Assembly: GCF_002514735.1 (NCBI RefSeq)
Contig: NZ_NBWU01000001.1
Location: forward strand, 434,001-498,000
DNA: 64,000 bases
From: Sediminicola luteus
GTDB taxonomy: Bacteria; Bacteroidota; Bacteroidia; Flavobacteriales; Flavobacteriaceae
Direction: 5' to 3'
The notes under the pieces are model-generated. The model was not told the origin of the DNA. It saw only the letters and a list, made by a program, of their open reading frames with translations, and ran no database searches. The position numbers were made by a program, and so were the translations under genes. Shown in pieces: positions 1-64,000 of the stretch (its first letter is position 1; the number at the start of each line of letters is the position of its first letter).

Positions 1-302
1 CTAGCGGTTTCAAAGTCTAGTGAGGCATTATCAGAAAGGCTTAAATCGCCTTGACTTGAAATTTCAAACAGGCCATTACTGTTTTCGGTGATACTGAATA
101 CAAGTTGATCCCCATCGGGATCAGTTGCCTTTACTTTTCCTATAATCTGGGCATCGTCAATAGCCTCGGAAGCGGAAAAAGTCTGCGCCTTTATTTCGGG
201 CGGGGAATTTTCAACGGTATCGTCTTCGTTACTACAGGAATACAGGGATACAGCTACGACCGCCAGGGCCAAAACCGTTTTGATTGCGTTCGTTTTCTTC
301 AT
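1..302 (-). CDS. Cadherin-like lipoprotein, N-terminal part only
   Basis: The reading frame starts at the ATG at 302-300 and runs off the left edge, so only 100 residues are visible. The N-terminus is a lipoprotein signal (MKKTNAIK, a hydrophobic stretch, then LYSC with the lipidated Cys at 23), followed by the acidic SNEDD typical of surface-exposed Bacteroidota lipoproteins. The rest resembles a cadherin-like repeat (ATDPDGDQLVFSITE, then GDLSLSDNASLDFETA). The same pattern occurs in the six-repeat lipoprotein at 9500-11770, so the two are probably related. It lies 180 bp downstream of the hybrid regulator on the same strand and could be its target or partner. Total length and C-terminal domain are unknown. 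Confidence 0.8.
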   Translation of the reverse strand, partial: MKKTNAIKTVLALAVVAVSLYSCSNEDDTVENSPPEIKAQTFSASEAIDDAQIIGKVKATDPDGDQLVFSITENSNGLFEISSQGDLSLSDNASLDFETA

Positions 303-436
303 GGATTTTATATTACAAAATTGAGGGTCTCCCCTTTGGTTTTGCAAAGAAAACGCTAGCAAAAAACGATCATTCCATCTTCACCTTTTCCATTTCGGAC
401 AAGTGTATATTTAAAATCGGACAGTATCTATTACAC

Positions 437-449
437 ACTGTAATACAGT
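437..449. promoter_or_regulatory. Palindromic operator candidate
   Basis: ACTGTAATACAGT is an odd-centred perfect palindrome. It overlaps a second inverted repeat (ATTACA-cac-TGTAAT at 430-444) in the gap between the hybrid regulator and the lipoprotein gene. It could be a binding site for the AraC-type domain of the adjacent regulator. No matching site was sought elsewhere, so this is a suggestion only. Confidence 0.25.
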
Positions 450-482
450 ACCTTAACCCAGAATAAAATCTAACGATTTTAC

Positions 483-2579
483 CTAGTCCGGATAGATATC
501 GCGCCCAAATTGCTCTTTATACAGGTTGTTTAAATAGGTGCCGTTGGTTAGACCGACCGATAGGGCCAATTCTTGAAGCGAACGCTTGGGACCACTTTCA
601 ATGACCTGCCTAATACGTTGTAGTTTTATCTCCCTGATAAAGGCGTTAGGTGTAAGACCAGTCTCTTTTTTTAATGCCCGGTAAAGGGTCCTTTCCGAAA
701 TATTAAGATCTTGTGAGAGCTGGGCCACTCCAAAATAGGGGTCCGAAATATGTTCTTCCACTAAGTTTCGGGCCATTGACGTATGGGTTGGCGTAGGGTC
801 CGGTATTGGGAAGTTATCGGCAGGTTTTTCGATTTCTGATTGAAGGAATAACTTCCGCTCTCGGGTATTTTCCAGTACATTCCGTAACCTAAATACCAAT
901 TCTTCCTCAATAAAGGGTTTGGTCAGGTAATCTTGGACCCCTAACTGAAGCATCCCTAATTTACTTTGGGTATCGGCCCGGGCGGTGAGCATTATAACGG
1001 GTATCATGTATGGTTTGGCCTTCATGGCCTCTAGCAAGGCACTCCCATCCATAACCGGCATCATAAAATCGGTTACTACGGCATCGATCCGTTCATTTTC
1101 CAAAATCGTGAGGGCCTCTTTGCCATTGGCCGCTTGTACTGTTGTATACTCTTTTAAAACCTCCGCCACATAGTCCCGCATTTCGGCATTGTCGTCTACG
1201 ACCAATACCTTCTTTTTTGTCAAATGATTCTGATCATACACCTTTTTGTAAAGTTCTAAATTTCTATTCCCATGGGACTCACTTCTTTCTTTCGAAACTT
1301 TATCTAAAGTAATCGTTATGGTTAACCCGCCTTTGGCATTGTTCGCAGCTTTAATGGTTCCGCCAAGAAGACTGATAACCTCTTTACTAAAAGCCAACCC
1401 TATGCCACTACCCCCCGCCTTATTTAAATCGTTATCAGCCTGATAATAGCGTTCGAAAATACGTTCCAAATCCGTATCGGCCACCCCGGTTCCGCTATCC
1501 GAAATCCGGATTTCGTAGGTCTGGCCAAGGTTGCGGACGCCCATGCTGACTTGTCCTTGGCTGGGGGTATACTTTAGGGCATTGGTCAAGATATTGCCAA
1601 ACACCCGTTCTAGATAAATGGAATCGGCGAAAATGTAACCTTCTTCTTTTGCCTGATCTAAAGAAAAACGGATGTCCTCTTTATTGAAGATAGGTTCGAA
1701 CGATAGGAATACGCGTTGGACAAACTGATTCAGATTTAAGTTTTTATGCTCCAACATCAAAGAATTGGATTCGATTTTAGCTATGTCGATAATATCGTTT
1801 ATCAACCCTTCCATCTTGTTAATATGGCGCTCTACTTTTTTGACCCTTTGAATCGATTCCCCGTCATTGATTTCTTGATATAAGCTGTTTAATTGGCCTT
1901 TTATCAGGGTTATTGGTGTACGAAACTCGTGGGTAAGGTTTACAAAAAAGTGGTTTTGAAAGGTATTAAGCTCTACCAATTCCTTACTTTGTTTATCGAG
2001 CCGTTTTTGCATTTTAACCGCCTGTTCGTGCTGCCGTTTTAATTGGTCCTCGTAGTTTTTGTTGGTATACTTAAACCCCCAAACACAGAGGAACAATATG
2101 GAAAACAAAGCGGCCCCATTATTCAACAAATGATCGGCCTCGTACCGAATTCCTTCCGTATTAAGGATGATATAGTAACCTACTATACTTAGAAAAAACC
2201 CTGAAAAGTTGACCCATTTGTTTTTAAAGAACAACAAGCTGATTATGGCGATTATCACACAATAAATACCAAGGATCGGCGTGGAAATGGTGGGAAACAA
2301 AACCAGAAAGTAGAGGTAATTGACCACCCATAATAATGCGGATGCTTTTTGATACCCCATGCGTTTATGAATCCATAACACTAGGGTATACAGTAAGCCC
2401 ATTACCCCATGGAAAATGGCCATGGCGTAGGCACCCGTAAATAATGAATACAGGCCAAAAATAGGGTTTAATACCACCCCGTTTAAACTTAATAAATTTA
2501 AAAAGGAGACTTTTTTCCTTTGAAGTGCCGTGGGCTTATCACCTAACCCAATCTGCACCAATCTTCGCAACAACAACAT
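483..2579 (-). CDS. Hybrid histidine kinase / response regulator with AraC-type HTH
   Basis: This 698-residue single-protein two-component system has about six hydrophobic membrane segments between residues 25 and 170 as the sensor, then a short coiled coil (about 175-205). The HisKA domain has its phosphorylated His at 217 (THEFRTP). The ATPase domain has an N box (GNILTNALKYTP, about 328-339) and glycine boxes (DSGTGVAD; GGSGIGLAF, 389-397). The receiver domain holds acidic VDD (461-463), Asp504 and Lys554. An AraC/HTH_18 DNA-binding domain covers about 600-698. Unlike the classical SusR-type hybrids, it has no large periplasmic propeller, so the signal is likely sensed in or near the membrane. 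The ligand is unknown. The downstream lipoprotein at 1-302 is a possible target. Confidence 0.9.
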   Translation of the reverse strand: MLLLRRLVQIGLGDKPTALQRKKVSFLNLLSLNGVVLNPIFGLYSLFTGAYAMAIFHGVMGLLYTLVLWIHKRMGYQKASALLWVVNYLYFLVLFPTISTPILGIYCVIIAIISLLFFKNKWVNFSGFFLSIVGYYIILNTEGIRYEADHLLNNGAALFSILFLCVWGFKYTNKNYEDQLKRQHEQAVKMQKRLDKQSKELVELNTFQNHFFVNLTHEFRTPITLIKGQLNSLYQEINDGESIQRVKKVERHINKMEGLINDIIDIAKIESNSLMLEHKNLNLNQFVQRVFLSFEPIFNKEDIRFSLDQAKEEGYIFADSIYLERVFGNILTNALKYTPSQGQVSMGVRNLGQTYEIRISDSGTGVADTDLERIFERYYQADNDLNKAGGSGIGLAFSKEVISLLGGTIKAANNAKGGLTITITLDKVSKERSESHGNRNLELYKKVYDQNHLTKKKVLVVDDNAEMRDYVAEVLKEYTTVQAANGKEALTILENERIDAVVTDFMMPVMDGSALLEAMKAKPYMIPVIMLTARADTQSKLGMLQLGVQDYLTKPFIEEELVFRLRNVLENTRERKLFLQSEIEKPADNFPIPDPTPTHTSMARNLVEEHISDPYFGVAQLSQDLNISERTLYRALKKETGLTPNAFIREIKLQRIRQVIESGPKRSLQELALSVGLTNGTYLNNLYKEQFGRDIYPD

Positions 2580-2940
2580 AGGAACTCTTTAAAATACCCA
2601 AATCAACCCGTAAAAATTACGGTTCCAACTAGGTGGGACAAATGTACCCATTACGAAATAAGCCTTGTCGAATACTTATTTTACCATTTCAGTCAGGTTT
2701 TGATGAAATCGGACATCCAATTCATAAAGAGGTATTCCCAGCCCATATGCGTTGGCCGGTATCCCATATTCGTGAACCAGGGTATTCCCTAACTCCAATT
2801 TACGCCATCGATCAATGCCATTTACCTTAAGGGCTAACCTAAAATTCCGTTTCTTTGGGAGTATCTGTGCCCTTATCGGGCTTGTTTTTTTGGAGAAATC
2901 AGTCCAAGGGCGAGGTATTTTTTAATCCTTCAATTCTTTT
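2580..2940. other. Divergent intergenic region with a -7 promoter motif
   Basis: This 361-bp gap separates the minus-strand hybrid regulator from the plus-strand kinase operon. On the minus strand TACATTTG (plus 2639-2646) matches the Bacteroidota -7 consensus TAnnTTTG, about 60 bp before the regulator start, but no clear TTG lies 19 bp upstream of it. A 65-codon plus-strand frame here shows no signs of being a gene. No convincing plus-strand promoter was seen. Confidence 0.35.
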
Positions 2941-5136
2941 ATGGGTAAACTTTTTAAAACCTTCCTAATCGTAATTTGCCTGACAAGGCTAAACGAACCC
3001 TTGCAATCCCAAACCCAGGAACTGGATAGTTTAAAAACAGCCTTGGCCAATCATACCGTACAAGATACTACCCGTGCCAACCTCTTGTACAGTATGGCCT
3101 ACTACAACTTTCAAAGGGATTCGGAACAGGCCAACCTTTATCTTAACAAGGCGGCAAGCTTAAGTGACAGTCTCAACTACGCCCTTGGTCAGGCCAAAGT
3201 GTTCTATTTAAAAGGGGTTTTTGAGAATATTAAATCGAATATCCCTCAAAGTCTTTCCTATTTTGAACAGGCATTGGAAAAATACAAATCGATAAACGAT
3301 ATCAAGGGAATGGGGGTTATCAATATTGCCTTTGGTATAACCCACTACGATCTATCTGAATACGACAAAGCCATTGAACGCTATAAAAAAGCCCAAAAAA
3401 TATATGAGGAATTAGGAGATGAAAGAGAACAGATTACTTGCTTGATAAATATAGGTAACGCTTACTCTGAAAAAGGAGAATATACCAAGACCATCGATTA
3501 TTATAAAAGGGCCTTAAAACGTAGTAAGGCCAGTGGTGATGCAGATGGGGTGTCATCGGTTCAGTTTAATTTGGGCGTTGTCTACAAAATACAGGGCAAT
3601 TACCCCCTGGCCATAGCAAACTACAACAAGGCCTTGCAATACAATTTGGCCACGCAAGATACCTTGGCCATGGCCAAATGTTACAATAATCTAGGCGATA
3701 TCTACACCCTGATGGAAAACTATGACCGGGCCCTAGGACATCTGAAAAAATCTTTGAAATACGCCCAACAAAAGGGCAATACACGTCTGGTAGCCTCTAC
3801 CCAAAGTATTATCGGGGGTATTTATCTAAAAAAGAATGATCCAGAATCTGCCTTAAATTATTATAAGACCTCACTTGAGTTGAGTGAAAATACAAACGAC
3901 CTAAGGCAGCTGGCGGTATGTTACAATAGTATTGGCAAAGCAAAACTAATGTCGCGATACCCCAAGGAAGCTCGAAAAGCCTTTGAAAAAGCGAATGAAA
4001 TAAGTTCTGAAATACAGAATAAGCAGTTATTGGCCGAGAGCTACCTAGGTATCGCCGAAAGCCTACTCTGGGAAAACCAATTCCACAAGGCCGTTACACC
4101 CCTAAACCTAGGTTCGGAAATCGCCGATGAACTCGAAATGTTAGCCATGCGCAAAAAAGTCGCAGGCTTGCGGTATACCATATTTCAGGGCAACCGAGAC
4201 TATAAAAAAGCCTTGGAGAGCCACATCCAATACAAAAAACTGAATGACAGCCTTTTTAACAAGGAAAATGTTGAAAAAATAGCCCAATTGGAATATGAAT
4301 ACAAATACAAACAGGCCATGGACTCGGCCAATATACGGGAGTTAAAACTGACCAAAACCGTTTTGACCACCTCCCAGGATCTCGAAAAATCGAGACAGCG
4401 ATACCTTTGGGCGGTTATTGGTATCTTATTGGTAACCTCGGTACTTGGTGGGGCCTTTTTCTTTCAGAAATATCAAAACATCAAAGCCAAAAACCAAACG
4501 ATTTTGACCGAGCAAAAGTTGTTGCGTTCTCAAATGACACCACATTTTATGTTCAACTCCCTGTCGGTCTTACAGGGGATGATCCTGAACCAGGAAAACG
4601 GCAAATCGCTAACCTATCTATCAAAATTCTCAAAGCTCTTACGAAGTACCCTAGAGGGTTCGCGACAAAAATTGGTAGCCCTTTCCGATGAGCTGGCTAC
4701 TATAGATGGGTATATGGAGTTGTGCAACCTAGATACCAATCCTCCATATCAATATACACTTCAAGTAGACCCAGACGTAGACCCCCGTTCATTGAAAATA
4801 CCCCCCATGCTGATCCAACCTTTTGTTGAAAACAGTGTGGAACATGCTTTTACGGCCTATGAACCCAACAAACGTATCGAGGTCGGTATACAGTGTAAAA
4901 ACCAACAACTATGCTGCACCATAACCGATAATGGCAAAGGCATATCGGAAAACAGATCCAAAACCAAAAAAGGTAAAAACTCCCTGGCCACTACCATTAG
5001 TACGGAACGCTTGCAAAAATTGGCCAAAGAATTCGGTATGCCGGGCTCCATAACCATACAAAACAGAGCCGTTTTTGGAGAAAAGGGGACTTTGGTTACC
5101 TTAATAATTCCGTATAAAATACATGTTGATTCCTAA
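2941..5136 (+). CDS. TPR sensor histidine kinase (LytS type), copy A
   Basis: The 731-residue protein starts with an N-terminal signal sequence (about 1-24), so the sensor part is predicted to be periplasmic. Tandem tetratricopeptide repeats fill about 40-420 (repeated Y..A...Y..AL patterns). A coiled-coil stretch leads to one membrane segment (YLWAVIGILLVTSVLGGAFF, about 488-508). The cytoplasmic His_kinase domain (PF06580 type) has phospho-acceptor His535 in QMTPHFMFNSL, followed by a HATPase with PMLIQPFVENSVEHAF and TDNGKGI. It overlaps copy B by 14 bp, and B overlaps the LytTR regulator by 4 bp, so the three form one translationally coupled operon. The kinase half is almost identical to copy B, pointing to tandem duplication. 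The signal is unknown. Confidence 0.92.
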   Translation: MGKLFKTFLIVICLTRLNEPLQSQTQELDSLKTALANHTVQDTTRANLLYSMAYYNFQRDSEQANLYLNKAASLSDSLNYALGQAKVFYLKGVFENIKSNIPQSLSYFEQALEKYKSINDIKGMGVINIAFGITHYDLSEYDKAIERYKKAQKIYEELGDEREQITCLINIGNAYSEKGEYTKTIDYYKRALKRSKASGDADGVSSVQFNLGVVYKIQGNYPLAIANYNKALQYNLATQDTLAMAKCYNNLGDIYTLMENYDRALGHLKKSLKYAQQKGNTRLVASTQSIIGGIYLKKNDPESALNYYKTSLELSENTNDLRQLAVCYNSIGKAKLMSRYPKEARKAFEKANEISSEIQNKQLLAESYLGIAESLLWENQFHKAVTPLNLGSEIADELEMLAMRKKVAGLRYTIFQGNRDYKKALESHIQYKKLNDSLFNKENVEKIAQLEYEYKYKQAMDSANIRELKLTKTVLTTSQDLEKSRQRYLWAVIGILLVTSVLGGAFFFQKYQNIKAKNQTILTEQKLLRSQMTPHFMFNSLSVLQGMILNQENGKSLTYLSKFSKLLRSTLEGSRQKLVALSDELATIDGYMELCNLDTNPPYQYTLQVDPDVDPRSLKIPPMLIQPFVENSVEHAFTAYEPNKRIEVGIQCKNQQLCCTITDNGKGISENRSKTKKGKNSLATTISTERLQKLAKEFGMPGSITIQNRAVFGEKGTLVTLIIPYKIHVDS

Positions 5137-7339
5137 AAACCGACATATTCATTTCTTTGGAATAAGTACATTTTTATGCTGCTGGTTCTTTTGCATACAA
5201 CCCGTTTTAGGACAAACCAAAAAAATAGACAGCCTAAGGCTACGCCTAACCTTACACTCAGAAAAAGATACCCTAAGGGTAAATTTATTAAATGAGTTGG
5301 CCCATGCCCATCATGTAAAGGATACGACCAAAGCCACATCGTATCTCGAGGAATCTTTGGCAATAAGTGAGCACATCGGCTATGTAAAAGGCAAAGCGAA
5401 CGCTTTGTTTATAAAGGGCAAATTAGCCGCTGAGGCAACGTATTACAAGAGAGGAATCGTTGAATTCTCCAAAGCCGTAGCATTGTACCAAACCATAGAT
5501 TGGCATGAAGGTACTGCCCAATGTTACAAGGAAATGGGGCTGTTCATGTACAATAATAGCCGTCAAAAAGAGGCCATTTCATACTTTAAAAAAGCTTTGG
5601 TAGCCTCGAATAAAACCGACCATACGAAAGCTACCGCTGAGATTTTATATGAGTTGGGTTGGTCGTATACCGATATCGACGATTATGAAAACGCCAGGAT
5701 CTATTTTCATAAAGCCCTACAGATCAATGAAACCATCAATAATGCCAAAGGCAAGGCTTCTTGTAAAAATGGTATTGCCGTAACCTATTCCAATGAGGGG
5801 AATTATCCCTTGGCCTTAGAATATTTTAACCAAACCCTAGAAATCGCCAAAAAGAACTCGATTACAAGACGTATCATGCTAACCTATGGCAACCTGGGGA
5901 ACCTATACGAAGCTTTGAAGAAATACGATAAAGCGATTGAATTCTATAAAGAAACTTTAAAACTTGCCAAGGAGACAGATATAGGTGTGCTTTCAAAAAC
6001 CTATAACAATTTAGGGCAGACCTATAAGGGAAAAAAAGAATTTAGTTTGGCCAATGAATACTATCAAAAGAGCCTGAAATTATATGCCGAGATCAACGAT
6101 AAACGTGGTGAAGCTTTTGTACTTAACAATATTGGGGACATTTATTTGGAAACAAAAAACTATCCGGAAGCATACGCCATGTATTGGCGATCACAAAAAC
6201 TAAGTTTGGAAATCGATAACCTTAAAGGATTGAGCGCCTCCTATTTAGGGTTGGCACAAACCCTGATCGGCCAAAAAAAATACCATCAAGCCCTTGAATA
6301 TGCTTTAAAATGTAAGCAACTATCGGAAAACCATAGGTTTTTTTCAACTCAAAACAAAATACTGGAAACACTGGTAACCATCTATCAAAATACCGGTAAC
6401 TATAAAAAAGCACTAGAAAGCCATAGGCAGTTCAAAATTCTGAACGACAGCATCTTCGATAAGGAGAATATTCAAAAAATCGCCCAATTGGAGTACGAAT
6501 ACAAGTACCAACAAGCCTTGGACTCGGCCAATATCCGTGAACTGAAACTCAGTAGAACTATTTTGACCACCTCCCAAGACCTCGAAAAATCGAGGCAACA
6601 ATACCTTTGGGCCGTTATTGGTATTTTATTGATCTCTTTGGTACTTGGAGGCGCCTTTTTCTTTCAGAAGTACCAACACATCAAAGCCAAAAACGAAACG
6701 ATCTTGACCGAACAAAAACTGTTGCGCTCGCAAATGACGCCGCATTTTATGTTCAATTCCCTTTCGGTACTTCAGGGTATGATACTGAACCGGGAAAACG
6801 CTAAATCGCTGACCTACCTATCGAAATTCTCTAAGCTGTTACGAAACACCCTAGAGGGATCTCGTCAAAAATTAGTGGCCCTTTCCGATGAACTGGCCAC
6901 TATAGATGGGTATATGGAATTGCGTAACCTAGATACCGAACCTCCTTTCCGGTATACCTTAGAGGTAGATTCGACCGTAGATACCCGAAGCCTGAAAATA
7001 CCCCCCATGCTTATACAACCCTTTGTTGAAAATTGTGTAGAACATGCTTTTAAGGCCCATGAGCCTAACAAACAGATCGAATTGGGCATTCAATTCAAGA
7101 ACCAAGAGTTGTGTTGTACCATAACCGATAATGGCAAAGGTATTTCCGAAAATAGATCCAAACGCAAAAAAGGTAAAAACTCCCTCGCCACCACCATTAG
7201 CTCGGAACGCTTGCAAAAATTGGCCAAGGAGTTCGGTATGCCCGGTTCCCTAAATATACAGAACCGTGCCGATTTTGGAAAAAGGGGTACTTTGGTTACT
7301 TTGATAATTCCGTATAAAATAGATTCGACTGCGATATGA
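5123..7339 (+). CDS. TPR sensor histidine kinase (LytS type), copy B
   Basis: This 738-residue paralogue of copy A has the same architecture: signal sequence, TPR array (about 45-425), juxtamembrane coiled coil, one membrane helix (YLWAVIGILLISLVLGGAFF), then a PF06580-type kinase with His541 in QMTPHFMFNSL and a HATPase domain (PFVENCVEHAF, ITDNGKGI). From the segment KENIQKIAQLEYEYKY onwards it matches copy A nearly residue for residue, while the TPR sensor halves differ clearly. The start used lies inside the end of copy A (14-bp overlap). The stop overlaps the ATG of the response regulator (ATGA). A natural inference is that two differently tuned sensors feed the same regulator. Confidence 0.92.
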   Translation: MLIPKNRHIHFFGISTFLCCWFFCIQPVLGQTKKIDSLRLRLTLHSEKDTLRVNLLNELAHAHHVKDTTKATSYLEESLAISEHIGYVKGKANALFIKGKLAAEATYYKRGIVEFSKAVALYQTIDWHEGTAQCYKEMGLFMYNNSRQKEAISYFKKALVASNKTDHTKATAEILYELGWSYTDIDDYENARIYFHKALQINETINNAKGKASCKNGIAVTYSNEGNYPLALEYFNQTLEIAKKNSITRRIMLTYGNLGNLYEALKKYDKAIEFYKETLKLAKETDIGVLSKTYNNLGQTYKGKKEFSLANEYYQKSLKLYAEINDKRGEAFVLNNIGDIYLETKNYPEAYAMYWRSQKLSLEIDNLKGLSASYLGLAQTLIGQKKYHQALEYALKCKQLSENHRFFSTQNKILETLVTIYQNTGNYKKALESHRQFKILNDSIFDKENIQKIAQLEYEYKYQQALDSANIRELKLSRTILTTSQDLEKSRQQYLWAVIGILLISLVLGGAFFFQKYQHIKAKNETILTEQKLLRSQMTPHFMFNSLSVLQGMILNRENAKSLTYLSKFSKLLRNTLEGSRQKLVALSDELATIDGYMELRNLDTEPPFRYTLEVDSTVDTRSLKIPPMLIQPFVENCVEHAFKAHEPNKQIELGIQFKNQELCCTITDNGKGISENRSKRKKGKNSLATTISSERLQKLAKEFGMPGSLNIQNRADFGKRGTLVTLIIPYKIDSTAI

Positions 7340-8073
7340 AGGCAATTTTGATAGAAGACAAGGAGCACATTCGAAAAGGGTTAAGGCGCATGCTAGAAAT
7401 GGTAGCGCCCGAAATACAGATCGTAGGGGAATGTGGTACGGTATCAGAAGCCGTTATCGTGGCCCAAGCCTGTACCCCGGAACTGGTGTTTTTGGATATC
7501 AATCTGCCCGACGGTACGGGTTTCGACTTTTTAGAGGGTACCGAAACACTCGATTTTAAGGTCATTTTTATCACTGCTTACGAAGAATATGCCCTACGGG
7601 CCTTAAAAATGGGCGCGGTAGATTATCTATTGAAACCCGTAGATCTCGAAGAATTGAAAGCCGCTTTACTAAAGGTAGCCGAAACCCCGGTGCACTCGCA
7701 AAAACAAGCCATCAACACTGCGAAGAAAGCCTATGAAAACCAAGGGGACACCCTAATCCTATCGCTTCAAGACTCGTACCAGATCATAGACCTGAACGAA
7801 CTGGTCTTTTGTGAATCAGACAAAGGCTATACCACCTTTTATCTGGAAAATGGTAAAAAATACCTCACCAGTAAAACCATAAAAGAGTACGAAGAACACC
7901 TACTCAATTTTGATTTTACCCGCCCCCACCAATCCTTTATGGTCAATTTAAAGTTTATAGACAAATATGATAAGGCCGGTACCATATACCTGAAAAACGG
8001 TAAAAAGATTCCGGTATCGTCGCGTAAACGGGAATCTTTTTTAAGCCATCTTTTTAACTGGAATAAAAAGTAG
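7336..8073 (+). CDS. LytTR-family response regulator
   Basis: This 245-residue protein has an N-terminal receiver domain: acidic pocket ED at 7-8, phospho-acceptor Asp54 in VFLDINLPDG, and Lys100 in DYLLKP. The C-terminal LytTR DNA-binding domain covers about 145-243 (VFCESDKGYTTFYLENGKKY; RPHQSFMVNLKFIDKYDK). It is the only response regulator in the operon and is coupled to kinase B by a 4-bp ATGA overlap, so it is the expected phosphoryl target of both kinases. LytTR proteins usually bind paired direct repeats near their target promoters; none was identified here. Target genes are not evident, although the small membrane protein and lipoprotein just downstream are candidates. Confidence 0.93.
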   Translation: MKAILIEDKEHIRKGLRRMLEMVAPEIQIVGECGTVSEAVIVAQACTPELVFLDINLPDGTGFDFLEGTETLDFKVIFITAYEEYALRALKMGAVDYLLKPVDLEELKAALLKVAETPVHSQKQAINTAKKAYENQGDTLILSLQDSYQIIDLNELVFCESDKGYTTFYLENGKKYLTSKTIKEYEEHLLNFDFTRPHQSFMVNLKFIDKYDKAGTIYLKNGKKIPVSSRKRESFLSHLFNWNKK

Positions 8074-8274
8074 CATATCAATACCCTTTACTCTTTAGGT
8101 AGTTATAGTTTAGGACATCTCCCTATTATTTATGTATTTGGTCCATCGGCATCCCAAAACACAAATCGACTGTCAAGTAACGCTTATGGATTGGCTCTAC
8201 CCGAAAAATACTTGGGTGTTTCCTAGGCTTTTTCTTTGATCTAGATTTACCATCCGAAAACCAAATCAATTCGT

Positions 8275-8487
8275 ATGGAAGACCTTAAAATGAAACTAGG
8301 CAAAGCAGGAGCCGTATTGGCCGTATTGGGATTATTATCCCTCGTACTCTCCATTTTCAATTACAACATCAGACTCCTTTCTTGGATAGACGTATGGGGC
8401 AGTACCATGGGTTGGATCCTAAGATTCGTGTTTATTGGCGTAGGTGGTGCCCTTTTCTACCTCTACGGCCGCGAAGAAGCGGAATAA
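8275..8487 (+). CDS. Small two-helix membrane protein
   Basis: This is a 70-residue protein not recognised as a named family. It has two hydrophobic segments: AGAVLAVLGLLSLVLSIF (about 11-28) and a second helix around WILRFVFIGVGGALFYLY (about 46-64). A charged REEAE tail follows. An internal ATG at 8290 is an alternative start. It follows the LytTR operon after about 200 bp, so it probably has its own promoter. The codon pattern and clean membrane topology make it a credible gene. Confidence 0.6.
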   Translation: MEDLKMKLGKAGAVLAVLGLLSLVLSIFNYNIRLLSWIDVWGSTMGWILRFVFIGVGGALFYLYGREEAE

Positions 8488-8657
8488 CCCTTTATTAACG
8501 ACACAGCACTTTCCCCTATCCTTGATTTCGTTTACAGGCGGAATGCCTTTGCCCTATTCCTTTTTTAGGTACTGGCTTTGGTATGGCCATAAACAATGAA
8601 ATGGTCCTAACGAAGGCGCAAGGGGCTGCTTATCAATATCAATTTAATCCACAACAA

Positions 8658-9227
8658 ATGAAACATCTTACACTATTCGTAGCCGCCTGTATGGGCTTGG
8701 TTACCTTGATTTCTTGCGGCGGAAGCGCGGCCAACCAGCCTCCAACGGCCGATGGCTTTGCTAGCATTGAAGAAGAACTGAACAATGAATTTGGCGATAA
8801 CGCCTATTACACCGAACTGACCATTACCCATAACAAAAGCATTGGTAGCATTATCACCACTATGGTCACCGATGCACCAGAATCTTTGAAAATGGGACAA
8901 TGGACCTATTCACAAGGGGTTTGGAAGCAAACTTCTGAGGTAAGTCTGGAAATTCCGGAAAACACCAAGGCCGAAGATTTTATGTTTCAATTGAACGATA
9001 AGATCAACTTGGAGACCTTAGGCGGTTTGGTCGAAAAATCGATGGGCCATTTAACCGAAGAAAAAGAGCTCGAAAATCCAAGCCTACAAATGGCCTTTGT
9101 GAAATTTCCTAAAAACGGCGATCTGGCCCAGACCGAATACAATGTATTTCTTCAACCCGAACATGGGGGTACCACTTTTAGTTACCGCTATGACCTTAAG
9201 GGCGCACTGATCGAGATGGATTATTAA
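8658..9227 (+). CDS. Lipoprotein of unknown function
   Basis: This product has 189 residues. The ATG at 8658 is preferred over an in-frame upstream start at 8583 because it places a proper lipoprotein signal at the very N-terminus (MKHLTLFVAACMGLVTLISC, lipid Cys at 20, then GGSAANQPP). The mature part is small and mixed alpha/beta with no motif I recognise. It contains an acidic helix (FASIEEELNNEFGDN) and ends in a beta-rich segment (TFSYRYDLKGALIEMDY). It is likely anchored in the outer or inner membrane, facing the periplasm. It stands alone between the small membrane protein and a region of GC-rich palindromes. Confidence 0.7.
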   Translation: MKHLTLFVAACMGLVTLISCGGSAANQPPTADGFASIEEELNNEFGDNAYYTELTITHNKSIGSIITTMVTDAPESLKMGQWTYSQGVWKQTSEVSLEIPENTKAEDFMFQLNDKINLETLGGLVEKSMGHLTEEKELENPSLQMAFVKFPKNGDLAQTEYNVFLQPEHGGTTFSYRYDLKGALIEMDY

Positions 9228-9305
9228 GAGCCAGTTTAAGTTTTATCCTTCAGTTTTGTTATGGCTCTTTTATCACCACTTTTTGTTATAAAAATACTCA
9301 TTTGG

Positions 9306-9386
9306 CCCTGCCTGCCGGCAGGCAGGGCTGCCAAACTCCGTTTTTCACGCCTCAATTGGCAATAACCTGCCCGTCCGGCAGGCGGG
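9306..9386. repeat. Pair of GC-rich palindromic units
   Basis: Two related hairpin-forming units sit in the gap before the cadherin lipoprotein. The first (9306-9327) is a perfect 22-bp palindrome whose half is CCCTGCCTGCC. The second (9366-9386) is a degenerate copy containing CCGGCAGGCGGG. They stand out against AT-rich surroundings and look like a dispersed palindromic repeat family. They could also act as a transcription terminator for the lipoprotein upstream. Confidence 0.55.
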
Positions 9387-9425
9387 AATGGCCTATAACC
9401 CCCGAATTACTCGGGGCTAAAAACA

Positions 9426-9443
9426 AAATTTAAACAGGCTCTA
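9426..9443. repeat. 18-bp dispersed repeat, copy 1
   Basis: AAATTTAAACAGGCTCTA occurs here and, in inverted orientation, at 23299-23316. Both copies are intergenic and close to a gene end. The function is unknown; it may be a remnant of a mobile element edge. Confidence 0.4.
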
Positions 9444-9499
9444 GGTAAAAAAAAAACGAAACTTATCTCAACACCATTTAATTTTTAAGCCAATTACCA

Positions 9500-11770
9500 T
9501 TGAAAAATTTAAATAGATTCCCCGCATTGTGGCTCTTGGTATTTACCCTAGTCGCCTTAAGCTGTAATAATGACGATGACGGCACACTAGTTGTTCAAGC
9601 AGAAGACCTGGAAGTGACCCTAGATGAAAATCCTTCCCAAGGTGCTTCATTGGGTACCATAGAAACCTCCGGAAACGGGACCCCGAGTTTTGAGCTGGTT
9701 TCGCAGACCCCTTCTGGTGCTTTAAGCCTAGACGAAGTCACAGGCGAAGTTACCGTGGCCGATGCAGCCGCATTCGACTTTGAGACCAACCCTGAAATTT
9801 CGGCTACGGTAAATGTCGTTGGGGCCGCCGAATCGGTAACGGTTAGCATTGCGTTGAACAATGTACCCGAAATAACCCTTCAAGATCTAACGGTCGATAT
9901 CGATGAAAATCCGGCCGATGGCGATGCAATAGGTACGGTACAGGCCACCGGAAATGGTGATACCGTTTTCAGTATTGCTACACAAAGCCCGGCAGGTGCC
10001 TTGCAAATCGATGAAAATACCGGTGCCCTTACCGTGGCAGATGCCGGTCTATTCGATTTTGAGACCCATCCGGTAATTACTGCCACGGTAGCTGTTGTAG
10101 ACGGTATAAACACCGCCGCTGTTACTGTAAGCCTGAACAATGTTTCGGAGTTAAGTGCCCAAGACTTTAGCGTTACCATAGATGAAAACCCTACCAATGG
10201 GCAACTCTTAGGTACCATACAGGCTAGTGGATCCGGAAACAACACTTTTTCCATTAGCACGCAAAGCCCGGCAAACGCCCTTAGTATCGACACCACTACC
10301 GGGGAGTTGACGGTCGCAGACCTCAATCTTTTTGATTACGAGACTAATCCGGTAATCACGGCTACTATTTTGGTCGAAAGCGGGGTAGATACCGCCACCA
10401 TTACGGCCACTATAAACCTAAACGATGTTTCGGAGCTAAGCGCACAAGACTTTTCGGCTACCATAGACGAAAACCCTACCAACGGACAAGTCTTAGGAAC
10501 CGTTCAAGCCAGTGGATCCGGTAACACCACTTTCTCCATTAGCACCCAAAGCCCGGCAGGTGCCATTACTATAGATGCCGCTACCGGTGAGCTAACTGTC
10601 GCAGATGCCAATCTTTTTGATTTTGAGACCAATCCGGTAATCACGGCAACTATTTCTGTCGAAAGCGGGGTAGATACCGCCAATATTACGGCCACTATTA
10701 CCCTAAACGATGTTTCGGAGCTAAACGCACAAGACTTTAGCACAACCATAGACGAAAACCCGACCGACGGGCAAGTATTAGGCACCATACAGGCAACAAG
10801 TAACGGAACCCTTACTTTTTCCATTAACTCACAAACACCGGCAGGCGCCCTAGGTATAAATGCTGGCACGGGTGAATTATCGGTAATCGACCCCAATCTT
10901 TTCGATTATGAGACCAACCCCATAATCACAGCTGAAATTTTGATTGAAAATGGCACTGAAACCACCACGGCTACCGCTACCATTACACTGAACGATGTAG
11001 ATGAAGTATCCGCCCAAAACACGAACTTAAATATTGCCGAAAACCCTTCCAATGGAGACGTGGTCGGTAGTCTACAGGCCTCTGGTTCAAACTTAACATA
11101 TACCATTACCTTTCAAAACCCGGCGGGGGCATTTAGTATAGATGCCAATACGGGAGAACTTTCGGTAGCCGACGAAACTTTATTCGATTTCGAGACCAAC
11201 CCCAATATGTTGGCCACCATTTCGGTAAGCAATGGTACCCAAACCGTTTCTGCCAATGCTATGGTAGCGCTCGACGATCTCAATGAAATTGGGGAATATA
11301 AGTTTGGAGGCGTAATCTTCTGGATAGATCCTGCTAGTAACAATAGTGAAGGCCTTGTATGCGCAACCACTAATCTCAATGTTGCCAATTGGGGCTGTTC
11401 AGGTACACTAACCGGGGCTTCCGGAACGGGTATAGGCACCGGGGAAACCAATACGGCTACATTAATCGCTGCCGGATGTGGTCTTACCGCCGCAGAATCC
11501 GTATCCAACTTAGACTGGAATGGCTACGATGATTGGTTTTTACCTAGTATTGATGAATTCAACGAAATAGCCGTAAACTACAACGCCTATATCTGGCCAA
11601 CTATTCAAGCGAATGGAGGAAGCGCCCTTATGGGCACGGTTTGGACTTCTACCGAAGTTAATGCGAATGATGCCTATATAGCCTTTTTGGGAGGTAATGC
11701 CCCTGTGGCCCTAACCAAAAGTGTCGCAAATATTCACGTATTACCCGTCAGATCTTTCACAGATTTCTAA
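9500..11770 (+). CDS. Cadherin-repeat lipoprotein with DUF1566-like C-terminus
   Basis: This product has 756 residues and reads from a TTG start. The lipoprotein signal ends LVALSC (lipid Cys 22), followed by NNDDDG, an acidic surface-export type signal. Six tandem cadherin-like repeats of about 92-97 residues follow. Each carries DENP..G..LGT, then TFSI..QSPAGAL.ID, TGELTVAD and LFDFETNPVITATI. Repeats 3 to 5 are close to identical at DNA level, which suggests recent internal expansion. After residue about 590 a different domain begins (YKFGGVIFWIDPASNN..., W..WFLPSIDEFNEI..., GTVWTSTEV), matching the DUF1566/Lcl C-terminal pattern found at the tips of surface adhesins. It is probably a cell-surface adhesion or carbohydrate-contact protein. 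Confidence 0.88.
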   Translation: MKNLNRFPALWLLVFTLVALSCNNDDDGTLVVQAEDLEVTLDENPSQGASLGTIETSGNGTPSFELVSQTPSGALSLDEVTGEVTVADAAAFDFETNPEISATVNVVGAAESVTVSIALNNVPEITLQDLTVDIDENPADGDAIGTVQATGNGDTVFSIATQSPAGALQIDENTGALTVADAGLFDFETHPVITATVAVVDGINTAAVTVSLNNVSELSAQDFSVTIDENPTNGQLLGTIQASGSGNNTFSISTQSPANALSIDTTTGELTVADLNLFDYETNPVITATILVESGVDTATITATINLNDVSELSAQDFSATIDENPTNGQVLGTVQASGSGNTTFSISTQSPAGAITIDAATGELTVADANLFDFETNPVITATISVESGVDTANITATITLNDVSELNAQDFSTTIDENPTDGQVLGTIQATSNGTLTFSINSQTPAGALGINAGTGELSVIDPNLFDYETNPIITAEILIENGTETTTATATITLNDVDEVSAQNTNLNIAENPSNGDVVGSLQASGSNLTYTITFQNPAGAFSIDANTGELSVADETLFDFETNPNMLATISVSNGTQTVSANAMVALDDLNEIGEYKFGGVIFWIDPASNNSEGLVCATTNLNVANWGCSGTLTGASGTGIGTGETNTATLIAAGCGLTAAESVSNLDWNGYDDWFLPSIDEFNEIAVNYNAYIWPTIQANGGSALMGTVWTSTEVNANDAYIAFLGGNAPVALTKSVANIHVLPVRSFTDF

Positions 11771-11803
11771 AAACGGAAATATTCATAAATCACAAAGCAC
11801 GGT

Positions 11804-11835
11804 TTGTCAGGCATATAGGGCAAACCGTGGCTTTG
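11804..11835 (+). terminator. Stem-loop terminator after cadherin lipoprotein
   Basis: ACGGTTTG (11809-11816) pairs with CAAACCGT (11821-11828), and the stem is extended by AAAGC with GCTTT after one bulged G. It lies about 35 bp after the stop codon. There is no long U tract, so termination strength is uncertain. Confidence 0.55.
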
Positions 11836-11886
11836 ATCCAATTAACACAATGAAAATGGAAGCCTAGTTCAATCAATACCTAGCAT

Positions 11887-12888
11887 ATGAGAAATACAAA
11901 ACAACTTTTAGCTTCCGTTCTCCTATTTTTCACCCTATTAATAGGATGTAATACCGATGACTCCGATACTTCTGGAGTCCAAGAACGGGCCACCCCACAA
12001 GCATTTATGGCCCTAAAGCAAACCGCTTATGAAAGTCATATTCAAAACTTTCGGTTCGATGCTGGTACAATTGGCAGCTTCACCACCGACAAGGGGGTAC
12101 AATTAACCATTAACGGGGCCTGCCTATCAAAAAATGGAGCAGCCGTTAACGGAATGGTCGATATCAATCTGGTAGAGGTTTTTGATAGAAGCGGTATGCT
12201 TACCACCCACAAACCTACCATGGGCCAGTTACCCAATGGCGACAGGGCACTTCTCATTTCTGGCGGCGCTTTTTCAATTGAAGCCGAACAAAACGGGGAG
12301 ACCTTAACCTTAACATGCCCTATTCAACTCATAGTTCCTTCGAACCTCACCGGAGGTACCGATATGGCCATGACCCTTTGGCAGGGAGGCTATGACGATG
12401 ACTGCGATGCTATTGAACAATGCGATGTGGTTTGGGAAGAAATCACCGAAAATGTGGCCGAAGCCATCAATTTTTCGCAGGGACCAGATGGCGAACCTGC
12501 CTATTACGCTTACTTCAGCAATTTTGGCTGGACGAACATCGATCGCTTTTATACCGACAATAGACCCAAAACTACTTTAATGGTCGCCGTACCCCAAGGG
12601 TTCAATGACCAGAACAGTGTGGTTTACCTCTCCTACGACGGAGAACCGAATGCCCTGGCATACCTCGATACTTTTGATAGTAACACCCAATTGTTTTCGG
12701 AACATTACGGACAAATACCCATAGGGTTGGACTGCCATATCATTTTTGCCAGTACCGACAATGGGCAATGGCAATACGCCATAAAACAGGCCACTATATC
12801 AGAAAATGGAACCATAACCATATCGGAAACCGATTTACAATCAGGCACTGAAGCGCAATTAACGGCAGCCATTACCGGTTTGCCGTAA
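11887..12888 (+). CDS. Lipoprotein of unknown function
   Basis: This product has 333 residues. The lipoprotein signal ends LLIGC (Cys 21), followed by NTDDSDTS. The mature region starts with a beta-rich domain (FRFDAGTIGSFTTDKGVQLTINGACLSKNGAAVNGMVDINLVEVFDR in separate strands) that resembles carboxypeptidase-regulatory or Ig-like surface modules. A Cys-containing middle section (DDDCDAIEQCDVVWEE) and a second beta-rich half follow. It carries no catalytic motif I recognise. A strong terminator follows directly, so it forms a single-gene unit between the cadherin lipoprotein and the protease/LemA operon. Confidence 0.75.
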   Translation: MRNTKQLLASVLLFFTLLIGCNTDDSDTSGVQERATPQAFMALKQTAYESHIQNFRFDAGTIGSFTTDKGVQLTINGACLSKNGAAVNGMVDINLVEVFDRSGMLTTHKPTMGQLPNGDRALLISGGAFSIEAEQNGETLTLTCPIQLIVPSNLTGGTDMAMTLWQGGYDDDCDAIEQCDVVWEEITENVAEAINFSQGPDGEPAYYAYFSNFGWTNIDRFYTDNRPKTTLMVAVPQGFNDQNSVVYLSYDGEPNALAYLDTFDSNTQLFSEHYGQIPIGLDCHIIFASTDNGQWQYAIKQATISENGTITISETDLQSGTEAQLTAAITGLP

Positions 12889-12902
12889 AGGTTGGTTGGT
12901 AG

Positions 12903-12932
12903 AAAAGGTGCCCGTTTTGGGCACCTTTTATC
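12903..12932 (+). terminator. Rho-independent terminator
   Basis: AAAAGGTGCCC (12903-12913) and GGGCACCTTTT (12919-12929) form a perfect 11-bp stem around a GTTTT loop, with the U tract included in the descending arm. It ends the lipoprotein gene 15 bp after its stop. It also argues that the next gene begins at 12971 rather than at an in-frame upstream codon inside this hairpin. Confidence 0.88.
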
Positions 12933-12970
12933 ACCTTGATAAACAATACAGCATTAATACAAATACACCC

Positions 12971-14176
12971 ATGCACAAAAACATTACATACTTTACACCC
13001 ATAGCCCCCAAACAGGCCTCTACCCGCCAAGAAGAAAAGTGGGACGCTGCCGTGGCCCTATTTAAAAATAAGGCCTTTGCCCAAGTGTTACCCACCTTAC
13101 TCGATTACCTTGGGCCTCAATTCCAATCCAAGAAAAAAGGGGACACCTATGAAATAGCCCATGGTTCAGTGGTAGTTTCGCTGACCCAAACCGATACCGA
13201 ACTGCATATATCTTGTCCGTTCGTAAATATCGCCCAAGCCAAAAAAGTGCCTCTGATGCGCCGGTTGGCCGAGTTGCGGATGTATCCGTTGAACCTGACC
13301 AACCTGGTCTTGGAAAACGATTTGGTGTATTTCAGCTTTTCTTGCCCATTAAATCTGTGTGAACCTTATAAAATTTATGGTGTTTTGCGTGAAATATGCT
13401 TCTATGCAGATAGTTATGACGACGAATTCATAGAAAAATTCGGAGCCACACATTTGCAAGAACCCAATATCACTGCTTTCGCCAATGATCTTAAGGAAAC
13501 GGCCTATGCCAACTACCAAAGTATTTTGGAGCAAGGCTTGTCGCGATTGGCCCATTATATGGAAAAGCGACACATTAACAATGCATGGTATACCCTGAAC
13601 ATTAGCTTGAAGCAAATTGAGTTCCATATAGAACCCCAAGGGTATTTGCGGAGCCTGTTGGAAAAAGCCATCGACGGTATTTTCGATAGGAATCTGGCCA
13701 TTCAAGACCGTTTATTACACGGTAAGGCAAGTTTGGAAAAACTAAAAGCCTATGACAAAGACAATTTCTATAAAGACCTCTATCAAATAGAAACCTTCGT
13801 ACCCCATAAATACAGCGGTAAAAAGGAGAACATTCGCGAAAATTGGGAAGACAGTTATGCCGAAGCCCAAGATATGCTAGCCAACTCGCGGTTCGAAGAT
13901 GCCTGCCATTTGATGCAATCGTGCTTTTACGGTCTGTTTTACTACAATTTGGTAGGCGAAGACCTGGCACAACCCATCACCGACGCCTTGGCACAGGCCA
14001 GCGGATTAGACTGGAACCAAGCCGCCCCCATTTTGTTAAAAGGCATGGAGGCCTTGATGGAAGATCAGATTTTAGAAAATGATTTTGGTATGGATCTCTC
14101 CAAAATCATGGGCGCCCAAATGGAACAGTCCATGGCTGCTATGCAACAAATTATGGCCAACTTTAAAACCAACTAA
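12971..14176 (+). CDS. YbjN / secretion-chaperone-like protein
   Basis: This is a 401-residue soluble protein without a signal peptide. The ATG at 12971 is chosen because the only longer start would lie within the preceding terminator. The N-terminal 170 residues have the strand-helix pattern of YbjN/type III chaperone-like folds: VVVSLTQTDTELHISCPFV, a basic helix, LTNLVLENDLVYFSFSCPL, then a helix GVLREICFYADSYDDEFIEKFGA. The C-terminal half is helical and includes a short repeat of EAQDMLANSRFEDACHLMQSC type. It starts a run of ten closely spaced genes and stops one base before the protease start codon. The fold assignment is by eye and should be tested by profile search. Likely cytosolic. 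Confidence 0.6.
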   Translation: MHKNITYFTPIAPKQASTRQEEKWDAAVALFKNKAFAQVLPTLLDYLGPQFQSKKKGDTYEIAHGSVVVSLTQTDTELHISCPFVNIAQAKKVPLMRRLAELRMYPLNLTNLVLENDLVYFSFSCPLNLCEPYKIYGVLREICFYADSYDDEFIEKFGATHLQEPNITAFANDLKETAYANYQSILEQGLSRLAHYMEKRHINNAWYTLNISLKQIEFHIEPQGYLRSLLEKAIDGIFDRNLAIQDRLLHGKASLEKLKAYDKDNFYKDLYQIETFVPHKYSGKKENIRENWEDSYAEAQDMLANSRFEDACHLMQSCFYGLFYYNLVGEDLAQPITDALAQASGLDWNQAAPILLKGMEALMEDQILENDFGMDLSKIMGAQMEQSMAAMQQIMANFKTN

Positions 14177-14177
14177 G

Positions 14178-15251
14178 ATGAGTGTAATACGCGACATAGA
14201 AAATTCAGTTTATAGAATCAACACTGCCCAAGGTTCGGGAACCGGCTTTTATAGTCTGGCCGATCAAATTATCGTAACCAATTACCACGTTGTGGCCGGT
14301 TGTATGGCCGTAAGTGTAGAAGGCACGGACAAACAACGGTACAAGGCCCAGGTAGTTTATGCCAACCCTGGCAAGGATATCGCTTTTTTAAAGGCCGAAA
14401 ATTTACCGAACCCGGCCCAATCGGTGGTTACCAACCATCAGAACGAAACCATTTCCCGCGATAAAGTGCTGGTTCTGGGCTACCCCTACGGCATGCCCTT
14501 TACGGTAACCGAAGGTATCGTATCTAACCCCAACCAGCTCATAGACGGCAGTAACTTTATACAGACCGATGCGGCCATAAACCCCGGCAACAGTGGCGGA
14601 CCGGTAATCAACGAAAAAGGCGAACTCGTGGGTATGGCCACCTCCAAGTTTACGGAGGCCGATAATATGGGCTTCGCCATTCCCATGGAAACCCTGCGCG
14701 AAGAACTTGAAATAGTCGGGGATCTGTCAGATGGTTTTACCTTAGGTTGCCCCAGTTGTGGCGGACTCATCGCCGAAAAGACGGAATATTGCCCCAATTG
14801 TGGTAACGACATTAACGAAAATTGGTTCGAGGCACACCCGCTCTCCGACTTTAGTATTCAAGTAGAAACCGCCATAGCCAAATTGGGTATCGCCCCAGAA
14901 TTGGCACGCTCGGGTCGCGAACGCTGGTTTTTCCATCAAGGGAGTGCCGAAATACGAATGTTCGTTTACGACAACAACTACCTCTTTGCCACTTCACCTT
15001 TGAACGAACTGCCCCGAAAAAATCTAGCGGAGGTGTACGAATATATTTTAACCGCCGATACTGGGGCGCATCGTTTGGCCATTTCGGACAACCAGATCTT
15101 TCTCTCGTACCGGGTACATATCAGTGACCTCTACTCCGACAACAAAGACACGGTCTTGGAAGGTTTGGCCCAATTGGCCACCAAAGCTGATGATCTAGAC
15201 GACCATTTCGTAAATGCCTACGGCGCGAAAATGACAGTCTATAGTAAATAA
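14178..15251 (+). CDS. Cytoplasmic trypsin-like (HtrA-type) protease with zinc ribbon
   Basis: This product has 357 residues and starts at the ATG at 14178, one base after the previous stop. A complete serine-protease triad is visible: His37 (TNYHVVAG), Asp67 (GKDIAFL) and Ser139 (NPGNSGGP). No signal peptide or membrane anchor precedes it and no PDZ domain follows, unlike periplasmic DegP. Instead there is a four-Cys zinc ribbon (CPSC at 191-194, CPNC at 205-208). A C-terminal domain of about 140 residues follows (EIRMFVYDNNYLFATSPLNEL, then TADTGAHRLAISDNQIFLSYRV in pieces), resembling the YbjN-like fold of the upstream gene. Its likely role is regulated proteolysis inside the cell, together with its operon partners. 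Confidence 0.85.
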   Translation: MSVIRDIENSVYRINTAQGSGTGFYSLADQIIVTNYHVVAGCMAVSVEGTDKQRYKAQVVYANPGKDIAFLKAENLPNPAQSVVTNHQNETISRDKVLVLGYPYGMPFTVTEGIVSNPNQLIDGSNFIQTDAAINPGNSGGPVINEKGELVGMATSKFTEADNMGFAIPMETLREELEIVGDLSDGFTLGCPSCGGLIAEKTEYCPNCGNDINENWFEAHPLSDFSIQVETAIAKLGIAPELARSGRERWFFHQGSAEIRMFVYDNNYLFATSPLNELPRKNLAEVYEYILTADTGAHRLAISDNQIFLSYRVHISDLYSDNKDTVLEGLAQLATKADDLDDHFVNAYGAKMTVYSK

Positions 15252-15288
15252 CCGTAACTAAAAATAACAGCTTAAAATCCCGACGATC

Positions 15289-15855
15289 ATGACCTACTTT
15301 ATTTCGGCCATATCCGTATTGGTAGTATTCATAGGTATTGCCGCCATTGTTATCAACAACCGGATCATAGACCAAAAAAACCGGGTGGCCCAAGCCTTCG
15401 GCAGTATCGAAGTGTATCTAAAAAAGCGTTTTGACCTAATTCCCAATCTGGTGGCCATGCTGAACAAATACATGGCCCATGAAAAAGAGGTGCTGCTTAA
15501 AGCCACAGAACTGCGAACCCAAGTTGCAAATGCCCAAGGGCAACAAGAGAAAATCGAAGCCTCAAATGCCTTGACCCAACTTATGGGCGGATTACATGTA
15601 AACGTGGAAAATTACCCAGAACTGAAGGCCGATAAACAGTTTGGGGTGCTCCAATACCAGCTAGCCGACATTGAAGATCAAATTTCTGCGGCCCGCAGGG
15701 CCTTTAACGCCTCTGTAACCCAGTACAACAATACCATACAAATGTTTCCGGCCAATATTATAGCAGGAATTCGAAAAGACGGCAAAGAAAAACTGCTAGA
15801 AATCCCAAAGGCCGATCAAAAAGAAATCGATATCCATCAACTTTTAAACCAATAA
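15289..15855 (+). CDS. lemA: LemA family protein
   Basis: This product has 188 residues. One N-terminal membrane helix (about 5-25, YFISAISVLVVFIGIAAIVI) is followed by the LemA signature (NRVAQAFGSIEVYLKKRFDLIPNLV) and a long helical hairpin rich in Ala and Gln. The C-terminal part contains FPANIIAGIRKDGKE. LemA proteins are membrane-anchored with the helical bundle outside the cytoplasm. Their molecular role is poorly understood, but they often sit beside DUF3137 and htpX-type protease genes. Here the partners are a cytoplasmic HtrA-like protease and a DUF3137 protein, 37 bp after the former and two genes before the latter. Confidence 0.92.
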   Translation: MTYFISAISVLVVFIGIAAIVINNRIIDQKNRVAQAFGSIEVYLKKRFDLIPNLVAMLNKYMAHEKEVLLKATELRTQVANAQGQQEKIEASNALTQLMGGLHVNVENYPELKADKQFGVLQYQLADIEDQISAARRAFNASVTQYNNTIQMFPANIIAGIRKDGKEKLLEIPKADQKEIDIHQLLNQ

Positions 15856-15858
15856 ACC

Positions 15859-16665
15859 ATGCAAATGTTCGACAACCTTCCCTGGTACGGTTATATAATC
15901 TTTATCATCGCCGTGGCCGCTTATGCCTATCGCTATTTTAGCAAATTCAAGGAAGGCTATGATGAAGCCGACCTAAAAACCGTAAAATTCAAGACATCAG
16001 AAGCCGGTAACCTAACCGCCGACCAACAATTTGCCGTGGCCCTTTATGCCCCTTTGACCGAGTGGTACGGCGCCGATACCAATACCCTAACCTTCTTAAA
16101 TGCCAAAGCGGCCAACCGCTATTTGCAAAGATGGCGCATAGACACCCGGGAAGGCTATTGGGACCTTACCGAGTACTTTATGAAACAGGGAAGACGTTGG
16201 TATTTCGATTTTATATATAAGCTAGTTAAAAACGAACCTGAAGAAAATTGGAACGATCTTATGAAAGGGTATTTTGGGGAAAATGAACGTGCCGAACGTT
16301 ATCTCAAAAACTTAAAATCGGATACGATATTGAATACCTTAAAACAGAAAGGCCTGATTACCTTTGATTCCGAAATGGATGTGGGTATCATCGGCTACGA
16401 TGCCGCTACCCTAGTAGGCCAGGCCAGACAAGCCTATACCACCGGAATCATTACCGAAGATGAAGCCTTCAAGGTTTTACAATTTGCCAAAGATCTGGCT
16501 ACCACTCATTTTTCGTCTTGGGAAGACTTCGGAAAGAGTTTTATCATCGGCTTTGCCATAGATCAAAGTCATCGTGATGCTGCCTTTAGGGAAGAAGTGT
16601 ACCACCTCTACAAACAAGTTGTGGCACACCCCAACAGCCCTTGGAACACCCTAATTTGGCCCTAA
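15859..16665 (+). CDS. DUF1266 domain protein, membrane anchored
   Basis: This product has 268 residues and begins three bases after the LemA stop. A single N-terminal hydrophobic segment (WYGYIIFIIAVAAYAY, about 9-24) is followed by a soluble domain. The C-terminal half carries the DUF1266 pattern: YDAATLVGQARQAYTTGIITEDEAF, then SWEDFGKSFIIGFAIDQS, ending in SPWNTLIWP. No biochemical activity is established for DUF1266. Its position between LemA and a DUF3137 protein, with almost no spacing, suggests one multi-protein membrane assembly. Confidence 0.78.
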   Translation: MQMFDNLPWYGYIIFIIAVAAYAYRYFSKFKEGYDEADLKTVKFKTSEAGNLTADQQFAVALYAPLTEWYGADTNTLTFLNAKAANRYLQRWRIDTREGYWDLTEYFMKQGRRWYFDFIYKLVKNEPEENWNDLMKGYFGENERAERYLKNLKSDTILNTLKQKGLITFDSEMDVGIIGYDAATLVGQARQAYTTGIITEDEAFKVLQFAKDLATTHFSSWEDFGKSFIIGFAIDQSHRDAAFREEVYHLYKQVVAHPNSPWNTLIWP

Positions 16666-16667
16666 AT

Positions 16668-17726
16668 ATGAAGCAGGAAAAGGCCGATATAACCAAAATA
16701 CACCAAGAAACCTCAACCGCCCTACGCGATATTTTTCAAAAGCGTAGACGCACCCGAATACTCCAAAAATGGGTATGGGGCATTACGGGTATATTTTTGG
16801 TGCTCATGCTCTTGGGCCTATTGGCCTATAACCTGCCCTATTTTGTTTCCGAGCTACCCGAACTTCAACTGAGACCCGAATACCGTATGTACCCCTTGAT
16901 CGGGTGCGTGGTTTTGTTGACGTTTTCGAGCTATTCCTTTACAGCGGCCTTTCAGAAATTCAAGTTAGCCGAAACCCAGACCATGGCCCAGATGGTCAAA
17001 CGTTTGTTTCCCCAGGTAGTATTTGCGCAACAAATCAAAGCGCCCGAGGCCCAAGTGGTGGATAGTAAACTGTTCCCTTGGATCAAAGAAGATTCGGCCT
17101 TGTATTGTTATGGTCAAATTAGGTCGCGAACCCAAACCACAGAAATCAACATCACCGATCTGGGTATGGTAAAAGCCAACCTATCGAACCGATTTTTGGC
17201 CGGGCTCATGCATATTCCCGTCCTGAATTTTTTTTTGGTGCTATACCAGCAGGTTTTTAAGCAGATGGTCTCGCACAACTCGGCCGAAACCGTCAATTTT
17301 ACCTTTAGGGGCATGTTCTGTTGGTTCCGTTTTAAAAAGAAACTCAACGGACATACCGTGGTCTTGCCCAATACCCCGGGCTCCAAATTGGACCGCTGGG
17401 GCAGTTTTAACTTTACCGAAGAAGAACGCATCTATTTAGAAGACCCCCGTTTTAACGACAAGTTCGTTGTGTACGCCACGGATCAGGTAGAGGCACGCTA
17501 TGTGCTTTCTTCCGCCTTTATGGAACGGATATTGGAACTAATGGAGAAATTTGACCGTCAGGTGTATCTATCGTTCCAAGACCGAAAACTCTATCTGGCT
17601 GTGGACAATGCCAACGGACTATTTTCTTTTCCGGCCGGACAATTGGATCGGGTGGAAACCGTACAAGATCTGGCCCATGATATACAATTGGCCCTCGATG
17701 TCCCGTTTGAGTTAAAGCTCCATTAA
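16668..17726 (+). CDS. DUF3137 membrane protein
   Basis: This product has 352 residues. The ATG at 16668 directly follows the previous stop and is preferred to an in-frame codon inside the DUF1266 gene. Two membrane helices lie near residues 36-60 and 78-98 (ITGIFLVLMLLGLLAYNL; YPLIGCVVLLTFSSYSFTAAF). A cytosolic domain ends with the DUF3137 hallmarks: FRGMFCWFRFKKKLNGHTVVLP, EDPRFNDKFVVYATDQVEARY, and a DRQVYLSFQDRKLYLAV strand. DUF3137 genes commonly neighbour lemA, which supports the call. A short internal hydrophobic stretch (PVLNFFLVLYQQVF) may be an amphipathic segment. Confidence 0.85.
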   Translation: MKQEKADITKIHQETSTALRDIFQKRRRTRILQKWVWGITGIFLVLMLLGLLAYNLPYFVSELPELQLRPEYRMYPLIGCVVLLTFSSYSFTAAFQKFKLAETQTMAQMVKRLFPQVVFAQQIKAPEAQVVDSKLFPWIKEDSALYCYGQIRSRTQTTEINITDLGMVKANLSNRFLAGLMHIPVLNFFLVLYQQVFKQMVSHNSAETVNFTFRGMFCWFRFKKKLNGHTVVLPNTPGSKLDRWGSFNFTEEERIYLEDPRFNDKFVVYATDQVEARYVLSSAFMERILELMEKFDRQVYLSFQDRKLYLAVDNANGLFSFPAGQLDRVETVQDLAHDIQLALDVPFELKLH

Positions 17727-17736
17727 GCCCATATCT

Positions 17737-18363
17737 ATGGAATATTTGATCCTTACTGCATTATTCCTTTTACTGGCTAGCCTGTTATACCTATGCTACC
17801 TACTGCTTAGGTGGTTTTTTGCCAGAAAAGTGCGTGTTCAAGGGTTGATGCTAACGCTGGGGCTTATATTCTTGGGACTTAGTATAAACCATCTCTTTTT
17901 TAAGCAAATGGTTTTCGTGCAATCCCAAGTATATCCTGATCTGTATTTGGTGAAAAATCCGGTTCAGGATCAAACGGTATTAAACGCGGCCATAAAACAA
18001 AAGATCTTGGAAACCGTAGCCGCCCACGGACCAACTTCAACAGGCGTATGGCATGCGGAAACCATAGCCCAATACCAATTGCGGTTTTATGAGTATACCC
18101 GTAGCAACGCCTTTCATATTTTTGCCGATGCCGGTACCAGTTACTTTTTGGAAAACAAAGAAGATTTTGGCGGTTTTGTCTCCGAAGAACTGGGTATGTA
18201 TACCCAAAACCGACTGGCCGAGTTCTATTTTACGAGCTGTAAAAACAATAGTTCAGAATATTGCGGGGACCTGGCCTATTTTAAAGAAGGCCAATTCGAC
18301 TATGCCGAAGAGATTCCCAACCTGCTCCCAAGACACGAACCCCCAAAAGATAGCTTGCCATGA
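17737..18363 (+). CDS. Membrane protein of unknown function
   Basis: This product has 208 residues and is not assigned to a family. Two membrane helices at the N-terminus (YLILTALFLLLASLLYLCYLLL, about 3-24, and LMLTLGLIFLGLSINHLFF, about 38-56) are followed by an extracytoplasmic domain of about 145 residues. That domain has two Cys near the end (TSCKNNSSEYCGDL) that could form a disulfide. Its stop overlaps the next ATG (ATGA), which implies translational coupling with the large lipoprotein downstream. Confidence 0.75.
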   Translation: MEYLILTALFLLLASLLYLCYLLLRWFFARKVRVQGLMLTLGLIFLGLSINHLFFKQMVFVQSQVYPDLYLVKNPVQDQTVLNAAIKQKILETVAAHGPTSTGVWHAETIAQYQLRFYEYTRSNAFHIFADAGTSYFLENKEDFGGFVSEELGMYTQNRLAEFYFTSCKNNSSEYCGDLAYFKEGQFDYAEEIPNLLPRHEPPKDSLP

Positions 18364-20216
18364 GACTCGTATTTCTATTCATTTGTTTAAGCTTGGTCTC
18401 TTGTAACCTGAAAACAAAAAAGGCGGACAAAAAACAGACGCCACACGTTTTAAAAACCACATCGGACAGCTCCGAAGCTGTTTTGGAGGCTCCGGCATCG
18501 GAGCAAACGCAGTCAAAATTAACCCAAGAGATCAGTATCGAAAACCTCTATTTGGCCCTGACGGAAAAAGACACCACAGCATTTTTTCGGCAGTTTCCCA
18601 AAGATTTCCATCAGTTTCAAAGTTACTTTGGATGGAATACCCCAGACGATGCGCCACATGAACTATACGAACACAGTGTACACTATATAGAGTACTTCTT
18701 TTATCTCCTGCGTAGCGGAAATCATGCCGAACAGGAAGAGATCCTCATAAACATTTGCACCAATGGTGCCTGGGAGGCCGATGGGGTCAACTATTTTCAA
18801 AACCATACTCTACAATATCTAAAGGAAAAAAACCGATATTCCCTGATAAACGACTTGGACGATACCCAGGCCAAATCGGTGCTCTTCTTTCTTTTCGATG
18901 GGCCACACCCCAAATATGATGCAGATTTTGCGGCTCAGCTTAATCCCGCTAAAAAAACACTTTTAGAGTCTTTATTCGCCTCCAAATTCTCCCAAGGTTA
19001 TAATGCCCAAACCTATAGGCTATCGGACTACGAAGGCATGGAACATTATACGATTACCGATATCGACATCAACAAAGATGGCAAACTCGACAAGGTGGTC
19101 AGTGCCGATCCCTATCAGGGTGATGAGTTGCTATTGTTCCTCTATGGTAAAAACGGCTATGAATTCGCCCTAAAAACCCGAAACTTTTCTGAAGATGGGG
19201 GGCACCAAATCACATCGGTTATTGCCGATGAAAATGGTTTTGTGGTCATCACCGCATTCCCAGATCGTGGTTTCTTTGAGGCGCATCATCATATCGCGCT
19301 TAAAAAAGGGCGTTGGATACTTACCCACACGGTGTATAAAACCGCTTCAGGCCAAGAACAAGACCATTCTATTTCCGTTTGTCAGGTGCCCCAGGGTATA
19401 GATTTAGGTAACGGCAATGACCCTATTTTACTCCACGGGCTACCCGACGAAGATGAAAGAAATCGCATTTGTACCAATGAAAAAAGGGTCACTAGGGCCA
19501 ACATAGATGTGCAAAGTGTGCAAGAGATAAAAGCTTATGTAGAAACACCATTTCCCTCTATTTATGAATATTATCAAATAGAACGGACAGAACCCGAAGC
19601 TATATGGTCGAACAAAATGTTCGGCCGCTGCTGTTCAGAAACCGATATGTCGTATGCCGAACTCTTGACCTTCGACATACAAGCCCAAACCTCCCAAACC
19701 CAATACCCCGCTTCCCATTTGTCGGATCAGCTTTACTGGACTGCTTTTGTTTTTACCGAAAATAGCCCGCCGGAAATCAAGCTCCTTCTTAAACGAGATA
19801 ACGCTCTACATAAAAGCCATACCCAATTGGACATCGATCAGGTACTACAACCCAACGACACCTTGTTATACCCCTTCAAACTAAGTCTGGTAAACGGTTA
19901 TGCCAAATCGCATAAAACCTATACCGAAAACGGCCGGGTTAAATTGCTTGAGGTCTTTTTAAATGGAGAATATCAAAGCAGGGTTCATTTGCAAGACACC
20001 CCTGTTGTACAAAGCTTCGGTCTTGATTTTATGTTTACTAAAAACGATGTGGTTAGCCTGGTACCAATTAGCTTTTATACCGGAAGCACCTTTGACGACG
20101 TTTGTATTTCAGAAATACAAAGTAGTTTAGGCCAAATCGCACATCATAGTATCAACCAAAAATATGTAATACAAGAACTTAGTGAGAAAACCAAAAAAAT
20201 AAAAAACGAAGACTAA
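18360..20216 (+). CDS. Large lipoprotein with Ca-binding-like DxNxDGxxD loop
   Basis: This product has 618 residues. The lipoprotein signal is short and ends LSLVSC (Cys 15), followed by basic residues. A Thr/Ser/Glu-rich linker leads to a helical region, then a segment with an FG-GAP-like calcium loop (DIDINKDGKLDKVVSAD) and beta strands (LLLFLYGKNGYEFAL). The remainder is beta-rich with scattered Cys (GRCCSETDMSYAELL). No enzymatic motif is evident. It is coupled by 4 bp to the membrane protein upstream and followed after 7 bp by a small membrane protein, so it belongs to the same operon. Confidence 0.75.
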   Translation: MRLVFLFICLSLVSCNLKTKKADKKQTPHVLKTTSDSSEAVLEAPASEQTQSKLTQEISIENLYLALTEKDTTAFFRQFPKDFHQFQSYFGWNTPDDAPHELYEHSVHYIEYFFYLLRSGNHAEQEEILINICTNGAWEADGVNYFQNHTLQYLKEKNRYSLINDLDDTQAKSVLFFLFDGPHPKYDADFAAQLNPAKKTLLESLFASKFSQGYNAQTYRLSDYEGMEHYTITDIDINKDGKLDKVVSADPYQGDELLLFLYGKNGYEFALKTRNFSEDGGHQITSVIADENGFVVITAFPDRGFFEAHHHIALKKGRWILTHTVYKTASGQEQDHSISVCQVPQGIDLGNGNDPILLHGLPDEDERNRICTNEKRVTRANIDVQSVQEIKAYVETPFPSIYEYYQIERTEPEAIWSNKMFGRCCSETDMSYAELLTFDIQAQTSQTQYPASHLSDQLYWTAFVFTENSPPEIKLLLKRDNALHKSHTQLDIDQVLQPNDTLLYPFKLSLVNGYAKSHKTYTENGRVKLLEVFLNGEYQSRVHLQDTPVVQSFGLDFMFTKNDVVSLVPISFYTGSTFDDVCISEIQSSLGQIAHHSINQKYVIQELSEKTKKIKNED

Positions 20217-20223
20217 CACCCCT

Positions 20224-20565
20224 TTGAAAATACTGAAACAAATCATTAATTATTTTGCCTATACGGTTGTTGCCCTTCTAATGGGTATCGCCTATATGCG
20301 CGTGGTCTTAGGGCCGAACGATGTTGCTGCTGAAGGATTGGGCTACCTCTGGCATATGTTTTACCAAATGGGACTAATCGGGGTAGGTCTTCGGGTGGGG
20401 GCCATAGTTGCCCTTTTGTTTATTACAGTAGACGTTCTTTATCTTAGAAAAAGGCTGGCCCAAGGTTTAAAATCTAGTTTGATACGTTTGGGGGCAATCG
20501 TATTGATTACCCTATTTGTGGGATGCCTACACTATATTCTTGAAAAAGTAATCGATATCATTTAA
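20224..20565 (+). CDS. Small three-helix membrane protein
   Basis: This product has 113 residues and reads from a TTG start 7 bp after the previous stop. Three hydrophobic segments are visible: about 8-26 (FAYTVVALLMGIAYMRVV), 50-75 (MGLIGVGLRVGAIVALLFITVDVLYL) and 87-110. No family is recognised. It is followed after 14 bp by another membrane protein, and the pair may form a complex. Confidence 0.68.
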   Translation: MKILKQIINYFAYTVVALLMGIAYMRVVLGPNDVAAEGLGYLWHMFYQMGLIGVGLRVGAIVALLFITVDVLYLRKRLAQGLKSSLIRLGAIVLITLFVGCLHYILEKVIDII

Positions 20566-20579
20566 AAACTATTGGCAAA

Positions 20580-21092
20580 TTGAACACCACAACCCAAAGA
20601 TTGTTTTTTTACTGGATCGGTAGTTTGGTACTTGCCGTGGTCGGTTACTACCTACTTTGGCTGGTTATGCCCCGTCATGGGGTATTCGGTTCGTGGTACC
20701 GAATGCCTTTGTACCATTGGGGGTACCCCATACCATTTATCGCCATCCCCTGTTTTTTTTATGGCCTTTTGGCCCATTCGCTAGCGGCATATTTTTTAAA
20801 ACAGAACCAGCCCAATCGGATATTCTTAACCCTTGTCATAATTATATTGACCATGCTGTTAAGTGCTCCTTTTGGGGGTATGCTCTGGCATTTCTACGAT
20901 ATGAAACTGGGCCATTTTCCCATAAACTGGCTCTCTAAAATGGTTAAACTGGGTACCGCATGGGGATTGGAGCTAGGGGGACCTATCATTCTATTCTCTT
21001 TTCCTTACAACCTTTTAGGAGCTATTTGCTGTTTTTATCTGACCCAAATGGGTGCGGAACGATTCAGCAACAAGAAAAAAGTACAGGAATAA
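20580..21092 (+). CDS. Four-helix membrane protein
   Basis: This product has 170 residues and starts with TTG. Four membrane helices can be drawn: about 9-27 (FFYWIGSLVLAVVGYYLLW), 50-72 (YPIPFIAIPCFFYGLLAHSLAAYF), 80-105 (IFLTLVIIILTMLLSAPFGGML) and 130-160 (LELGGPIILFSFPYNLLGAICCFYL). No named family is recognised. It lies in the same tightly packed run as LemA and DUF3137, 12 bp before the last lipoprotein of the operon. Confidence 0.68.
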   Translation: MNTTTQRLFFYWIGSLVLAVVGYYLLWLVMPRHGVFGSWYRMPLYHWGYPIPFIAIPCFFYGLLAHSLAAYFLKQNQPNRIFLTLVIIILTMLLSAPFGGMLWHFYDMKLGHFPINWLSKMVKLGTAWGLELGGPIILFSFPYNLLGAICCFYLTQMGAERFSNKKKVQE

Positions 21093-21104
21093 TACGATAA
21101 TCCT

Positions 21105-23291
21105 ATGAAGTATCTATTACTATTTATACTGCTTACCACAAGCCTGTCTTGCACCGATGAAAAGATTTATTTGGATGAAAACGGTAAGGAAACCAGTCGG
21201 GAAAACGCCCTATATTATCGTAACAAACCCGTTTGGCAAAAAGGGGTGTACATCATGGACGATTATTACCTCAGCGGGGAAAAACACTTTAAGGGTCAAA
21301 CCTTGGATTCTTTGGGCATCCAACTGGATGGGGACGCTACCTGGTATCTAAAGACCGGAAAAATAAACCGTAAGGAAAACTACAAAAACGGCATCCTTGC
21401 TGGGCGTTATTTGCCCAAATCGGAGGCCGAAGGTTCGGAAGATAGCGGTTGGGAAGAAAAGGACTTGGTGCTGGTAGCAACCGCGCTTCCCCAAGACGCT
21501 ACCCCAGATAAACAAAGGCCGAACACAGAACATTCCATAGCGTTTAAAGAGGTAATGGCCCAACTGCAAACCAAAGACCTTCCGCTTGTAGAAACCACCA
21601 ATTTCGACAGTTTTATTGAGGCCGAAGACTACGATGCCATAGATACCGAAGCGGGGATTGACCTTAAATTGTTCCAACTCGATCAAATCTATCCCGATTT
21701 TTATGGCGAAAACAGGAACTACAGAATCATTTCGGCCTATAGGTTGGTGTTTTCCGATGCTTTTTATGCCGTAGTGATCACAGTTAAAAAATCGGAACAT
21801 GAAATGGAGTCGTTACTCATACACTATGATCTTGAGGGCCATCGTATGGAACATACCCAAGTGGCCTATGATGAAATTGCCGAAGGTATGTCGCGTAGCA
21901 TGGCCAGGATCAATACATCAGGACTAACGGTACACCAAGTGTTTTGGGACGATCTTCGAAAGATACAAGAAATCGAGTATGAGATAGGCAGTAATGGGGA
22001 GATGAACCAAGTGGACAAGAAACAACTACACGAGGACATAGCCAACTACAAGCTGATCGATCGAAGCCTCCAAGAACTTAATCTCGACTGGATTCTATTT
22101 AAAACCAATCTTATCGCCGTTCAAAAACTGTCCAGTTGGCCGGAAGAAGCCTTGATCGTGTTGCCCCGCATAAAGCAAGAAGATGCCCAATACCTCGAAA
22201 TAAAACCCCAACTGGTTTTGGTCAATACCGAAAAGGCCAAGGTAACCCATACGTTTTACGAAAAGGCCGCGGAGGCCCCGTTTTGGGCCTCGGATGCCGT
22301 TCGCCTTGACCTAATCAGCATAGATGTAGTGCCTTACCCTATCTCAGATCAGACGAACGCCTATGGTATCCGGGCCCGTTACACAGGGTCATCTCGGGTA
22401 AACCCCTATCAGCAAGAAACCCTGTCCCTATTCGTAAAATCAGGCGATGTCTTAAAAAGGATTTTACACGATTATGAGGTCGTTGATGCTGGTGGCGAAT
22501 GGGATGGCGAATGCGCAGGCGAGTTTCACGAGACTAAAAAGACCATATCCCCTAGCCAAAACCCAAGCCATGGCTATTTAGATTTGGTGGTACACCATAC
22601 CCAGACCCAGACGAAAAACTTTCTAGATGGTAATGATGATTGCGACAGCCAAGACCAAGTAAGCACACGAACCAGCTTATTAAGCTTCAATGGTACCAAT
22701 TATGAAGAAACCAAGGGTTCGGCCGTAGTAGTGCAAGATGGGGAAAAAGAAGCCTTTTCCAAATTCCATCCGCCTAAACTAGAAGATTTTACCTTGGAGA
22801 CTTATTCGGTTAAAGATGCCCATCAACTGGGCGATCTAAAGATAATCAGCGGCTATTACCAGTCGGCAGAACAGGACGAGACAGATTGGGGCGATTGCCT
22901 AGTAGTACTTGACGCCCAGGATAAAATGATATTCAAATCTAAAGGCGCGGGCGATGTGTACTTGTACGAGCCCCATTTTTTTAGAAACCCAAATGACGGT
23001 AAAACATTGATTATTTGCCAATTGGCCTTTGAATACGCTTTTGGTGGGGACGTATTTATGCTGGAAAACGGGGCCATTAGTCCGTTGGGCAATTTGAATG
23101 TTGAAGGCTATGATGAAGACCAATACTTGACCGATATCGTGCGTATACACCAAAACGGGGAACAGATTGAATTTAGCTTCGAGGCCGAAAAATTAGTATG
23201 GGACCGAGGTGGGGAAGGTGAAAAAACAATGCCGAACGACAACCTCAAGTACATTTATAAAGACCAAGTTTTGAAACTGGTTAGACAATGA
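21105..23291 (+). CDS. Large lipoprotein with YwqK/MORN-like N-terminal repeats
   Basis: This product has 728 residues. The lipoprotein signal ends TTSLSC (Cys 16), followed by TDEKIY. The N-terminal 100 residues show YwqK/MORN-like strand repeats (EKIYLDENGKETS, YYLSGEKHFKGQTLD, YLKTGKINRKENYKNGILAG). The remaining 600 residues are mixed and Asp/Glu-rich. Two adjacent Cys-containing loops (EWDGECAGEF and GNDDCDSQDQ) may bind metal or form disulfides. It is the final gene of the run that starts at 12,971. The downstream hairpin at 23371-23390 could end the transcript. Function is unknown. Confidence 0.75.
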   Translation: MKYLLLFILLTTSLSCTDEKIYLDENGKETSRENALYYRNKPVWQKGVYIMDDYYLSGEKHFKGQTLDSLGIQLDGDATWYLKTGKINRKENYKNGILAGRYLPKSEAEGSEDSGWEEKDLVLVATALPQDATPDKQRPNTEHSIAFKEVMAQLQTKDLPLVETTNFDSFIEAEDYDAIDTEAGIDLKLFQLDQIYPDFYGENRNYRIISAYRLVFSDAFYAVVITVKKSEHEMESLLIHYDLEGHRMEHTQVAYDEIAEGMSRSMARINTSGLTVHQVFWDDLRKIQEIEYEIGSNGEMNQVDKKQLHEDIANYKLIDRSLQELNLDWILFKTNLIAVQKLSSWPEEALIVLPRIKQEDAQYLEIKPQLVLVNTEKAKVTHTFYEKAAEAPFWASDAVRLDLISIDVVPYPISDQTNAYGIRARYTGSSRVNPYQQETLSLFVKSGDVLKRILHDYEVVDAGGEWDGECAGEFHETKKTISPSQNPSHGYLDLVVHHTQTQTKNFLDGNDDCDSQDQVSTRTSLLSFNGTNYEETKGSAVVVQDGEKEAFSKFHPPKLEDFTLETYSVKDAHQLGDLKIISGYYQSAEQDETDWGDCLVVLDAQDKMIFKSKGAGDVYLYEPHFFRNPNDGKTLIICQLAFEYAFGGDVFMLENGAISPLGNLNVEGYDEDQYLTDIVRIHQNGEQIEFSFEAEKLVWDRGGEGEKTMPNDNLKYIYKDQVLKLVRQ

Positions 23292-23298
23292 ATTCATT

Positions 23299-23316
23299 TA
23301 GAGCCTGTTTAAATTT
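23299..23316. repeat. 18-bp dispersed repeat, copy 2 (inverted)
   Basis: TAGAGCCTGTTTAAATTT is the exact reverse complement of the sequence at 9426-9443. It starts 8 bp after the stop of the last operon gene. Confidence 0.4.
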
Positions 23317-23370
23317 GTTGAAAAAATTCTGATTCGCCTAGTTCGTGGTACTAAAATCTACAAGGGCAAT

Positions 23371-23390
23371 CCAATCTTTTCCTAGATTGG
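23371..23390 (+). terminator. Hairpin, possible operon terminator
   Basis: CCAATCT (23371-23377) pairs perfectly with AGATTGG (23384-23390) around TTTTCC. There is no U tract after the stem, so this may be a weak terminator or an RNA-processing hairpin. A -7-like TACATTTG (23413-23420) follows and could start the next transcript. Confidence 0.4.
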
Positions 23391-23509
23391 GTTTCCGGCA
23401 GAAAACAATGCTTACATTTGCTGGTACCTAAACGGCCATTACTTGCTTATACCTAATAAATAGCGAGTAAAAACCAGTAGTTTAGGTGATAAAAGCGTAA
23501 AGAAATACT

Positions 23510-23950
23510 TTGGAAAAACTTCCAAACAATAAACTGTCGAAGCGTTGGCAAAGGAGTGTTTTAGGTCTTTGCCTTATGTATCTTTTGGGGCTATTCAATC
23601 CGTTGGTCTTGGAAGTACTACACCAAGTTTCGCATTATGCCTCCTCCGAAGACCATTCCCACGGTTTTTTCAGTGACCATAGCGAAATAGATTATAGTGC
23701 TATTGAATCTATGGCCGTACACTCCCATATGACCTTGGACGAATTCAAGGATTTACTCATTCTTAACGATACGGAGGATAAGGATGTGGAAGATAGCCCT
23801 TCATTTAAGTTTCAGAAACATTATAGTAAACGAAATCCTTATACACTTTTTAACGGGTATATGACCGATTCCAAAAAGCAATGGTTCTATTGCGCCCCCT
23901 TAGCCAAGGGGTATGCCCAGCTCTGCCTCCGACCACCTAAAAACGGGTAA
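23510..23950 (+). CDS. His/Asp-rich single-pass membrane protein preceding a TonB receptor
   Basis: This product has 146 residues and reads from a TTG start. A membrane helix at about 17-34 (VLGLCLMYLLGLFNPLVLEV) is followed by an extracytoplasmic, metal-ligand-rich segment (HQVSHYASSEDHSHGFFSDHSE; then HSHMTLDEF) and a basic C-terminus with two Cys (WFYCAPLAKGYAQLCLRPP). The His-rich pattern suggests transition-metal handling, most plausibly zinc or copper, but this is inference. A TonB-dependent receptor follows after 134 bp, and its plug region is also His-rich, so the two probably work together. Confidence 0.6.
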   Translation: MEKLPNNKLSKRWQRSVLGLCLMYLLGLFNPLVLEVLHQVSHYASSEDHSHGFFSDHSEIDYSAIESMAVHSHMTLDEFKDLLILNDTEDKDVEDSPSFKFQKHYSKRNPYTLFNGYMTDSKKQWFYCAPLAKGYAQLCLRPPKNG

Positions 23951-24084
23951 CCTTAACCAGGGCCTATCCGATTTCGTTGAAAAAAAGCAGTTGATAGGAC
24001 CCATTACTATCCGATTACATTTTTCTACACCCGTTTCGACATAAAAACAAGTCGAAATGAGGTCAACTTTTTATATAACACGAC

Positions 24085-26310
24085 ATGAAATATTTTATGG
24101 CGGTCTTACTCTTGTTTTTGGTAAGCCAGGGTGCCGCTCAAACCCTAAAAGGCCAAGTGGTCGATGCCTCGGGCACCCCCTTGGAAGATGCCGGAATCTT
24201 AAACCTCACTTCCGGCCAGCATAACCATTCCGATGCCAACGGAAAATTTGTTTTGGAACGTACTTCGGTAAACGATACTCTGTATTTTTCCCGCTTGGGT
24301 TATGCCACCCTAACCCAAGTAATCCGTCCGTCGGATTTAACATCGCCCATGACCATTGTGCTTCAAGAAAGTACGATAGCCTTGGATCAGGTTGTACTCG
24401 TCTCGAAAACCGACCTGATGAGTAGCATCGTAGATGTAGATATTGAGACCAATCCGGTAAAATCGCCCCAAGAAATCCTTCGGAAAGTCCCCGGATTGTT
24501 TATCGGACAACATGCTGGGGGCGGTAAGGCCGAACAGATTTTCTTACGCGGTTTCGATGTGGACCATGGAACCGATGTGGCCCTAAGCGTAGACGGTATG
24601 CCCGTAAATATGGTTTCCCATGCGCACGGTCAAGGTTATGCCGACCTCCACTTCGTGATTCCGGAGACCATAGAGAACATAAACTTTGGCAAGGGCCTAT
24701 ATTACTCCGACCAAGGCAATTTTAATACGGCCGGTTATGTAGACCTACGATTGCGCAAGTCTATCGATAAAAACCTAATGTCGGTAGAATTGGGTCAATT
24801 CAATACAAGAAGATTCGTGGGTATGCTCAATTTGATGGACAATACCCATAGTAGCTCTTATATAGCTTCAGAACTGAACCTGACCGACGGCCCTTTCGAA
24901 TCGCCCCAAAATTTTAACCGCATCAACCTCATGGGCCGTTACCATAGTGTATTGCCCAACAATCAGGAATTACTACTGACCGCCTCCTACTTTAGCAGTA
25001 AATGGGATGCCTCCGGACAAATTCCCCAACGGGCCGTAGACCAAGGTCTTATTTCCCGCTTTGGGGCCATTGACGATACCGAGGGCGGGCAAACCAGTCG
25101 CAGTAATCTGGTTTTGGACCATAGTAAGGACCTAGGAGATGGAAAAAGCCTGAAGACCATGGCCTTTGTTTCGCAATATGACTTTGAACTCTATTCGAAT
25201 TTCACTTTTTTTCTCGACGACCCTGTAAATGGTGATCAAATACGCCAAAAAGAAGATCGCTTGCTACTTGGGGCCAAGACCGTACTCCATAATGAAATGG
25301 CCCAATTGGGAACCGTAAATTTCGAATACACGGCCGGATTGGGTTTTCGCTACGATAATGTGGATGATAACGAGCTTTCGCACACCAAAAACAGACAAGA
25401 GTTATTAGAACGTTTGGCCTATGGCGATGTAGACGAGGTAAACACCTATATCTTTGCAGAAGCCACCTTTAGCTCGGGTAAATTCACCTTTGAACCTGCA
25501 CTACGCTTAGATTATTTTAAGTTCGATTATATCAATAAACTTTCGGAACTGTATGATAGTCAGAGTGAGGAAAAGGTGGCCTTCAGTCCAAAATTCAATA
25601 CGATATATAACCCCACGGCCAACACCCAGATCTTTTTAAAGACCGGTATCGGTTTCCATGCCAACGATACCCGGGTGGTGGTCGCGAACGATGGTAAGGA
25701 TATTTTACCCAAGGCCTATGGCGTAGATATCGGGGCTGTTATAAAACCCGCCGATAAACTAATTTTGAATGCTACCTTGTGGAGTTTGTTCCTAGAACAG
25801 GAATTTGTCTATGTGGGCGATGCCGCCATTGTCGAGCCTAGCGGCAAAACCAGACGCATGGGCGTGGAAATCGGCGCCCGTTACCAACCCAAGGATTGGC
25901 TGTATCTGTACACCGATGCCAATTTTACGCATGCCCGCAGTACCGAAGCACCCAGTGGGGCCGATTATATTCCGTTAGCCCCCGATTTTACCATGAACGG
26001 TGGTATCTCCTTAGGAAAGGATCAAGGTTTTTCAGGAGGTATCCAATACCGATTTATAGACGACAGACCGGCAAATGAAGATAATTCCATAGTTGCCGAA
26101 GGCTACTTCGTTACCGATGCCAATCTGAACTATACCCTTAACCAATGGACCTTCGGGCTCATCGTGGAAAACCTATTCGATACGGACTGGAACGAAGCCC
26201 AATTCGCTACCGAAAGCCGCTTGTTCAACGAACCCAATGCTGTTGAGGAAATCCATTTTACACCCGGCACCCCTTTTTATCTTAGAGGAAAAGTATCGGT
26301 GCGCTTATAA
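24085..26310 (+). CDS. TonB-dependent outer-membrane receptor
   Basis: This product has 741 residues. The signal peptide (about 1-18) ends before QTLKGQVVDASGTPLEDAGI, a carboxypeptidase-regulatory-like domain (about 19-105) common in Bacteroidota receptors. The plug follows (about 125-235), with NPVKSPQEILRKVPGLFIGQ and IFLRGFDVDHGTDVALSVDG. The beta-barrel runs to a C-terminal aromatic/basic end (PFYLRGKVSVRL). The plug contains HAHGQGYADLHF, rich in potential metal ligands. With the His-rich neighbour upstream, a metal or metal-chelate substrate is plausible. No SusD partner follows, which argues against a glycan system. The substrate remains unproven. Confidence 0.93.
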   Translation: MKYFMAVLLLFLVSQGAAQTLKGQVVDASGTPLEDAGILNLTSGQHNHSDANGKFVLERTSVNDTLYFSRLGYATLTQVIRPSDLTSPMTIVLQESTIALDQVVLVSKTDLMSSIVDVDIETNPVKSPQEILRKVPGLFIGQHAGGGKAEQIFLRGFDVDHGTDVALSVDGMPVNMVSHAHGQGYADLHFVIPETIENINFGKGLYYSDQGNFNTAGYVDLRLRKSIDKNLMSVELGQFNTRRFVGMLNLMDNTHSSSYIASELNLTDGPFESPQNFNRINLMGRYHSVLPNNQELLLTASYFSSKWDASGQIPQRAVDQGLISRFGAIDDTEGGQTSRSNLVLDHSKDLGDGKSLKTMAFVSQYDFELYSNFTFFLDDPVNGDQIRQKEDRLLLGAKTVLHNEMAQLGTVNFEYTAGLGFRYDNVDDNELSHTKNRQELLERLAYGDVDEVNTYIFAEATFSSGKFTFEPALRLDYFKFDYINKLSELYDSQSEEKVAFSPKFNTIYNPTANTQIFLKTGIGFHANDTRVVVANDGKDILPKAYGVDIGAVIKPADKLILNATLWSLFLEQEFVYVGDAAIVEPSGKTRRMGVEIGARYQPKDWLYLYTDANFTHARSTEAPSGADYIPLAPDFTMNGGISLGKDQGFSGGIQYRFIDDRPANEDNSIVAEGYFVTDANLNYTLNQWTFGLIVENLFDTDWNEAQFATESRLFNEPNAVEEIHFTPGTPFYLRGKVSVRL

Positions 26311-26349
26311 AATCGAGAAGCCTCTTTGGCTTTAGTAAAATTGGTCTAA

Positions 26350-26386
26350 AAACCGCCGAGGGTTTTCCTTGGCGGTTTGTTTTTTA
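26350..26386 (+). terminator. Rho-independent terminator of the TonB receptor
   Basis: AAACCGCC (26350-26357) pairs with GGCGGTTT (26371-26378), with further pairing inside the stem, and is followed by GTTTTTT. It lies 40 bp after the receptor stop. Confidence 0.88.
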
Positions 26387-26466
26387 GGTGTGGTTTGGCT
26401 TGCCAATAAGCATGGGATAATAAATCACATCACGACTTATTGCTAATCAGATTTACATCTCCATTT

Positions 26467-27591
26467 CTATGACTCAGGCAAATTCAAAATGTAGTTGGTG
26501 CTCCTTCCACCTTCTCCTGAATCCAACAGCACCCCTTTTTCTACCAAATCCTGAATATCCCTAAGGGCCGTATCTCGATGTACTTTTGTCATTTTTGCCC
26601 ATTTCGAGCTATGTAACTTTCCTATGAAGTCACCATGGAGTTTATTGATCATATAAACTTGCCGGGCATTGAATAGCGTAGTTTTATGTTGCTCCCAAAA
26701 TTTTGCCTTTACCAATATTTTGGATAATAATTCATCTGTTGCCGTAAGTGCCTCAATCAAGCGTTCAAAATACCACACGAGCCAGTGCGTCACATCCATG
26801 CTTCCTTTTTGGGTTGATTCCAAAATATTGTAATATCCATTTTTTGATTTCATGATTTGTGCCGACATACTATAGAATCTTTGATTGGTTCTGTCGGCAC
26901 GAGCCAATTGACAATCACCAATCGCTCTTGCAATCCTCCCATTTCCATCGTCAAACGGGTGGATGCTAACAAACCACAAATGCGCAACGGCCGACTTGAT
27001 TATTGGCTCCACTCCCTCATTCGTATTGAACCATTCGATAAATGCATTCATTTCGTTTTCAAGTCTTGATGCCGTGGGAGCTGTATAATGCACTTTCTCG
27101 CTTCCCATAGGCCCGGAAACAACTTGCATGGGGCCCTTCTTATCATCTCGCCAGTCTCCAACGATGATTTTGTATAGGCCACTTCTCCCCGTTGGAAAAA
27201 GCGCCGCATGCCACCCGCATAGACGATCTTTGGAAAAGGGGGCTTTAAAGTTCTGGGTAGCATCCAACATCATTTCCACCACACCTTCAACATCACGGCT
27301 TGCTTCAGGTAGGCCTGATATATCCATTCCCAACCGTCGAGCTACAGACGACCGTACCTCTTGGGGGTTCAACAATTCACCTTCAATTTCACTTGTCTTT
27401 ACAATATCATCGGTTAATGTTTCGAGCACAGCTTCTTCTTGTAACTCAAAACCCATTCCCTCCATTCTTCCGATAAGCCTGCCCTGAAGGTTGCGCGCTT
27501 GACTTACATACGGAAGTAAGGTTTCATTGTCCCAATCAAAATTTGGCCAATCTTTCCTCTGATGTAGATACACGATAAATTGATTTAACAA
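26467..27591 (-). CDS. Fic family protein with DUF4172-type N-terminus
   Basis: This product has 374 residues and starts with TTG; no in-frame ATG is available nearby. The N-terminal domain (about 10-100) has the DUF4172 look (WPNFDWDNETLLPYV). It contains the autoinhibitory helix motif TSEIEG (66-71), matching (S/T)xxxE(G/N). The Fic core has HPFDDGNGRIAR with catalytic His211 (HxFx(D/E)GNGRxxR). A C-terminal winged-helix segment follows (KMTKVHRDTALRDIQDLVEKGV). Such proteins transfer AMP or related groups to hydroxyl side chains of target proteins and are held off by the inhibitory Glu. It lies just outside the mobile element, next to the occupied tRNA site. Confidence 0.92.
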   Translation of the reverse strand: MLNQFIVYLHQRKDWPNFDWDNETLLPYVSQARNLQGRLIGRMEGMGFELQEEAVLETLTDDIVKTSEIEGELLNPQEVRSSVARRLGMDISGLPEASRDVEGVVEMMLDATQNFKAPFSKDRLCGWHAALFPTGRSGLYKIIVGDWRDDKKGPMQVVSGPMGSEKVHYTAPTASRLENEMNAFIEWFNTNEGVEPIIKSAVAHLWFVSIHPFDDGNGRIARAIGDCQLARADRTNQRFYSMSAQIMKSKNGYYNILESTQKGSMDVTHWLVWYFERLIEALTATDELLSKILVKAKFWEQHKTTLFNARQVYMINKLHGDFIGKLHSSKWAKMTKVHRDTALRDIQDLVEKGVLLDSGEGGRSTNYILNLPES

Positions 27592-27619
27592 GTAAATAAT
27601 ACATTGAATATAAGGCTTA

Positions 27620-27681
27620 TTCGCAGTAAATCAAATTTTTCGCAGTAATAAATACGGCATTAATGATGGTTATTTGCCGTA
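27620..27681. promoter_or_regulatory. Operator-like repeats upstream of fic
   Basis: TTCGCAGTAA occurs twice in direct orientation (27620-27629 and 27639-27648), followed by an inverted repeat TACGGCA / TGCCGTA (27653-27659 and 27675-27681). All lie within 90 bp upstream of the fic start. The winged-helix end of the Fic protein could bind here for autoregulation; this is a hypothesis. Confidence 0.4.
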
Positions 27682-27767
27682 TCTTATAATGATTGAAGGA
27701 TAAAACGGGATCATTACCCAAACACAACAATTGCGCTTGATCCATTGGAAAACCCATCACTTTTACA

Positions 27768-27800
27768 CACAAAAAAACCTCCCAGTTTCCCGAGAGGTTT
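27768..27800 (-). terminator. Original tRNA-Asp terminator, now orphaned
   Basis: On the minus strand AAACCTC (plus 27794-27800) pairs with GAGGTTT (plus 27775-27781), followed by a U tract (plus A run at 27771-27777). It directly follows the truncated tRNA-Asp 3' fragment, so it was most likely the terminator of the tRNA gene before the element inserted. Confidence 0.75.
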
Positions 27801-27810
27801 CGTTTTGTTG

Positions 27811-27853
27811 GCGGTCTGGACGGGACTCGAACCCGCGACCCCCTGCGTGACAG
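27811..27853 (-). repeat. Left att repeat: displaced 3' part of tRNA-Asp
   Basis: This 43-bp stretch is identical to 47221-47263 and covers the anticodon-stem 3' side, T arm and acceptor 3' strand of tRNA-Asp. The sequence continuing to the right (27854 on) does not restore a tRNA. This is therefore a fragment without D arm, anticodon loop 5' side or promoter. On its outer side the discriminator G is followed directly by an encoded CCA (minus strand, plus 27809-27811), as expected of the original gene. Confidence 0.93.
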
Positions 27854-27970
27854 TCGCAAATTATTGGTTTTCAAATAGTTGCATTTAGTTTCTTTTGTTT
27901 TGAAAATCAGTATTTTATGGTTTTTCGCTTTTCTTTTAGCTTCCTTGAGACTACATTTAAGTATTCATTT

Positions 27971-27991
27971 GTTGTACCTATGTTGTACCCA
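27971..27991 (+). other. Recombinase arm-type site candidate, left
   Basis: Two GTTGTACC units 11 bp apart form a 21-bp block that is repeated exactly at 47150-47170 in the same orientation. It lies 117 bp inside the left att core and just before the integrase start. The one-helical-turn spacing and presence at both ends suggest binding sites for the recombinase or its accessory factor. Confidence 0.65.
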
Positions 27992-28004
27992 AAACCAGAA
28001 AAGT

Positions 28005-29216
28005 ATGTCTTCAATCAAAGTAGTTTTAAGAAAAAAAGCATTATCCAATGGCTCATTTCCAATCTTTTTGCGGGTAACTAAAAACCGTAGAACCAAATAT
28101 TATCGCACTCCTTTGAATACCACTTTGCAGGAATGGAACGAGGATACAGGTTCTTTTAATGGAAAGAATGGGGGTTACATTCAAAAGAATCGGGTGCTAT
28201 TGAAAATAAAAGACCGAGCTCTAAAAACGTATTATGACTTGGAGCTTGAAAAAGAAGATTTCTCGCTTGAGGATTTTGACAAGCATTTTCGGGTAGATAC
28301 CAATCCAGCTTCACAAGATGTATTTCGGTTTTGGGATGAAATTATTGAAGAAATGCGTGATGCTGGCAGAATGGGTAATGCCAAATTGTATCACGATGCT
28401 TCCAATTCAATCAAAAGATTTATTGGTTTTAAAAGCCTGCGTTTTACTGAGATTGATGCTACTTTTTTAAATAAGTATGATGCTTTTCTACGTTCAAGGG
28501 GTGGAACTGATGGTGGAATTGGTGTCAAAATGCGAACTATTAGGGCCATGTATAACAAAGCCTTGGAACGTAATATTTTTAAAGTAGAAAAACATCCCTT
28601 CCATGTTTATAAAATCTCAAGATTAAAAGGGAAGGGCATCAAGAGAGCCTTGAATTTAGAGCAAATCAACAAGATTCATAACGTCGATTTGGCTAAGTAT
28701 CCACATCTAATCAATTACCGAAATTATTTCATGTTCAGTTTTTATTCTAGAGGAATGAACTTTGCTGATATGATTGAGTTAAAATGGGGTGATATCCATG
28801 GTGAACGCATCCGATACATCCGTAATAAAACAAAGCGTCCATTTTCAGTTAAAATTAATCCACCCTTAAAAGCTATTTTGGATTACTATCGTGAACACTC
28901 GCTGGGGACAAAGTATATTTTTCCAATTCTCTTATACAACGATTTGACCCCTTTGCAGTTGGATCATCGTAAAAAGAAAACGTTGGCTCAATACAACAAA
29001 GGCTTAAAGGAAATAGCCAATCTCTGTGGTATCAATCAAGCCTTAAGCTCTTATGTGGCCAGGCATAGTTATGCCAATTGTCTTAAACAAAAAGGAGTGG
29101 CTACAGACATTATTGGAGAATCGCTTGGGCATGCAGATATAAAAATTACCCAAGTCTACCTCAAAGAATTGGGTAATGAAATTGTAGATGACGCAGTGGA
29201 AGTGCTCTTTAACTAG
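28005..29216 (+). CDS. Tyrosine recombinase (integrase) of the element
   Basis: This product has 403 residues from the ATG at 28005. A longer in-frame extension would run back through the arm-type repeats into the tRNA junction and has no recombinase-like sequence. The N-terminal arm-binding domain (about 1-90) is followed by the SAM-like core-binding domain (about 105-205), then the catalytic domain. Catalytic residues seen are Arg249 (FYSRGMN), a Lys in the beta-hairpin (NKTKRP, about 274-278), Arg353/His354 (VARHSYAN), His376 (LGHADIK) and nucleophile Tyr385 (QVYLK). It belongs to the Bacteroidota conjugative/mobilizable-element integrases. It sits next to the left att site, as expected. 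Confidence 0.95.
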   Translation: MSSIKVVLRKKALSNGSFPIFLRVTKNRRTKYYRTPLNTTLQEWNEDTGSFNGKNGGYIQKNRVLLKIKDRALKTYYDLELEKEDFSLEDFDKHFRVDTNPASQDVFRFWDEIIEEMRDAGRMGNAKLYHDASNSIKRFIGFKSLRFTEIDATFLNKYDAFLRSRGGTDGGIGVKMRTIRAMYNKALERNIFKVEKHPFHVYKISRLKGKGIKRALNLEQINKIHNVDLAKYPHLINYRNYFMFSFYSRGMNFADMIELKWGDIHGERIRYIRNKTKRPFSVKINPPLKAILDYYREHSLGTKYIFPILLYNDLTPLQLDHRKKKTLAQYNKGLKEIANLCGINQALSSYVARHSYANCLKQKGVATDIIGESLGHADIKITQVYLKELGNEIVDDAVEVLFN

Positions 29217-29657
29217 AAATGAATCTTCATGGTGCCGAAAAAGGTTGCTTTATTGTCCCCTTAGCATGTAAGATATCAGAGAACCTGTTATCGTTTTGCT
29301 AGACTAAAGTTTTAATCGAAATATAATAAAGGGAATTTAAACCGCTACATTCAATTAATATCCGTTTCTTTACCAAGCTTTACAGATTATCCATGAAAAT
29401 TGAGCCAGTCTTGAAATAAAAAGAGAACCCCTCCATCGTCATTTTCCAATTATCACTAGGGGTCCATTCTAAGCTTTTTTTTGAAAATTTCAACACTAAT
29501 GTACCAAATACAGTAAAGGCTAACTTTTTTTACTGCTTTTGCATTACCCCCTTGGTCAAATCAATTGGCGAGATTGAAATTGGACAGAGGAGCAATCCCA
29601 AAGGCAATGGAACCATAATTTATGTCTGAAGCTCGTTATGATTAAACACCAAATACT
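29217..29657. other. AT-rich intergenic region of the element
   Basis: These 441 bp lie between the integrase and the sigma factor. I see no open frame with coding character, no TAnnTTTG promoter and no strong hairpin. It may hold the promoter of the sigma factor gene in a form not recognisable by consensus. Confidence 0.4.
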
Positions 29658-30524
29658 ATGAGGCCACTTTCAATAGCAAAACAAGTTACCTATAGGGATG
29701 GTGAATCACTTAAAAGATATCTGCAGGATGTAAGCCGTATCCCCATGATTACGGAAGATGAAGAAGTCGAGTTGGTAATTCTAATAAGAAATGGGGACAA
29801 TTTGGCGCTTGAAAAGTTGATTAATTCAAATTTGAGGTTTGTTATATCCGTAGCCAAACAATATCAAGGCCGGGGTTTGAAATTACTCGATTTGATAAAC
29901 GAAGGAAATCTGGGATTGGTAAGGGCTGCAAAGCTATTCGATGAGACCCGTGGATTTAAATTCATATCTTATGCCGTTTGGTGGATACGTCAAGGGATAC
30001 TCCAGGCGTTGATGGAAACCACAAGAATGGTAAGATTGCCTCTGAACAAAATAAGCGTAATTAACAAGATAACCAAAGCTTCCTCCAATTTCGAACAGAT
30101 TCACCAACGACTCCCTTATGCCGAAGAAATTTCTGAATTGATAGACGTTTCTCTTGCTGAGGTCCAACTCTGTATGAAACATTCTATGTGGCCCATGTCT
30201 ATGGATGAAAGATTAAATACAGAAAGCGACAACTTTACGCTGTATGAAGTTTTAAGTTCTGGCAATTTAGATAGCCCTGAGAAGGGTCTTATTGAAAATT
30301 CATTAAGGACAGAGTTAGGGGGATTGCTAAATATCCTTTCGGATCGTGAGACCTACGTGATCAAAAAATATTACGGGATTGGAACAAATAACGGAATTGG
30401 CATGGGTCAAATTGCCTACCAACTAGGCCTCACAACAGAACGGGTAAGACAGATTAAAACGAGGGCATTGTTACGTTTAAGGGAGTCATCAAAGTGCGAC
30501 TTCCTTAAGGAATATTTGAAATAG
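29658..30524 (+). CDS. RpoD-like sigma-70 factor carried on the element
   Basis: This product has 288 residues. Region 1.2 (SLKRYLQDVSRIPMITEDEEV), region 2 (LRFVISVAKQYQGRGL, DLINEGNLGLVRAAKLFDETRGFKFISYAVWWIRQGI), region 3 (RLPLNKISVINKITKASSNF) and region 4 (LSDRETYVIKKYYGI, IAYQLGLTTERVRQIKTRALLRLR) are all present. It is as short as the primary sigma of Bacteroidota and clearly related to it. Substitutions in the region 2.4/3 area and region 4 linker suggest a paralogue with altered specificity. It may direct RNA polymerase to the cargo promoters, which lack obvious housekeeping -7 motifs. Confidence 0.93.
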   Translation: MRPLSIAKQVTYRDGESLKRYLQDVSRIPMITEDEEVELVILIRNGDNLALEKLINSNLRFVISVAKQYQGRGLKLLDLINEGNLGLVRAAKLFDETRGFKFISYAVWWIRQGILQALMETTRMVRLPLNKISVINKITKASSNFEQIHQRLPYAEEISELIDVSLAEVQLCMKHSMWPMSMDERLNTESDNFTLYEVLSSGNLDSPEKGLIENSLRTELGGLLNILSDRETYVIKKYYGIGTNNGIGMGQIAYQLGLTTERVRQIKTRALLRLRESSKCDFLKEYLK

Positions 30525-30803
30525 TTCTGTTTTTGAACAGACGATTTATCAATAAGACCATATCCCATTTTTTATTTTCTAATATCTTTTCGTGTTGTAT
30601 TCAAAGGTTACACAATGATTTTGTGCTTAAAACACCATTTATTGACTACCTTTAAGAAGCAATTACTTTCACTTTCCTCAAGGGTATTAGATTCCTATTG
30701 TTCAGGCAGAAAATCTGTTTTAACTATCCAGGATTTAAAATGTAAAAATCCATTGATCGTTATGTGCCTGCTAGGTGACCACCTTTACTTTTAAACTAAG
30801 GAT

Positions 30804-31364
30804 ATGAGATTATACATAAAATACATGGTCAGTCTTCGTTGTAAAATGTTGGTAAAGGAAGAATTGATAAAGTTGGGACTGGATTACGTTAAATTGAATC
30901 TAGGCATGGTTGAAACTATAGGGGAAATTACCCATGAAAAACGAGTCCAACTCAAGAATAATCTGCTCAAGTCCGGATTGGAATTGTTGGATGATAAGAA
31001 GAGTATATTAATCGAAAAAATAAAAAATGTAATAGTTGAAATGGTTCATTATCATGATGAAATTCCAAAAACAAACTATTCAGGTTATTTAAGCGAAAAA
31101 CTGGGATACGACTATACCTATCTGGCCAATACTTTTTCTGAAGTGCAAGGAATCACCATACAGCACTATATTATCAAACATAAAATCGAAAAGGTGAAAG
31201 AATTATTGCTATATGATGAGCTTAACTTGGCGGAAATTGCCTATAAACTTCACTACAGCAGCCCATCTCACCTGTCAAATCAATTTAAAAAAGTTACTGG
31301 TCTCACACCATCTTTTTTCAAAAAAATGAAGAAAAGAAGACAGCAAAATCTTGAAAACCTGTGA
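30804..31364 (+). CDS. Small AraC-type transcriptional regulator
   Basis: This product has 186 residues and starts MRLYIKYMVSLRCKML, an N-terminal motif I associate with a Bacteroidota group of short AraC regulators, so the first ATG is kept although an internal ATG exists at 30846. The N-terminal about 80 residues are alpha/beta (VKEELIKLGLDYVKLNLG). The C-terminal AraC/HTH_18 domain (about 85-180) has two helix-turn-helix units (YLSEKLGYDYTYLANTFSE; NLAEIAYKLHYSSPSHLSNQFKKVTGLTPSFF). No sensor-sized ligand domain is present. It follows the sigma factor by 279 bp and precedes a set of tiny genes and the D-amino-acid cassette, so it may regulate the cargo. Confidence 0.9.
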   Translation: MRLYIKYMVSLRCKMLVKEELIKLGLDYVKLNLGMVETIGEITHEKRVQLKNNLLKSGLELLDDKKSILIEKIKNVIVEMVHYHDEIPKTNYSGYLSEKLGYDYTYLANTFSEVQGITIQHYIIKHKIEKVKELLLYDELNLAEIAYKLHYSSPSHLSNQFKKVTGLTPSFFKKMKKRRQQNLENL

Positions 31365-31433
31365 TATATGTAAGTTTCACAAATATTTATATAGCAAAAT
31401 TCCCTTGGTTCTGTCGCATCTTTACTTGCTGTT

Positions 31434-31625
31434 ATGATGTTAATGAACAAGACTAAATACAAAACATTTATGGACATATTCGAAAGGGACAATTTGGTTT
31501 ACGGTATTTTCAAAAAATTAAGAGATGTCTTTAGAACTGTATTCGATAATGAAAGCCAAGAAACTGCAATGCGGAAGGAATTGGAGAAAAATCTAAAACC
31601 CAATTTAATCAGAATCGAGAAATGA
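31434..31625 (+). CDS. Small hypothetical protein
   Basis: This product has 63 residues and is highly charged and helical (MNKTKYKTFMDIFERDNLVYGIFKKL, then DNESQETAMRKELEKNLKP in pieces). There are two adjacent ATG codons at the start (31434 and 31440 region). No family is recognised. Its position after the AraC regulator and its amino-acid composition are compatible with a real small gene, but it could be chance. Confidence 0.4.
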   Translation: MMLMNKTKYKTFMDIFERDNLVYGIFKKLRDVFRTVFDNESQETAMRKELEKNLKPNLIRIEK

Positions 31626-31847
31626 CTTCGGGAAATTTCAAGTACATGGCCTGAACAAAACTGGGAGAAAGAGAATTTAATTTTGTTTATTGATTAGTGC
31701 TTTTAGATTATTTAAAGGCCCAAAAAAGAACAGGAACTAAAAAACACTGCTCTTTTTTTGTGAAAAGCCAAATGGGCTGGTATTGTAGCAACCATTGTTT
31801 TGGTTAAGCAATTTTATATCGCAAGCAGCAATTATGAAATAAACACC

Positions 31848-31931
31848 ATGAGAAAATGCGCGATCTGTTTTGCGCTTATTTTAATAATGTTAAGGGTCGC
31901 CATTTCACTTTCATTAAGCAATAAAAAATAA
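31848..31931 (+). CDS. Candidate 27-residue hydrophobic peptide
   Basis: ATG at 31848 opens a peptide MRKCAICFALILIMLRVAIS plus a short SLSLSNKK tail. It is one membrane-spanning stretch with basic ends, and TAA follows at 31929-31931. The next ATG (a 45-residue basic protein) begins four bases later. The size and shape resemble small membrane peptides of stress or toxin type, but there is no independent support, and chance occurrence cannot be excluded. Confidence 0.3.
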   Translation: MRKCAICFALILIMLRVAISLSLSNKK

Positions 31932-31935
31932 AATT

Positions 31936-32073
31936 ATGTCGAGAGAAAAAGAAGGAAAACAGAAATCAGGAAAAACAGCGCCATCAAGCACGCCGAAAGA
32001 GAAAAAAGCCGCAAAAAGAGCAAAACGGGATGCTAAAAAAAGAGCGGAACAAAACAATAAGTTACAGACTTGA
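31936..32073 (+). CDS. Small basic Lys/Ala-rich protein
   Basis: This 45-residue frame (MSREKEGKQKSGKTAPSSTP, then KEKKAAKRAKRDAKKRAEQN) ends at TGA 32071-32073, three bases before the cupin ATG. It has 16 or more Lys/Arg residues and no Cys or hydrophobic core, so it is likely disordered and nucleic-acid binding. Similar short Lys-rich proteins are common in Bacteroidota stress regions. The strong compositional bias and abutting downstream start support a real gene. Confidence 0.6.
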   Translation: MSREKEGKQKSGKTAPSSTPKEKKAAKRAKRDAKKRAEQNNKLQT

Positions 32074-32075
32074 TT

Positions 32076-32405
32076 ATGGAACCAGGTGAATTTGAAGAAT
32101 TAAAAACGTTTAATCTGGTAGATGTATTGGAATACAGTTCCAATGACATAGTAGTCAAAAACATAATGGTTCAGGATAATTGTATCATACAGGCGTTTGT
32201 ATTTGATTTTGGCAAAGTTCAATCTTTTGAAGAATCTCCTTACTCTCGCTTCATTCACATAATCGAGGGAAAAGCTGAAATGGTAATCAACAATAATTCC
32301 ACTTTTATGCAAATGGGAGATTCCATTATTGTTCCTGCATATACGTTTAGTTCTATCGAAGCAAATCATAAGTTCAAAATGATTTGTACTACCATTAAGG
32401 ACTAA
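32076..32405 (+). CDS. Cupin-domain protein
   Basis: This product has 109 residues from the ATG at 32076 (an in-frame TTG six bases earlier overlaps the previous stop). The cupin beta-barrel pattern is visible: FVFDFGKVQSFEESPYSRFIHIIEGKAEMVINN in strands, then GDSIIVPAYTFSSIEANHKF. The usual metal-binding His pair is only partly present, so catalysis is uncertain; it may be a small-molecule sensor or binding protein. It precedes the D-amino-acid cassette by 142 bp on the same strand and may share its transcript. Confidence 0.75.
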   Translation: MEPGEFEELKTFNLVDVLEYSSNDIVVKNIMVQDNCIIQAFVFDFGKVQSFEESPYSRFIHIIEGKAEMVINNNSTFMQMGDSIIVPAYTFSSIEANHKFKMICTTIKD

Positions 32406-32547
32406 CTATAGTGTATGAATAGATAATTGGTATAATGACAAAACGCTTCAGAATCAAGCTAACGCTAATGCACTGGTCTATTCTGATAGACAATCAAACC
32501 CTTATGAAAGTAGCACTATGGACGCGGACAACTAAATAATACAACTT

Positions 32548-33627
32548 ATGAAAGCTAAAGCTCTGGTTTATTGTGAAAATGAATTTGGCCGTATAGACGG
32601 TAAAGTGGCCAATGGACTTATTCGGCAATCGGAGACCTATGAAATCGTCGGGGTCATTGATAGTTCTAAGGCTGGTCAGGATGCGGGAGAATATCTTGAA
32701 GGTGTAAAAAATGCAATTCCCATTTTCGAAAGTATAGCAGTGGCTTTAGAAGAATTAAACGCTATCCCTGAATATTTTATTTATGGTGTCGCCCCACTCG
32801 CTGCCTTCTTAAGTGATGAGCAAAGGGAAGTTATTTTTAGTGCTATGAAGGGTGGAATGAATATAGTTAACGGTCTTCCTGAGTTTCTCAGTGAGAATAC
32901 TCAATTTGCCCGTATGGCCCGTAATTATGGAATAACCATACTGGATGTCAGAAAACCTCCAAAACGTGAAAATCTCCATAATTTTTCGGGACGTATTCAA
33001 GAGGTGAAGGTTCCGATAATTACGGTAATGGGTACTGATTGTGCGGTGGGTAAAAGAACCACATCATTGGTATTGGTGGAAGCCCTGAGGAATGTAGGTA
33101 TTAATGCTGTCTTTGTGACCACCGGTCAGACGGGCTTGCTCCAAGGCTCCAAATATGGGGTGGCCATAGATGTCTTAACCTCTGGGTTTGCCACGGGTGA
33201 GGTTGAAAACGCCATCTTAAATGCCTATAATCAGGAAGGACCTGATATCATCGTTGTGGAAGGACAGGGAGCATTGAGCCACCCTGCATTTACTTCTTCA
33301 AGTGCCATTATTCGTGGGGCAATGCCAGATGCAATCATAATACAACATTCCCCGAAGCGGAAAAGTTATTGTGACTACCCTAGAATTCCTTTGTTGGATT
33401 TGGTAGATGAGATTGAAATGATAGAGGTATTCTCCAAATCAAAAGTTATCGCCATTACCATTAACCCTGAAAACATGACCCAAGAAGAGTTGAATCAAAT
33501 AATAAATCAGTACGAATCAGAATATGATTTGCCTGTTTCGGATGTCTTACTACACGGATGCGATAAGCTGATTAAAGAATTGATCAAAACATTTCCAGAG
33601 TTAGAAAGAGAGTCGGTGTTGGTTTGA
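32548..33627 (+). CDS. DUF1611 family protein (DgcN-like acyltransferase candidate)
   Basis: This product has 359 residues. The N-terminal Rossmann-like half (about 1-150; VVGVIDSSKAG type strand-loop, FIYGVAP) is followed by a P-loop half with GTDCAVGKRTT (162-172). A characteristic DUF1611 segment follows (IIVVEGQGALSHPAFTSSS; QHSPKRKSYCDYP). Members of this family have been reported as D-glutamate N-acetyltransferase (DgcN) and are often found beside amino-acid racemases, dipeptide epimerases or D,D-dipeptidases. Here the stop overlaps the racemase start by 4 bp, which makes a D-amino-acid or peptidoglycan-fragment role likely. The actual acyl donor and acceptor are not shown by the sequence. 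Confidence 0.85.
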   Translation: MKAKALVYCENEFGRIDGKVANGLIRQSETYEIVGVIDSSKAGQDAGEYLEGVKNAIPIFESIAVALEELNAIPEYFIYGVAPLAAFLSDEQREVIFSAMKGGMNIVNGLPEFLSENTQFARMARNYGITILDVRKPPKRENLHNFSGRIQEVKVPIITVMGTDCAVGKRTTSLVLVEALRNVGINAVFVTTGQTGLLQGSKYGVAIDVLTSGFATGEVENAILNAYNQEGPDIIVVEGQGALSHPAFTSSSAIIRGAMPDAIIIQHSPKRKSYCDYPRIPLLDLVDEIEMIEVFSKSKVIAITINPENMTQEELNQIINQYESEYDLPVSDVLLHGCDKLIKELIKTFPELERESVLV

Positions 33628-34709
33628 ACTTTCCCAGAATCGATATTGATTTGGCAAAGACTGCCCACAACATCCGACAGTTGAAAAAATTGTACGGCTC
33701 CCAAGGCATTGATATAATAGGGGTGACCAAGGTAATCGGGGGCAATCCGATAATCGCTGATGTATTGGTCAAGAATGGTATTAAAATCCTTGCAGACTCT
33801 CGAATTTCGAATATAATAAAAATGCGAAGAGCAGGCATAAAGGCACAATACCTGTTACTCCGAACACCAGCACTCAGCCAGGTACAAGAAGTCGTTATTC
33901 ACACCCACATAAGCCTAAATTCTGAATTGGAAGTTCTAAAAAGACTATCGGAGTGTGCTTTGAGAAACCATATCACACATAAAGTTGTTCTCATGGTGGA
34001 ACTTGGAGACTTGCGGGAAGGAATCATGCCATCGGAAATGAATTCCATTGTAAAAGAAGTACTCAGCATGGAGGGCCTGGACTTGGTGGGCATAGGAACG
34101 AATCTTGCATGCTTTGGCGGAATAAGTCCTGATGCGGACAAAATGAACGAGTTGTCTTCAATGGCCATTCGTCTGGAAGAAAAATTCAAAATCACCCTAG
34201 CAATTGTGTCCGGCGGTAACTCCGCAAATTACAACTGGGTTACGTCTTCAAAAGATGTGGGCAGAATAAACAGCCTACGATTAGGGGAATCTATTTTCTT
34301 AGGAAGAGAGGCACTTTGTAGAAAACCAATACCGGGACTTTTTACCGATATTTTTACTTTGATGGCTGAGATCATCGAAGCAAAACGAAAACCATCACAA
34401 CCCTATGGCCAAGTATATCAAAATGCGAATGGTGATATCCCTAAGTTTGAAAATAAAGGCTTGATGGATAGGGCGATTCTTGCTATTGGAACGCAGGACG
34501 TTATAGTTTCAGGAATTACTCCAAAACAAAAAATAACCGTGCTGGGTGCCAGCAGTGATCATTTGTTGATTGACAATACCGAAACAAATCTAAAGGTCGG
34601 AGATACTATGGCGTTTGACCTGAATTATAGCGCACTGTTAAGAATATTTAGCACCCCTTACATTGCAAAAAACACAATCAATCAATATGAATGTGAAAGC
34701 ATACTGTGA
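33624..34709 (+). CDS. Alanine-racemase-fold PLP amino-acid racemase (ornithine racemase-like)
   Basis: This product has 361 residues and starts at the TTG within TTGA, overlapping the upstream stop. The N-terminal TIM barrel carries the PLP lysine Lys36 in IIGVTKVIGGN. Further PLP-binding segments are MVELGDLREGIMP and SGGNSANYNWV, and LRLGESIFLGREA is diagnostic of the alanine/ornithine racemase group. The C-terminal beta domain is short. Substrate could be ornithine, alanine or another free or N-acylated amino acid. It is translationally coupled to both neighbours: a DUF1611 protein before it and a DdpX-type dipeptidase after it (23-bp overlap). Confidence 0.88.
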   Translation: MNFPRIDIDLAKTAHNIRQLKKLYGSQGIDIIGVTKVIGGNPIIADVLVKNGIKILADSRISNIIKMRRAGIKAQYLLLRTPALSQVQEVVIHTHISLNSELEVLKRLSECALRNHITHKVVLMVELGDLREGIMPSEMNSIVKEVLSMEGLDLVGIGTNLACFGGISPDADKMNELSSMAIRLEEKFKITLAIVSGGNSANYNWVTSSKDVGRINSLRLGESIFLGREALCRKPIPGLFTDIFTLMAEIIEAKRKPSQPYGQVYQNANGDIPKFENKGLMDRAILAIGTQDVIVSGITPKQKITVLGASSDHLLIDNTETNLKVGDTMAFDLNYSALLRIFSTPYIAKNTINQYECESIL

Positions 34710-35361
34710 GGAGGTCGAGAAAAAAGACCTTCAGAATAAACTTTTGGCCCCCTCAATCTGGATACGGGAAAACCATTCACAAATGGTGAGTTTAATGGAC
34801 ACGGATTTTAATTTGATTTTTGAACCTTGTATTTTGGAAGATTACCAATATTCGATCAGAGAAGATATCATGGAAAAAATTGGCCGAATTAGTAAAGCAT
34901 TGGATAGACAAAATAAAATGTTGATTGTCCGTTCTGCCTGGAGATCTTCCGAACATCAAAAGCTTTTATGGGATTCCAAATTTGCACACCACCAGAAAAA
35001 ACATCCCGAAAAATCGAACAGTGAAATCAAAGAAACCATAAGCTATTTTATCGCTCCCCCAACCATGTCGTTGCATGCGACAGGTGGCGCAGTAGATGCC
35101 TTGATTTATGACAAACTTGAGGATGGTGTGATGGATTTTGGAACTAACAATGGTTTGGAAATCGACCTTTCAAAAAAATGTTATCCCTACCATCCAGATA
35201 TTAGTGCTAAAGCGAAAAAAAATAGGGCCTTGTTGATCGGTCTATTTGAAGACGAAGATTTTGTATGTGATTTGAAGGAATATTGGCATTTTGATTATGG
35301 CAATGTAGTTTGGGCCATTGAAAAAGAAAAGGAATATGCCATTTATGAACCCATAACTTAG
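34687..35361 (+). CDS. VanX/DdpX-like D-Ala-D-Ala dipeptidase (M15D)
   Basis: This product has 224 residues from the ATG at 34687, inside the end of the racemase gene. Zinc-site motifs of the family are complete: SLHATGGAVDALIYD with His130 and Asp137 (SxHxxGxAxD), and EYWHFDYGN with catalytic Glu198 and His201 (ExWH). A VRSAWRSS segment near 81-88 contributes the conserved substrate Arg. No signal peptide is present, so it works in the cytoplasm, as expected for recycling imported D,D-dipeptides. No vanRSHA neighbours are present, so this is not a vancomycin-resistance cluster; the context points to D-amino-acid catabolism or wall recycling. Confidence 0.93.
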   Translation: MNVKAYCEEVEKKDLQNKLLAPSIWIRENHSQMVSLMDTDFNLIFEPCILEDYQYSIREDIMEKIGRISKALDRQNKMLIVRSAWRSSEHQKLLWDSKFAHHQKKHPEKSNSEIKETISYFIAPPTMSLHATGGAVDALIYDKLEDGVMDFGTNNGLEIDLSKKCYPYHPDISAKAKKNRALLIGLFEDEDFVCDLKEYWHFDYGNVVWAIEKEKEYAIYEPIT

Positions 35362-36083
35362 ATGTGCCGACCCACCGAATGAAGAGCAAGGGGTTGTTTA
35401 CTATCTGCAAAATCCTTTGATTAATCTCCCAGTTAAAACCAAAAAAGAAGGCCGGAGCCCTCTTTGACATTTTTGTTCCTTAAGAAAACCGTATTAATTT
35501 TAAGGCAGTATGCCTCCGGTGATTTCTCCAGCTCTCATGACGGGTAATTGGCCTGTCAATACTTGGATTGTTGTCTTTAGTTATACTCTTTGTCTGCTTC
35601 ATAATTCCTTCTCTATTTAACTACTTGTGATGGGTGCAATATGCTCCCTTATCTACACTCAAAGTTGGAGGTAAAGGTAGTCGAAACTTAATGGTAAGGG
35701 AGTGAGTTTAACACGATGCTAAGACAGATAAAATGCGAGATGCAGGCTATTTGATAGTTTGAAATTTTGAAATCTCCCTCCTGTGGGCATTGTCCATTTA
35801 AAGTATGAACAACGTATTGCAGGGAAACACCTTTAGAACGATTCATAGTGGCTTAAAACACATCTTGTTCATGGAACATCCTTTTGCAAAAGGCCAAAGT
35901 TCCCATGCCCTATTTTTCTTTAAAAACACTTTTTTGCATAGCGATGAACCTCAAAATTAACGGAAAGCCATTTAATGACCTTTTATCGCTCCAGACCATG
36001 TGTGATTTATGTAAGATTTCCATGAATTGGTATAACATGCTCGGGCATGGGAAATCCTATCTTTATAATTAAACCTAATTACT
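35362..36083. other. Long intergenic region between cassette and SPFH gene
   Basis: Apart from the possible 40-residue minus-strand frame at 35480-35602, these 722 bp show no convincing gene. A TTG-initiated 62-codon frame at 35884-36072 has a random-looking composition. No TAnnTTTG promoter or strong terminator was recognised. Confidence 0.4.
35480..35602 (-). CDS. Candidate 40-residue basic protein
   Basis: On the minus strand ATG at 35602 opens MKQTKSITKDNNPSIDRPIT followed by a 20-residue Arg/His-rich tail, and stops at 35480. AGAAGGA stands 7 bp before the start, an unusually good Shine-Dalgarno match for this phylum. Homology is unknown; the size makes it uncertain. Confidence 0.38.
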   Translation of the reverse strand: MKQTKSITKDNNPSIDRPITRHESWRNHRRHTALKLIRFS

Positions 36084-36929
36084 ATGGATAATAGCCCTAT
36101 GGGTGAGTTGAAAAATATATTGAAAAAAGGGCAAAGGAGAAACCTGAACATTATTGCCACATTGGTTGTATTGCTTTTTGCGTTCAAACCATGGGTTCAA
36201 ATTGGCGCAGGCGAGCGGGGGGGTGTCCAGAATTTTGGAGCCGTACAAGACCATGTTTTGAATGAAGGAATACACTTCAAGATACCGATAGTACAAACGG
36301 TAATCTTGATGGACGTAAAAATTCAGAAGGCAATGACAGATGCTGCCCCTTCATCTTCTAACCTGCAGGATGTAGACCTATCTGTTGCCCTCAATTATCA
36401 TATCATACCTGATAAAGCCAATTTGGTATATCAAACCATTGGGGTTGAATTCAAAGAACGTATCATTGACCCAGCAATTCAAGAGGTAATGAAAGCTGTG
36501 TCAGCCAGATACACTGCCGAGGAATTGATTACCAAGAGGCCTGCAGTCAGTACCGAAATGCAACAAGCACTCACTTCAAGATTGCTGGCATCGAACATAG
36601 CAGTTGACGCTTTTTCGATTATCTCATTTAGTTTTTCCCAAACGTTTACCGATGCCATTGAGGCAAAACAGACCGCGGAGCAAAATGCTCTGAAGGCAAA
36701 AAGAGACTTGGACAGGATAAAGGTCGAAGCCCAACAAACCATTGCTGCGGCAACAGCCGAAGCCGAAGCGCTACGGTTACAAAAAATGAATATTTCTCCT
36801 GATCTTATTGAGCTAAGAAAGATAGAAGCTAACCTTAAGGCCATAGAAAAATGGAACGGGATTTTACCTGAAGTGACTGGTGCAGGTGCAATTCCATTTA
36901 TTGGAGTAGGTGGTGCAATTAAAAACTAA
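36084..36929 (+). CDS. Prohibitin-like SPFH/Band 7 protein
   Basis: This product has 281 residues. One N-terminal membrane helix (NLNIIATLVVLLFAFKPWV, about 19-37) precedes the SPFH domain (about 40-215; GVQNFGAVQDHVLNEGIHFKIP, VDLSVALNYHIIPDKANLVY, RIIDPAIQEVMKAVSARYTAEELITKR in parts). A prohibitin-type coiled coil follows (TAEQNALKAKRDLDRIKVEAQQTIAAATAEAEALRL in parts), and it ends GAGAIPFIGVGG. Prohibitin-type proteins form large membrane rings and act with membrane proteases and in stress responses. It is coupled to a small membrane protein by a TAATG overlap. Confidence 0.93.
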   Translation: MDNSPMGELKNILKKGQRRNLNIIATLVVLLFAFKPWVQIGAGERGGVQNFGAVQDHVLNEGIHFKIPIVQTVILMDVKIQKAMTDAAPSSSNLQDVDLSVALNYHIIPDKANLVYQTIGVEFKERIIDPAIQEVMKAVSARYTAEELITKRPAVSTEMQQALTSRLLASNIAVDAFSIISFSFSQTFTDAIEAKQTAEQNALKAKRDLDRIKVEAQQTIAAATAEAEALRLQKMNISPDLIELRKIEANLKAIEKWNGILPEVTGAGAIPFIGVGGAIKN

Positions 36930-37180
36930 TGATGAGAATGTCTTGGGATTTTAATACAGTATCCATAATTATGGTGTTGTTGTTTGTCCACCTTATATTA
37001 GGTGGTGTTCGAGGACTATATAGACATCTAATGATTGAAAAACATCAACACAATTATTATGCCGACCCTCCCATGAATATTTTTGGCAAACTCGCACACA
37101 ATTGGTTGGCCGGTACTTTGAGTTCGACCACTTTTTTCCTTTCAGCTTCCATTACGGTAATGCTTTTTTTATTCTTTTGA
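36929..37180 (+). CDS. Small membrane protein coupled to the SPFH gene
   Basis: This product has 83 residues. Its ATG overlaps the stop of the prohibitin-like gene (TAATG). Two membrane helices, about 9-27 (VSIIMVLLFVHLILGGVRG) and 62-82 (STTFFLSASITVMLFLFF), flank a hydrophilic loop with HQHNYYADPPMNIFGKLAHNW. No family is recognised. The coupling suggests a subunit or regulator of the SPFH ring. Confidence 0.65.
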   Translation: MMRMSWDFNTVSIIMVLLFVHLILGGVRGLYRHLMIEKHQHNYYADPPMNIFGKLAHNWLAGTLSSTTFFLSASITVMLFLFF

Positions 37181-37206
37181 AAGATGAGATAAAACGAAAA
37201 GAAAAA

Positions 37207-37377
37207 TTATTCTTGGAATTCATTCTCTCTTGGACAGGAAGTTATATCGGCATGTGCTCCAAAATACCTGATGCTTAAAACCGGAAGATATTGTTCTTCT
37301 GATTCTTCGGTGAAATTGAAAAATCTGTCTACTTTAAAATCTATGGTGAAAAAGTTGATGCCACAATTTTGAAACAT
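37207..37377 (-). CDS. Small frame overlapping the end of the 112-aa gene; possible frameshifted C-terminus
   Basis: ATG at 37377 overlaps the TGA of the upstream frame and encodes 56 residues (MFQNCGINFFTIDFKVDRFF, then NFTEESEEQYLPVLS and an end PRENEFQE). The same frame is open upstream of this ATG as CDTLTKAYARATPSRV, which reads like protein. Two explanations compete: a translationally coupled second small protein, or one gene split by a frameshift near 37430-37440. Confidence 0.45.
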   Translation of the reverse strand: MFQNCGINFFTIDFKVDRFFNFTEESEEQYLPVLSIRYFGAHADITSCPRENEFQE

Positions 37378-37715
37378 CACTCTTGAAGGTGTTGCCCTGG
37401 CATAAGCTTTTGTAAGCGTATCACAGTGGATGTTTCTTCGCTATCATCTTCCCAAACCCTAACATTCTCAACAAACGAGATGATAAAATTTTCCCCAATG
37501 TGTTTATCCTCATGTAGTGGATACTTTTCAAGTATAACCGAAAGAATTTCATCGAAGACAACTATTTCTTCCACACCTAATGCTGTTTTGCCACAAAATG
37601 AATACCCATCTTCAACACGCCCAAGAAAAATCCCTTCCACTTTTTTTATTTGACTTGTTCCTTGGGGAGGGAAAATGGCCAATGTGGTCAGAAATATGAA
37701 GAATAATGTTCGCAT
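37377..37715 (-). CDS. Small secreted protein of unknown function
   Basis: This product has 112 residues. A signal peptide (MRTLFFIFLTTLAIFPPQGTSQ, cleavage about 20) is followed by a domain with a Cys (DGYSFCGKTALGVEEIVVFDE) and an acidic C-terminal region (VRVWEDDSEETSTV). No family is recognised. The reading frame may be interrupted near its end, because a neighbouring frame continues with protein-like sequence (see 37207-37377). It lies between the SPFH pair and the cold-shock gene, on the opposite strand to the former. Confidence 0.55.
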   Translation of the reverse strand: MRTLFFIFLTTLAIFPPQGTSQIKKVEGIFLGRVEDGYSFCGKTALGVEEIVVFDEILSVILEKYPLHEDKHIGENFIISFVENVRVWEDDSEETSTVIRLQKLMPGQHLQE

Positions 37716-37869
37716 AGTAATTTTTATGTCCCTTAATCGGAAGTTAAATTGATGGGGGTTAAGTTCAAGTACCTTTCTGTCTTTAAGATGTCTGGTTTAT
37801 TTTGGAATACTTGTCTTTAATAAGAGAAGTTTGATTTGGGTACTGACAAAGAAGACAACAACAATATGT

Positions 37870-37900
37870 AAAATGCCATCTTTTAAAGATGGCATTTTAA
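37870..37900 (-). terminator. Terminator of the cold-shock gene
   Basis: AAAATGCCATCTTT (37870-37883) and AAAGATGGCATTTT (37885-37898) form a perfect 14-bp inverted repeat with U-rich arms in both directions. It is about 25 bp after the cold-shock stop and can also work for plus-strand transcripts. Confidence 0.85.
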
Positions 37901-37923
37901 TTGATACGGAAATAAGAGATTTT

Positions 37924-38115
37924 TTAAACCAATTCCACATTTACTGCGTTCATTCCTTTTTCTCCTCTTTCCACTGTAAATTTAACGTTGTCATTTTCAC
38001 GAATCTTGTCAATAAGACCGCTTTGGTGCACGAAGACATCCTCATCGGAATCTGTAGGTTTGATAAAACCAAATCCTTTGGCACTATTGAAAAATTTTAC
38101 TGTTCCTTCTTTCAT
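37924..38115 (-). CDS. csp: Cold-shock-domain protein
   Basis: This product has 63 residues from the ATG at 38115; a longer frame to 38169 exists but adds a basic stretch not found in the family. The cold-shock domain is complete: GTVKFFNSAKGFGFIKP with RNP1 (KGFGFI), RNP2 (DVFVHQSGL), and a C-terminal NVKFTVERGEKGMNAVNVEL. Such proteins bind single-stranded RNA and act as RNA chaperones. It lies 78 bp downstream of a fatty-acid desaturase on the same strand, forming a unit that fits adaptation to low temperature or envelope stress. Confidence 0.95.
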   Translation of the reverse strand: MKEGTVKFFNSAKGFGFIKPTDSDEDVFVHQSGLIDKIRENDNVKFTVERGEKGMNAVNVELV

Positions 38116-38193
38116 TACTTTATATTTATTATTTACTCTTTTGTTCAATACTCGTTTTATAATATTCATCTTATTTTTTGTCTTAAAATTTCG

Positions 38194-39327
38194 TTATTGC
38201 CGCACCACGATAGTCTGCAGCTTTCCCAATTTGCGCAAAACGCTGACATGGTCTCTAATGGCACTAACGAATGTTCGTTTTGTATTATAGGGCATCCCAT
38301 ATTCTCTGGCTGTTTCCGCCACGATATTTGATATTTTTTTATAGTGTACGTGACAGATGTTGGGGAGTAGATGATGTTCTATTTGATAGTTCAGCCCCCC
38401 GATCAACCAGGAAAAAAACCTGCTTCTGGGCGCAAAATTGGTTGTAGTGGCCAATTGGTGCGCAAACCAATCGCCTTCGACCACCCCGTCTTTATCAGGT
38501 AGGGGAAACTCCATATCTGGCATAATGTGTGCCACCTGAAATATACTACTGATGAGCAGTCCAGTGACAAAGTGCATGCTCAGGAAGGCCAAGATAATAA
38601 TCCACGGGGCCAAGGGTACCATTAGCAAGGGTATGATCAGGGCATACGAATAGTAAAGCAGCTTCCAACCAATTATCTTCATAACTTCATCCCTGAATTC
38701 ATTCTTTTTGTTCAGATATCCCATCTTCCTGTAGCGTGCAAGTCGAACAAAGTCTTTGGCCGTGACCCATGAAATGGTGGATATGCCATAAAAGAACCAC
38801 ACATACCAATGTTGGAATCTATGCAGTGCATTTTTCTTGGCATGTGGAGAAAACCTAAGGAAAAAGGGAGCATTTATATCATCATCCGCTCCTTCTATAT
38901 TTGTGTAGGTATGGTGCAGTACATTGTGTTGAATTTTCCAAACCGTGGCGTTCGCACCTATGAGGTTCATGGTATAACCAAGGTATTTGTTCACTTTTTG
39001 ATTTTTGGAGTACGAACCATGGATGGCATCGTGTATGATGCCCATGCCGATTCCGGCCATACCAATTCCACTGGTTATATATGAGGCAAAAAGCAGCCAT
39101 GGGGATGCAATGGCGCCAATATTGATAAAAACAAGGGGAACAAAGAACACTGTTAACATCAGAATGGTCTTACCGACCATGCTTTTGTTCGCATGCTTGC
39201 TGATATTGTTTGTTTTGAAATATTGGTTTACCCTGTTCCTAACTGTTTTTGAGAAATCAGAGTTTGTTCTTTTTGAAAATTTTGGCCTATTGATGCCGTC
39301 AATTGTGGTTTGATCTTTTGTCCACAT
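38194..39327 (-). CDS. Membrane fatty-acid (acyl-CoA/acyl-lipid) desaturase
   Basis: This product has 377 residues. Three histidine boxes of the front-end/acyl-lipid desaturase family are present: HDAIH (99-103), HNVLHH (134-139) and QIEHH (315-319). Four membrane helices are arranged around them (e.g. about 54-72, 78-98, 225-260). It introduces double bonds into fatty-acyl chains using di-iron and oxygen; the Q-first third box is typical of linoleoyl-CoA/delta-6-type enzymes, though no cytochrome b5 domain is fused. Upstream of the cold-shock gene, it suggests regulation of membrane fluidity carried as element cargo. Regioselectivity cannot be told. Confidence 0.93.
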   Translation of the reverse strand: MWTKDQTTIDGINRPKFSKRTNSDFSKTVRNRVNQYFKTNNISKHANKSMVGKTILMLTVFFVPLVFINIGAIASPWLLFASYITSGIGMAGIGMGIIHDAIHGSYSKNQKVNKYLGYTMNLIGANATVWKIQHNVLHHTYTNIEGADDDINAPFFLRFSPHAKKNALHRFQHWYVWFFYGISTISWVTAKDFVRLARYRKMGYLNKKNEFRDEVMKIIGWKLLYYSYALIIPLLMVPLAPWIIILAFLSMHFVTGLLISSIFQVAHIMPDMEFPLPDKDGVVEGDWFAHQLATTTNFAPRSRFFSWLIGGLNYQIEHHLLPNICHVHYKKISNIVAETAREYGMPYNTKRTFVSAIRDHVSVLRKLGKLQTIVVRQ

Positions 39328-39888
39328 GTGATTTAAAGGATACTAGCAAGCGCAATCTGTTTATGATATGTTGAACGATTATACTGTCCTGGAGCTACTT
39401 AATATTAGTAGACTAAGACGGCAAGCTTCAACACCCTGAACGTTGGGCTTAGAATGTTATTTAATAATTACCTTAAAAAGAAGAGAGCTGAAAATAAATC
39501 GAGAATTGGGTAAGACTAAATGAATCTGGGCTTTCTGATTTTTACATGGCAAAAGTACCCGTAATTTGTGCAATATTCCCCAACTATATGTTAAATATTG
39601 ATATTCAATGTTTTAAGATATAAGGTGCAGATAATAAACCAAAAGGCGTAATAGGATGAATATACAGTTTGTTGATATTTCTTTATGCTTCATTAAAAGG
39701 CCGATTTTCCACACCCAGTGGACATCCTGCCCCTAAAAAAATGCCAATTGACTTTCGGTTTTGAGAAAGAGCTTGTTGAATGTAACCTACTTGTCTGTAT
39801 GGACCATGTTTCATAGCATCTTGTTTTTTCAATCAAAGTGTTCTATTTTCTTATTGAATTAAAGTTTAAGAATTTTAACCAAAATGTC
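39328..39888. other. Intergenic region of the element
   Basis: These 561 bp lie between two minus-strand genes. No coding frame, no consensus promoter and no strong hairpin were recognised. It must contain the promoter of the desaturase, in a form I cannot point to. Confidence 0.4.
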
Positions 39889-40446
39889 TTACTCAACATT
39901 TTCCAAAAACTTGACAGCGTACTTGCAGTAATCAATTATCATGTCCTTACACGTTTCAAATTCTTTTCGATTTCCTAACCAATTTCTGCAATTTTCCGTT
40001 ATTTCTTTGCCAGCTTTTAATTCAGAGTAAGAAATGCACTTGATATGTTTAGGTGTTATTAAGACGAACAAGGCATTTTCAAAAGGGTAGTCATCATACT
40101 TTTCGATATCCTTCAAAGCTAGTCTGCCACTTTTTCGGAATTTAACCTCAATAAAATGTGCTTTTTTATCTTTAAAAACAACAAAATCAGGCATTTGCCG
40201 AATGTTCTTTGATACATCGCCACGAATACCTTTAAGCAAATCCGCAATGCCAGGAATGGAGTTTTCCATTCCATATTTAAATACCTGAAAACCCAATGAA
40301 ATAAAGAGCTGCTCAACAATGGCCTCTGCTATTCTTCCTTTAATCACTCCTGAAACCCAAGGGTTTCCATTTTGCTTATTATAACAATCACTGCATAGTC
40401 CGTTTTTAAATTTGGTATAAGCCGCACATTCGATACACTCTGGCAT
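39889..40446 (-). CDS. Zinc-ribbon PD-(D/E)XK nuclease-like protein
   Basis: This product has 185 residues. The N-terminus has paired Cys (CIEC at 4-7 and CSDC at 18-21), a likely zinc ribbon. The core looks like a PD-(D/E)XK fold: helix with Glu41 (KGRIAEAIVEQLFISLGF), Asp87 in QMPDFVVF, and the FIEVKFRKSG strand with Glu100 and Lys102. Spacing of D-(x)12-ExK is right for the family. Proteins like this act in restriction, Holliday-junction resolution or other DNA processing. Its place among cargo genes, next to a Fic gene, makes a defence role plausible but unproven. No methyltransferase partner is present. Confidence 0.7.
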   Translation of the reverse strand: MPECIECAAYTKFKNGLCSDCYNKQNGNPWVSGVIKGRIAEAIVEQLFISLGFQVFKYGMENSIPGIADLLKGIRGDVSKNIRQMPDFVVFKDKKAHFIEVKFRKSGRLALKDIEKYDDYPFENALFVLITPKHIKCISYSELKAGKEITENCRNWLGNRKEFETCKDMIIDYCKYAVKFLENVE

Positions 40447-40655
40447 AAATAATTCTCTAAATTAAAGGGGGATTTCAATGTTATCACCAAAATAACCAAA
40501 CCAAATCGCATTAAAAAATGACAATTGTTATTTGGGGTTTTCCTATAAAAAAACTGTGGTTTTTGCTTAATAAACAGGGTCTCTATTAGCTTTTTGATGC
40601 ATTACATGCTTTACCAAAAGCCAGAGCTAGAAGGAATTTTAATTTTAATTTTTGA

Positions 40656-41729
40656 TTACCTACTTTTTAATATTTGGAGCAATCTATGGTTGATAAAATA
40701 ATTGCTCTTCCCAATTTTCAACTTGGTCAAAAACTGTTCTTCGTGTTGGGCAAGCGCATTCAAATAGCTACTTGCAGTGTTTCGGTGCACGTTAAGCTCA
40801 CGCTCTAAAAAATCAATTTTAGTGTAGGGATGCTTAAAAAGAGTATTGATTAAATCGTGACTGTAAAACTTGAATTCACGTCGTATCTTCTGTTTATATT
40901 CATCCATCAAATGTTTGATATTGTTGACTACCACAATGGTGTCCCTAGCGGTAATTTCCACTCCCTTCAACATCCATAACAACCATTCTTGCCAGCTTTC
41001 GTCGGTTCGTACTTTTTGCAACAATCTGTAATAATCCGCTTTGTTTTTAATGATGTAACTGCTCAAATATAAAACAGGGATGTCCAGTAGGTTTTGATGA
41101 ACCAAATACAGCATATTCAGTATTCTCCCTGTTCTACCGTTGCCATCATAAAAAGGGTGGATACTCTCAAATTGATAATGCACAATGGGCATTTTAAGCA
41201 AAGGGTCCACGGGATGTACTTTAGGATCATTGATATAGGTTTCCAAGTTGTTGAACAGGGCCATAATTTCACTGTATTGTTGGGGTGGTGTAAATACAAC
41301 TTCTTGGGTCCGAGGGTTTTTTAGAACCGTACCAGGTACTTTTCTTATGGGATGATTGGGCGAAACAAGCTCTTGTATTCGTTTGATGTCGTTAATACTA
41401 AGCACTCCTTTTTCCCGTATGATATGAAACCCCAATTTTAAGGCCTGAGCATAGTTTTGTGCTTCTTTGGCGGCTTGCGAGATATTTTTGGTCTCAATAG
41501 CAGCCTGGTACAACTCATCATCTGTAGTCACAATATTTTCAACTTCATTACTGTCCTTTGCCTCTTGTAATGAAATGGTATCTATGAGTATCTGTGAATT
41601 GGGTATCTTTTTTACCTCTCCCTTTAATTGGGCCAGGGCACGGCTTGCTGCATTTAAGTTTTTCAATACAGCAACCGTCTCTATCTGAACCTTTGGCGGT
41701 AGAAAAGGAATTTGAACTTCTGTTTCCAA
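40656..41729 (-). CDS. Fic family AMP-transferase with N-terminal inhibitory motif
   Basis: This product has 357 residues. The Fic_N-type N-terminus (about 1-90) carries the inhibitory motif SNEVEN (60-65; (S/T)xxxE(G/N)). The Fic core has HPFYDGNGRTGR with catalytic His191, and the flap (VFTPPQQYSEIMALFNNLETYI). A C-terminal winged helix (YTKIDFLERELNVHRNTASSYLNAL) could bind DNA or act in dimer control. The architecture resembles the class II Fic proteins typified by the Shewanella enzyme. Expected activity is AMP transfer to its own or target hydroxyls, relieved when the inhibitory Glu is displaced. It differs clearly in sequence from the chromosomal Fic at 26467. Confidence 0.92.
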   Translation of the reverse strand: METEVQIPFLPPKVQIETVAVLKNLNAASRALAQLKGEVKKIPNSQILIDTISLQEAKDSNEVENIVTTDDELYQAAIETKNISQAAKEAQNYAQALKLGFHIIREKGVLSINDIKRIQELVSPNHPIRKVPGTVLKNPRTQEVVFTPPQQYSEIMALFNNLETYINDPKVHPVDPLLKMPIVHYQFESIHPFYDGNGRTGRILNMLYLVHQNLLDIPVLYLSSYIIKNKADYYRLLQKVRTDESWQEWLLWMLKGVEITARDTIVVVNNIKHLMDEYKQKIRREFKFYSHDLINTLFKHPYTKIDFLERELNVHRNTASSYLNALAQHEEQFLTKLKIGKSNYFINHRLLQILKSR

Positions 41730-41877
41730 TTAATCGTATTTGCTTTGCTATACAAGAAACAACTTTTTTTGTGCATATAAGTCATTTAATGCACAAATAA
41801 TCGATTTTTTTGTGTACGTTATGAAAACATGCACAAGGATTATCTGTTTCAAGGTATTTGAGACAGAAAGGAATTGC

Positions 41878-42324
41878 TTATTGCTTTTTATTCCAATCAT
41901 TGTAAACCTCAAAGGTTTTTGGGTGCTCTTTAAAAAACGTATCCAAATGAGTTTGATAGGCCTCTATCCCTTGATTATATGCTTCCTTTTTTATGTCCTT
42001 ATTGGATTCGTTTTGGATATAGCCAAACAAAATTGCTCCTGCAGAAACCACCATAGAACTGATAAAGGCAATCACGGCCCATTGCGGATAGATCTTAGCA
42101 TTTTCTAATTTTCGGTCTAATTTATTTACATAAGCCTCCCGATCTTCGGTTTCCTTTTGCTGAAAACTTTTTAGTTCAGATACTAAGTTGTCAATGGGAG
42201 CCAAATCAAACTTGACCTTTAAATCCTCAGCCCTCTGTAGACCATTTTCCAGTCTCTTCACGTTGGCCTCAAAATCGGTCAGCTCATTAACCAAAAGTTG
42301 TGTGATTGTCTCAAGTTTATTCAT
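41878..42324 (-). CDS. Mobilization-associated coiled-coil membrane protein
   Basis: This product has 148 residues from the ATG at 42324; an upstream extension would overlap the relaxase end. The N-terminal two thirds form a coiled coil (ITQLLVNELTDFEANVKRLENGLQRAEDL in parts). One membrane helix follows (WAVIAFISSMVVSAGAILFGYI) and then a polar tail (KTFEVYNDWNKKQ). Small proteins of this kind follow relaxase genes in many Bacteroidota mobilizable elements (DUF6730-like). It may tether the relaxosome to the membrane. It starts 11 bp inside the relaxase-proximal side on the same strand. Confidence 0.75.
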   Translation of the reverse strand: MNKLETITQLLVNELTDFEANVKRLENGLQRAEDLKVKFDLAPIDNLVSELKSFQQKETEDREAYVNKLDRKLENAKIYPQWAVIAFISSMVVSAGAILFGYIQNESNKDIKKEAYNQGIEAYQTHLDTFFKEHPKTFEVYNDWNKKQ

Positions 42325-42334
42325 AATATGGAAT

Positions 42335-43192
42335 TTAAATACCCATTCCTTGGTCAATGGATTTCTTGATTGCTTTTTTGGCAAGGGATATTGCTAGCTT
42401 CTGAGGAACCGGGACCACTTTGTCCAACAATTTGATAGTGTTCTTTGGCGAGATGATTCTATTTGGCGCATTGTAGCGCGTTAGTTGTCTCCCAATTCCA
42501 GCCATGCCCATATTTCTATGTATCTCACTTCCCTTAAAACTGTGTCCTTGAAATTCAAATCGAAAACCTTGGAGTTTACCTTGCTTATTGATACTTGGAA
42601 TGACGTCAACCCCATTGGCTTTCATCCCAATAAGATACAGTTGATAGTTTTCAGGTTTTTGATGTCTCAAGGTCAGCTCATGTCTTCGTTTGATTTCATT
42701 GCGCAATTCTTGGGTCTGGAATTCCCGTTCCATCTGTACTTGTTTAACCGTGGTCAACCGTAAAGTTTCAGCAGTTTTTTCGGCGGCCTGTTGACTCCGT
42801 TTTCCAATAAAGCTGTCATTGTAGGCGATTCCTTTGAAGTCAATACGGTTCACATATAAGTGAATATGGGTATGCTCTCTATCCCTATGGACAAATGCAA
42901 TGGCTTGTCGTTCACCAAGCTTCATTTTCTCCATGAACTCCTTAGCGACCCTTTCAAGCTCTTGTTTTTTTAGACGTTGCCCATCGTTGATTGTCGGACT
43001 GAGTACAAAAGATAGTGTGTTGCGTTCACAGTTATGGTTCAATTCCTGTATGCGCTTAAATTCTTCGGTAATCTCTTTGGGGTTTTCCCCTACCAAGTGC
43101 TGTCTAAGCACTACCTCGGCATCCTTTTCCTGATTCCAGCCATAACCCATCGAGGCACGGGTATGTGATATGGATTTTCCCTTGCCTATCAT
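42335..43192 (-). CDS. Relaxase / mobilization nuclease (MOBP-type)
   Basis: This product has 285 residues. The three-His metal motif with downstream Asn is clear in HTHIHLYVNRID (His107, 109, 111; Asn115), as in PF03432 relaxases. The N-terminal SMGYGWN may contain the nicking Tyr (Tyr17), but this is a guess. It is expected to nick the element's oriT and pilot the strand during mobilization. Its start overlaps the MobC-like gene stop by 4 bp (ATGA). The C-terminal part is basic (ISLAKKAIKKSIDQ). Confidence 0.93.
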   Translation of the reverse strand: MIGKGKSISHTRASMGYGWNQEKDAEVVLRQHLVGENPKEITEEFKRIQELNHNCERNTLSFVLSPTINDGQRLKKQELERVAKEFMEKMKLGERQAIAFVHRDREHTHIHLYVNRIDFKGIAYNDSFIGKRSQQAAEKTAETLRLTTVKQVQMEREFQTQELRNEIKRRHELTLRHQKPENYQLYLIGMKANGVDVIPSINKQGKLQGFRFEFQGHSFKGSEIHRNMGMAGIGRQLTRYNAPNRIISPKNTIKLLDKVVPVPQKLAISLAKKAIKKSIDQGMGI

Positions 43193-43725
43193 TTGCTGAA
43201 TCTTTTAAGATGTTCCTTGATTTGCTTAGCAGTTTCGTAGACCATTTCAGTGAGCTTTGGACTTTTCTTCCGGAACATATTGCCAATCGATTTGAAGTTG
43301 TTGTGGTATTTGGCCAACATTTGATAGATTTCGATTTCCTCATCCGACAATCGTTCAACAGTGGCTTGTTCCATGGCCGCCCTGCGAAGGAATTCACTTA
43401 ACGACAACCCACATAGTCTGGCTTTGGCCAATAACAGCTTTTTTTCATAAGTGGTACAACGGAATTTCACCAACTGGGTTTTTCCCTTAAACGACTCCTT
43501 TTTTCCCCTGCGACCATCGGGAGCAGGCGAGATTGTGTCCACAGACACACATCTCGAATTCTTAACAGAATTACGTTTTGGGTTGCCCGTTTCATCAATC
43601 AATTCTGATAATGTCACGCTAGATACTGCTTCTTCTTGGGTGAGGGGTACATTATTTTTTTCTGCCCAACGACGTAATGCAACTTCAAGTGCATCAAATT
43701 CTTTTTCCAAATTATTACTGCGCAT
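43189..43725 (-). CDS. MobC-like relaxosome accessory protein
   Basis: This product has 178 residues. The C-terminal half has the MobC/ribbon-helix-helix pattern (LVKFRCTTYEKKLLLAKARL, then GLSLSEFLRRAAM and a long helix IYQMLAKYHNNFKSIGNMFR). The N-terminal part is polar and probably disordered. It should bind oriT DNA and help the relaxase, whose gene it overlaps by 4 bp. It overlaps the primase gene end by 11 bp upstream. Confidence 0.88.
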   Translation of the reverse strand: MRSNNLEKEFDALEVALRRWAEKNNVPLTQEEAVSSVTLSELIDETGNPKRNSVKNSRCVSVDTISPAPDGRRGKKESFKGKTQLVKFRCTTYEKKLLLAKARLCGLSLSEFLRRAAMEQATVERLSDEEIEIYQMLAKYHNNFKSIGNMFRKKSPKLTEMVYETAKQIKEHLKRFSK

Positions 43726-44566
43726 GATGCTTCAACTTTTCGTTTATATCCTTAAATCCAGCATAACAATTTCTTCGGTCTGTAGCTTTTGGATACAATC
43801 CGATTAAATAGTGTGTCGCTTTATCTCCTGCGCTGTCATTGTCCAACGTTAGATTGAGGGCGGAATATTTTTCTAGGATGGAATTGACTTTTGTAGCAAA
43901 GGCCAGAGAGTTCAGAATAAGTACATCAGATTCAACGAACCATTTGGGTTGAATAACCAAAAGCGACAAAAAATCGAACATTCCCTCAACTACCGTAAGT
44001 CTTGGATTGTGATTTTCAATTAAGGTGATGGCCTTGGGAGATGCACAGTATTTCTGGAAACAATTGCGTAGTTCCCATCCCCCATTTTTGTTTTGTAGCC
44101 CCAGAGCAAAAAAGGATTTTTCACCTATTCCGAAGTGTACTTGTTTGATATATCCATAAGCCAAGGTCAATGGGATTTTACGCTTTTGTAGGTAATCAAT
44201 TAAGGCCACATGACTTATTGGCCTTATATCGTGAATACTAATTCTCTTCTCTTTTAAAACTGGGAGGGGCTGATGAAAAGAAAAAGAACTTGTTTGGCCC
44301 TGGAGCCATATTAAGGTTTCCCCGACACCAAAGCTTTTCAATCGACAAACAAGGTCGATTACGTTTCCTCCAAGGCCTTCCCCATGGTCGTACCATCTAT
44401 TTAGGGTTTTGGAGACTTTAAAAGAGGCTTGGGTTTCTGACCGGAAGGGACTCAGAAACCAAGCTTCTTTTTCCGTTTCCCTTACTGGAAAGTGCCCTAG
44501 CTTTGCCATCGTGTGAACGATGCTAACGGTACGGGCTCTTTCACAGTTAAATCTTTTTTCTTTCAT
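43715..44566 (-). CDS. Toprim-domain DNA primase of the element
   Basis: This product has 283 residues from the ATG at 44566 (MKEKRFNCERARTVSIV). An in-frame start 28 codons upstream is possible but adds no recognisable sequence. The N-terminal half looks like a degenerate CHC2-type zinc region (AWFLSPFRSETQASFKVSKTLNRWYDHG in parts). The C-terminal Toprim core has its catalytic Glu in LTVVEGMFDFLSL and the Asp pair in LTLDNDSAGDKA. It likely primes replication of the transferred strand or of the excised circle. It belongs to the element's replication/mobilization operon. Confidence 0.85.
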   Translation of the reverse strand: MKEKRFNCERARTVSIVHTMAKLGHFPVRETEKEAWFLSPFRSETQASFKVSKTLNRWYDHGEGLGGNVIDLVCRLKSFGVGETLIWLQGQTSSFSFHQPLPVLKEKRISIHDIRPISHVALIDYLQKRKIPLTLAYGYIKQVHFGIGEKSFFALGLQNKNGGWELRNCFQKYCASPKAITLIENHNPRLTVVEGMFDFLSLLVIQPKWFVESDVLILNSLAFATKVNSILEKYSALNLTLDNDSAGDKATHYLIGLYPKATDRRNCYAGFKDINEKLKHHAQ

Positions 44567-44690
44567 GGCTCTATTTACATTTAAATTTTGATGATTTGAT
44601 GAAGAATCATTCAAAAGGGCCATTCCTGATGGTCTTACTGGCTTCATCATTTTTTCATCGATTCATCATTTCATCTTTATTTGGTTCTAG

Positions 44691-44733
44691 CTTTGTCATC
44701 ATTCTTTGTTTTGATGACGGAATGATGACAAAG
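44691..44733. repeat. 14-bp perfect inverted repeat within a TGATGA-rich region
   Basis: CTTTGTCATCATTC (44691-44704) and GAATGATGACAAAG (44720-44733) are perfect inverted copies separated by 15 bp. The surrounding 44590-44800 contains many further TCATCA/TGATGA units on both strands. It lies between the helicase and primase genes. It may be a replication or transfer origin with iterons, or a binding site for the element's HTH protein. Confidence 0.6.
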
Positions 44734-44771
44734 TGATGACAGATTTAAATCCCATAAATAGAGGGATGTTC

Positions 44772-45977
44772 CTAGGATGTCATCATTTCATCAAAATTTT
44801 TCAGCAGAAAATGCTTGGAGATGGAAAAGTACCTGCCTTTTGCATCCTCTAAATTGATTTCACCATTGTTCCAAATGGTTGCCCGCTGGTAGCTGTTTGA
44901 GTTTTTCTGGTTTTCCAATTTCCAATCCTTCTTTAACAGTCTACGCAATTGGGTCAGGTCAGTCTTCACCCTGGTCTTGTTGAGCATGTGGAGGGCATCC
45001 ATGGGGCATAGTTGGATTTCGCTCAACTCAAACTTGTCCATGGCGCTAAGTAGTAGACTGGCCAATTCTTTTTCTACTCTGTTGCGGTTGTTGTTCACTA
45101 GCTTTTTTAGAGCTGGAGTAAATAGTTGGTTGGGTGAAAACCACATTCGAGTGGATTGAATCGTACTGACTTTACGATTGCCCAGATAGGATAGAAATGC
45201 TGGGATTTCAGTGATGAGTTTTTCCAAAAAGTCTGTTTCCTCATTTTTGATGGGAGGAATTTTACGAACCCAGAAACGCGTTTCATTACCATCAATTTTA
45301 ATGAAGTTATCCTCGTTGTTGCTACAGAGGATAAACTTCCCGAAGAACTCCACTTCACGTTTGTCTTTCCCTTTGGCCTCTAATTTGTTTCTATTGGTGG
45401 TACTCAGGTATTTTATGCGCTCTGTGAGTTCCTCTTTATTGAACAATACTTCATCTATGCATATCAAAAGCTTATTGGCCCAATCTGCATTGAACTGACT
45501 GCCAAAACTGTCGTTGGTGAGGTAGGTAAGGTTGTTTTCAAAGATTTCCTTTAGCCATTTTAAGAAAGAACTTTTTCCTGTGCTGCGTTCCGAAGATACC
45601 AGACACAAAATCGGCAAAATCTGGATGGGCTTTACATATAATAACTGCAGATAATCCAATCCCAATTCCCTTTGGGACCCAAAGATGTGCTCCAAGAATT
45701 GTAACGTCTTATCAATGGTGCCTTCCTTTGGAACAAAGCTTAAGGGAGAGTAGATATTATAGAAGTCATGGTGTTCTTTTTTGAAATCTATGTGGTTGGG
45801 AATACAGGTGAAACCATCATACTTTGGAACCTTGCTCAAAAAATCCTTACCATAATCTTGCTTAATGGTATGTTCACTCCACGAAACCAATTGTTCGTTA
45901 AAATGGCCTGAAATTGTGGGTGATTTTACTAGTTTATAATACGTAGTACCCACCCTTACATAGGGGATTGTTTCCAT
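44772..45977 (-). CDS. D5/DUF5906-type replication helicase
   Basis: This product has 401 residues. The Walker A motif SSERSTGKSS (128-137) and Walker B LLICIDEV (Asp175, Glu176) are followed by an Asn/Asp-rich sensor segment (FILCSNNEDNFIKIDG) and an Arg-rich FWVRKIPP, as in superfamily 3-type helicases fused or paired with primases in phages and mobilizable elements. The C-terminal domain (about 300-401) has winged-helix character. It probably unwinds the element's origin, working with the Toprim primase encoded next. Confidence 0.88.
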   Translation of the reverse strand: METIPYVRVGTTYYKLVKSPTISGHFNEQLVSWSEHTIKQDYGKDFLSKVPKYDGFTCIPNHIDFKKEHHDFYNIYSPLSFVPKEGTIDKTLQFLEHIFGSQRELGLDYLQLLYVKPIQILPILCLVSSERSTGKSSFLKWLKEIFENNLTYLTNDSFGSQFNADWANKLLICIDEVLFNKEELTERIKYLSTTNRNKLEAKGKDKREVEFFGKFILCSNNEDNFIKIDGNETRFWVRKIPPIKNEETDFLEKLITEIPAFLSYLGNRKVSTIQSTRMWFSPNQLFTPALKKLVNNNRNRVEKELASLLLSAMDKFELSEIQLCPMDALHMLNKTRVKTDLTQLRRLLKKDWKLENQKNSNSYQRATIWNNGEINLEDAKGRYFSISKHFLLKNFDEMMTS

Positions 45978-46000
45978 AATTAAACTTTCAGATTATTGAG

Positions 46001-46294
46001 CTAAACTCTTTTTCTTTTCAACAGCTGCTCATTGAACTTTTGTTCCAAAAATTCATCTGATAAATCTGGTTTGCCCAAGAGCCAGGCGTCAATGGCCTCC
46101 TTATCAAAAAATTTCTGTCGTACATGGACATTTTCGCCCATGGGAATCAAACGGAGTGAAGTGAGTTTGTAGATCTTACTTTTTGACAAGCCCGTATAGG
46201 CCACCAAATCATCTACATTCATTACCCGTTTGTTTTGGGAAAGCAGGGTTTTAATTTCGGTTAATAGTCCTACGACTTTCTTTTCCTCAGTCAT
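46001..46294 (-). CDS. HTH excisionase-like protein
   Basis: This product has 97 residues from the ATG at 46294; a longer frame to 46372 is less likely. The helix-turn-helix region (VMNVDDLVAYTGLSKSKIYKLTSLRLIP) is of the MerR/excisionase (HTH_17) type, followed by FFDKEAIDAWLL and a basic tail ending KRKRV. Such proteins bend DNA for excision and regulate replication genes of mobilizable elements. It is 23 bp upstream of the helicase gene on the same strand. Confidence 0.9.
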   Translation of the reverse strand: MTEEKKVVGLLTEIKTLLSQNKRVMNVDDLVAYTGLSKSKIYKLTSLRLIPMGENVHVRQKFFDKEAIDAWLLGKPDLSDEFLEQKFNEQLLKRKRV

Positions 46295-46418
46295 TAGATT
46301 TAGATTTAAATTAATGATTGAGTAAAGGCCTTTACTGTGAATGCGCAAGGCAAACATAGGAAAGCTAATCACGTTAACTGGAACAATAAATGGGGCTTGT
46401 CAAAGAATTGTGGTAAGT

Positions 46419-47090
46419 TTATTGTTCTCCGAACACTTCAATTATCTTTTCATGCTCAAGAACCACCAGTTGCTTGTCCTTCATTGAAGTGTTCCATCGA
46501 CTGAAACTTGATTCTAGTGTGTTGGGATTAACAGGATTCCCGTTCATCGAGAAGGATTCTTTGATTATTTCGAAAAGCATTTTCCGCCGAGCTGTATCGA
46601 TGTCAATTATTCCATCCCTGACAAAACGATGCATCAATGAAAACACAAAGAAATAATTGGCCGAGCTGCCATTTTTTATGAGGTTACGATTGTTTATTTT
46701 GGTTTGGGGAATATATCCCATCAATAACAAATGAAAATTATCCAAATCTTTATCCGTCAACAATAATTTTGGGAAATCCTTTCCGTAGAGATTGATTTTA
46801 ATCATTTCCAATCCGTGTTTGTCCCGATGAAATCTTTTTAGCCCTGACTGATAGCCAGCAGAAAGAATAATGGTCAGAAAGGCCATGCTCAAATATCCAG
46901 TAAAAATCAAAAGTTGTGTTTTGAATGAATCGGAAAAAGTGAAGGCTGCAATAAAAGCGACAGGTGTCATACAGGTCAAAAGAAAAAGGATTTTCTTCCC
47001 TTCACTTTTATCCAAGGAATGATAAAAGCTTTCCTTTTTCTTCAGAAACTTGTAAAAGAACTTTCCAATGGCCTCAATAACTCCCTTCAT
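46419..47090 (-). CDS. Membrane protein of unknown function at the element's right end
   Basis: This product has 223 residues from the ATG at 47090; a start at 47105 is also open. Two membrane helices (about 36-54, FLLTCMTPVAFIAAFTFS; about 62-82, LLIFTGYLSMAFLTIILSAGY) are followed by a cytoplasmic domain of about 140 residues (KINLYGKDFPKLLLTDKDLDNFHLLLMGYI in parts). No family is recognised. It is the last gene before the right arm-type site and att core and reads away from the tRNA, so it probably belongs to the element. Confidence 0.68.
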   Translation of the reverse strand: MKGVIEAIGKFFYKFLKKKESFYHSLDKSEGKKILFLLTCMTPVAFIAAFTFSDSFKTQLLIFTGYLSMAFLTIILSAGYQSGLKRFHRDKHGLEMIKINLYGKDFPKLLLTDKDLDNFHLLLMGYIPQTKINNRNLIKNGSSANYFFVFSLMHRFVRDGIIDIDTARRKMLFEIIKESFSMNGNPVNPNTLESSFSRWNTSMKDKQLVVLEHEKIIEVFGEQ

Positions 47091-47149
47091 TCTAATGAAA
47101 ATCACAAGATTAACCTAAATGTAAACAAAAGAAATTACCTTTGGAAGGT

Positions 47150-47170
47150 GTTGTACCTATGTTGTACCCA
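47150..47170 (+). other. Recombinase arm-type site candidate, right
   Basis: This is an exact copy of the 21-bp block at 27971-27991, again with two GTTGTACC units 11 bp apart and in the same orientation. It lies 50 bp inside the right att core. Confidence 0.65.
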
Positions 47171-47174
47171 AGGG

Positions 47175-47208
47175 AAAGAAAAAAGGCTCCCGATTTCTCG
47201 GAAGCCTT
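47175..47208 (-). terminator. Element-supplied terminator for the restored tRNA-Asp
   Basis: On the minus strand AAGGCTTCCGA (plus 47198-47208) pairs with TCGGGAGCCTT (plus 47183-47193) around GAAA with one wobble pair, followed by a U-rich run. It is unrelated in sequence to the orphan terminator at 27768-27800 and comes from the element side of the junction. Confidence 0.82.
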
Positions 47209-47220
47209 GTGTTTACTGGT

Positions 47221-47263
47221 GCGGTCTGGACGGGACTCGAACCCGCGACCCCCTGCGTGACAG
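47221..47263 (-). repeat. Right att repeat within tRNA-Asp
   Basis: This 43-bp stretch is identical to 27811-27853. Recombination within it between the element circle and the chromosomal tRNA gene explains both junctions. Confidence 0.93.
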
Positions 47264-47295
47264 GCAGGTATTCTAACCAACTGAACTACCAGACC
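47222..47295 (-). tRNA. tRNA-Asp (GTC)
   Basis: This is a 74-nt gene without encoded CCA. The acceptor stem GGTCTGG pairs with CCAGACC, the D arm has GTTCAGTTGGTTAGAAT, and the anticodon arm CCTGC-CTGTCAC-GCAGG gives anticodon GTC (Asp). The T arm has the GGTTCGAGTCC pattern and the discriminator is G. The 5' part lies on the chromosomal side. The last 42 nt lie in the 43-bp repeat shared with 27811-27853, so the 3' part was supplied by the integrated element. After the discriminator the sequence reads CACCA, so the CCA end must be added enzymatically. Confidence 0.96.
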
Positions 47296-47328
47296 GTTTG
47301 CTGTCGATGTTTATCGGATTAGCGGTTG

Positions 47329-47358
47329 CAAATATACACCCGTTTTTCGTTTTCGCAA
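47329..47358 (-). promoter_or_regulatory. tRNA-Asp promoter
   Basis: On the minus strand TTG (plus 47356-47358), 19 bp, then TATATTTG (plus 47329-47336) exactly match the Bacteroidota housekeeping pattern TTG-N19-TAnnTTTG, about 33 bp before the tRNA 5' end. The promoter is chromosomal, so the restored tRNA stays expressed. Confidence 0.85.
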
Positions 47359-47364
47359 GCTTTT

Positions 47365-48294
47365 TTATCGAAATTTTTGTCGCTCTACCAAATAGGTATT
47401 CATCACCTGGGCAAAGCCCTGACCAATATCTACCGGTACATACTGTATGCCATATTTGGCACACTGAAGGGAAATCCCTCTAAAATAATCGGTTACATGT
47501 TTCGTATAGCTTTCACGCACCCGATGGGCATGCACATCGATGTGTTTTCCGGTCTCTACATCCAAAAATCGTTTTGGGGTATCGTCAAAATCCAAATCGA
47601 GTTCGGTCTTGGCATCGGATAGGTGAAAAAGTACTACTTGGTGTTTGTTATACTTTAAATGCCGTAAGGCCTGAAAGAGTTGATTGGCATCGGATTCGGG
47701 ATCCAACAGATCGGTAAACAGGAAAATGAGACTGCGCCTATGGATCTTTTCGGCAATTTGGTGTAAAAAGGTATAGGTACGGGTATGGGTCTCCGGTTTC
47801 TTTTCCAGGCTAATGCGTTTTAAGGCCTCTAGTACCATTCGATGGTGCCGCTCACTGCCTTTTTCCGGGGCATAGTATTGGTAGGTATCGGCATAAATAC
47901 TCAAGCCTACCGCATCGCGCTGTTTTTTAAGTAGGCCCATTAATGCGGCTATGGCCAAAACCCCAAAACCAAGTTTGTTCAAATTATCTAAACATTGGGT
48001 ATCTACCGTCGGATAAAACATGGAAGCCGACCCATCGAGTATAAAATGACAGCGAAGGTTGGTCTCCTCCTCGTATTTTTTGGTGTACAGCTTATCGGTC
48101 TTGGCAAAAAGTTTCCAATCGATATGGCGGGTACTTTCACCTGGGTTGTATATGGTATGCTCGGCAAACTCAGCCGAAAAACCATGGAAGGGGCTTTTAT
48201 GAATACCACTGATAAAGCCCTCTACCACCTCTTGGGCCAATAACTCCAGATTCTGGAACAATGGGGCTTTATGTAACTCTTGACGGATATCCAT
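47365..48294 (-). CDS. DUF58 (VWA-like) protein
   Basis: This product has 309 residues from the ATG at 48294 (a TTG lies six bases upstream). The N-terminal DUF58 signature is STRHIDWKLFAKTDKLYTKKYEEE. A VWA-type fold has its MIDAS-like HFILDGSASMFYP motif and further strands (RSLIFLFTDLLDP; HQVVLFHLSDAKTELDLDFD). DUF58 proteins accompany MoxR AAA ATPases, with roles in protein activation; the partner is not in this window. No signal peptide is present. It reads toward the tRNA promoter; its 3' end is 7 bp from the promoter's -33 element. Confidence 0.9.
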   Translation of the reverse strand: MDIRQELHKAPLFQNLELLAQEVVEGFISGIHKSPFHGFSAEFAEHTIYNPGESTRHIDWKLFAKTDKLYTKKYEEETNLRCHFILDGSASMFYPTVDTQCLDNLNKLGFGVLAIAALMGLLKKQRDAVGLSIYADTYQYYAPEKGSERHHRMVLEALKRISLEKKPETHTRTYTFLHQIAEKIHRRSLIFLFTDLLDPESDANQLFQALRHLKYNKHQVVLFHLSDAKTELDLDFDDTPKRFLDVETGKHIDVHAHRVRESYTKHVTDYFRGISLQCAKYGIQYVPVDIGQGFAQVMNTYLVERQKFR

Positions 48295-48300
48295 AGGCAA

Positions 48301-48626
48301 ACTTTATACTAAGGTAGCTTTTTAAGCAGACAATTGGAACGCCACACGAAAAGGACCATGGCCAAACATTAGAAAATATGGACAAAGTCTTAGATGCTTT
48401 ATAAATCGACCAAAAGTGGACCCATCCCAAATTAATCCATGAAAGATAATTGGCGTACGCTAAACTGCGTTAGGGATCAAAGCTAGCTACCATGTAGCGC
48501 GGCGAGCCCGACCCGAAGGGGAACGCCCAAAAACCTACTTAAATAATAACATTTATAACTAGAAAGTTCGCCTATAAAAAAACCCCGCCTAAGGCAGGGT
48601 CTTCTTATTTTGTTATCGTTCGTTGC
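48301..48626. other. Intergenic region with GC-rich structured element
   Basis: This 326-bp gap contains the thioredoxin terminator and, at about 48482-48529, a GC-rich block that stands out from its AT-rich setting. The block includes GCTAC-CAT-GTAGC (48486-48498) and a tight CCC-GAA-GGG turn in CGACCCGAAGGGG. It looks like a dispersed or RNA-forming intergenic element; identity unknown. Confidence 0.45.
48575..48600 (-). terminator. Thioredoxin terminator
   Basis: On the minus strand CCCTGCC-TTA-GGCGGGG forms a GC-rich hairpin followed by a run of U (plus A run at 48576-48582), just after the thioredoxin stop. Confidence 0.85.
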
Positions 48627-48944
48627 TTACAAAGCGTTGTCGATGGCATCGGTATATACCTTCTTCGGGGATACCCCTACTTGGCGGCTAACTACCTCTC
48701 CATCTTTGAACAACAATACGGTAGGAATGTTACGCACCCCGTATTTGGCGGCAAATTCTTGGTTGGCATCCACATCTACCTTACCTACTACGGCCTTACC
48801 GTCGTACTCACCGTGGATCTCGTCAATAACGGGACCTACCATACGACAAGGTCCGCACCATGCGGCCCAAAAATCGACCAAAACCGGTTTGTCGCTCTTC
48901 AATACCACTTCCTCAAAGGAAGCATCTGTTATTTCTAGTGCCAT
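48627..48944 (-). CDS. trxA: Thioredoxin
   Basis: This product has 105 residues. It has a complete thioredoxin fold with the active site WCGPCRM (Cys32 and Cys35 by count), a preceding KPVLVDFWAAWCG strand, the cis-proline segment GVRNIPTVLLF, and GEVVSRQVGV. It reduces protein disulfides in the cytoplasm. There is no signal peptide. It has its own terminator and a -7-like element (CAAACTTA on plus at 48967-48974, i.e. TAAGTTTG) 23 bp before the start. Confidence 0.97.
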   Translation of the reverse strand: MALEITDASFEEVVLKSDKPVLVDFWAAWCGPCRMVGPVIDEIHGEYDGKAVVGKVDVDANQEFAAKYGVRNIPTVLLFKDGEVVSRQVGVSPKKVYTDAIDNAL

Positions 48945-49050
48945 TTGTTTGATTTTTATGTTACTGCAAACTTAGTCATTAATTCACTGCTACCCTTACC
49001 CAACGTAGATTCGTTTTACTTATTGGGTTATTGCTAAAATTTATGTGGTC

Positions 49051-49211
49051 TAGAGAATAGAGTATAGAAGATAGACCATTGACAAAAATTGATATGAAAT
49101 TAAATACTCCCTTCTCCCTGAGGGAGAAGGGCCGGGGATGAGGGGGTTTCACCTCTAGAAGCCCATTTCCCCATGAACAAGCTGTCTATATTCTTTGTTC
49201 TATTTTCTATA
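49051..49211. repeat. MITE-like element with terminal inverted repeats and a long palindrome
   Basis: The edges are imperfect inverted repeats: 26 bp at 49051-49076 match the reverse complement of 49184-49209 at 21 of 26 positions. Between them lies a perfect 11-bp-arm palindrome (CCCTTCTCCCT / AGGGAGAAGGG, 49109-49131) followed by a G-rich stretch. The unit is non-coding and about 160 bp long, fitting a miniature transposable or dispersed intergenic repeat, and could double as a terminator for dnaE. Confidence 0.55.
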
Positions 49212-49229
49212 AGCGAAGCGGTCTAAACC

Positions 49230-52200
49230 TTAATTCAACTTAAACGACACTTCCATATCATCCAGCTGTTCCAAAAGTTCGGCGCAAATGTTTACTTTTT
49301 GCTTTCTACTGGGCATACTCAACTTGATCTTATCTTCCATCTCGTAGACCACAAAATTAAGGGCATGGTCGCCTTTGAACATTCCTAAAGTATCCTGTAG
49401 ACCTTCTACATGGGCATCGGTAAGCTTGGCCAGGTTCAAATTCAAGGTCAGTTTTTTAGCAAAGGTTTCCATGACCTCCTGTAATAATTGGATGCTGTTG
49501 AACTGTATGCGTGGATCGCCTTTTTTACCAGTATCGCGATTTACCCAGCCTTCCTTTACAAATAGTTTGATATACATAAAACCGTTTATGGTGAGGAAGT
49601 GGCGTAATTTGAGATACTCTTCGCCGAACATCCGAAACTCATAGCTTTCGTTATAGTCCTCTACCGTAAAGGCGGCCCAGCCTTTACCGTTTTTAGAGAC
49701 CCGGTGCTGTACATCGGTGATGATACCCGCCAAACTCAATTCTTTATTTACGCAGGCTTCCAGTTGATGTAAATGGCCCAAACTGGCATTACAGAAGGCA
49801 TCGATCTCGCGTTTAAAATCGTCCAAAGGATGGCCCGAGATATAGATGCCGACCACTTCTTTTTCCTTCCGCAGTTTTTCCATGGTGCCCCAAGTTTCAC
49901 AGGGCGGTACTACGGGCTCCGGAATCTGTACGTCGCTCGACTCCCCGAACAGACTTACTTGGGCTGAGTTTTCATTCTCTTGGAACTTGGCCCCATATTT
50001 AATCACCTTTTCCAAAAAGGTTACCCCATCGCCCTCTTGATGGAAATATTGGGCCCGGTGTACTTGGTCAAAGGAATCGAAGCCGCCTGCCAAAGCCAGG
50101 TTTTCAAAGGCTTTTTTATTAGCGGCACGTAAATCGATACGTTTCGACATATCGAAGACCGAGCGGAAAGGCCCGTCTTCTTTTCGGTTATTGACAATGG
50201 TTTCTACGGCACCTTTACCCACACCTTTAATGGCACCCATGCCAAAGCGTACGGCACCTTCGTTGTTTACCGCGAACTTGTAATATGATTCATTCACGTC
50301 TGGTCCCAATACCTCTAGCCCCATGCGTTTACACTCTTCCATAAAAAAGGTTACCTGCTTAATGTCGTTCATATTGTTCGACAGTACCGCAGCCATATAT
50401 TCGGCCGGGTAGTGGGCCTTCAGATAGGCGGTTTGATAGGCTACCCAGGCATAGCAGGTAGAGTGCGATTTGTTAAAGGCGTAGGAGGCGAAGGCTTCCC
50501 AATCTTTCCAGATTTTCTCCAGCTTCTTTTCGTCGTGTCCGTTCGCTTTGGCCTGGTTTACGAATTTGGGCTTCATTTTGGCCAGAACCGCAATCTGCTT
50601 TTTACCCATGGCCTTACGCAATACATCGGCCTCACCTTTGGTAAAATCGGCCAGTTTTTGCGACAACAGCATCACTTGCTCTTGGTAGACCGTAATCCCA
50701 TAGGTCTCGGCCAAGTATTCTTCCATGGCCGGTAAATCGTATTCTATCTCTTCATCGCCATGTTTCCTTCTAATAAATGATGGAATATACTCCAGCGGTC
50801 CTGGGCGATATAAGGCGTTCATGGCGATCAGATCGGCAAAAACCGTAGGTTTTAACTCGCGCATGTATTTCTGCATCCCAGGAGATTCGTATTGGAACAC
50901 CCCCACCGTTTCACCCCTTTGGAACAAGGCATAAGTTTCTTCGTCGTCTATGGGGAAATTCTCCGGATCTAAATCTATATCGTGCCTGGCCTTGACAATC
51001 TTAACGGTATCCTTGATCAGGGTCAGGGTCTTCAACCCCAGGAAATCCATTTTTAGTAGCCCCGCACTTTCTACCACCGAGTTATCGAACTGGGTCACAT
51101 AGAGGTCCGAATCTTTGGCCAGGGATACCGGTACGAATTTGGTAATATCGTCGGGGGTAATAATAACCCCACAGGCATGTATACCGGTATTACGTACCGA
51201 ACCTTCCAAGATACGGGCCATGTTCACGGTATCGGCCTCTAGGTCGGCCCCCTCGGCTATGTTCAATAGCTCGTTTATCTTCTCGATTTCCTCCGAACGG
51301 AACTTGGCCTTGAGTTCCGCCTCGGTCTTCCCGAAAATCTTGGCCAGTTTCGACATATCGGGAATCAGCTTGGCAATACGATCCGAATCTTGAAGCGGAA
51401 GATCCAACACACGCGCCGTATCGCGGATAGACGACTTGGCGGCCATGGTACCATAAGTAATGATCTGGGCCACCTGATTTGCCCCATATTTATTGATCAC
51501 ATACTCCATTACCCTACCCCGGCCTTCGTCGTCGAAGTCGATATCGATATCGGGCATGGATACACGTTCCGGATTCAGGAACCGCTCAAAAAGCAGATCG
51601 TACTTTAAAGGGTCTATATTGGTAATGGTGAGACAGTAAGCCACAACCGAACCTGCGGCCGAACCCCTACCCGGCCCTACGGATACGCCCATATTACGGG
51701 CCTCGCGGATAAAGTCTTCCACAATCAAAAAGTAGCCTGGGTAACCCGAGTTGGCGATAATCATCAACTCAAAATCGAGACGTTCTTCTATCTCGGGGGT
51801 TATCTCGCCATAGCGTACTTTGGCCCCTTCGTAGGTAATGTGGCGCAAATAGGCGTTCTCGCCCCGTTTGCCCCCATCTTCGAGATCTTGTGCGTCTTGG
51901 AAACGATCGGGTATGTCGAATTTGGGAAGCAGTACATCACGGGCCAATTCAAAGGGCTCGACTTTAGCGATGACCTCCGAAATATTCAAAATGGCCTCCG
52001 GCAGATCCGTAAAGGCCTTTTTCATTTCATCCGAAGACTTGAAATAATACTCTTGGTTCGGCAAGCCGTATCGATAACCGCGTCCACGGCCTATGGGGGT
52101 GGCCTGTTTTTCACCATCCTTTACACACAAAAGAATGTCGTGGGCATTAGCCTCGTCCTTAGAAGTATAATAGGTATTGTTGGTGGCCACTAACTTAATA

Positions 52201-53720
52201 TCGTACTTGCGGGCCAAATCGATCAGGGTGGGGTTTACCCGATCTTCGTCCTCCTGTCCGTGTCGCATCAACTCGATGTATAGATCGTCACCGAATTGTT
52301 CTTTCCACCACACCAAGGCTTCCTCGGCCTGTTTTTCACCCACGTTCAATACTTTGGAAGGCACCTCGCCATAGAGGTTACCGGTTAGTACCATAACATC
52401 TTCCTTGTATTGGGCAATCACCTTCTTATCTATTCGGGGCACATAGTAAAACCCATCGGTATAAGCGATCGAGGCCATTTTGGCCAGGTTATGGTAGCCT
52501 TTTTTGTTCTTGGCCAGCATCACGATCTGGTAGCCGTTATCTTTTTGACTTTTGTTGGTATGGTCTTCACAAACAAAAAACTCACAACCTACAATGGCGG
52601 TAATTTCTTGTTCGGTAGGCACCTCTCCTTTTTCCAGGGCTTCTTCGTTTCGGGCTTTTACCCCTTTGTTATGGCCGTTCACTTCTTTTACAAAGTGAAA
52701 TGCGGCCATCATATTCCCATGGTCGGTCAGGGCTACGGCAGGCATTTGAGCTTGGGCAGTGGCCTGAACGAGGTCTTTTATTGAAATAGTCGATTGAAGT
52801 ACCGAAAACTGGGAATGGTTATGTAAATGGGCGAACTGGGCCGTTTTAAGCTTTTCTAGACTTTCCTTTACATCTACACCCTTACCAGCAGCGCCTTGCT
52901 GTTTTGCCTGCCGCTTCCGGATTTTATCACTCTCCTGTTTCAGGTTTAAATGGGTCAACCCGATAACGGCTATAGGTTCTGGGTTGGCCGTTTGGAAATC
53001 CGAAAAATAAGTAGGAACTACATCGAGCTGCTCTAAGGTAAATCGCTCCTTACGTACCAGTTCAAAGAAACAACGGGTGGTAGCCTCTACATCAGCAGTA
53101 GCGTTGTGGGCCTCACCAAAACCAACACCAAATAGATAATTGTGCAATTCGGTCAGGGTAGGCAACTTAAACTTACCGCCACGTCCGCCCGGAATCTGGC
53201 ACAAACTAGCCGTTACCTCGGTACAGGTATCCAATATGCCCAACTTGTTCTTATCGCCTTCCTGAAGATCGTCCAAGGCCCAAGTACCCGCTTTGTTACG
53301 TTTGGTCTTGAAATTATAAGATTCCAAGTCCAAATCGTGATACCCCAATGTCTCGTAGTTTGGGGTTATACCCATGCGGTGGAATTCCGCCCCCATAACA
53401 TTGACATCGAAGGTTACATTCTGCCCAACCAAAAACTTGGTTTTGGCTAAAACCGCATTAAAGCGCTCCAGCCCCTCAGCCAAGGGTATACCCTGTTCTT
53501 GGGCCAATTCAGTAGAAATACCATGGATCTTCTCCGACTCATACGGAATATTGAAACCATCGGGCTGTACCATAAAGTTGTCGTGCTCCAATACCCGTCC
53601 CATATCGTCGTGCAATTGCCAGGCAATTTGTATACAGCGTGGCCAGTTGGCACTATCGGTCATGGGGGCCTTATAGCTCTGTGGTAATCCGGTGGTTTCG
53701 GTATCGAAGATCAGGTACAT
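49230..53720 (-). CDS. dnaE: DNA polymerase III alpha subunit with N-terminal DnaQ-like exonuclease
   Basis: This product has 1496 residues from the ATG at 53720. A further in-frame stretch upstream lacks family sequence. The DnaQ-type 3'-5' exonuclease domain occupies about 1-180 (FDTETTG with Asp6 and Glu8; NVTFDVNVMG; HNATADVEATTRCF). The PHP domain starts near 298 (HLHNHSQFSVLQS). The polymerase palm contains PDIDIDFDDEGRGRV near 725 and GPGRGSAAGS. The fingers, a helix-hairpin-helix (GVGKGAVETIV) and an OB-fold domain (LAGIITDVQHRVSKNGKGWAAF in parts) follow. It is the main replicative polymerase. The exonuclease fusion is known in Bacteroidota and supplies proofreading in cis. Confidence 0.96.
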   Translation of the reverse strand: MYLIFDTETTGLPQSYKAPMTDSANWPRCIQIAWQLHDDMGRVLEHDNFMVQPDGFNIPYESEKIHGISTELAQEQGIPLAEGLERFNAVLAKTKFLVGQNVTFDVNVMGAEFHRMGITPNYETLGYHDLDLESYNFKTKRNKAGTWALDDLQEGDKNKLGILDTCTEVTASLCQIPGGRGGKFKLPTLTELHNYLFGVGFGEAHNATADVEATTRCFFELVRKERFTLEQLDVVPTYFSDFQTANPEPIAVIGLTHLNLKQESDKIRKRQAKQQGAAGKGVDVKESLEKLKTAQFAHLHNHSQFSVLQSTISIKDLVQATAQAQMPAVALTDHGNMMAAFHFVKEVNGHNKGVKARNEEALEKGEVPTEQEITAIVGCEFFVCEDHTNKSQKDNGYQIVMLAKNKKGYHNLAKMASIAYTDGFYYVPRIDKKVIAQYKEDVMVLTGNLYGEVPSKVLNVGEKQAEEALVWWKEQFGDDLYIELMRHGQEDEDRVNPTLIDLARKYDIKLVATNNTYYTSKDEANAHDILLCVKDGEKQATPIGRGRGYRYGLPNQEYYFKSSDEMKKAFTDLPEAILNISEVIAKVEPFELARDVLLPKFDIPDRFQDAQDLEDGGKRGENAYLRHITYEGAKVRYGEITPEIEERLDFELMIIANSGYPGYFLIVEDFIREARNMGVSVGPGRGSAAGSVVAYCLTITNIDPLKYDLLFERFLNPERVSMPDIDIDFDDEGRGRVMEYVINKYGANQVAQIITYGTMAAKSSIRDTARVLDLPLQDSDRIAKLIPDMSKLAKIFGKTEAELKAKFRSEEIEKINELLNIAEGADLEADTVNMARILEGSVRNTGIHACGVIITPDDITKFVPVSLAKDSDLYVTQFDNSVVESAGLLKMDFLGLKTLTLIKDTVKIVKARHDIDLDPENFPIDDEETYALFQRGETVGVFQYESPGMQKYMRELKPTVFADLIAMNALYRPGPLEYIPSFIRRKHGDEEIEYDLPAMEEYLAETYGITVYQEQVMLLSQKLADFTKGEADVLRKAMGKKQIAVLAKMKPKFVNQAKANGHDEKKLEKIWKDWEAFASYAFNKSHSTCYAWVAYQTAYLKAHYPAEYMAAVLSNNMNDIKQVTFFMEECKRMGLEVLGPDVNESYYKFAVNNEGAVRFGMGAIKGVGKGAVETIVNNRKEDGPFRSVFDMSKRIDLRAANKKAFENLALAGGFDSFDQVHRAQYFHQEGDGVTFLEKVIKYGAKFQENENSAQVSLFGESSDVQIPEPVVPPCETWGTMEKLRKEKEVVGIYISGHPLDDFKREIDAFCNASLGHLHQLEACVNKELSLAGIITDVQHRVSKNGKGWAAFTVEDYNESYEFRMFGEEYLKLRHFLTINGFMYIKLFVKEGWVNRDTGKKGDPRIQFNSIQLLQEVMETFAKKLTLNLNLAKLTDAHVEGLQDTLGMFKGDHALNFVVYEMEDKIKLSMPSRKQKVNICAELLEQLDDMEVSFKLN

Positions 53721-54111
53721 GGGCAAAAATTTTCTTGCGGGTGCAGAAAGGTAAATGTACTTAAAAGTGTTTGCTGGAAAAAACCTACTTTTCAAAAAGG
53801 ATCAACAATTACCATTCTTTATGGGATAACCCAATAATTTACTTCATATAAAAATATAAGAAACGGGAATTGGATGTACATAAATGCTGCCCTCATATTT
53901 CTTAAAGAAACGCCTTCGTTTCAACTATAATGAAATCAACTTCCTTTTACCATTCAACCTAATTTCCTGCATTTCAGCAGCATAACCTAAACATCCAAAA
54001 ATCAAATTACGTAGGCGTAAAAACCATTTTATGTCGTCTTTTTCTGTCTTTTCAACTTGTTTACAGACCTAGTTTACCCATGAAAACTAAATTCGATTAG
54101 TCCTAAATCCA
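53721..54111. other. Divergent intergenic region dnaE / T9SS protein
   Basis: This 391-bp gap has divergent promoters to supply. A near-consensus -7 (TACATTTA on the minus strand, plus about 53751-53758) may serve dnaE. No clear plus-strand TAnnTTTG was found. There is no coding frame of note. Confidence 0.4.
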
Positions 54112-57100
54112 ATGCCTATGGCCCTTTTTACCCCTCAAAAAGGTCTTACATCCAAAGCCTCTTATGCCTACAAGGCATGTGTCTACCTTTGCTTAGTTTT
54201 TTCAACCATACCTTTAGTCGCTTTTGATACAGTAGACAAAACCTATACTTTAAAAAACGAATTCTCAACCTATTTCGCCCCAGGCGACTTTGACGACGAT
54301 GGTATTTCCGATATAGACGAAGGCCTAAATTGCAGCCCAATCTACAATCAATCGACTATCACAACCAACAACCCTCCACCTTGTACCAGCGGAATCGACA
54401 CCAATACCTATATTCGGGTGAACGCCAATTCGGCGGGTTTCGGAGGCACCTGCGATGGGCCTTGGACCTCAACTATGATAGTAACTTTTAACGACCTTGT
54501 ACCCGGAATACCGGCCACTTATCGGGTTAGCTCTTCCCATGCCGCATGTGGCAATCAAAAACCGATGACGGCAACCTTGACCGGGCCAGACGGTTTTTCG
54601 AGGATTACCCAATGTGGGGGCACCATTAACCAAGGGTACGGCAATTGGACCCCGACCTTTACACCAACTTCCACAACGGCAACCTTTACCATTCAAATCA
54701 GTATTCCGGGGCCGAACAACCAGACCGGCGGGGATATTTGGGTTAATATAGACGCCCCTAGACAAACCATCTACCCTCAACCACCTCACAGTGCACCTCC
54801 TGGGGCTGCCACCTGTACATCTGTAGACACCGATGGTGATGGCATCCCAGATTATCAGGACCTTGACAGTGATAATGATGGTATTTTGGATATCAACGAA
54901 ACCAATGCAGACACCGATGGCGATGGTATTGGTAATTGGCGTGACCTAGACGCAGATAACGATGGAATTTCCGATCTTATTGAATCGGGCCTGGATGCCC
55001 ATGTGTTCGACCCTGATTTAAATGGTGTTATAGATGGCCCGCAGTTTGCCGATGCCGACGATGATGGCCTGGCCGAAATCCTAGAAACAGACTACGGCCC
55101 CAACCAGAGTATAGTACCGGCCAGTACCGATTCCGATACTATACCAAACTATCTAGATTTAGATAGTGACCAAGACGGCCTGCCCGATGCGCTCGAGGGG
55201 GTGACTACAGCCCAATTCCAAACCCATGATGGCAATGTATCTGACAACGATACCGATGGCGATGGCATAATCGATCTTAGAGACCCGAACGATACTAGTG
55301 CAGGTGACTTTGGCGGGTTGTTCATACTAGCTGTAGATACCGATAACGACGGTACCCCAGATTATCTAGATCTAGATAGTGACAACGACACCTATCTGGA
55401 TCAAGATGAAGGTGGAAGTACTATTTCCCAGGTGAGTTACCAAAATCCGAACGGTAATCTTAGCAACCTCCTCAATGACCTTCCCGATGAAATTCCCAAT
55501 GACAACGAAGTAGGTTTCCGCGAACAATGCCTACCCCAAATAGAACCCGGCACCGACTTTTTAGGCTGTGATGCGTATTACGTACTCCCCGACCTACCCT
55601 CCGGCGGTAATTATTTTGACGGCGACCAAGGACAGGGTAACGCGTACTTCCCTGGGGACACTATTACCCAAGACATTAGATTATACATCTACAAAGCCGG
55701 CCCACGCCCCGATTGTTACAGTCAAAACGAGCTGAACATCAGTTTTAACCGCTTTACCCAAACCGGACAATTGGGCCCCGATCAAACCATTTGCTCAGGT
55801 ACCTTGCCCCAAACCTTAACCGCCAGCACGCCTACCATAGCCGAAGGCATCTTAAGTTACCAATGGCAACAAAGTAGTAATGGCACCGATTTTAGTGACA
55901 TTACTGGAGCCACTGCAGCAGATTACGCCCCAACCAGACCATTTACCAGCGAGCAATGGTTCAGAAGGGTAGACACCTCCATCAAACAAGGCTTGGCCTG
56001 TACCCAAACCACCAATTCCCTTCACATAAGCATCATTGACCTACAAGTGGGACAATTCGGTGGGCCGATTGATCTTTGTGTAGGGGAAACGCCTCCTGAA
56101 CTGACTCCGCTTCAAACCGCTCAAGGTAGTGGTACCTTAACTTTTCAATGGCAACAAAGTAGCGATGGTACCAACTTTTCGGATATTGTAGGAGCAACCA
56201 CCCCAACTTACCAACCTCCTCTTTTAAACGATAACAACTGGTTTAGAAGAATGGACACCGCCACTACCAATGGAGAAAGTTGTTCGGCACCTACAAACGC
56301 CATTCGCATTCGGATCAATCGTATTGAACCCGGCCATATAACCGGCGACCAATTACTTTGTGCCGGTACCACCCCAAACACCCTGAGCCCCGATGTTATG
56401 GCTACGTCCACGGGCAACTTAGGCTTTCAATGGGAAGAGAGTCTCAATGGCACTGATTTCATCGCTATACCCAATGCCAATGGGGCCCATTACGATCCAC
56501 AGGTTTTTAGTGGCGTAAAATATTTCCGCCGTATCGCTAGCTCCGATCTTGATGGTAAAGTCTGTTATGCCGTATCGAATACGGTTACGGTAAGTTACCA
56601 AGAACCCATCAACCTTCCGGAAGCCGTAGTCACCCCCTTTAGTTGTGAGCCCGGGGAAAACACCCCCGCCGGAACTACGGTTAGCCTTGATCTAACACAA
56701 GTTACCGGAGGAAATGGCAACTATACATTTATTGAATTTATCTGGGACAACCATACCTCGGAAAACACCCTTGACGATATTTCGCTTCAGGTAGGCCCAA
56801 GTAACACCTATACCAGCACTAGCCAAGAAGACCAAACCCTTCTTATCCGGGTTCAAGACGAACTCGGCTGCTGGGGCCAGACCCAGGTTAATGTATCGGG
56901 GGTTACCCCCTTAACGGCCACGGCCACTATAACCCATGAATTATGCGAAGGATTCAACGATGGCGCCATTTCCCTAAGTATTGAAGGAGGCACCCCACCC
57001 TATCGCACCAGCCTAAATAGCAATAACGCAACGGACTTTATCGAAAACCAAACGCTTTTCGAAGGTCTGGTGGGCGCACAACAATATGTGATCTATATAC

Positions 57101-57879
57101 GGGATGCCAAAAATTGTGAAACCGTGGTCTTAGCCGATTTGAATATGCCCGTAAACCTAATGGCCGAACCCCAAATAAGCTATCGCTGCGATACCGGTTC
57201 GGGAGTGGCCTTAAACCAGGTTTATTTTCAAGTAGACCCCAGCCTTTTGGACAGAACACTCTTTATTCTCAACGGCGATTACGAATCGGCCAGTCTCGAC
57301 CCTGTTTTTAACAATCTGGCTCCGGGCGCTTACCAATTGACCATGGCCCACGACAATGGCTGCATTATGGATGGACCCAGTTTTGAAGTACAGGCGTTTG
57401 GCGATTTGGCACTAAGTCTAGACACCCAGACCCTAAATACCATTATTGCCGTAGCCAGTGGTGGTAATCCGCCTTACCAATACCGTATGGAAAATGGCGA
57501 GTACCAAGACCAGGCCCAATTCCCAATAACGCAAACCGGCACCTATACCCTATGGGTGAGGGATGCCAATGGTTGTGAGGTTGCCGCATCTGTCTACAAA
57601 GAGTTTTTACCCGTAGAAATCCCCAATTTCTTTACCCCAAATGGCGACAACAGCAACCAAATCTGGAAACCCACCAATCTTGAGTTATTCCCTGAAGCAC
57701 GTACGCACATCTACGATCGTTATGGACGTTTATTAAAAATTCTGATCGATCCCGAAGGCTGGGACGGTATTTACGAAGGCGAACAGATGCCGTCGGGCGA
57801 CTATTGGTACCTGCTCCAAATTCAAAAAGATGCAATAGTATTAGACCCAATTATTGGCAACTTCACCCTCTACCGCTAG
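54112..57879 (+). CDS. Large T9SS-secreted surface protein with thrombospondin type 3 repeats
   Basis: This product has 1255 residues. The N-terminal signal is at about 20-40 (ACVYLCLVFSTIPLVA). An early domain with paired Cys (STITTNNPPPCTSG, GFGGTCDGPW) is followed by many Ca-binding thrombospondin type 3 loops at about 235-430 (DTDGDGIPDYQDLDSDNDGI and variants). Three Ig/SprB-like repeats follow (FQWQQSSDGTNFSDI..GATT at about 575-820) and then gliding-motility-like segments. It ends with the type B T9SS sorting domain (IPNFFTPNGDNSNQIWKPTN, IYDRYGRLLKI, GWDGIYEG, MPSGDYWY, and the end GNFTLYR). It should be exported by type IX secretion and displayed on the surface, perhaps in adhesion or gliding. 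Confidence 0.93.
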   Translation: MPMALFTPQKGLTSKASYAYKACVYLCLVFSTIPLVAFDTVDKTYTLKNEFSTYFAPGDFDDDGISDIDEGLNCSPIYNQSTITTNNPPPCTSGIDTNTYIRVNANSAGFGGTCDGPWTSTMIVTFNDLVPGIPATYRVSSSHAACGNQKPMTATLTGPDGFSRITQCGGTINQGYGNWTPTFTPTSTTATFTIQISIPGPNNQTGGDIWVNIDAPRQTIYPQPPHSAPPGAATCTSVDTDGDGIPDYQDLDSDNDGILDINETNADTDGDGIGNWRDLDADNDGISDLIESGLDAHVFDPDLNGVIDGPQFADADDDGLAEILETDYGPNQSIVPASTDSDTIPNYLDLDSDQDGLPDALEGVTTAQFQTHDGNVSDNDTDGDGIIDLRDPNDTSAGDFGGLFILAVDTDNDGTPDYLDLDSDNDTYLDQDEGGSTISQVSYQNPNGNLSNLLNDLPDEIPNDNEVGFREQCLPQIEPGTDFLGCDAYYVLPDLPSGGNYFDGDQGQGNAYFPGDTITQDIRLYIYKAGPRPDCYSQNELNISFNRFTQTGQLGPDQTICSGTLPQTLTASTPTIAEGILSYQWQQSSNGTDFSDITGATAADYAPTRPFTSEQWFRRVDTSIKQGLACTQTTNSLHISIIDLQVGQFGGPIDLCVGETPPELTPLQTAQGSGTLTFQWQQSSDGTNFSDIVGATTPTYQPPLLNDNNWFRRMDTATTNGESCSAPTNAIRIRINRIEPGHITGDQLLCAGTTPNTLSPDVMATSTGNLGFQWEESLNGTDFIAIPNANGAHYDPQVFSGVKYFRRIASSDLDGKVCYAVSNTVTVSYQEPINLPEAVVTPFSCEPGENTPAGTTVSLDLTQVTGGNGNYTFIEFIWDNHTSENTLDDISLQVGPSNTYTSTSQEDQTLLIRVQDELGCWGQTQVNVSGVTPLTATATITHELCEGFNDGAISLSIEGGTPPYRTSLNSNNATDFIENQTLFEGLVGAQQYVIYIRDAKNCETVVLADLNMPVNLMAEPQISYRCDTGSGVALNQVYFQVDPSLLDRTLFILNGDYESASLDPVFNNLAPGAYQLTMAHDNGCIMDGPSFEVQAFGDLALSLDTQTLNTIIAVASGGNPPYQYRMENGEYQDQAQFPITQTGTYTLWVRDANGCEVAASVYKEFLPVEIPNFFTPNGDNSNQIWKPTNLELFPEARTHIYDRYGRLLKILIDPEGWDGIYEGEQMPSGDYWYLLQIQKDAIVLDPIIGNFTLYR

Positions 57880-57944
57880 GCATAAATAATGGTTTCCTAA
57901 CTTTTAAAACCGCCTTTCTAGGTATTTTTGAGCAAAAACCAAAT

Positions 57945-59498
57945 ATGACCCGCTCGTTTTTCTGTGGTGTAATCGCCCTTCTATGCCTGTATGCTTGCGG
58001 ACCGAAAAAAGAAAAAACTCCAAAACTGGTAGAGGCTACCGCCCACTTACGTCAAACGGAACTAAAACCGTTTTACCATGGTGTAGCCTCGGGCGACCCG
58101 ACCCCAAATAGTGTCATTCTATGGACTAGGGTGAGTCCGGACACCCAGCTTAGCGAAATCGAGGTACAATGGGAGCTGGCCCTAGATGCCACATTCACCC
58201 AAGTTATCCAAAAAGGTAGTTTTAATACGGATGGCGGGCGCGACTATACCGTAAAAGTCGAAGCTACGGGATTAGAACCCAACACCCATTATTTTTATCG
58301 CTTTCATGCCTTGGAAGGCACTTCGAATACTGGTCGCACCAAAACCAGTGGTGATCCTTATTCCCTGCGCTTTGCCGTAGTCAGCTGCAGTAATTACGAG
58401 GCAGGTTACTTTAATGCCTATGCCCGAATCGCCGAAGAGCCCGAACTCGATGCCGTTATCCATCTGGGGGATTATATCTATGAATACGGTGTTGGGGTAT
58501 ACGGCGACACCACCATAGGTCGGAAACATATTCCCATTCACGAAATCGTCAGTCTTCAAGATTATCGTGAACGCTATTCGCAATATCGTCTAGACCCCGA
58601 CCTTAGGAGCGTACATGGCGCCCATCCCTTTATCGCCATTTGGGACGACCACGAAATTACCAACAATGCCTATGTGGATGGGGCCCAAAACCATCAGGCC
58701 GAAGAAGGAAAATATAGCGATAGACGTTCGGCCGCCCGAAAGGCCTATTACGAATGGATGCCCATACGCGAACAAAAAGAACACTATAGGAAATTGTCCT
58801 ATGGCCCCTTGGCCGATGTTCTGATGCTGGACGAAAGATTGGAGGGCCGTACCAAACAAGCCGATAGCTTGGCCGATCCAAGTCTTAATGCCGCAGACCG
58901 ACAAATGTTGGGAGATACGCAACTAGAGTGGCTTCAAAACGGATTGACCCAATCGGAGGCGCGTTGGAAACTAATCGGTAACCAGGTAACCTTCTCGAAG
59001 TTACAATGGGGTTACGATAGTTTCAATACCAATCTCGATGCCTGGGACGGCTATCCGGCCGAACAGCAAAAAGTGGCCGATATCATTACTGAAAACCAAT
59101 TGGAGAATGTCGTTTTTTTAACTGGCGACACCCACAGGGCTTGGGCTTTTGAAAGCACTATAGACCCCAAGGGCTATAATTCCGAAACCGGAGCGGGTGC
59201 CATCGCCATTGAATTGGGCACCACCAGTATTACCTCCGACAATGCCAATGAACGCCAGCCTGGGGTTGATGTTATCCCTCATGAAAAAAAGATAACCGGT
59301 GCCCCATTGAACCCCCACCTCAAATATGTAAATTCCAGAGATCATGGGTATCTGCTATTGACCTTAACGGATAGCCTGGCCACTGCCGACTTCAAAGTGG
59401 TAAAGACCTTGCGGAAACCAGACCCCCAGATTGTATCGGACACCATGTTCACCATAGTCTCGGGCAGAAATCGGCTATCCCCCGTAAGGGAAAAATAA
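57945..59498 (+). CDS. phoD: PhoD-like alkaline phosphatase lipoprotein
   Basis: This product has 517 residues from the ATG at 57945, 65 bp after the T9SS gene; the longer frame runs back into that gene. The lipoprotein signal ends LLCLYAC (Cys 18), followed by GPKKEK. The PhoD_N domain (FYHGVASGDPTPNSVILWTRVSP) and metallophosphatase core are complete: VSCSNYEAGYFNAY, HLGDYIYEYG, IWDDHEITNN, and LTGDTHRAWAF near the C-terminus. It hydrolyses phosphomonoesters or diesters in the periplasm using Ca and Fe, normally during phosphate limitation. No Pho box was sought. Confidence 0.93.
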   Translation: MTRSFFCGVIALLCLYACGPKKEKTPKLVEATAHLRQTELKPFYHGVASGDPTPNSVILWTRVSPDTQLSEIEVQWELALDATFTQVIQKGSFNTDGGRDYTVKVEATGLEPNTHYFYRFHALEGTSNTGRTKTSGDPYSLRFAVVSCSNYEAGYFNAYARIAEEPELDAVIHLGDYIYEYGVGVYGDTTIGRKHIPIHEIVSLQDYRERYSQYRLDPDLRSVHGAHPFIAIWDDHEITNNAYVDGAQNHQAEEGKYSDRRSAARKAYYEWMPIREQKEHYRKLSYGPLADVLMLDERLEGRTKQADSLADPSLNAADRQMLGDTQLEWLQNGLTQSEARWKLIGNQVTFSKLQWGYDSFNTNLDAWDGYPAEQQKVADIITENQLENVVFLTGDTHRAWAFESTIDPKGYNSETGAGAIAIELGTTSITSDNANERQPGVDVIPHEKKITGAPLNPHLKYVNSRDHGYLLLTLTDSLATADFKVVKTLRKPDPQIVSDTMFTIVSGRNRLSPVREK

Positions 59499-59535
59499 AA
59501 CAGGAATCTAGTAGCATTTCAATTTTGAGATTCAG

Positions 59536-59560
59536 CCTATAAAAAAGCAGGTTTTTTAGG
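59536..59560 (+). terminator. Possible AT-rich terminator after phoD-like gene
   Basis: CCTA(t)AAAAAA (59536-59546) can pair with TTTTTTAGG (59552-59560) around GCAGG. The stem is AT-rich, so its strength is doubtful. Confidence 0.4.
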
Positions 59561-59589
59561 TGGTATTTCCATGTTGAAATGGTATATAC

Positions 59590-59619
59590 TTGCCAAAACC
59601 AAGAGAATACGTATATTTG
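59590..59619 (+). promoter_or_regulatory. rpsP promoter
   Basis: TTG (59590-59592), exactly 19 bp, then TATATTTG (59612-59619) match the Bacteroidota housekeeping consensus. Transcription should start near 59625, giving a leader of about 100 nt before rpsP. Confidence 0.85.
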
Positions 59620-59624
59620 CACCC

Positions 59625-59710
59625 GCTTTTCACCCGATTATGTTCGGGAAAAGCCCTTAGAGATTCCCGCATTCGCGGGAATGAATTAATAACCAGGGTC
59701 GGGCACCCTA
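59625..59710 (+). ncRNA. Structured 5' leader of rpsP, candidate S16 autoregulatory RNA
   Basis: Three stems fit within the untranslated leader. Stem 1 is GCTTTT (59625-59630) with AAAAGC (59649-59654), continued by CCCGA (59633-59637) with TCGGG (59644-59648) across a two-base bulge. Stem 2 is ATTCCCGC (59663-59670) with GCGGGAAT (59675-59682), a perfect 8-bp stem with a 4-nt loop. Stem 3 is GGGT (59696-59699) with ACCC (59705-59708). Ribosomal protein leaders often regulate their own genes; S16 leaders have been proposed in this phylum, as far as I recall. Confidence 0.6.
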
Positions 59711-59725
59711 CATAATTAATGTGAT

Positions 59726-60259
59726 ATGCCAGTTAGAATTAGATTACAGAGACACGGTAAAAAAGGAAAACCTTTCTATTGGGTAGTTGCTGCCGATAGC
59801 CGTGCCAAAAGGGATGGTAAATTTTTGGAAAAATTGGGAACTTACAACCCAAATACCAACCCTGCTACCATTGACCTAAACGTAGATCAAGCCGTACAAT
59901 GGTTGGAAAATGGGGCCCAGCCTTCAGATACCGCCAAAAAAATCCTTTCTTACAAAGGCGCTTTAATGAAGCACCACTTGAACGGTGGAGTTCGTAAAGG
60001 AGCTTTTAACGAAGAAGAAGCCCAAAAACGTTTTGACGCTTGGTTGGCCGAGAAAGAGAAGTCCGTTGCTTCTAAGGAAGAAGGATTGGCCAAGGAAGCC
60101 GAAGCTGCCAAAGCCAAAGCCCTTGCCGCTGAGAAAGAAGTAAACGAAAAGCGTGCCGCTGCCGCTGCCGAAGTTGAGGCTGCCGCTGCTGCTGAAGCTA
60201 CCGAAGGGGAAGAAGCTGCTGCCGAAGGAGGCGAGGAAGCTACCCAAGAAGAAGAGTAA
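59726..60259 (+). CDS. rpsP: 30S ribosomal protein S16 with long Ala/Glu-rich extension
   Basis: This product has 177 residues. The S16 core is about 1-80 (MPVRIRLQRHGKKGKPFYWV, VAADSRAKRDGKFLEKLGTYNP, QWLENGAQPSDTAKKILSYKGALMKHHLNGG in parts). A C-terminal extension of about 95 residues follows, rich in Ala, Glu and Lys (KSVASKEEGLAKEAEAAKAK, then EVEAAAAAEATEGEEAAAEG) and predicted helical to disordered. Such extensions are usual in Bacteroidota S16. It is followed by rimM after 98 bp, with a small hairpin between, as in the conserved rpsP-rimM arrangement. Confidence 0.97.
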   Translation: MPVRIRLQRHGKKGKPFYWVVAADSRAKRDGKFLEKLGTYNPNTNPATIDLNVDQAVQWLENGAQPSDTAKKILSYKGALMKHHLNGGVRKGAFNEEEAQKRFDAWLAEKEKSVASKEEGLAKEAEAAKAKALAAEKEVNEKRAAAAAEVEAAAAAEATEGEEAAAEGGEEATQEEE

Positions 60260-60272
60260 GCTGCTTTTTGCC

Positions 60273-60292
60273 AACCCTCATCGCGGGGTTTT
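60273..60292 (+). terminator. Weak hairpin between rpsP and rimM
   Basis: AACCC (60273-60277) can pair with GGGTT (60286-60290), followed by TT. It is short and may act as a partial terminator that lowers rimM relative to rpsP expression. Confidence 0.45.
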
Positions 60293-60357
60293 AAGACAAT
60301 CTAAAGTCCTGTTCGGGAAAATGTTTAAGAACCAAGAAACGGTCGAATTTTAAACGT

Positions 60358-60885
60358 GTGAAAAAAGAAGATTGTTTTTATCTCGGCAAAATCGTTTCAA
60401 AATATAGCTTTAAGGGTGAGGTATTGATTAAACTCGATACCGATGAGCCCGAAGCTTACGAAAATATGGAATCAGTTTTTGTTGCCCTTGGCAACCAACT
60501 GGTTCCATTTTTTATTACCCAATGTCGGCTACACAAATCAAACCTGCTCCGAGTCCGTTTCGAAGATGTGAACACCGAGACCGATGCAGACCGCATTATG
60601 GGGTCCGAACTCTTTTTACCCCTTAGCCTTTTACCAAAACTAGAGGGCGACCGATTCTATTATCACGAAATCATCGGATTTGCCGTTATCGATAAGGTAC
60701 ACGGCCCTATTGGCCAAGTTACCGCGGTTAACGATACCACTTCACAAGCCCTTTTGGAGGTAGAAAAAGACGGAAAGCAGTTGCTTATTCCCATTACCGA
60801 CGAAATCTTGGTCAAGCTAGACCGGGAACAAAAAAACCTCCAGGTACATTGCCCTGAAGGCCTTGTTGATCTGTATCTCGAATAA
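60358..60885 (+). CDS. rimM: Ribosome maturation factor RimM
   Basis: This product has 175 residues and starts with GTG. The N-terminal RimM beta-barrel (YLGKIVSKYSFKGEVLIKLDTD; FEDVNTETDADRIMGSELFLPLSLLPKL in parts) and the C-terminal PRC-barrel (FYYHEIIGFAVIDKVHGPIG, LLEVEKDGKQLLIPITDEIL) are complete. RimM helps assemble the 30S head and binds S19. Gene order after rpsP is conserved in bacteria. Confidence 0.96.
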   Translation: MKKEDCFYLGKIVSKYSFKGEVLIKLDTDEPEAYENMESVFVALGNQLVPFFITQCRLHKSNLLRVRFEDVNTETDADRIMGSELFLPLSLLPKLEGDRFYYHEIIGFAVIDKVHGPIGQVTAVNDTTSQALLEVEKDGKQLLIPITDEILVKLDREQKNLQVHCPEGLVDLYLE

Positions 60886-60907
60886 AGGCTGGTAGCCTAA
60901 ACTTGAT

Positions 60908-61708
60908 TTATTCTTTAGCCAAGGTATAGTTTTCCCAAAAGTCAATGGTACCTTGGGAATAGTCGGTTCCACAATGTAGTTCCTCACCTAAGTTTTCGGG
61001 CACGGTTACCCGAAAGCCCAAGTCGCTGTAGAAAGCAATACTTTCTTCAATATTCTTCAAGAGGAAATCACCTGTACCATAATCGAAATGGATGTGATGT
61101 TTATCTCGAGCTTCGCTGTTGGCTTGCACATCCCATAAAAACCCACCTGAAGCCCTATAGCCACCACAAACTACAAAGGCAGCCGCTTGATAGGTATCCC
61201 CAGACCTATGGATGAATTCATTGGTGTAGTAGTGTGAGCCGCCCGACACCGTCTCTACCAATAATTTATCGGCCGGTAAATCGTATTTCTCTATAAAGGC
61301 ATCCAGTATTACCGAAAGCCCTTCGGTATCCTGCACCTTGGCCCAACTCGGTATCTTTTCTCCGCTCTCGCGGGTCTTGAAGGCGTTGGCCGTAGGCACC
61401 ACCAGTATAATATTATGGTTTCGGGCATACTCCACCTGGCGGTAGACCGCGCCAAGATGCGGATGTGTTCCCCCATCGCCATGTAGATAGAGTGCCAATT
61501 GTTTTGGTTCGCCTTTGGGCAATACAAAAGAAACCTCCATGCCACCCAATTCGGTAATAAAGCCCGGATCTTGGGTCACTTGGGTAAGGAACTCCTCCTT
61601 GACCTTGATTTCAACCGCTTGGCCCTGATTATCCCCGGTTTCTTCATCCTTACTACAGCCATAAAGGCCTAGTAGTACCAATACTAAACAGCTAATTCGA
61701 TTTTTCAT
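60908..61708 (-). CDS. Lipoprotein alpha/beta-hydrolase-like protein
   Basis: This product has 266 residues. The lipoprotein signal ends LLGLYGC (Cys 18), followed by SKDEETGDN. The core resembles esterase/PHB-depolymerase-type alpha/beta hydrolases: QLALYLHGDGGTHPHLGAVY near 70 (oxyanion region), NIILVVPTAN, and a nucleophile-elbow-like VSGGSHYYTNEF with Ser in a position where GxSxG is expected. The elbow is degenerate, so the catalytic call is tentative. A late LHCGTDYSQGTIDFW could provide the His. It is convergent with rimM, with a small AGGCT-GGT-AGCCT hairpin in between (60886-60898). Confidence 0.72.
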   Translation of the reverse strand: MKNRISCLVLVLLGLYGCSKDEETGDNQGQAVEIKVKEEFLTQVTQDPGFITELGGMEVSFVLPKGEPKQLALYLHGDGGTHPHLGAVYRQVEYARNHNIILVVPTANAFKTRESGEKIPSWAKVQDTEGLSVILDAFIEKYDLPADKLLVETVSGGSHYYTNEFIHRSGDTYQAAAFVVCGGYRASGGFLWDVQANSEARDKHHIHFDYGTGDFLLKNIEESIAFYSDLGFRVTVPENLGEELHCGTDYSQGTIDFWENYTLAKE

Positions 61709-61937
61709 AATGTTTGATAAGATTTAGGTGTTTTCATAACGGTCGTTAACCACTACTATTCTTTTGGGCCTCGAAAATTCGACCAATAACACTGTGTCAT
61801 AAATACACAAAAAACATTATTTACAGACCGACTGCGCTGTTTTTTCTTAAAATCGGCTTATTTAACGACTTGAATTCTTTATATTGAGCCTGTTATAAAA
61901 CAAACCGCTCAAACACAACTTCAAATAGCCCTGGAAA

Positions 61938-63197
61938 ATGAAAAAGAAAATACTGATAGCCGTATTGTTGGTCTTGGCCCTTGCCGCCTATTTCGTACTT
62001 CGCGATACCAGCACCACCATTGATGCAAAAATAGATGTGGCCGCGTTACCCCAAGCCTCGGAAGCCCAACTAGAGGCCATTGCCGAAAGTTTTATTCTGG
62101 CCAAAAAAGGCGATGTCATCGAAATACCTGAAGGCTATTACGAATTCAGTACCCAATTGTATTTAGATAAAGTACCCGGGGTAACCATAAAAGGCGCCGG
62201 TATGGATAAAACGGTGCTTTCCTTCAAAAACCTGACCGTAGGGGCCGAGGGAATTAAAATCTCTGCCGACAGTGTATTGATCTCTAGCCTTACCGTTCAA
62301 GACACACCCGGCGATAACATTAAAATACAGAACAGTAAGGGTGTAACCTTACAAAATGTGCGGACCACCTGGTCGCAGGGTCCGGCCGAAACAAACGGGG
62401 GTTATGGCATTTATCCGGTTACCTGCCAAGATGTGCTTATTGAAAACTGTGAGGTTTCCGGTGCCTCAGATGCCGGTATTTATGTAGGTCAATCACGAAA
62501 CATTGTGGTCCGTAATAACTATGTATTTAACAATGTGGCCGGTATAGAGATTGAAAACTGTATCAATTCCGAAGTCTACAAAAACCTATCGACCCATAAT
62601 ACCGGCGGCATATTGGTTTTTGACCTACCCAGTCTTCCCGCCGGAAACGGACATACCTGCAAAGTCTATGACAACGAAATCATCGAAAACAACTATAAAA
62701 ACTTTGCTCCCGAAGGCAATATCGTGGGTACGGTTCCCCCAGGGACCGGTATCATCCTTTTGGCCGCCAAAAACGTGGAGATCTACAATAACAAAATCGT
62801 AGGACACAAGACCATGGGCACGGCCATAAGTAGCTACCAAACGGTACAAACGCCATGGAACGACGCCAATTACGACCCCTTCACCTATGATGTATACATT
62901 CACGACAACAGCTACCACAGCGATGGTTACCGCTTTCCCGATTATTCCAAAGATTTTGGTAAACTGGTCGTATTCTATCTCGGCGCCAAAGCCAAGGATA
63001 TTGTCTATGATGGAATACTGGATGACAAAAAAGGTACGGATTTGGCCCAAAACCCCATGAACCTATGTATCCAAAACCAAGATGGGGCCAGTTTCGCCAT
63101 GATCGATGCGGCCAATGATCTGCAAAATATTTCCGACGACCCGGCCCCGTACGATTGTACCCATACCATTAAAACCGATGTTTCCGCCCTACAATAA
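61938..63197 (+). CDS. Right-handed parallel beta-helix protein (SO2929-like)
   Basis: This product has 419 residues. A signal or anchor helix (about 3-21, KKILIAVLLVLALAAYFVL) is followed by a long parallel beta-helix of the NosD/pectate-lyase-like fold: GVTIKGAGMDKTVLSF, DNIKIQNSKGVTLQNVRT, YGIYPVTCQDVLIENCEVSG, GIYVGQSRNIVVRNNYVFNN. No classical pectate-lyase Ca or Arg set was identified. The next gene, 6 bp downstream, is a lipoprotein cytochrome; the pairing matches the SO2929-SO2930 type arrangement. It is exported to the periplasm or cell surface. Confidence 0.88.
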   Translation: MKKKILIAVLLVLALAAYFVLRDTSTTIDAKIDVAALPQASEAQLEAIAESFILAKKGDVIEIPEGYYEFSTQLYLDKVPGVTIKGAGMDKTVLSFKNLTVGAEGIKISADSVLISSLTVQDTPGDNIKIQNSKGVTLQNVRTTWSQGPAETNGGYGIYPVTCQDVLIENCEVSGASDAGIYVGQSRNIVVRNNYVFNNVAGIEIENCINSEVYKNLSTHNTGGILVFDLPSLPAGNGHTCKVYDNEIIENNYKNFAPEGNIVGTVPPGTGIILLAAKNVEIYNNKIVGHKTMGTAISSYQTVQTPWNDANYDPFTYDVYIHDNSYHSDGYRFPDYSKDFGKLVVFYLGAKAKDIVYDGILDDKKGTDLAQNPMNLCIQNQDGASFAMIDAANDLQNISDDPAPYDCTHTIKTDVSALQ

Positions 63198-63203
63198 CTT
63201 CCT

Positions 63204-64000
63204 ATGCGCTATTACGCCCTACTTTTATTTTACCTACTACTTATTGCCTCCTGTAAACAAGAACCTAAAACAACCGAGGCGCCACAACCAATTGCCCAAA
63301 AGTCCGACCCCCAAGCCTTCTTTAAGGACAGTGTTATGATGCAGCCGGAAAAACTGCCCTATAAATCCCTCTCGGAATACGGCTTTTTCTCAGGAGACAT
63401 CAAAGCTTTGGCCCCAAACCCTGGTGTAATACCCTATGATTTGATCACCCCATTGTTTACGGACTATGCCCATAAAAAACGGTTTATTTGGATGCCCCAA
63501 GGGGTACAGGCCAAAATAGGACAAGAAGACAGGGTCTTAGATTTTCCCAAAGGCTCGGTCATTATCAAAAATTTCTACTACCCCAAAGAAGATTTTCGGG
63601 CACAACGCATTATGGAAACCCGATTGTTGATCCATGAAGAAGCCGGTTGGCAGGCCTATCCTTATGTATGGAACAACGCCCAAACCGAAGCTCAATTAAA
63701 GGTTACCGGTAAAGTTATGCCCATTACTTTTACCAATCCAGACGGTGAAAAACAATCGATTAACTATGTGGTGCCCAATAAAAACCAATGCAAGAACTGC
63801 CATAACCGTAAAGATGTGCTCATGCCCATTGGGCCCAAGGTAATGCATCTGAATCGTGACCTGACCTTTGGAGACGGCAGCATGAACCAGTTACAAAAAC
63901 TGGATTCGGTTGGCTATTTAGCAAACTACAATCCTCAAAAAGCCTATACCAAAGTGGCCCAATGGGACGATGAAGCTGCCGATTTAAACGATAGGGCCAG
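63204..64000 (+). CDS. SO2930-type c-type cytochrome lipoprotein, N-terminal part
   Basis: This is a partial frame with about 265 residues visible, running off the right edge. The lipoprotein signal ends LLLIASC (Cys 17). A segment YKSLSEYGFFSGDIKALAP is typical of the SO2930 family, followed by a domain ending in a heme motif CKNCH encoded at 63789-63803. A second heme motif is expected beyond the window. It follows the beta-helix gene by 6 bp and is probably co-transcribed. Likely a periplasmic electron-transfer or oxidase component. Confidence 0.85.
   Translation, partial: MRYYALLLFYLLLIASCKQEPKTTEAPQPIAQKSDPQAFFKDSVMMQPEKLPYKSLSEYGFFSGDIKALAPNPGVIPYDLITPLFTDYAHKKRFIWMPQGVQAKIGQEDRVLDFPKGSVIIKNFYYPKEDFRAQRIMETRLLIHEEAGWQAYPYVWNNAQTEAQLKVTGKVMPITFTNPDGEKQSINYVVPNKNQCKNCHNRKDVLMPIGPKVMHLNRDLTFGDGSMNQLQKLDSVGYLANYNPQKAYTKVAQWDDEAADLNDRA

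Follow-up and report, generated by a model that had tools for sequence, protein, structure and literature searches.

Do three overlapping genes on a mobile element of Sediminicola luteus act together on D-amino acids, and what would such a function do for cells that acquire it? The genes lie in a stretch of 64,000 nucleotides (the window; contig NZ_NBWU01000001.1, positions 434,001 to 498,000) and encode a DUF1611 protein, a PLP racemase of the Orr family and a VanX-type M15 metallopeptidase. We put at about even chances the reading that the trio is one cytoplasmic D-amino-acid module, combining D,D-dipeptide splitting, racemization and N-acylation, that serves salvage or detoxification under envelope stress.

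The gene trio and its island

The first-pass annotation had placed three overlapping genes here. All three are open reading frames at those positions, except that the dipeptidase had been started at TTG 34663; ATG 34687, 24 nt downstream, is the better-supported start, since separate homologues mostly align from that methionine. The DUF1611 stop and the racemase start share a 4-nt overlap (TTGA at 33624-33627), and the racemase and dipeptidase genes overlap by 23 nt from the ATG or by 47 nt from the TTG. A crude hydropathy check found no hydrophobic N-terminal stretch in any of the three proteins, consistent with a location in the cytoplasm.

The trio sits in a 19.4-kb mobilizable island with attachment-site repeats at a tRNA gene, an integrase and a relaxase (Table 1). 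The tRNA-Asp is the single full-length match in its own genome, and the left repeat is a truncated copy. The direct repeats of 43 bp enclose the tyrosine recombinase and the MobA/VirD2-type relaxase, together with genes resembling those for primases and helicases, in agreement with the mobilizable element proposed at the outset. A search for shared regulatory repeats in the island returned only short two-copy matches.

Table 1. Positions of features in the window and, where a locus number is given, in other genomes
Feature	Position	Strand	Basis or remark
Fic/DOC adenylyltransferase	26467-27591		just outside left attachment-site repeat
Left attachment-site repeat, 43 bp, 3' part of tRNA-Asp	27811-27853		exact repeat of 47221-47263
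Tyrosine recombinase (integrase)	27879-29216	+	Pfam Phage_integrase, SAM-like and Arm-DNA-binding domains
Sigma-70 family factor, regions 1.2-4	29658-30524	+	family models
AraC-type regulator, 186 aa	30804-31364	+	
Small cupin-like protein, upstream of cassette	32070-32405	+	weak hit to Cupin_2, under its cut-off
DUF1611 protein (DgcN homologue, Walker-A GTDCAVGKRTT)	32548-33627	+	Pfam, NCBIfam
Orr-family PLP racemase, fold type III	33624-34709	+	NF040742, predicted structure
VanX-type M15 metallopeptidase	34687-35361	+	Pfam M15, predicted structure
SPFH/Band-7 (HflK-like) protein, co-cargo	36084-36929	+	Pfam
Small membrane protein, overlaps SPFH gene	36929-37180	+	ORF
Cold-shock-like protein, co-cargo	37924-38169	-	ORF named by eye
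Fatty-acid desaturase, co-cargo	38194-39327	-	Pfam FA_desaturase
Fic/DOC adenylyltransferase	40656-41729		inside island
MobA/VirD2-type relaxase	42335-43192	-	Pfam Relaxase, 99 bits
MobC-like small protein	43189-43725	-	by eye, from position and sequence beside relaxase
Toprim primase-like and DUF5906/VapE-like helicase genes	43715-45977	-	
Right attachment-site repeat, 43 bp, within tRNA-Asp	47221-47263		exact repeat of 27811-27853
tRNA-Asp	47222-47295	-	
Pilotin-like lipoprotein, Vibrio plasmids	L020:8094-8459, L021:8094-8459, L123:9097-9474, L124:9083-9448		

Family assignments and predicted folds

Pfam assigned DUF1611_N and the DUF1611 P-loop domain (217 bits) to the first protein. Against the DgcN model NF041892 it scored 162 bits over residues 77-345 only, below the 480-bit cut-off, and its Vibrio and Virgibacillus homologues scored similarly. 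DgcN is described as the key gene, with DgcA, of a pathway converting D-Glu to L-Glu (PMC12363236, PMC10845958). The trio is like that pathway in having a DUF1611 gene followed by a racemase gene, in Walker A and core residues common to DgcN, and in its D-amino-acid theme. In contrast, the DgcN-DgcA racemase belongs to the enolase superfamily, whereas its counterpart in the window belongs to the PLP fold III family PF01168; the window also adds a VanX-type dipeptidase, and its DUF1611 protein falls in a separate clade. Judged by its sequences, with the DgcN score below cut-off and no DgcA as neighbour, the trio resembles a DgcN-type pathway with other partners and is not a member of DgcN-DgcA. 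In a phylogenetic tree the racemase-linked DUF1611 proteins group in a single clade, supported at SH-aLRT 96, together with three sequences that have no racemase neighbour. The window DUF1611 has a 100% match in Allomuricauda (locus L038), a genus to which the window genome is close, and no relative was found among the viral contigs searched.

The second protein matched Ala_racemase_N (92 bits) and, over positions 1-350 of 351, the ornithine racemase (Orr) model NF040742, with 387 bits against a cut-off of 480. Beyond this shortfall, it differs from Orr in its DUF1611 partner and, in some loci, in its fusion to a peptidase. Its predicted structure (pLDDT 91) matched alanine, broad-spectrum and lysine racemases with Z-scores of 26-30, including CdALR (Z 29.5, 332 residues aligned, 2.8 A rmsd). 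The PLP lysine, Lys36, is invariant in 44 of 44 racemase sequences. With this lysine and a TIM barrel plus beta domain, the model has the features of a fold-type III PLP amino-acid racemase.

The third protein matched Peptidase_M15/VanY (34 bits) and reached neither curated cut-off, scoring 22.7 bits with VanX (cut-off 320) and 42.4 with DdpX (cut-off 176). Its predicted structure (pLDDT 95) was closest to VanX 1r44 (Z 17.2, 175 residues at 3.4 A), followed by VanY at Z 11.4. S128xH130, D137, E198, H201 and R82 are invariant across 30 homologues, so that the zinc-site and catalytic residues of VanX and DdpX (SxHxxGxAxD, ExxH and Arg) are in place on a predicted VanX fold. The protein departs from those enzymes in its 15% identity and in being joined or fused to a racemase.

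A different chemistry, in which the fold-III enzyme would act on D-hydroxy-amino acids as an aldolase or dehydratase and the M15 protein would be another kind of peptidase, is improbable. It draws on the D-threonine and beta-hydroxyaspartate aldolases, which match the racemase model as well as many racemases do (Z 27.8 for the fold-III D-threonine aldolases, inside the racemase range), on the variable Y261, which by-eye alignment places at the second catalytic tyrosine of Alr and where just 30 of the 44 sequences have Tyr, and on the curated Orr, VanX and DdpX cut-offs that were not reached. Against it stand the full-length match to the ornithine racemase model and a VanX match far above those of other M15 folds.

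Recurrence, fusion and co-evolution

To survey the cassette, we searched a DUF1611 alignment against 84,980 genomes, one per species, which gave more than 550 relatives, and read the neighbourhoods of the best 80 with flanks of up to 10 kb. Because the query was built from racemase-linked DUF1611 proteins, the survey counts describe one clade. Among these best 80 loci of more than 550, an Orr-like racemase was present in 73, nearly always directly downstream of DUF1611 and mostly joined to it by a 4-nt or other short overlap. Two of the seven loci without a racemase lie at a contig edge, and three belong to Acetobacterium or its near relatives. Within the 73 racemase-bearing loci, 26 have M15 as a gene of its own and 17 have it joined to the racemase in one protein, and none was seen in 30. 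All racemase-bearing loci of Bacilli are among these 30, a few of which stop at a contig edge. The 30 loci without M15 suggest that the dipeptidase step is optional, and the wider core of the cassette is DUF1611 plus racemase. The first-pass annotation had left it to such a survey whether the racemase and VanX/DdpX-type dipeptidase recur with DUF1611, and the wide recurrence found here answers that in its favour.

The distribution of the complete trio is patchy: 8 of 249 Flavobacteriaceae genomes carried an M15 relative, each together with DUF1611 and the racemase. In an independent Pfam search of 395 Bacteroidota genomes, 30 DUF1611 loci were examined, of which 2 had the DUF1611-racemase-M15 arrangement, 14 lay near DgcA or another epimerase of the enolase type and the remaining 14 had neither. 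The frequency of enolase-type epimerases in related clusters, which had been asserted beforehand, is thus confirmed, and true DgcN-DgcA and epimerase pairs were seen at other DUF1611 loci.

A homologue of the cupin-like protein was found in 27 of the best 80 loci, and outside Bacteroidota no extra conserved operon partner was recurrent. As single cases there, L092 has an amino-acid permease and L088 an Amidohydro_3 protein, and L063 and L077 both have a YitT protein. Four archaeal metagenome-assembled genomes (L099, L080, L083 and L093, from Thermoplasmata, Methanomicrobia and Methanogenium) appear to carry DUF1611 proteins of this clade, three with a racemase and none with M15; these copies possibly reflect real transfer or binning error. 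On Vibrio plasmids, the third cassette gene, at the position of M15 in Bacteroidota, encodes a small lipoprotein resembling type II secretion pilotins (GspS-beta, T2SSS_2).

In the 17 fused loci of the best 80, racemase and M15 form one protein of 579-597 aa with M15 at the racemase C-terminus. Twelve are Aquimarina loci and one is a Psychroserpens locus; the others fall in a single clade made up of Cloacimonadota, Zixiibacteriota and Neomarinimicrobiota. The racemase tree requires three changes of fusion state, two of which are forced by well-supported branches, pointing to at least two and probably three independent fusions. The distance matrices of DUF1611 and racemase were strongly correlated (Mantel r 0.86), a value reached by none of 2000 permutations, whose maximum was 0.21. 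We give very little credence to the idea that the genes are chance neighbours hitch-hiking on a mobile island with no shared function: the element does carry unrelated cargo such as a Fic protein, but the gene overlaps, co-evolution and cross-phylum recurrence speak against it, and the repeated fusions already contradict it.

The joining of a VanX-fold dipeptidase to a fold-III racemase also recalls VanXY and VanT of D-Ala-D-Ser vancomycin resistance, in which case the trio would edit the precursor pool: the dipeptidase would remove D-Ala-D-Ala and the racemase would provide a different D-amino acid for use in the wall. The racemase domain of VanT is indeed among the structural neighbours, and neither enzyme has a hydrophobic N-terminus. 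However, neither a D-Ala-D-X ligase nor a VanRS-like regulator was recognised beside the cassette, the DUF1611 protein is not a Ddl-family ligase, the hosts are mostly Gram-negative and the archaeal loci hold the pair only. We consider this editing role a poor fit and unlikely to be correct.

Stress-gene context and proposed function

We compared cassette loci in Bacteroidota with 19 control DUF1611 loci of the same phylum that lack a racemase. The 186-aa AraC regulator lay within 10 kb of the cassette in all 19 genera and in none of the 19 controls (p 3e-11), and at least one of SPFH, desaturase, cold-shock, GroES and MscS genes lay near it in 12 of 19 genera and again in no control (p 2e-5); both p-values are too small, as genera sharing islands are not fully independent, some genera are represented by several pooled loci and the queries came from cassette loci. 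AraC relatives are also present in genomes without the cassette. Homologues of the sigma-70 factor were beside the cassette in 7 of the 19 genera. Among the best 80 of the more than 550 loci, SPFH homologues, 76-99% identical, accompanied the cassette in 19, and homologues of the small membrane, cold-shock and desaturase proteins were near it in 9, 12 and 8 loci, respectively.

Proteobacterial plasmids give a more independent view of the stress linkage than the Bacteroidota genera. The DUF1611-racemase pair lies near HflKC and NhaA on a Vibrio parahaemolyticus plasmid, near HflKC, desaturase and NhaA on a Ruegeria conchae plasmid, near GroEL/ES and Hsp20 on a V. europaeus plasmid, and near GroEL/ES on a Phaeobacter plasmid; no such stress gene was found near the pair in V. 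lentus and V. cyclitrophicus. HflK homologues are rare on plasmids (49 of 72,556) and GroEL is less so (1,298). Since all such stress genes may be more common on large marine plasmids, the plasmid linkage is given without a p-value. Two Roseibium aggregatum plasmids (L136:11001-11399 and L137:8001-8402) have the racemase reduced to a C-terminal remnant, which still lies within a stress island with Crp/Fnr, cold-shock and transglutaminase genes; L136 also has HflKC and a universal stress protein nearby.

Most chromosomal loci tested outside Bacteroidota had none of the stress genes nearby, so any role in stress may be restricted to the mobile versions. A candidate link to stress sigma factors at the Bacilli pairs was discarded, since the upstream regions contained no match to Sigma-B, -H or -W patterns and one match to sigma-A. 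About nine Bacilli loci (L096, L097, L101, L103, L107, L108, L112, L113 and L114) have a leader in the region some 20-165 nt before the start of DUF1611, in which a promoter-like TATAAT or TATACT is followed by a long hairpin with a U-run that resembles an intrinsic terminator (for example, ACACCTTACA...TAAGGTGTTTTTTT). The hairpin suggests transcription attenuation and could represent a new leader RNA; no known riboswitch was found by Rfam at the leaders searched.

From sequence and predicted structure, we infer the substrates, direction of flux, DUF1611 reaction and physiological role as follows. The VanX-type metallopeptidase would split D,D-dipeptides, such as D-Ala-D-Ala or similar ones that derive from the precursors or the turnover of peptidoglycan, and the adjacent and sometimes fused racemase would interconvert the D-amino acids set free with their L-forms. 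The DUF1611 protein would N-acylate the D-amino acid, as annotated for its homologue DgcN, and thereby pull the flux or trap the D-form. Because a PLP racemase requires a free alpha-amino group, the DgcN-DgcA order of acetylation followed by racemization is impossible on the alpha-nitrogen; acylation would have to come after racemization, hit a side-chain amine or use the other enantiomer. The AraC-accompanied mobile stress islands of Bacteroidota point to salvage or detoxification of D-amino acids under osmotic, cold or heat stress on the envelope.

The first rival to this catabolic salvage, which remains our first choice, is synthesis of an N-acyl-D-amino acid. The racemase would make a D-amino acid such as D-Orn out of its L-form and DUF1611 would N-acylate it, yielding a compatible solute or envelope protectant, with the dipeptidase as an accessory that supplies or edits the precursor. 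Racemizing a free amino acid before N-acylation is chemically consistent, DUF1611 and the racemase are the core pair with M15 optional, genes for MscS, NhaA, desaturase, SPFH and cold-shock proteins are among the stress cargo, and several Bacilli carriers belong to known halophilic genera. Nevertheless, the pair comes with no conserved transporter or synthetase and the fusion with the dipeptidase suggests that D-amino acids are being set free, which makes biosynthesis rather unlikely in our judgment.

Mobile islands that combine several stress-protection genes are known from tLST (PMC8290217). Compared overall rather than gene by gene, the islands described here differ in their hosts and in carrying SPFH/HflKC, desaturase, CspA, GroES, MscS, NhaA and the putative D-amino-acid module. 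A description of the trio was not found in the literature searched on DUF1611, ornithine racemase and stress islands, and the trio is probably a real but undescribed pathway. The racemase-dipeptidase fusions, the wider core of DUF1611 plus racemase and the stress-gene context go beyond what the first-pass annotation had noticed. A tentative and broader proposal, to which we give somewhat less than an even chance, is that this is an undescribed D-amino-acid pathway, its racemase and dipeptidase often fused, that is spread across many phyla and, in marine Bacteroidota, vibrios and roseobacters, is regularly carried by a new class of mobile islands for stress tolerance.

D-amino acids in the ocean form a large recalcitrant pool, and new routes for their recycling continue to come to light. 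A widespread module that can include a racemase-dipeptidase fusion would offer one more such route, concrete and testable, and would suggest what one clade of DUF1611 proteins may do. Its link to mobile stress islands in three marine bacterial classes suggests that turnover of D-amino acids or D,D-dipeptides protects cells under envelope stress. If this is true, D-amino-acid handling would be a transferable stress trait.
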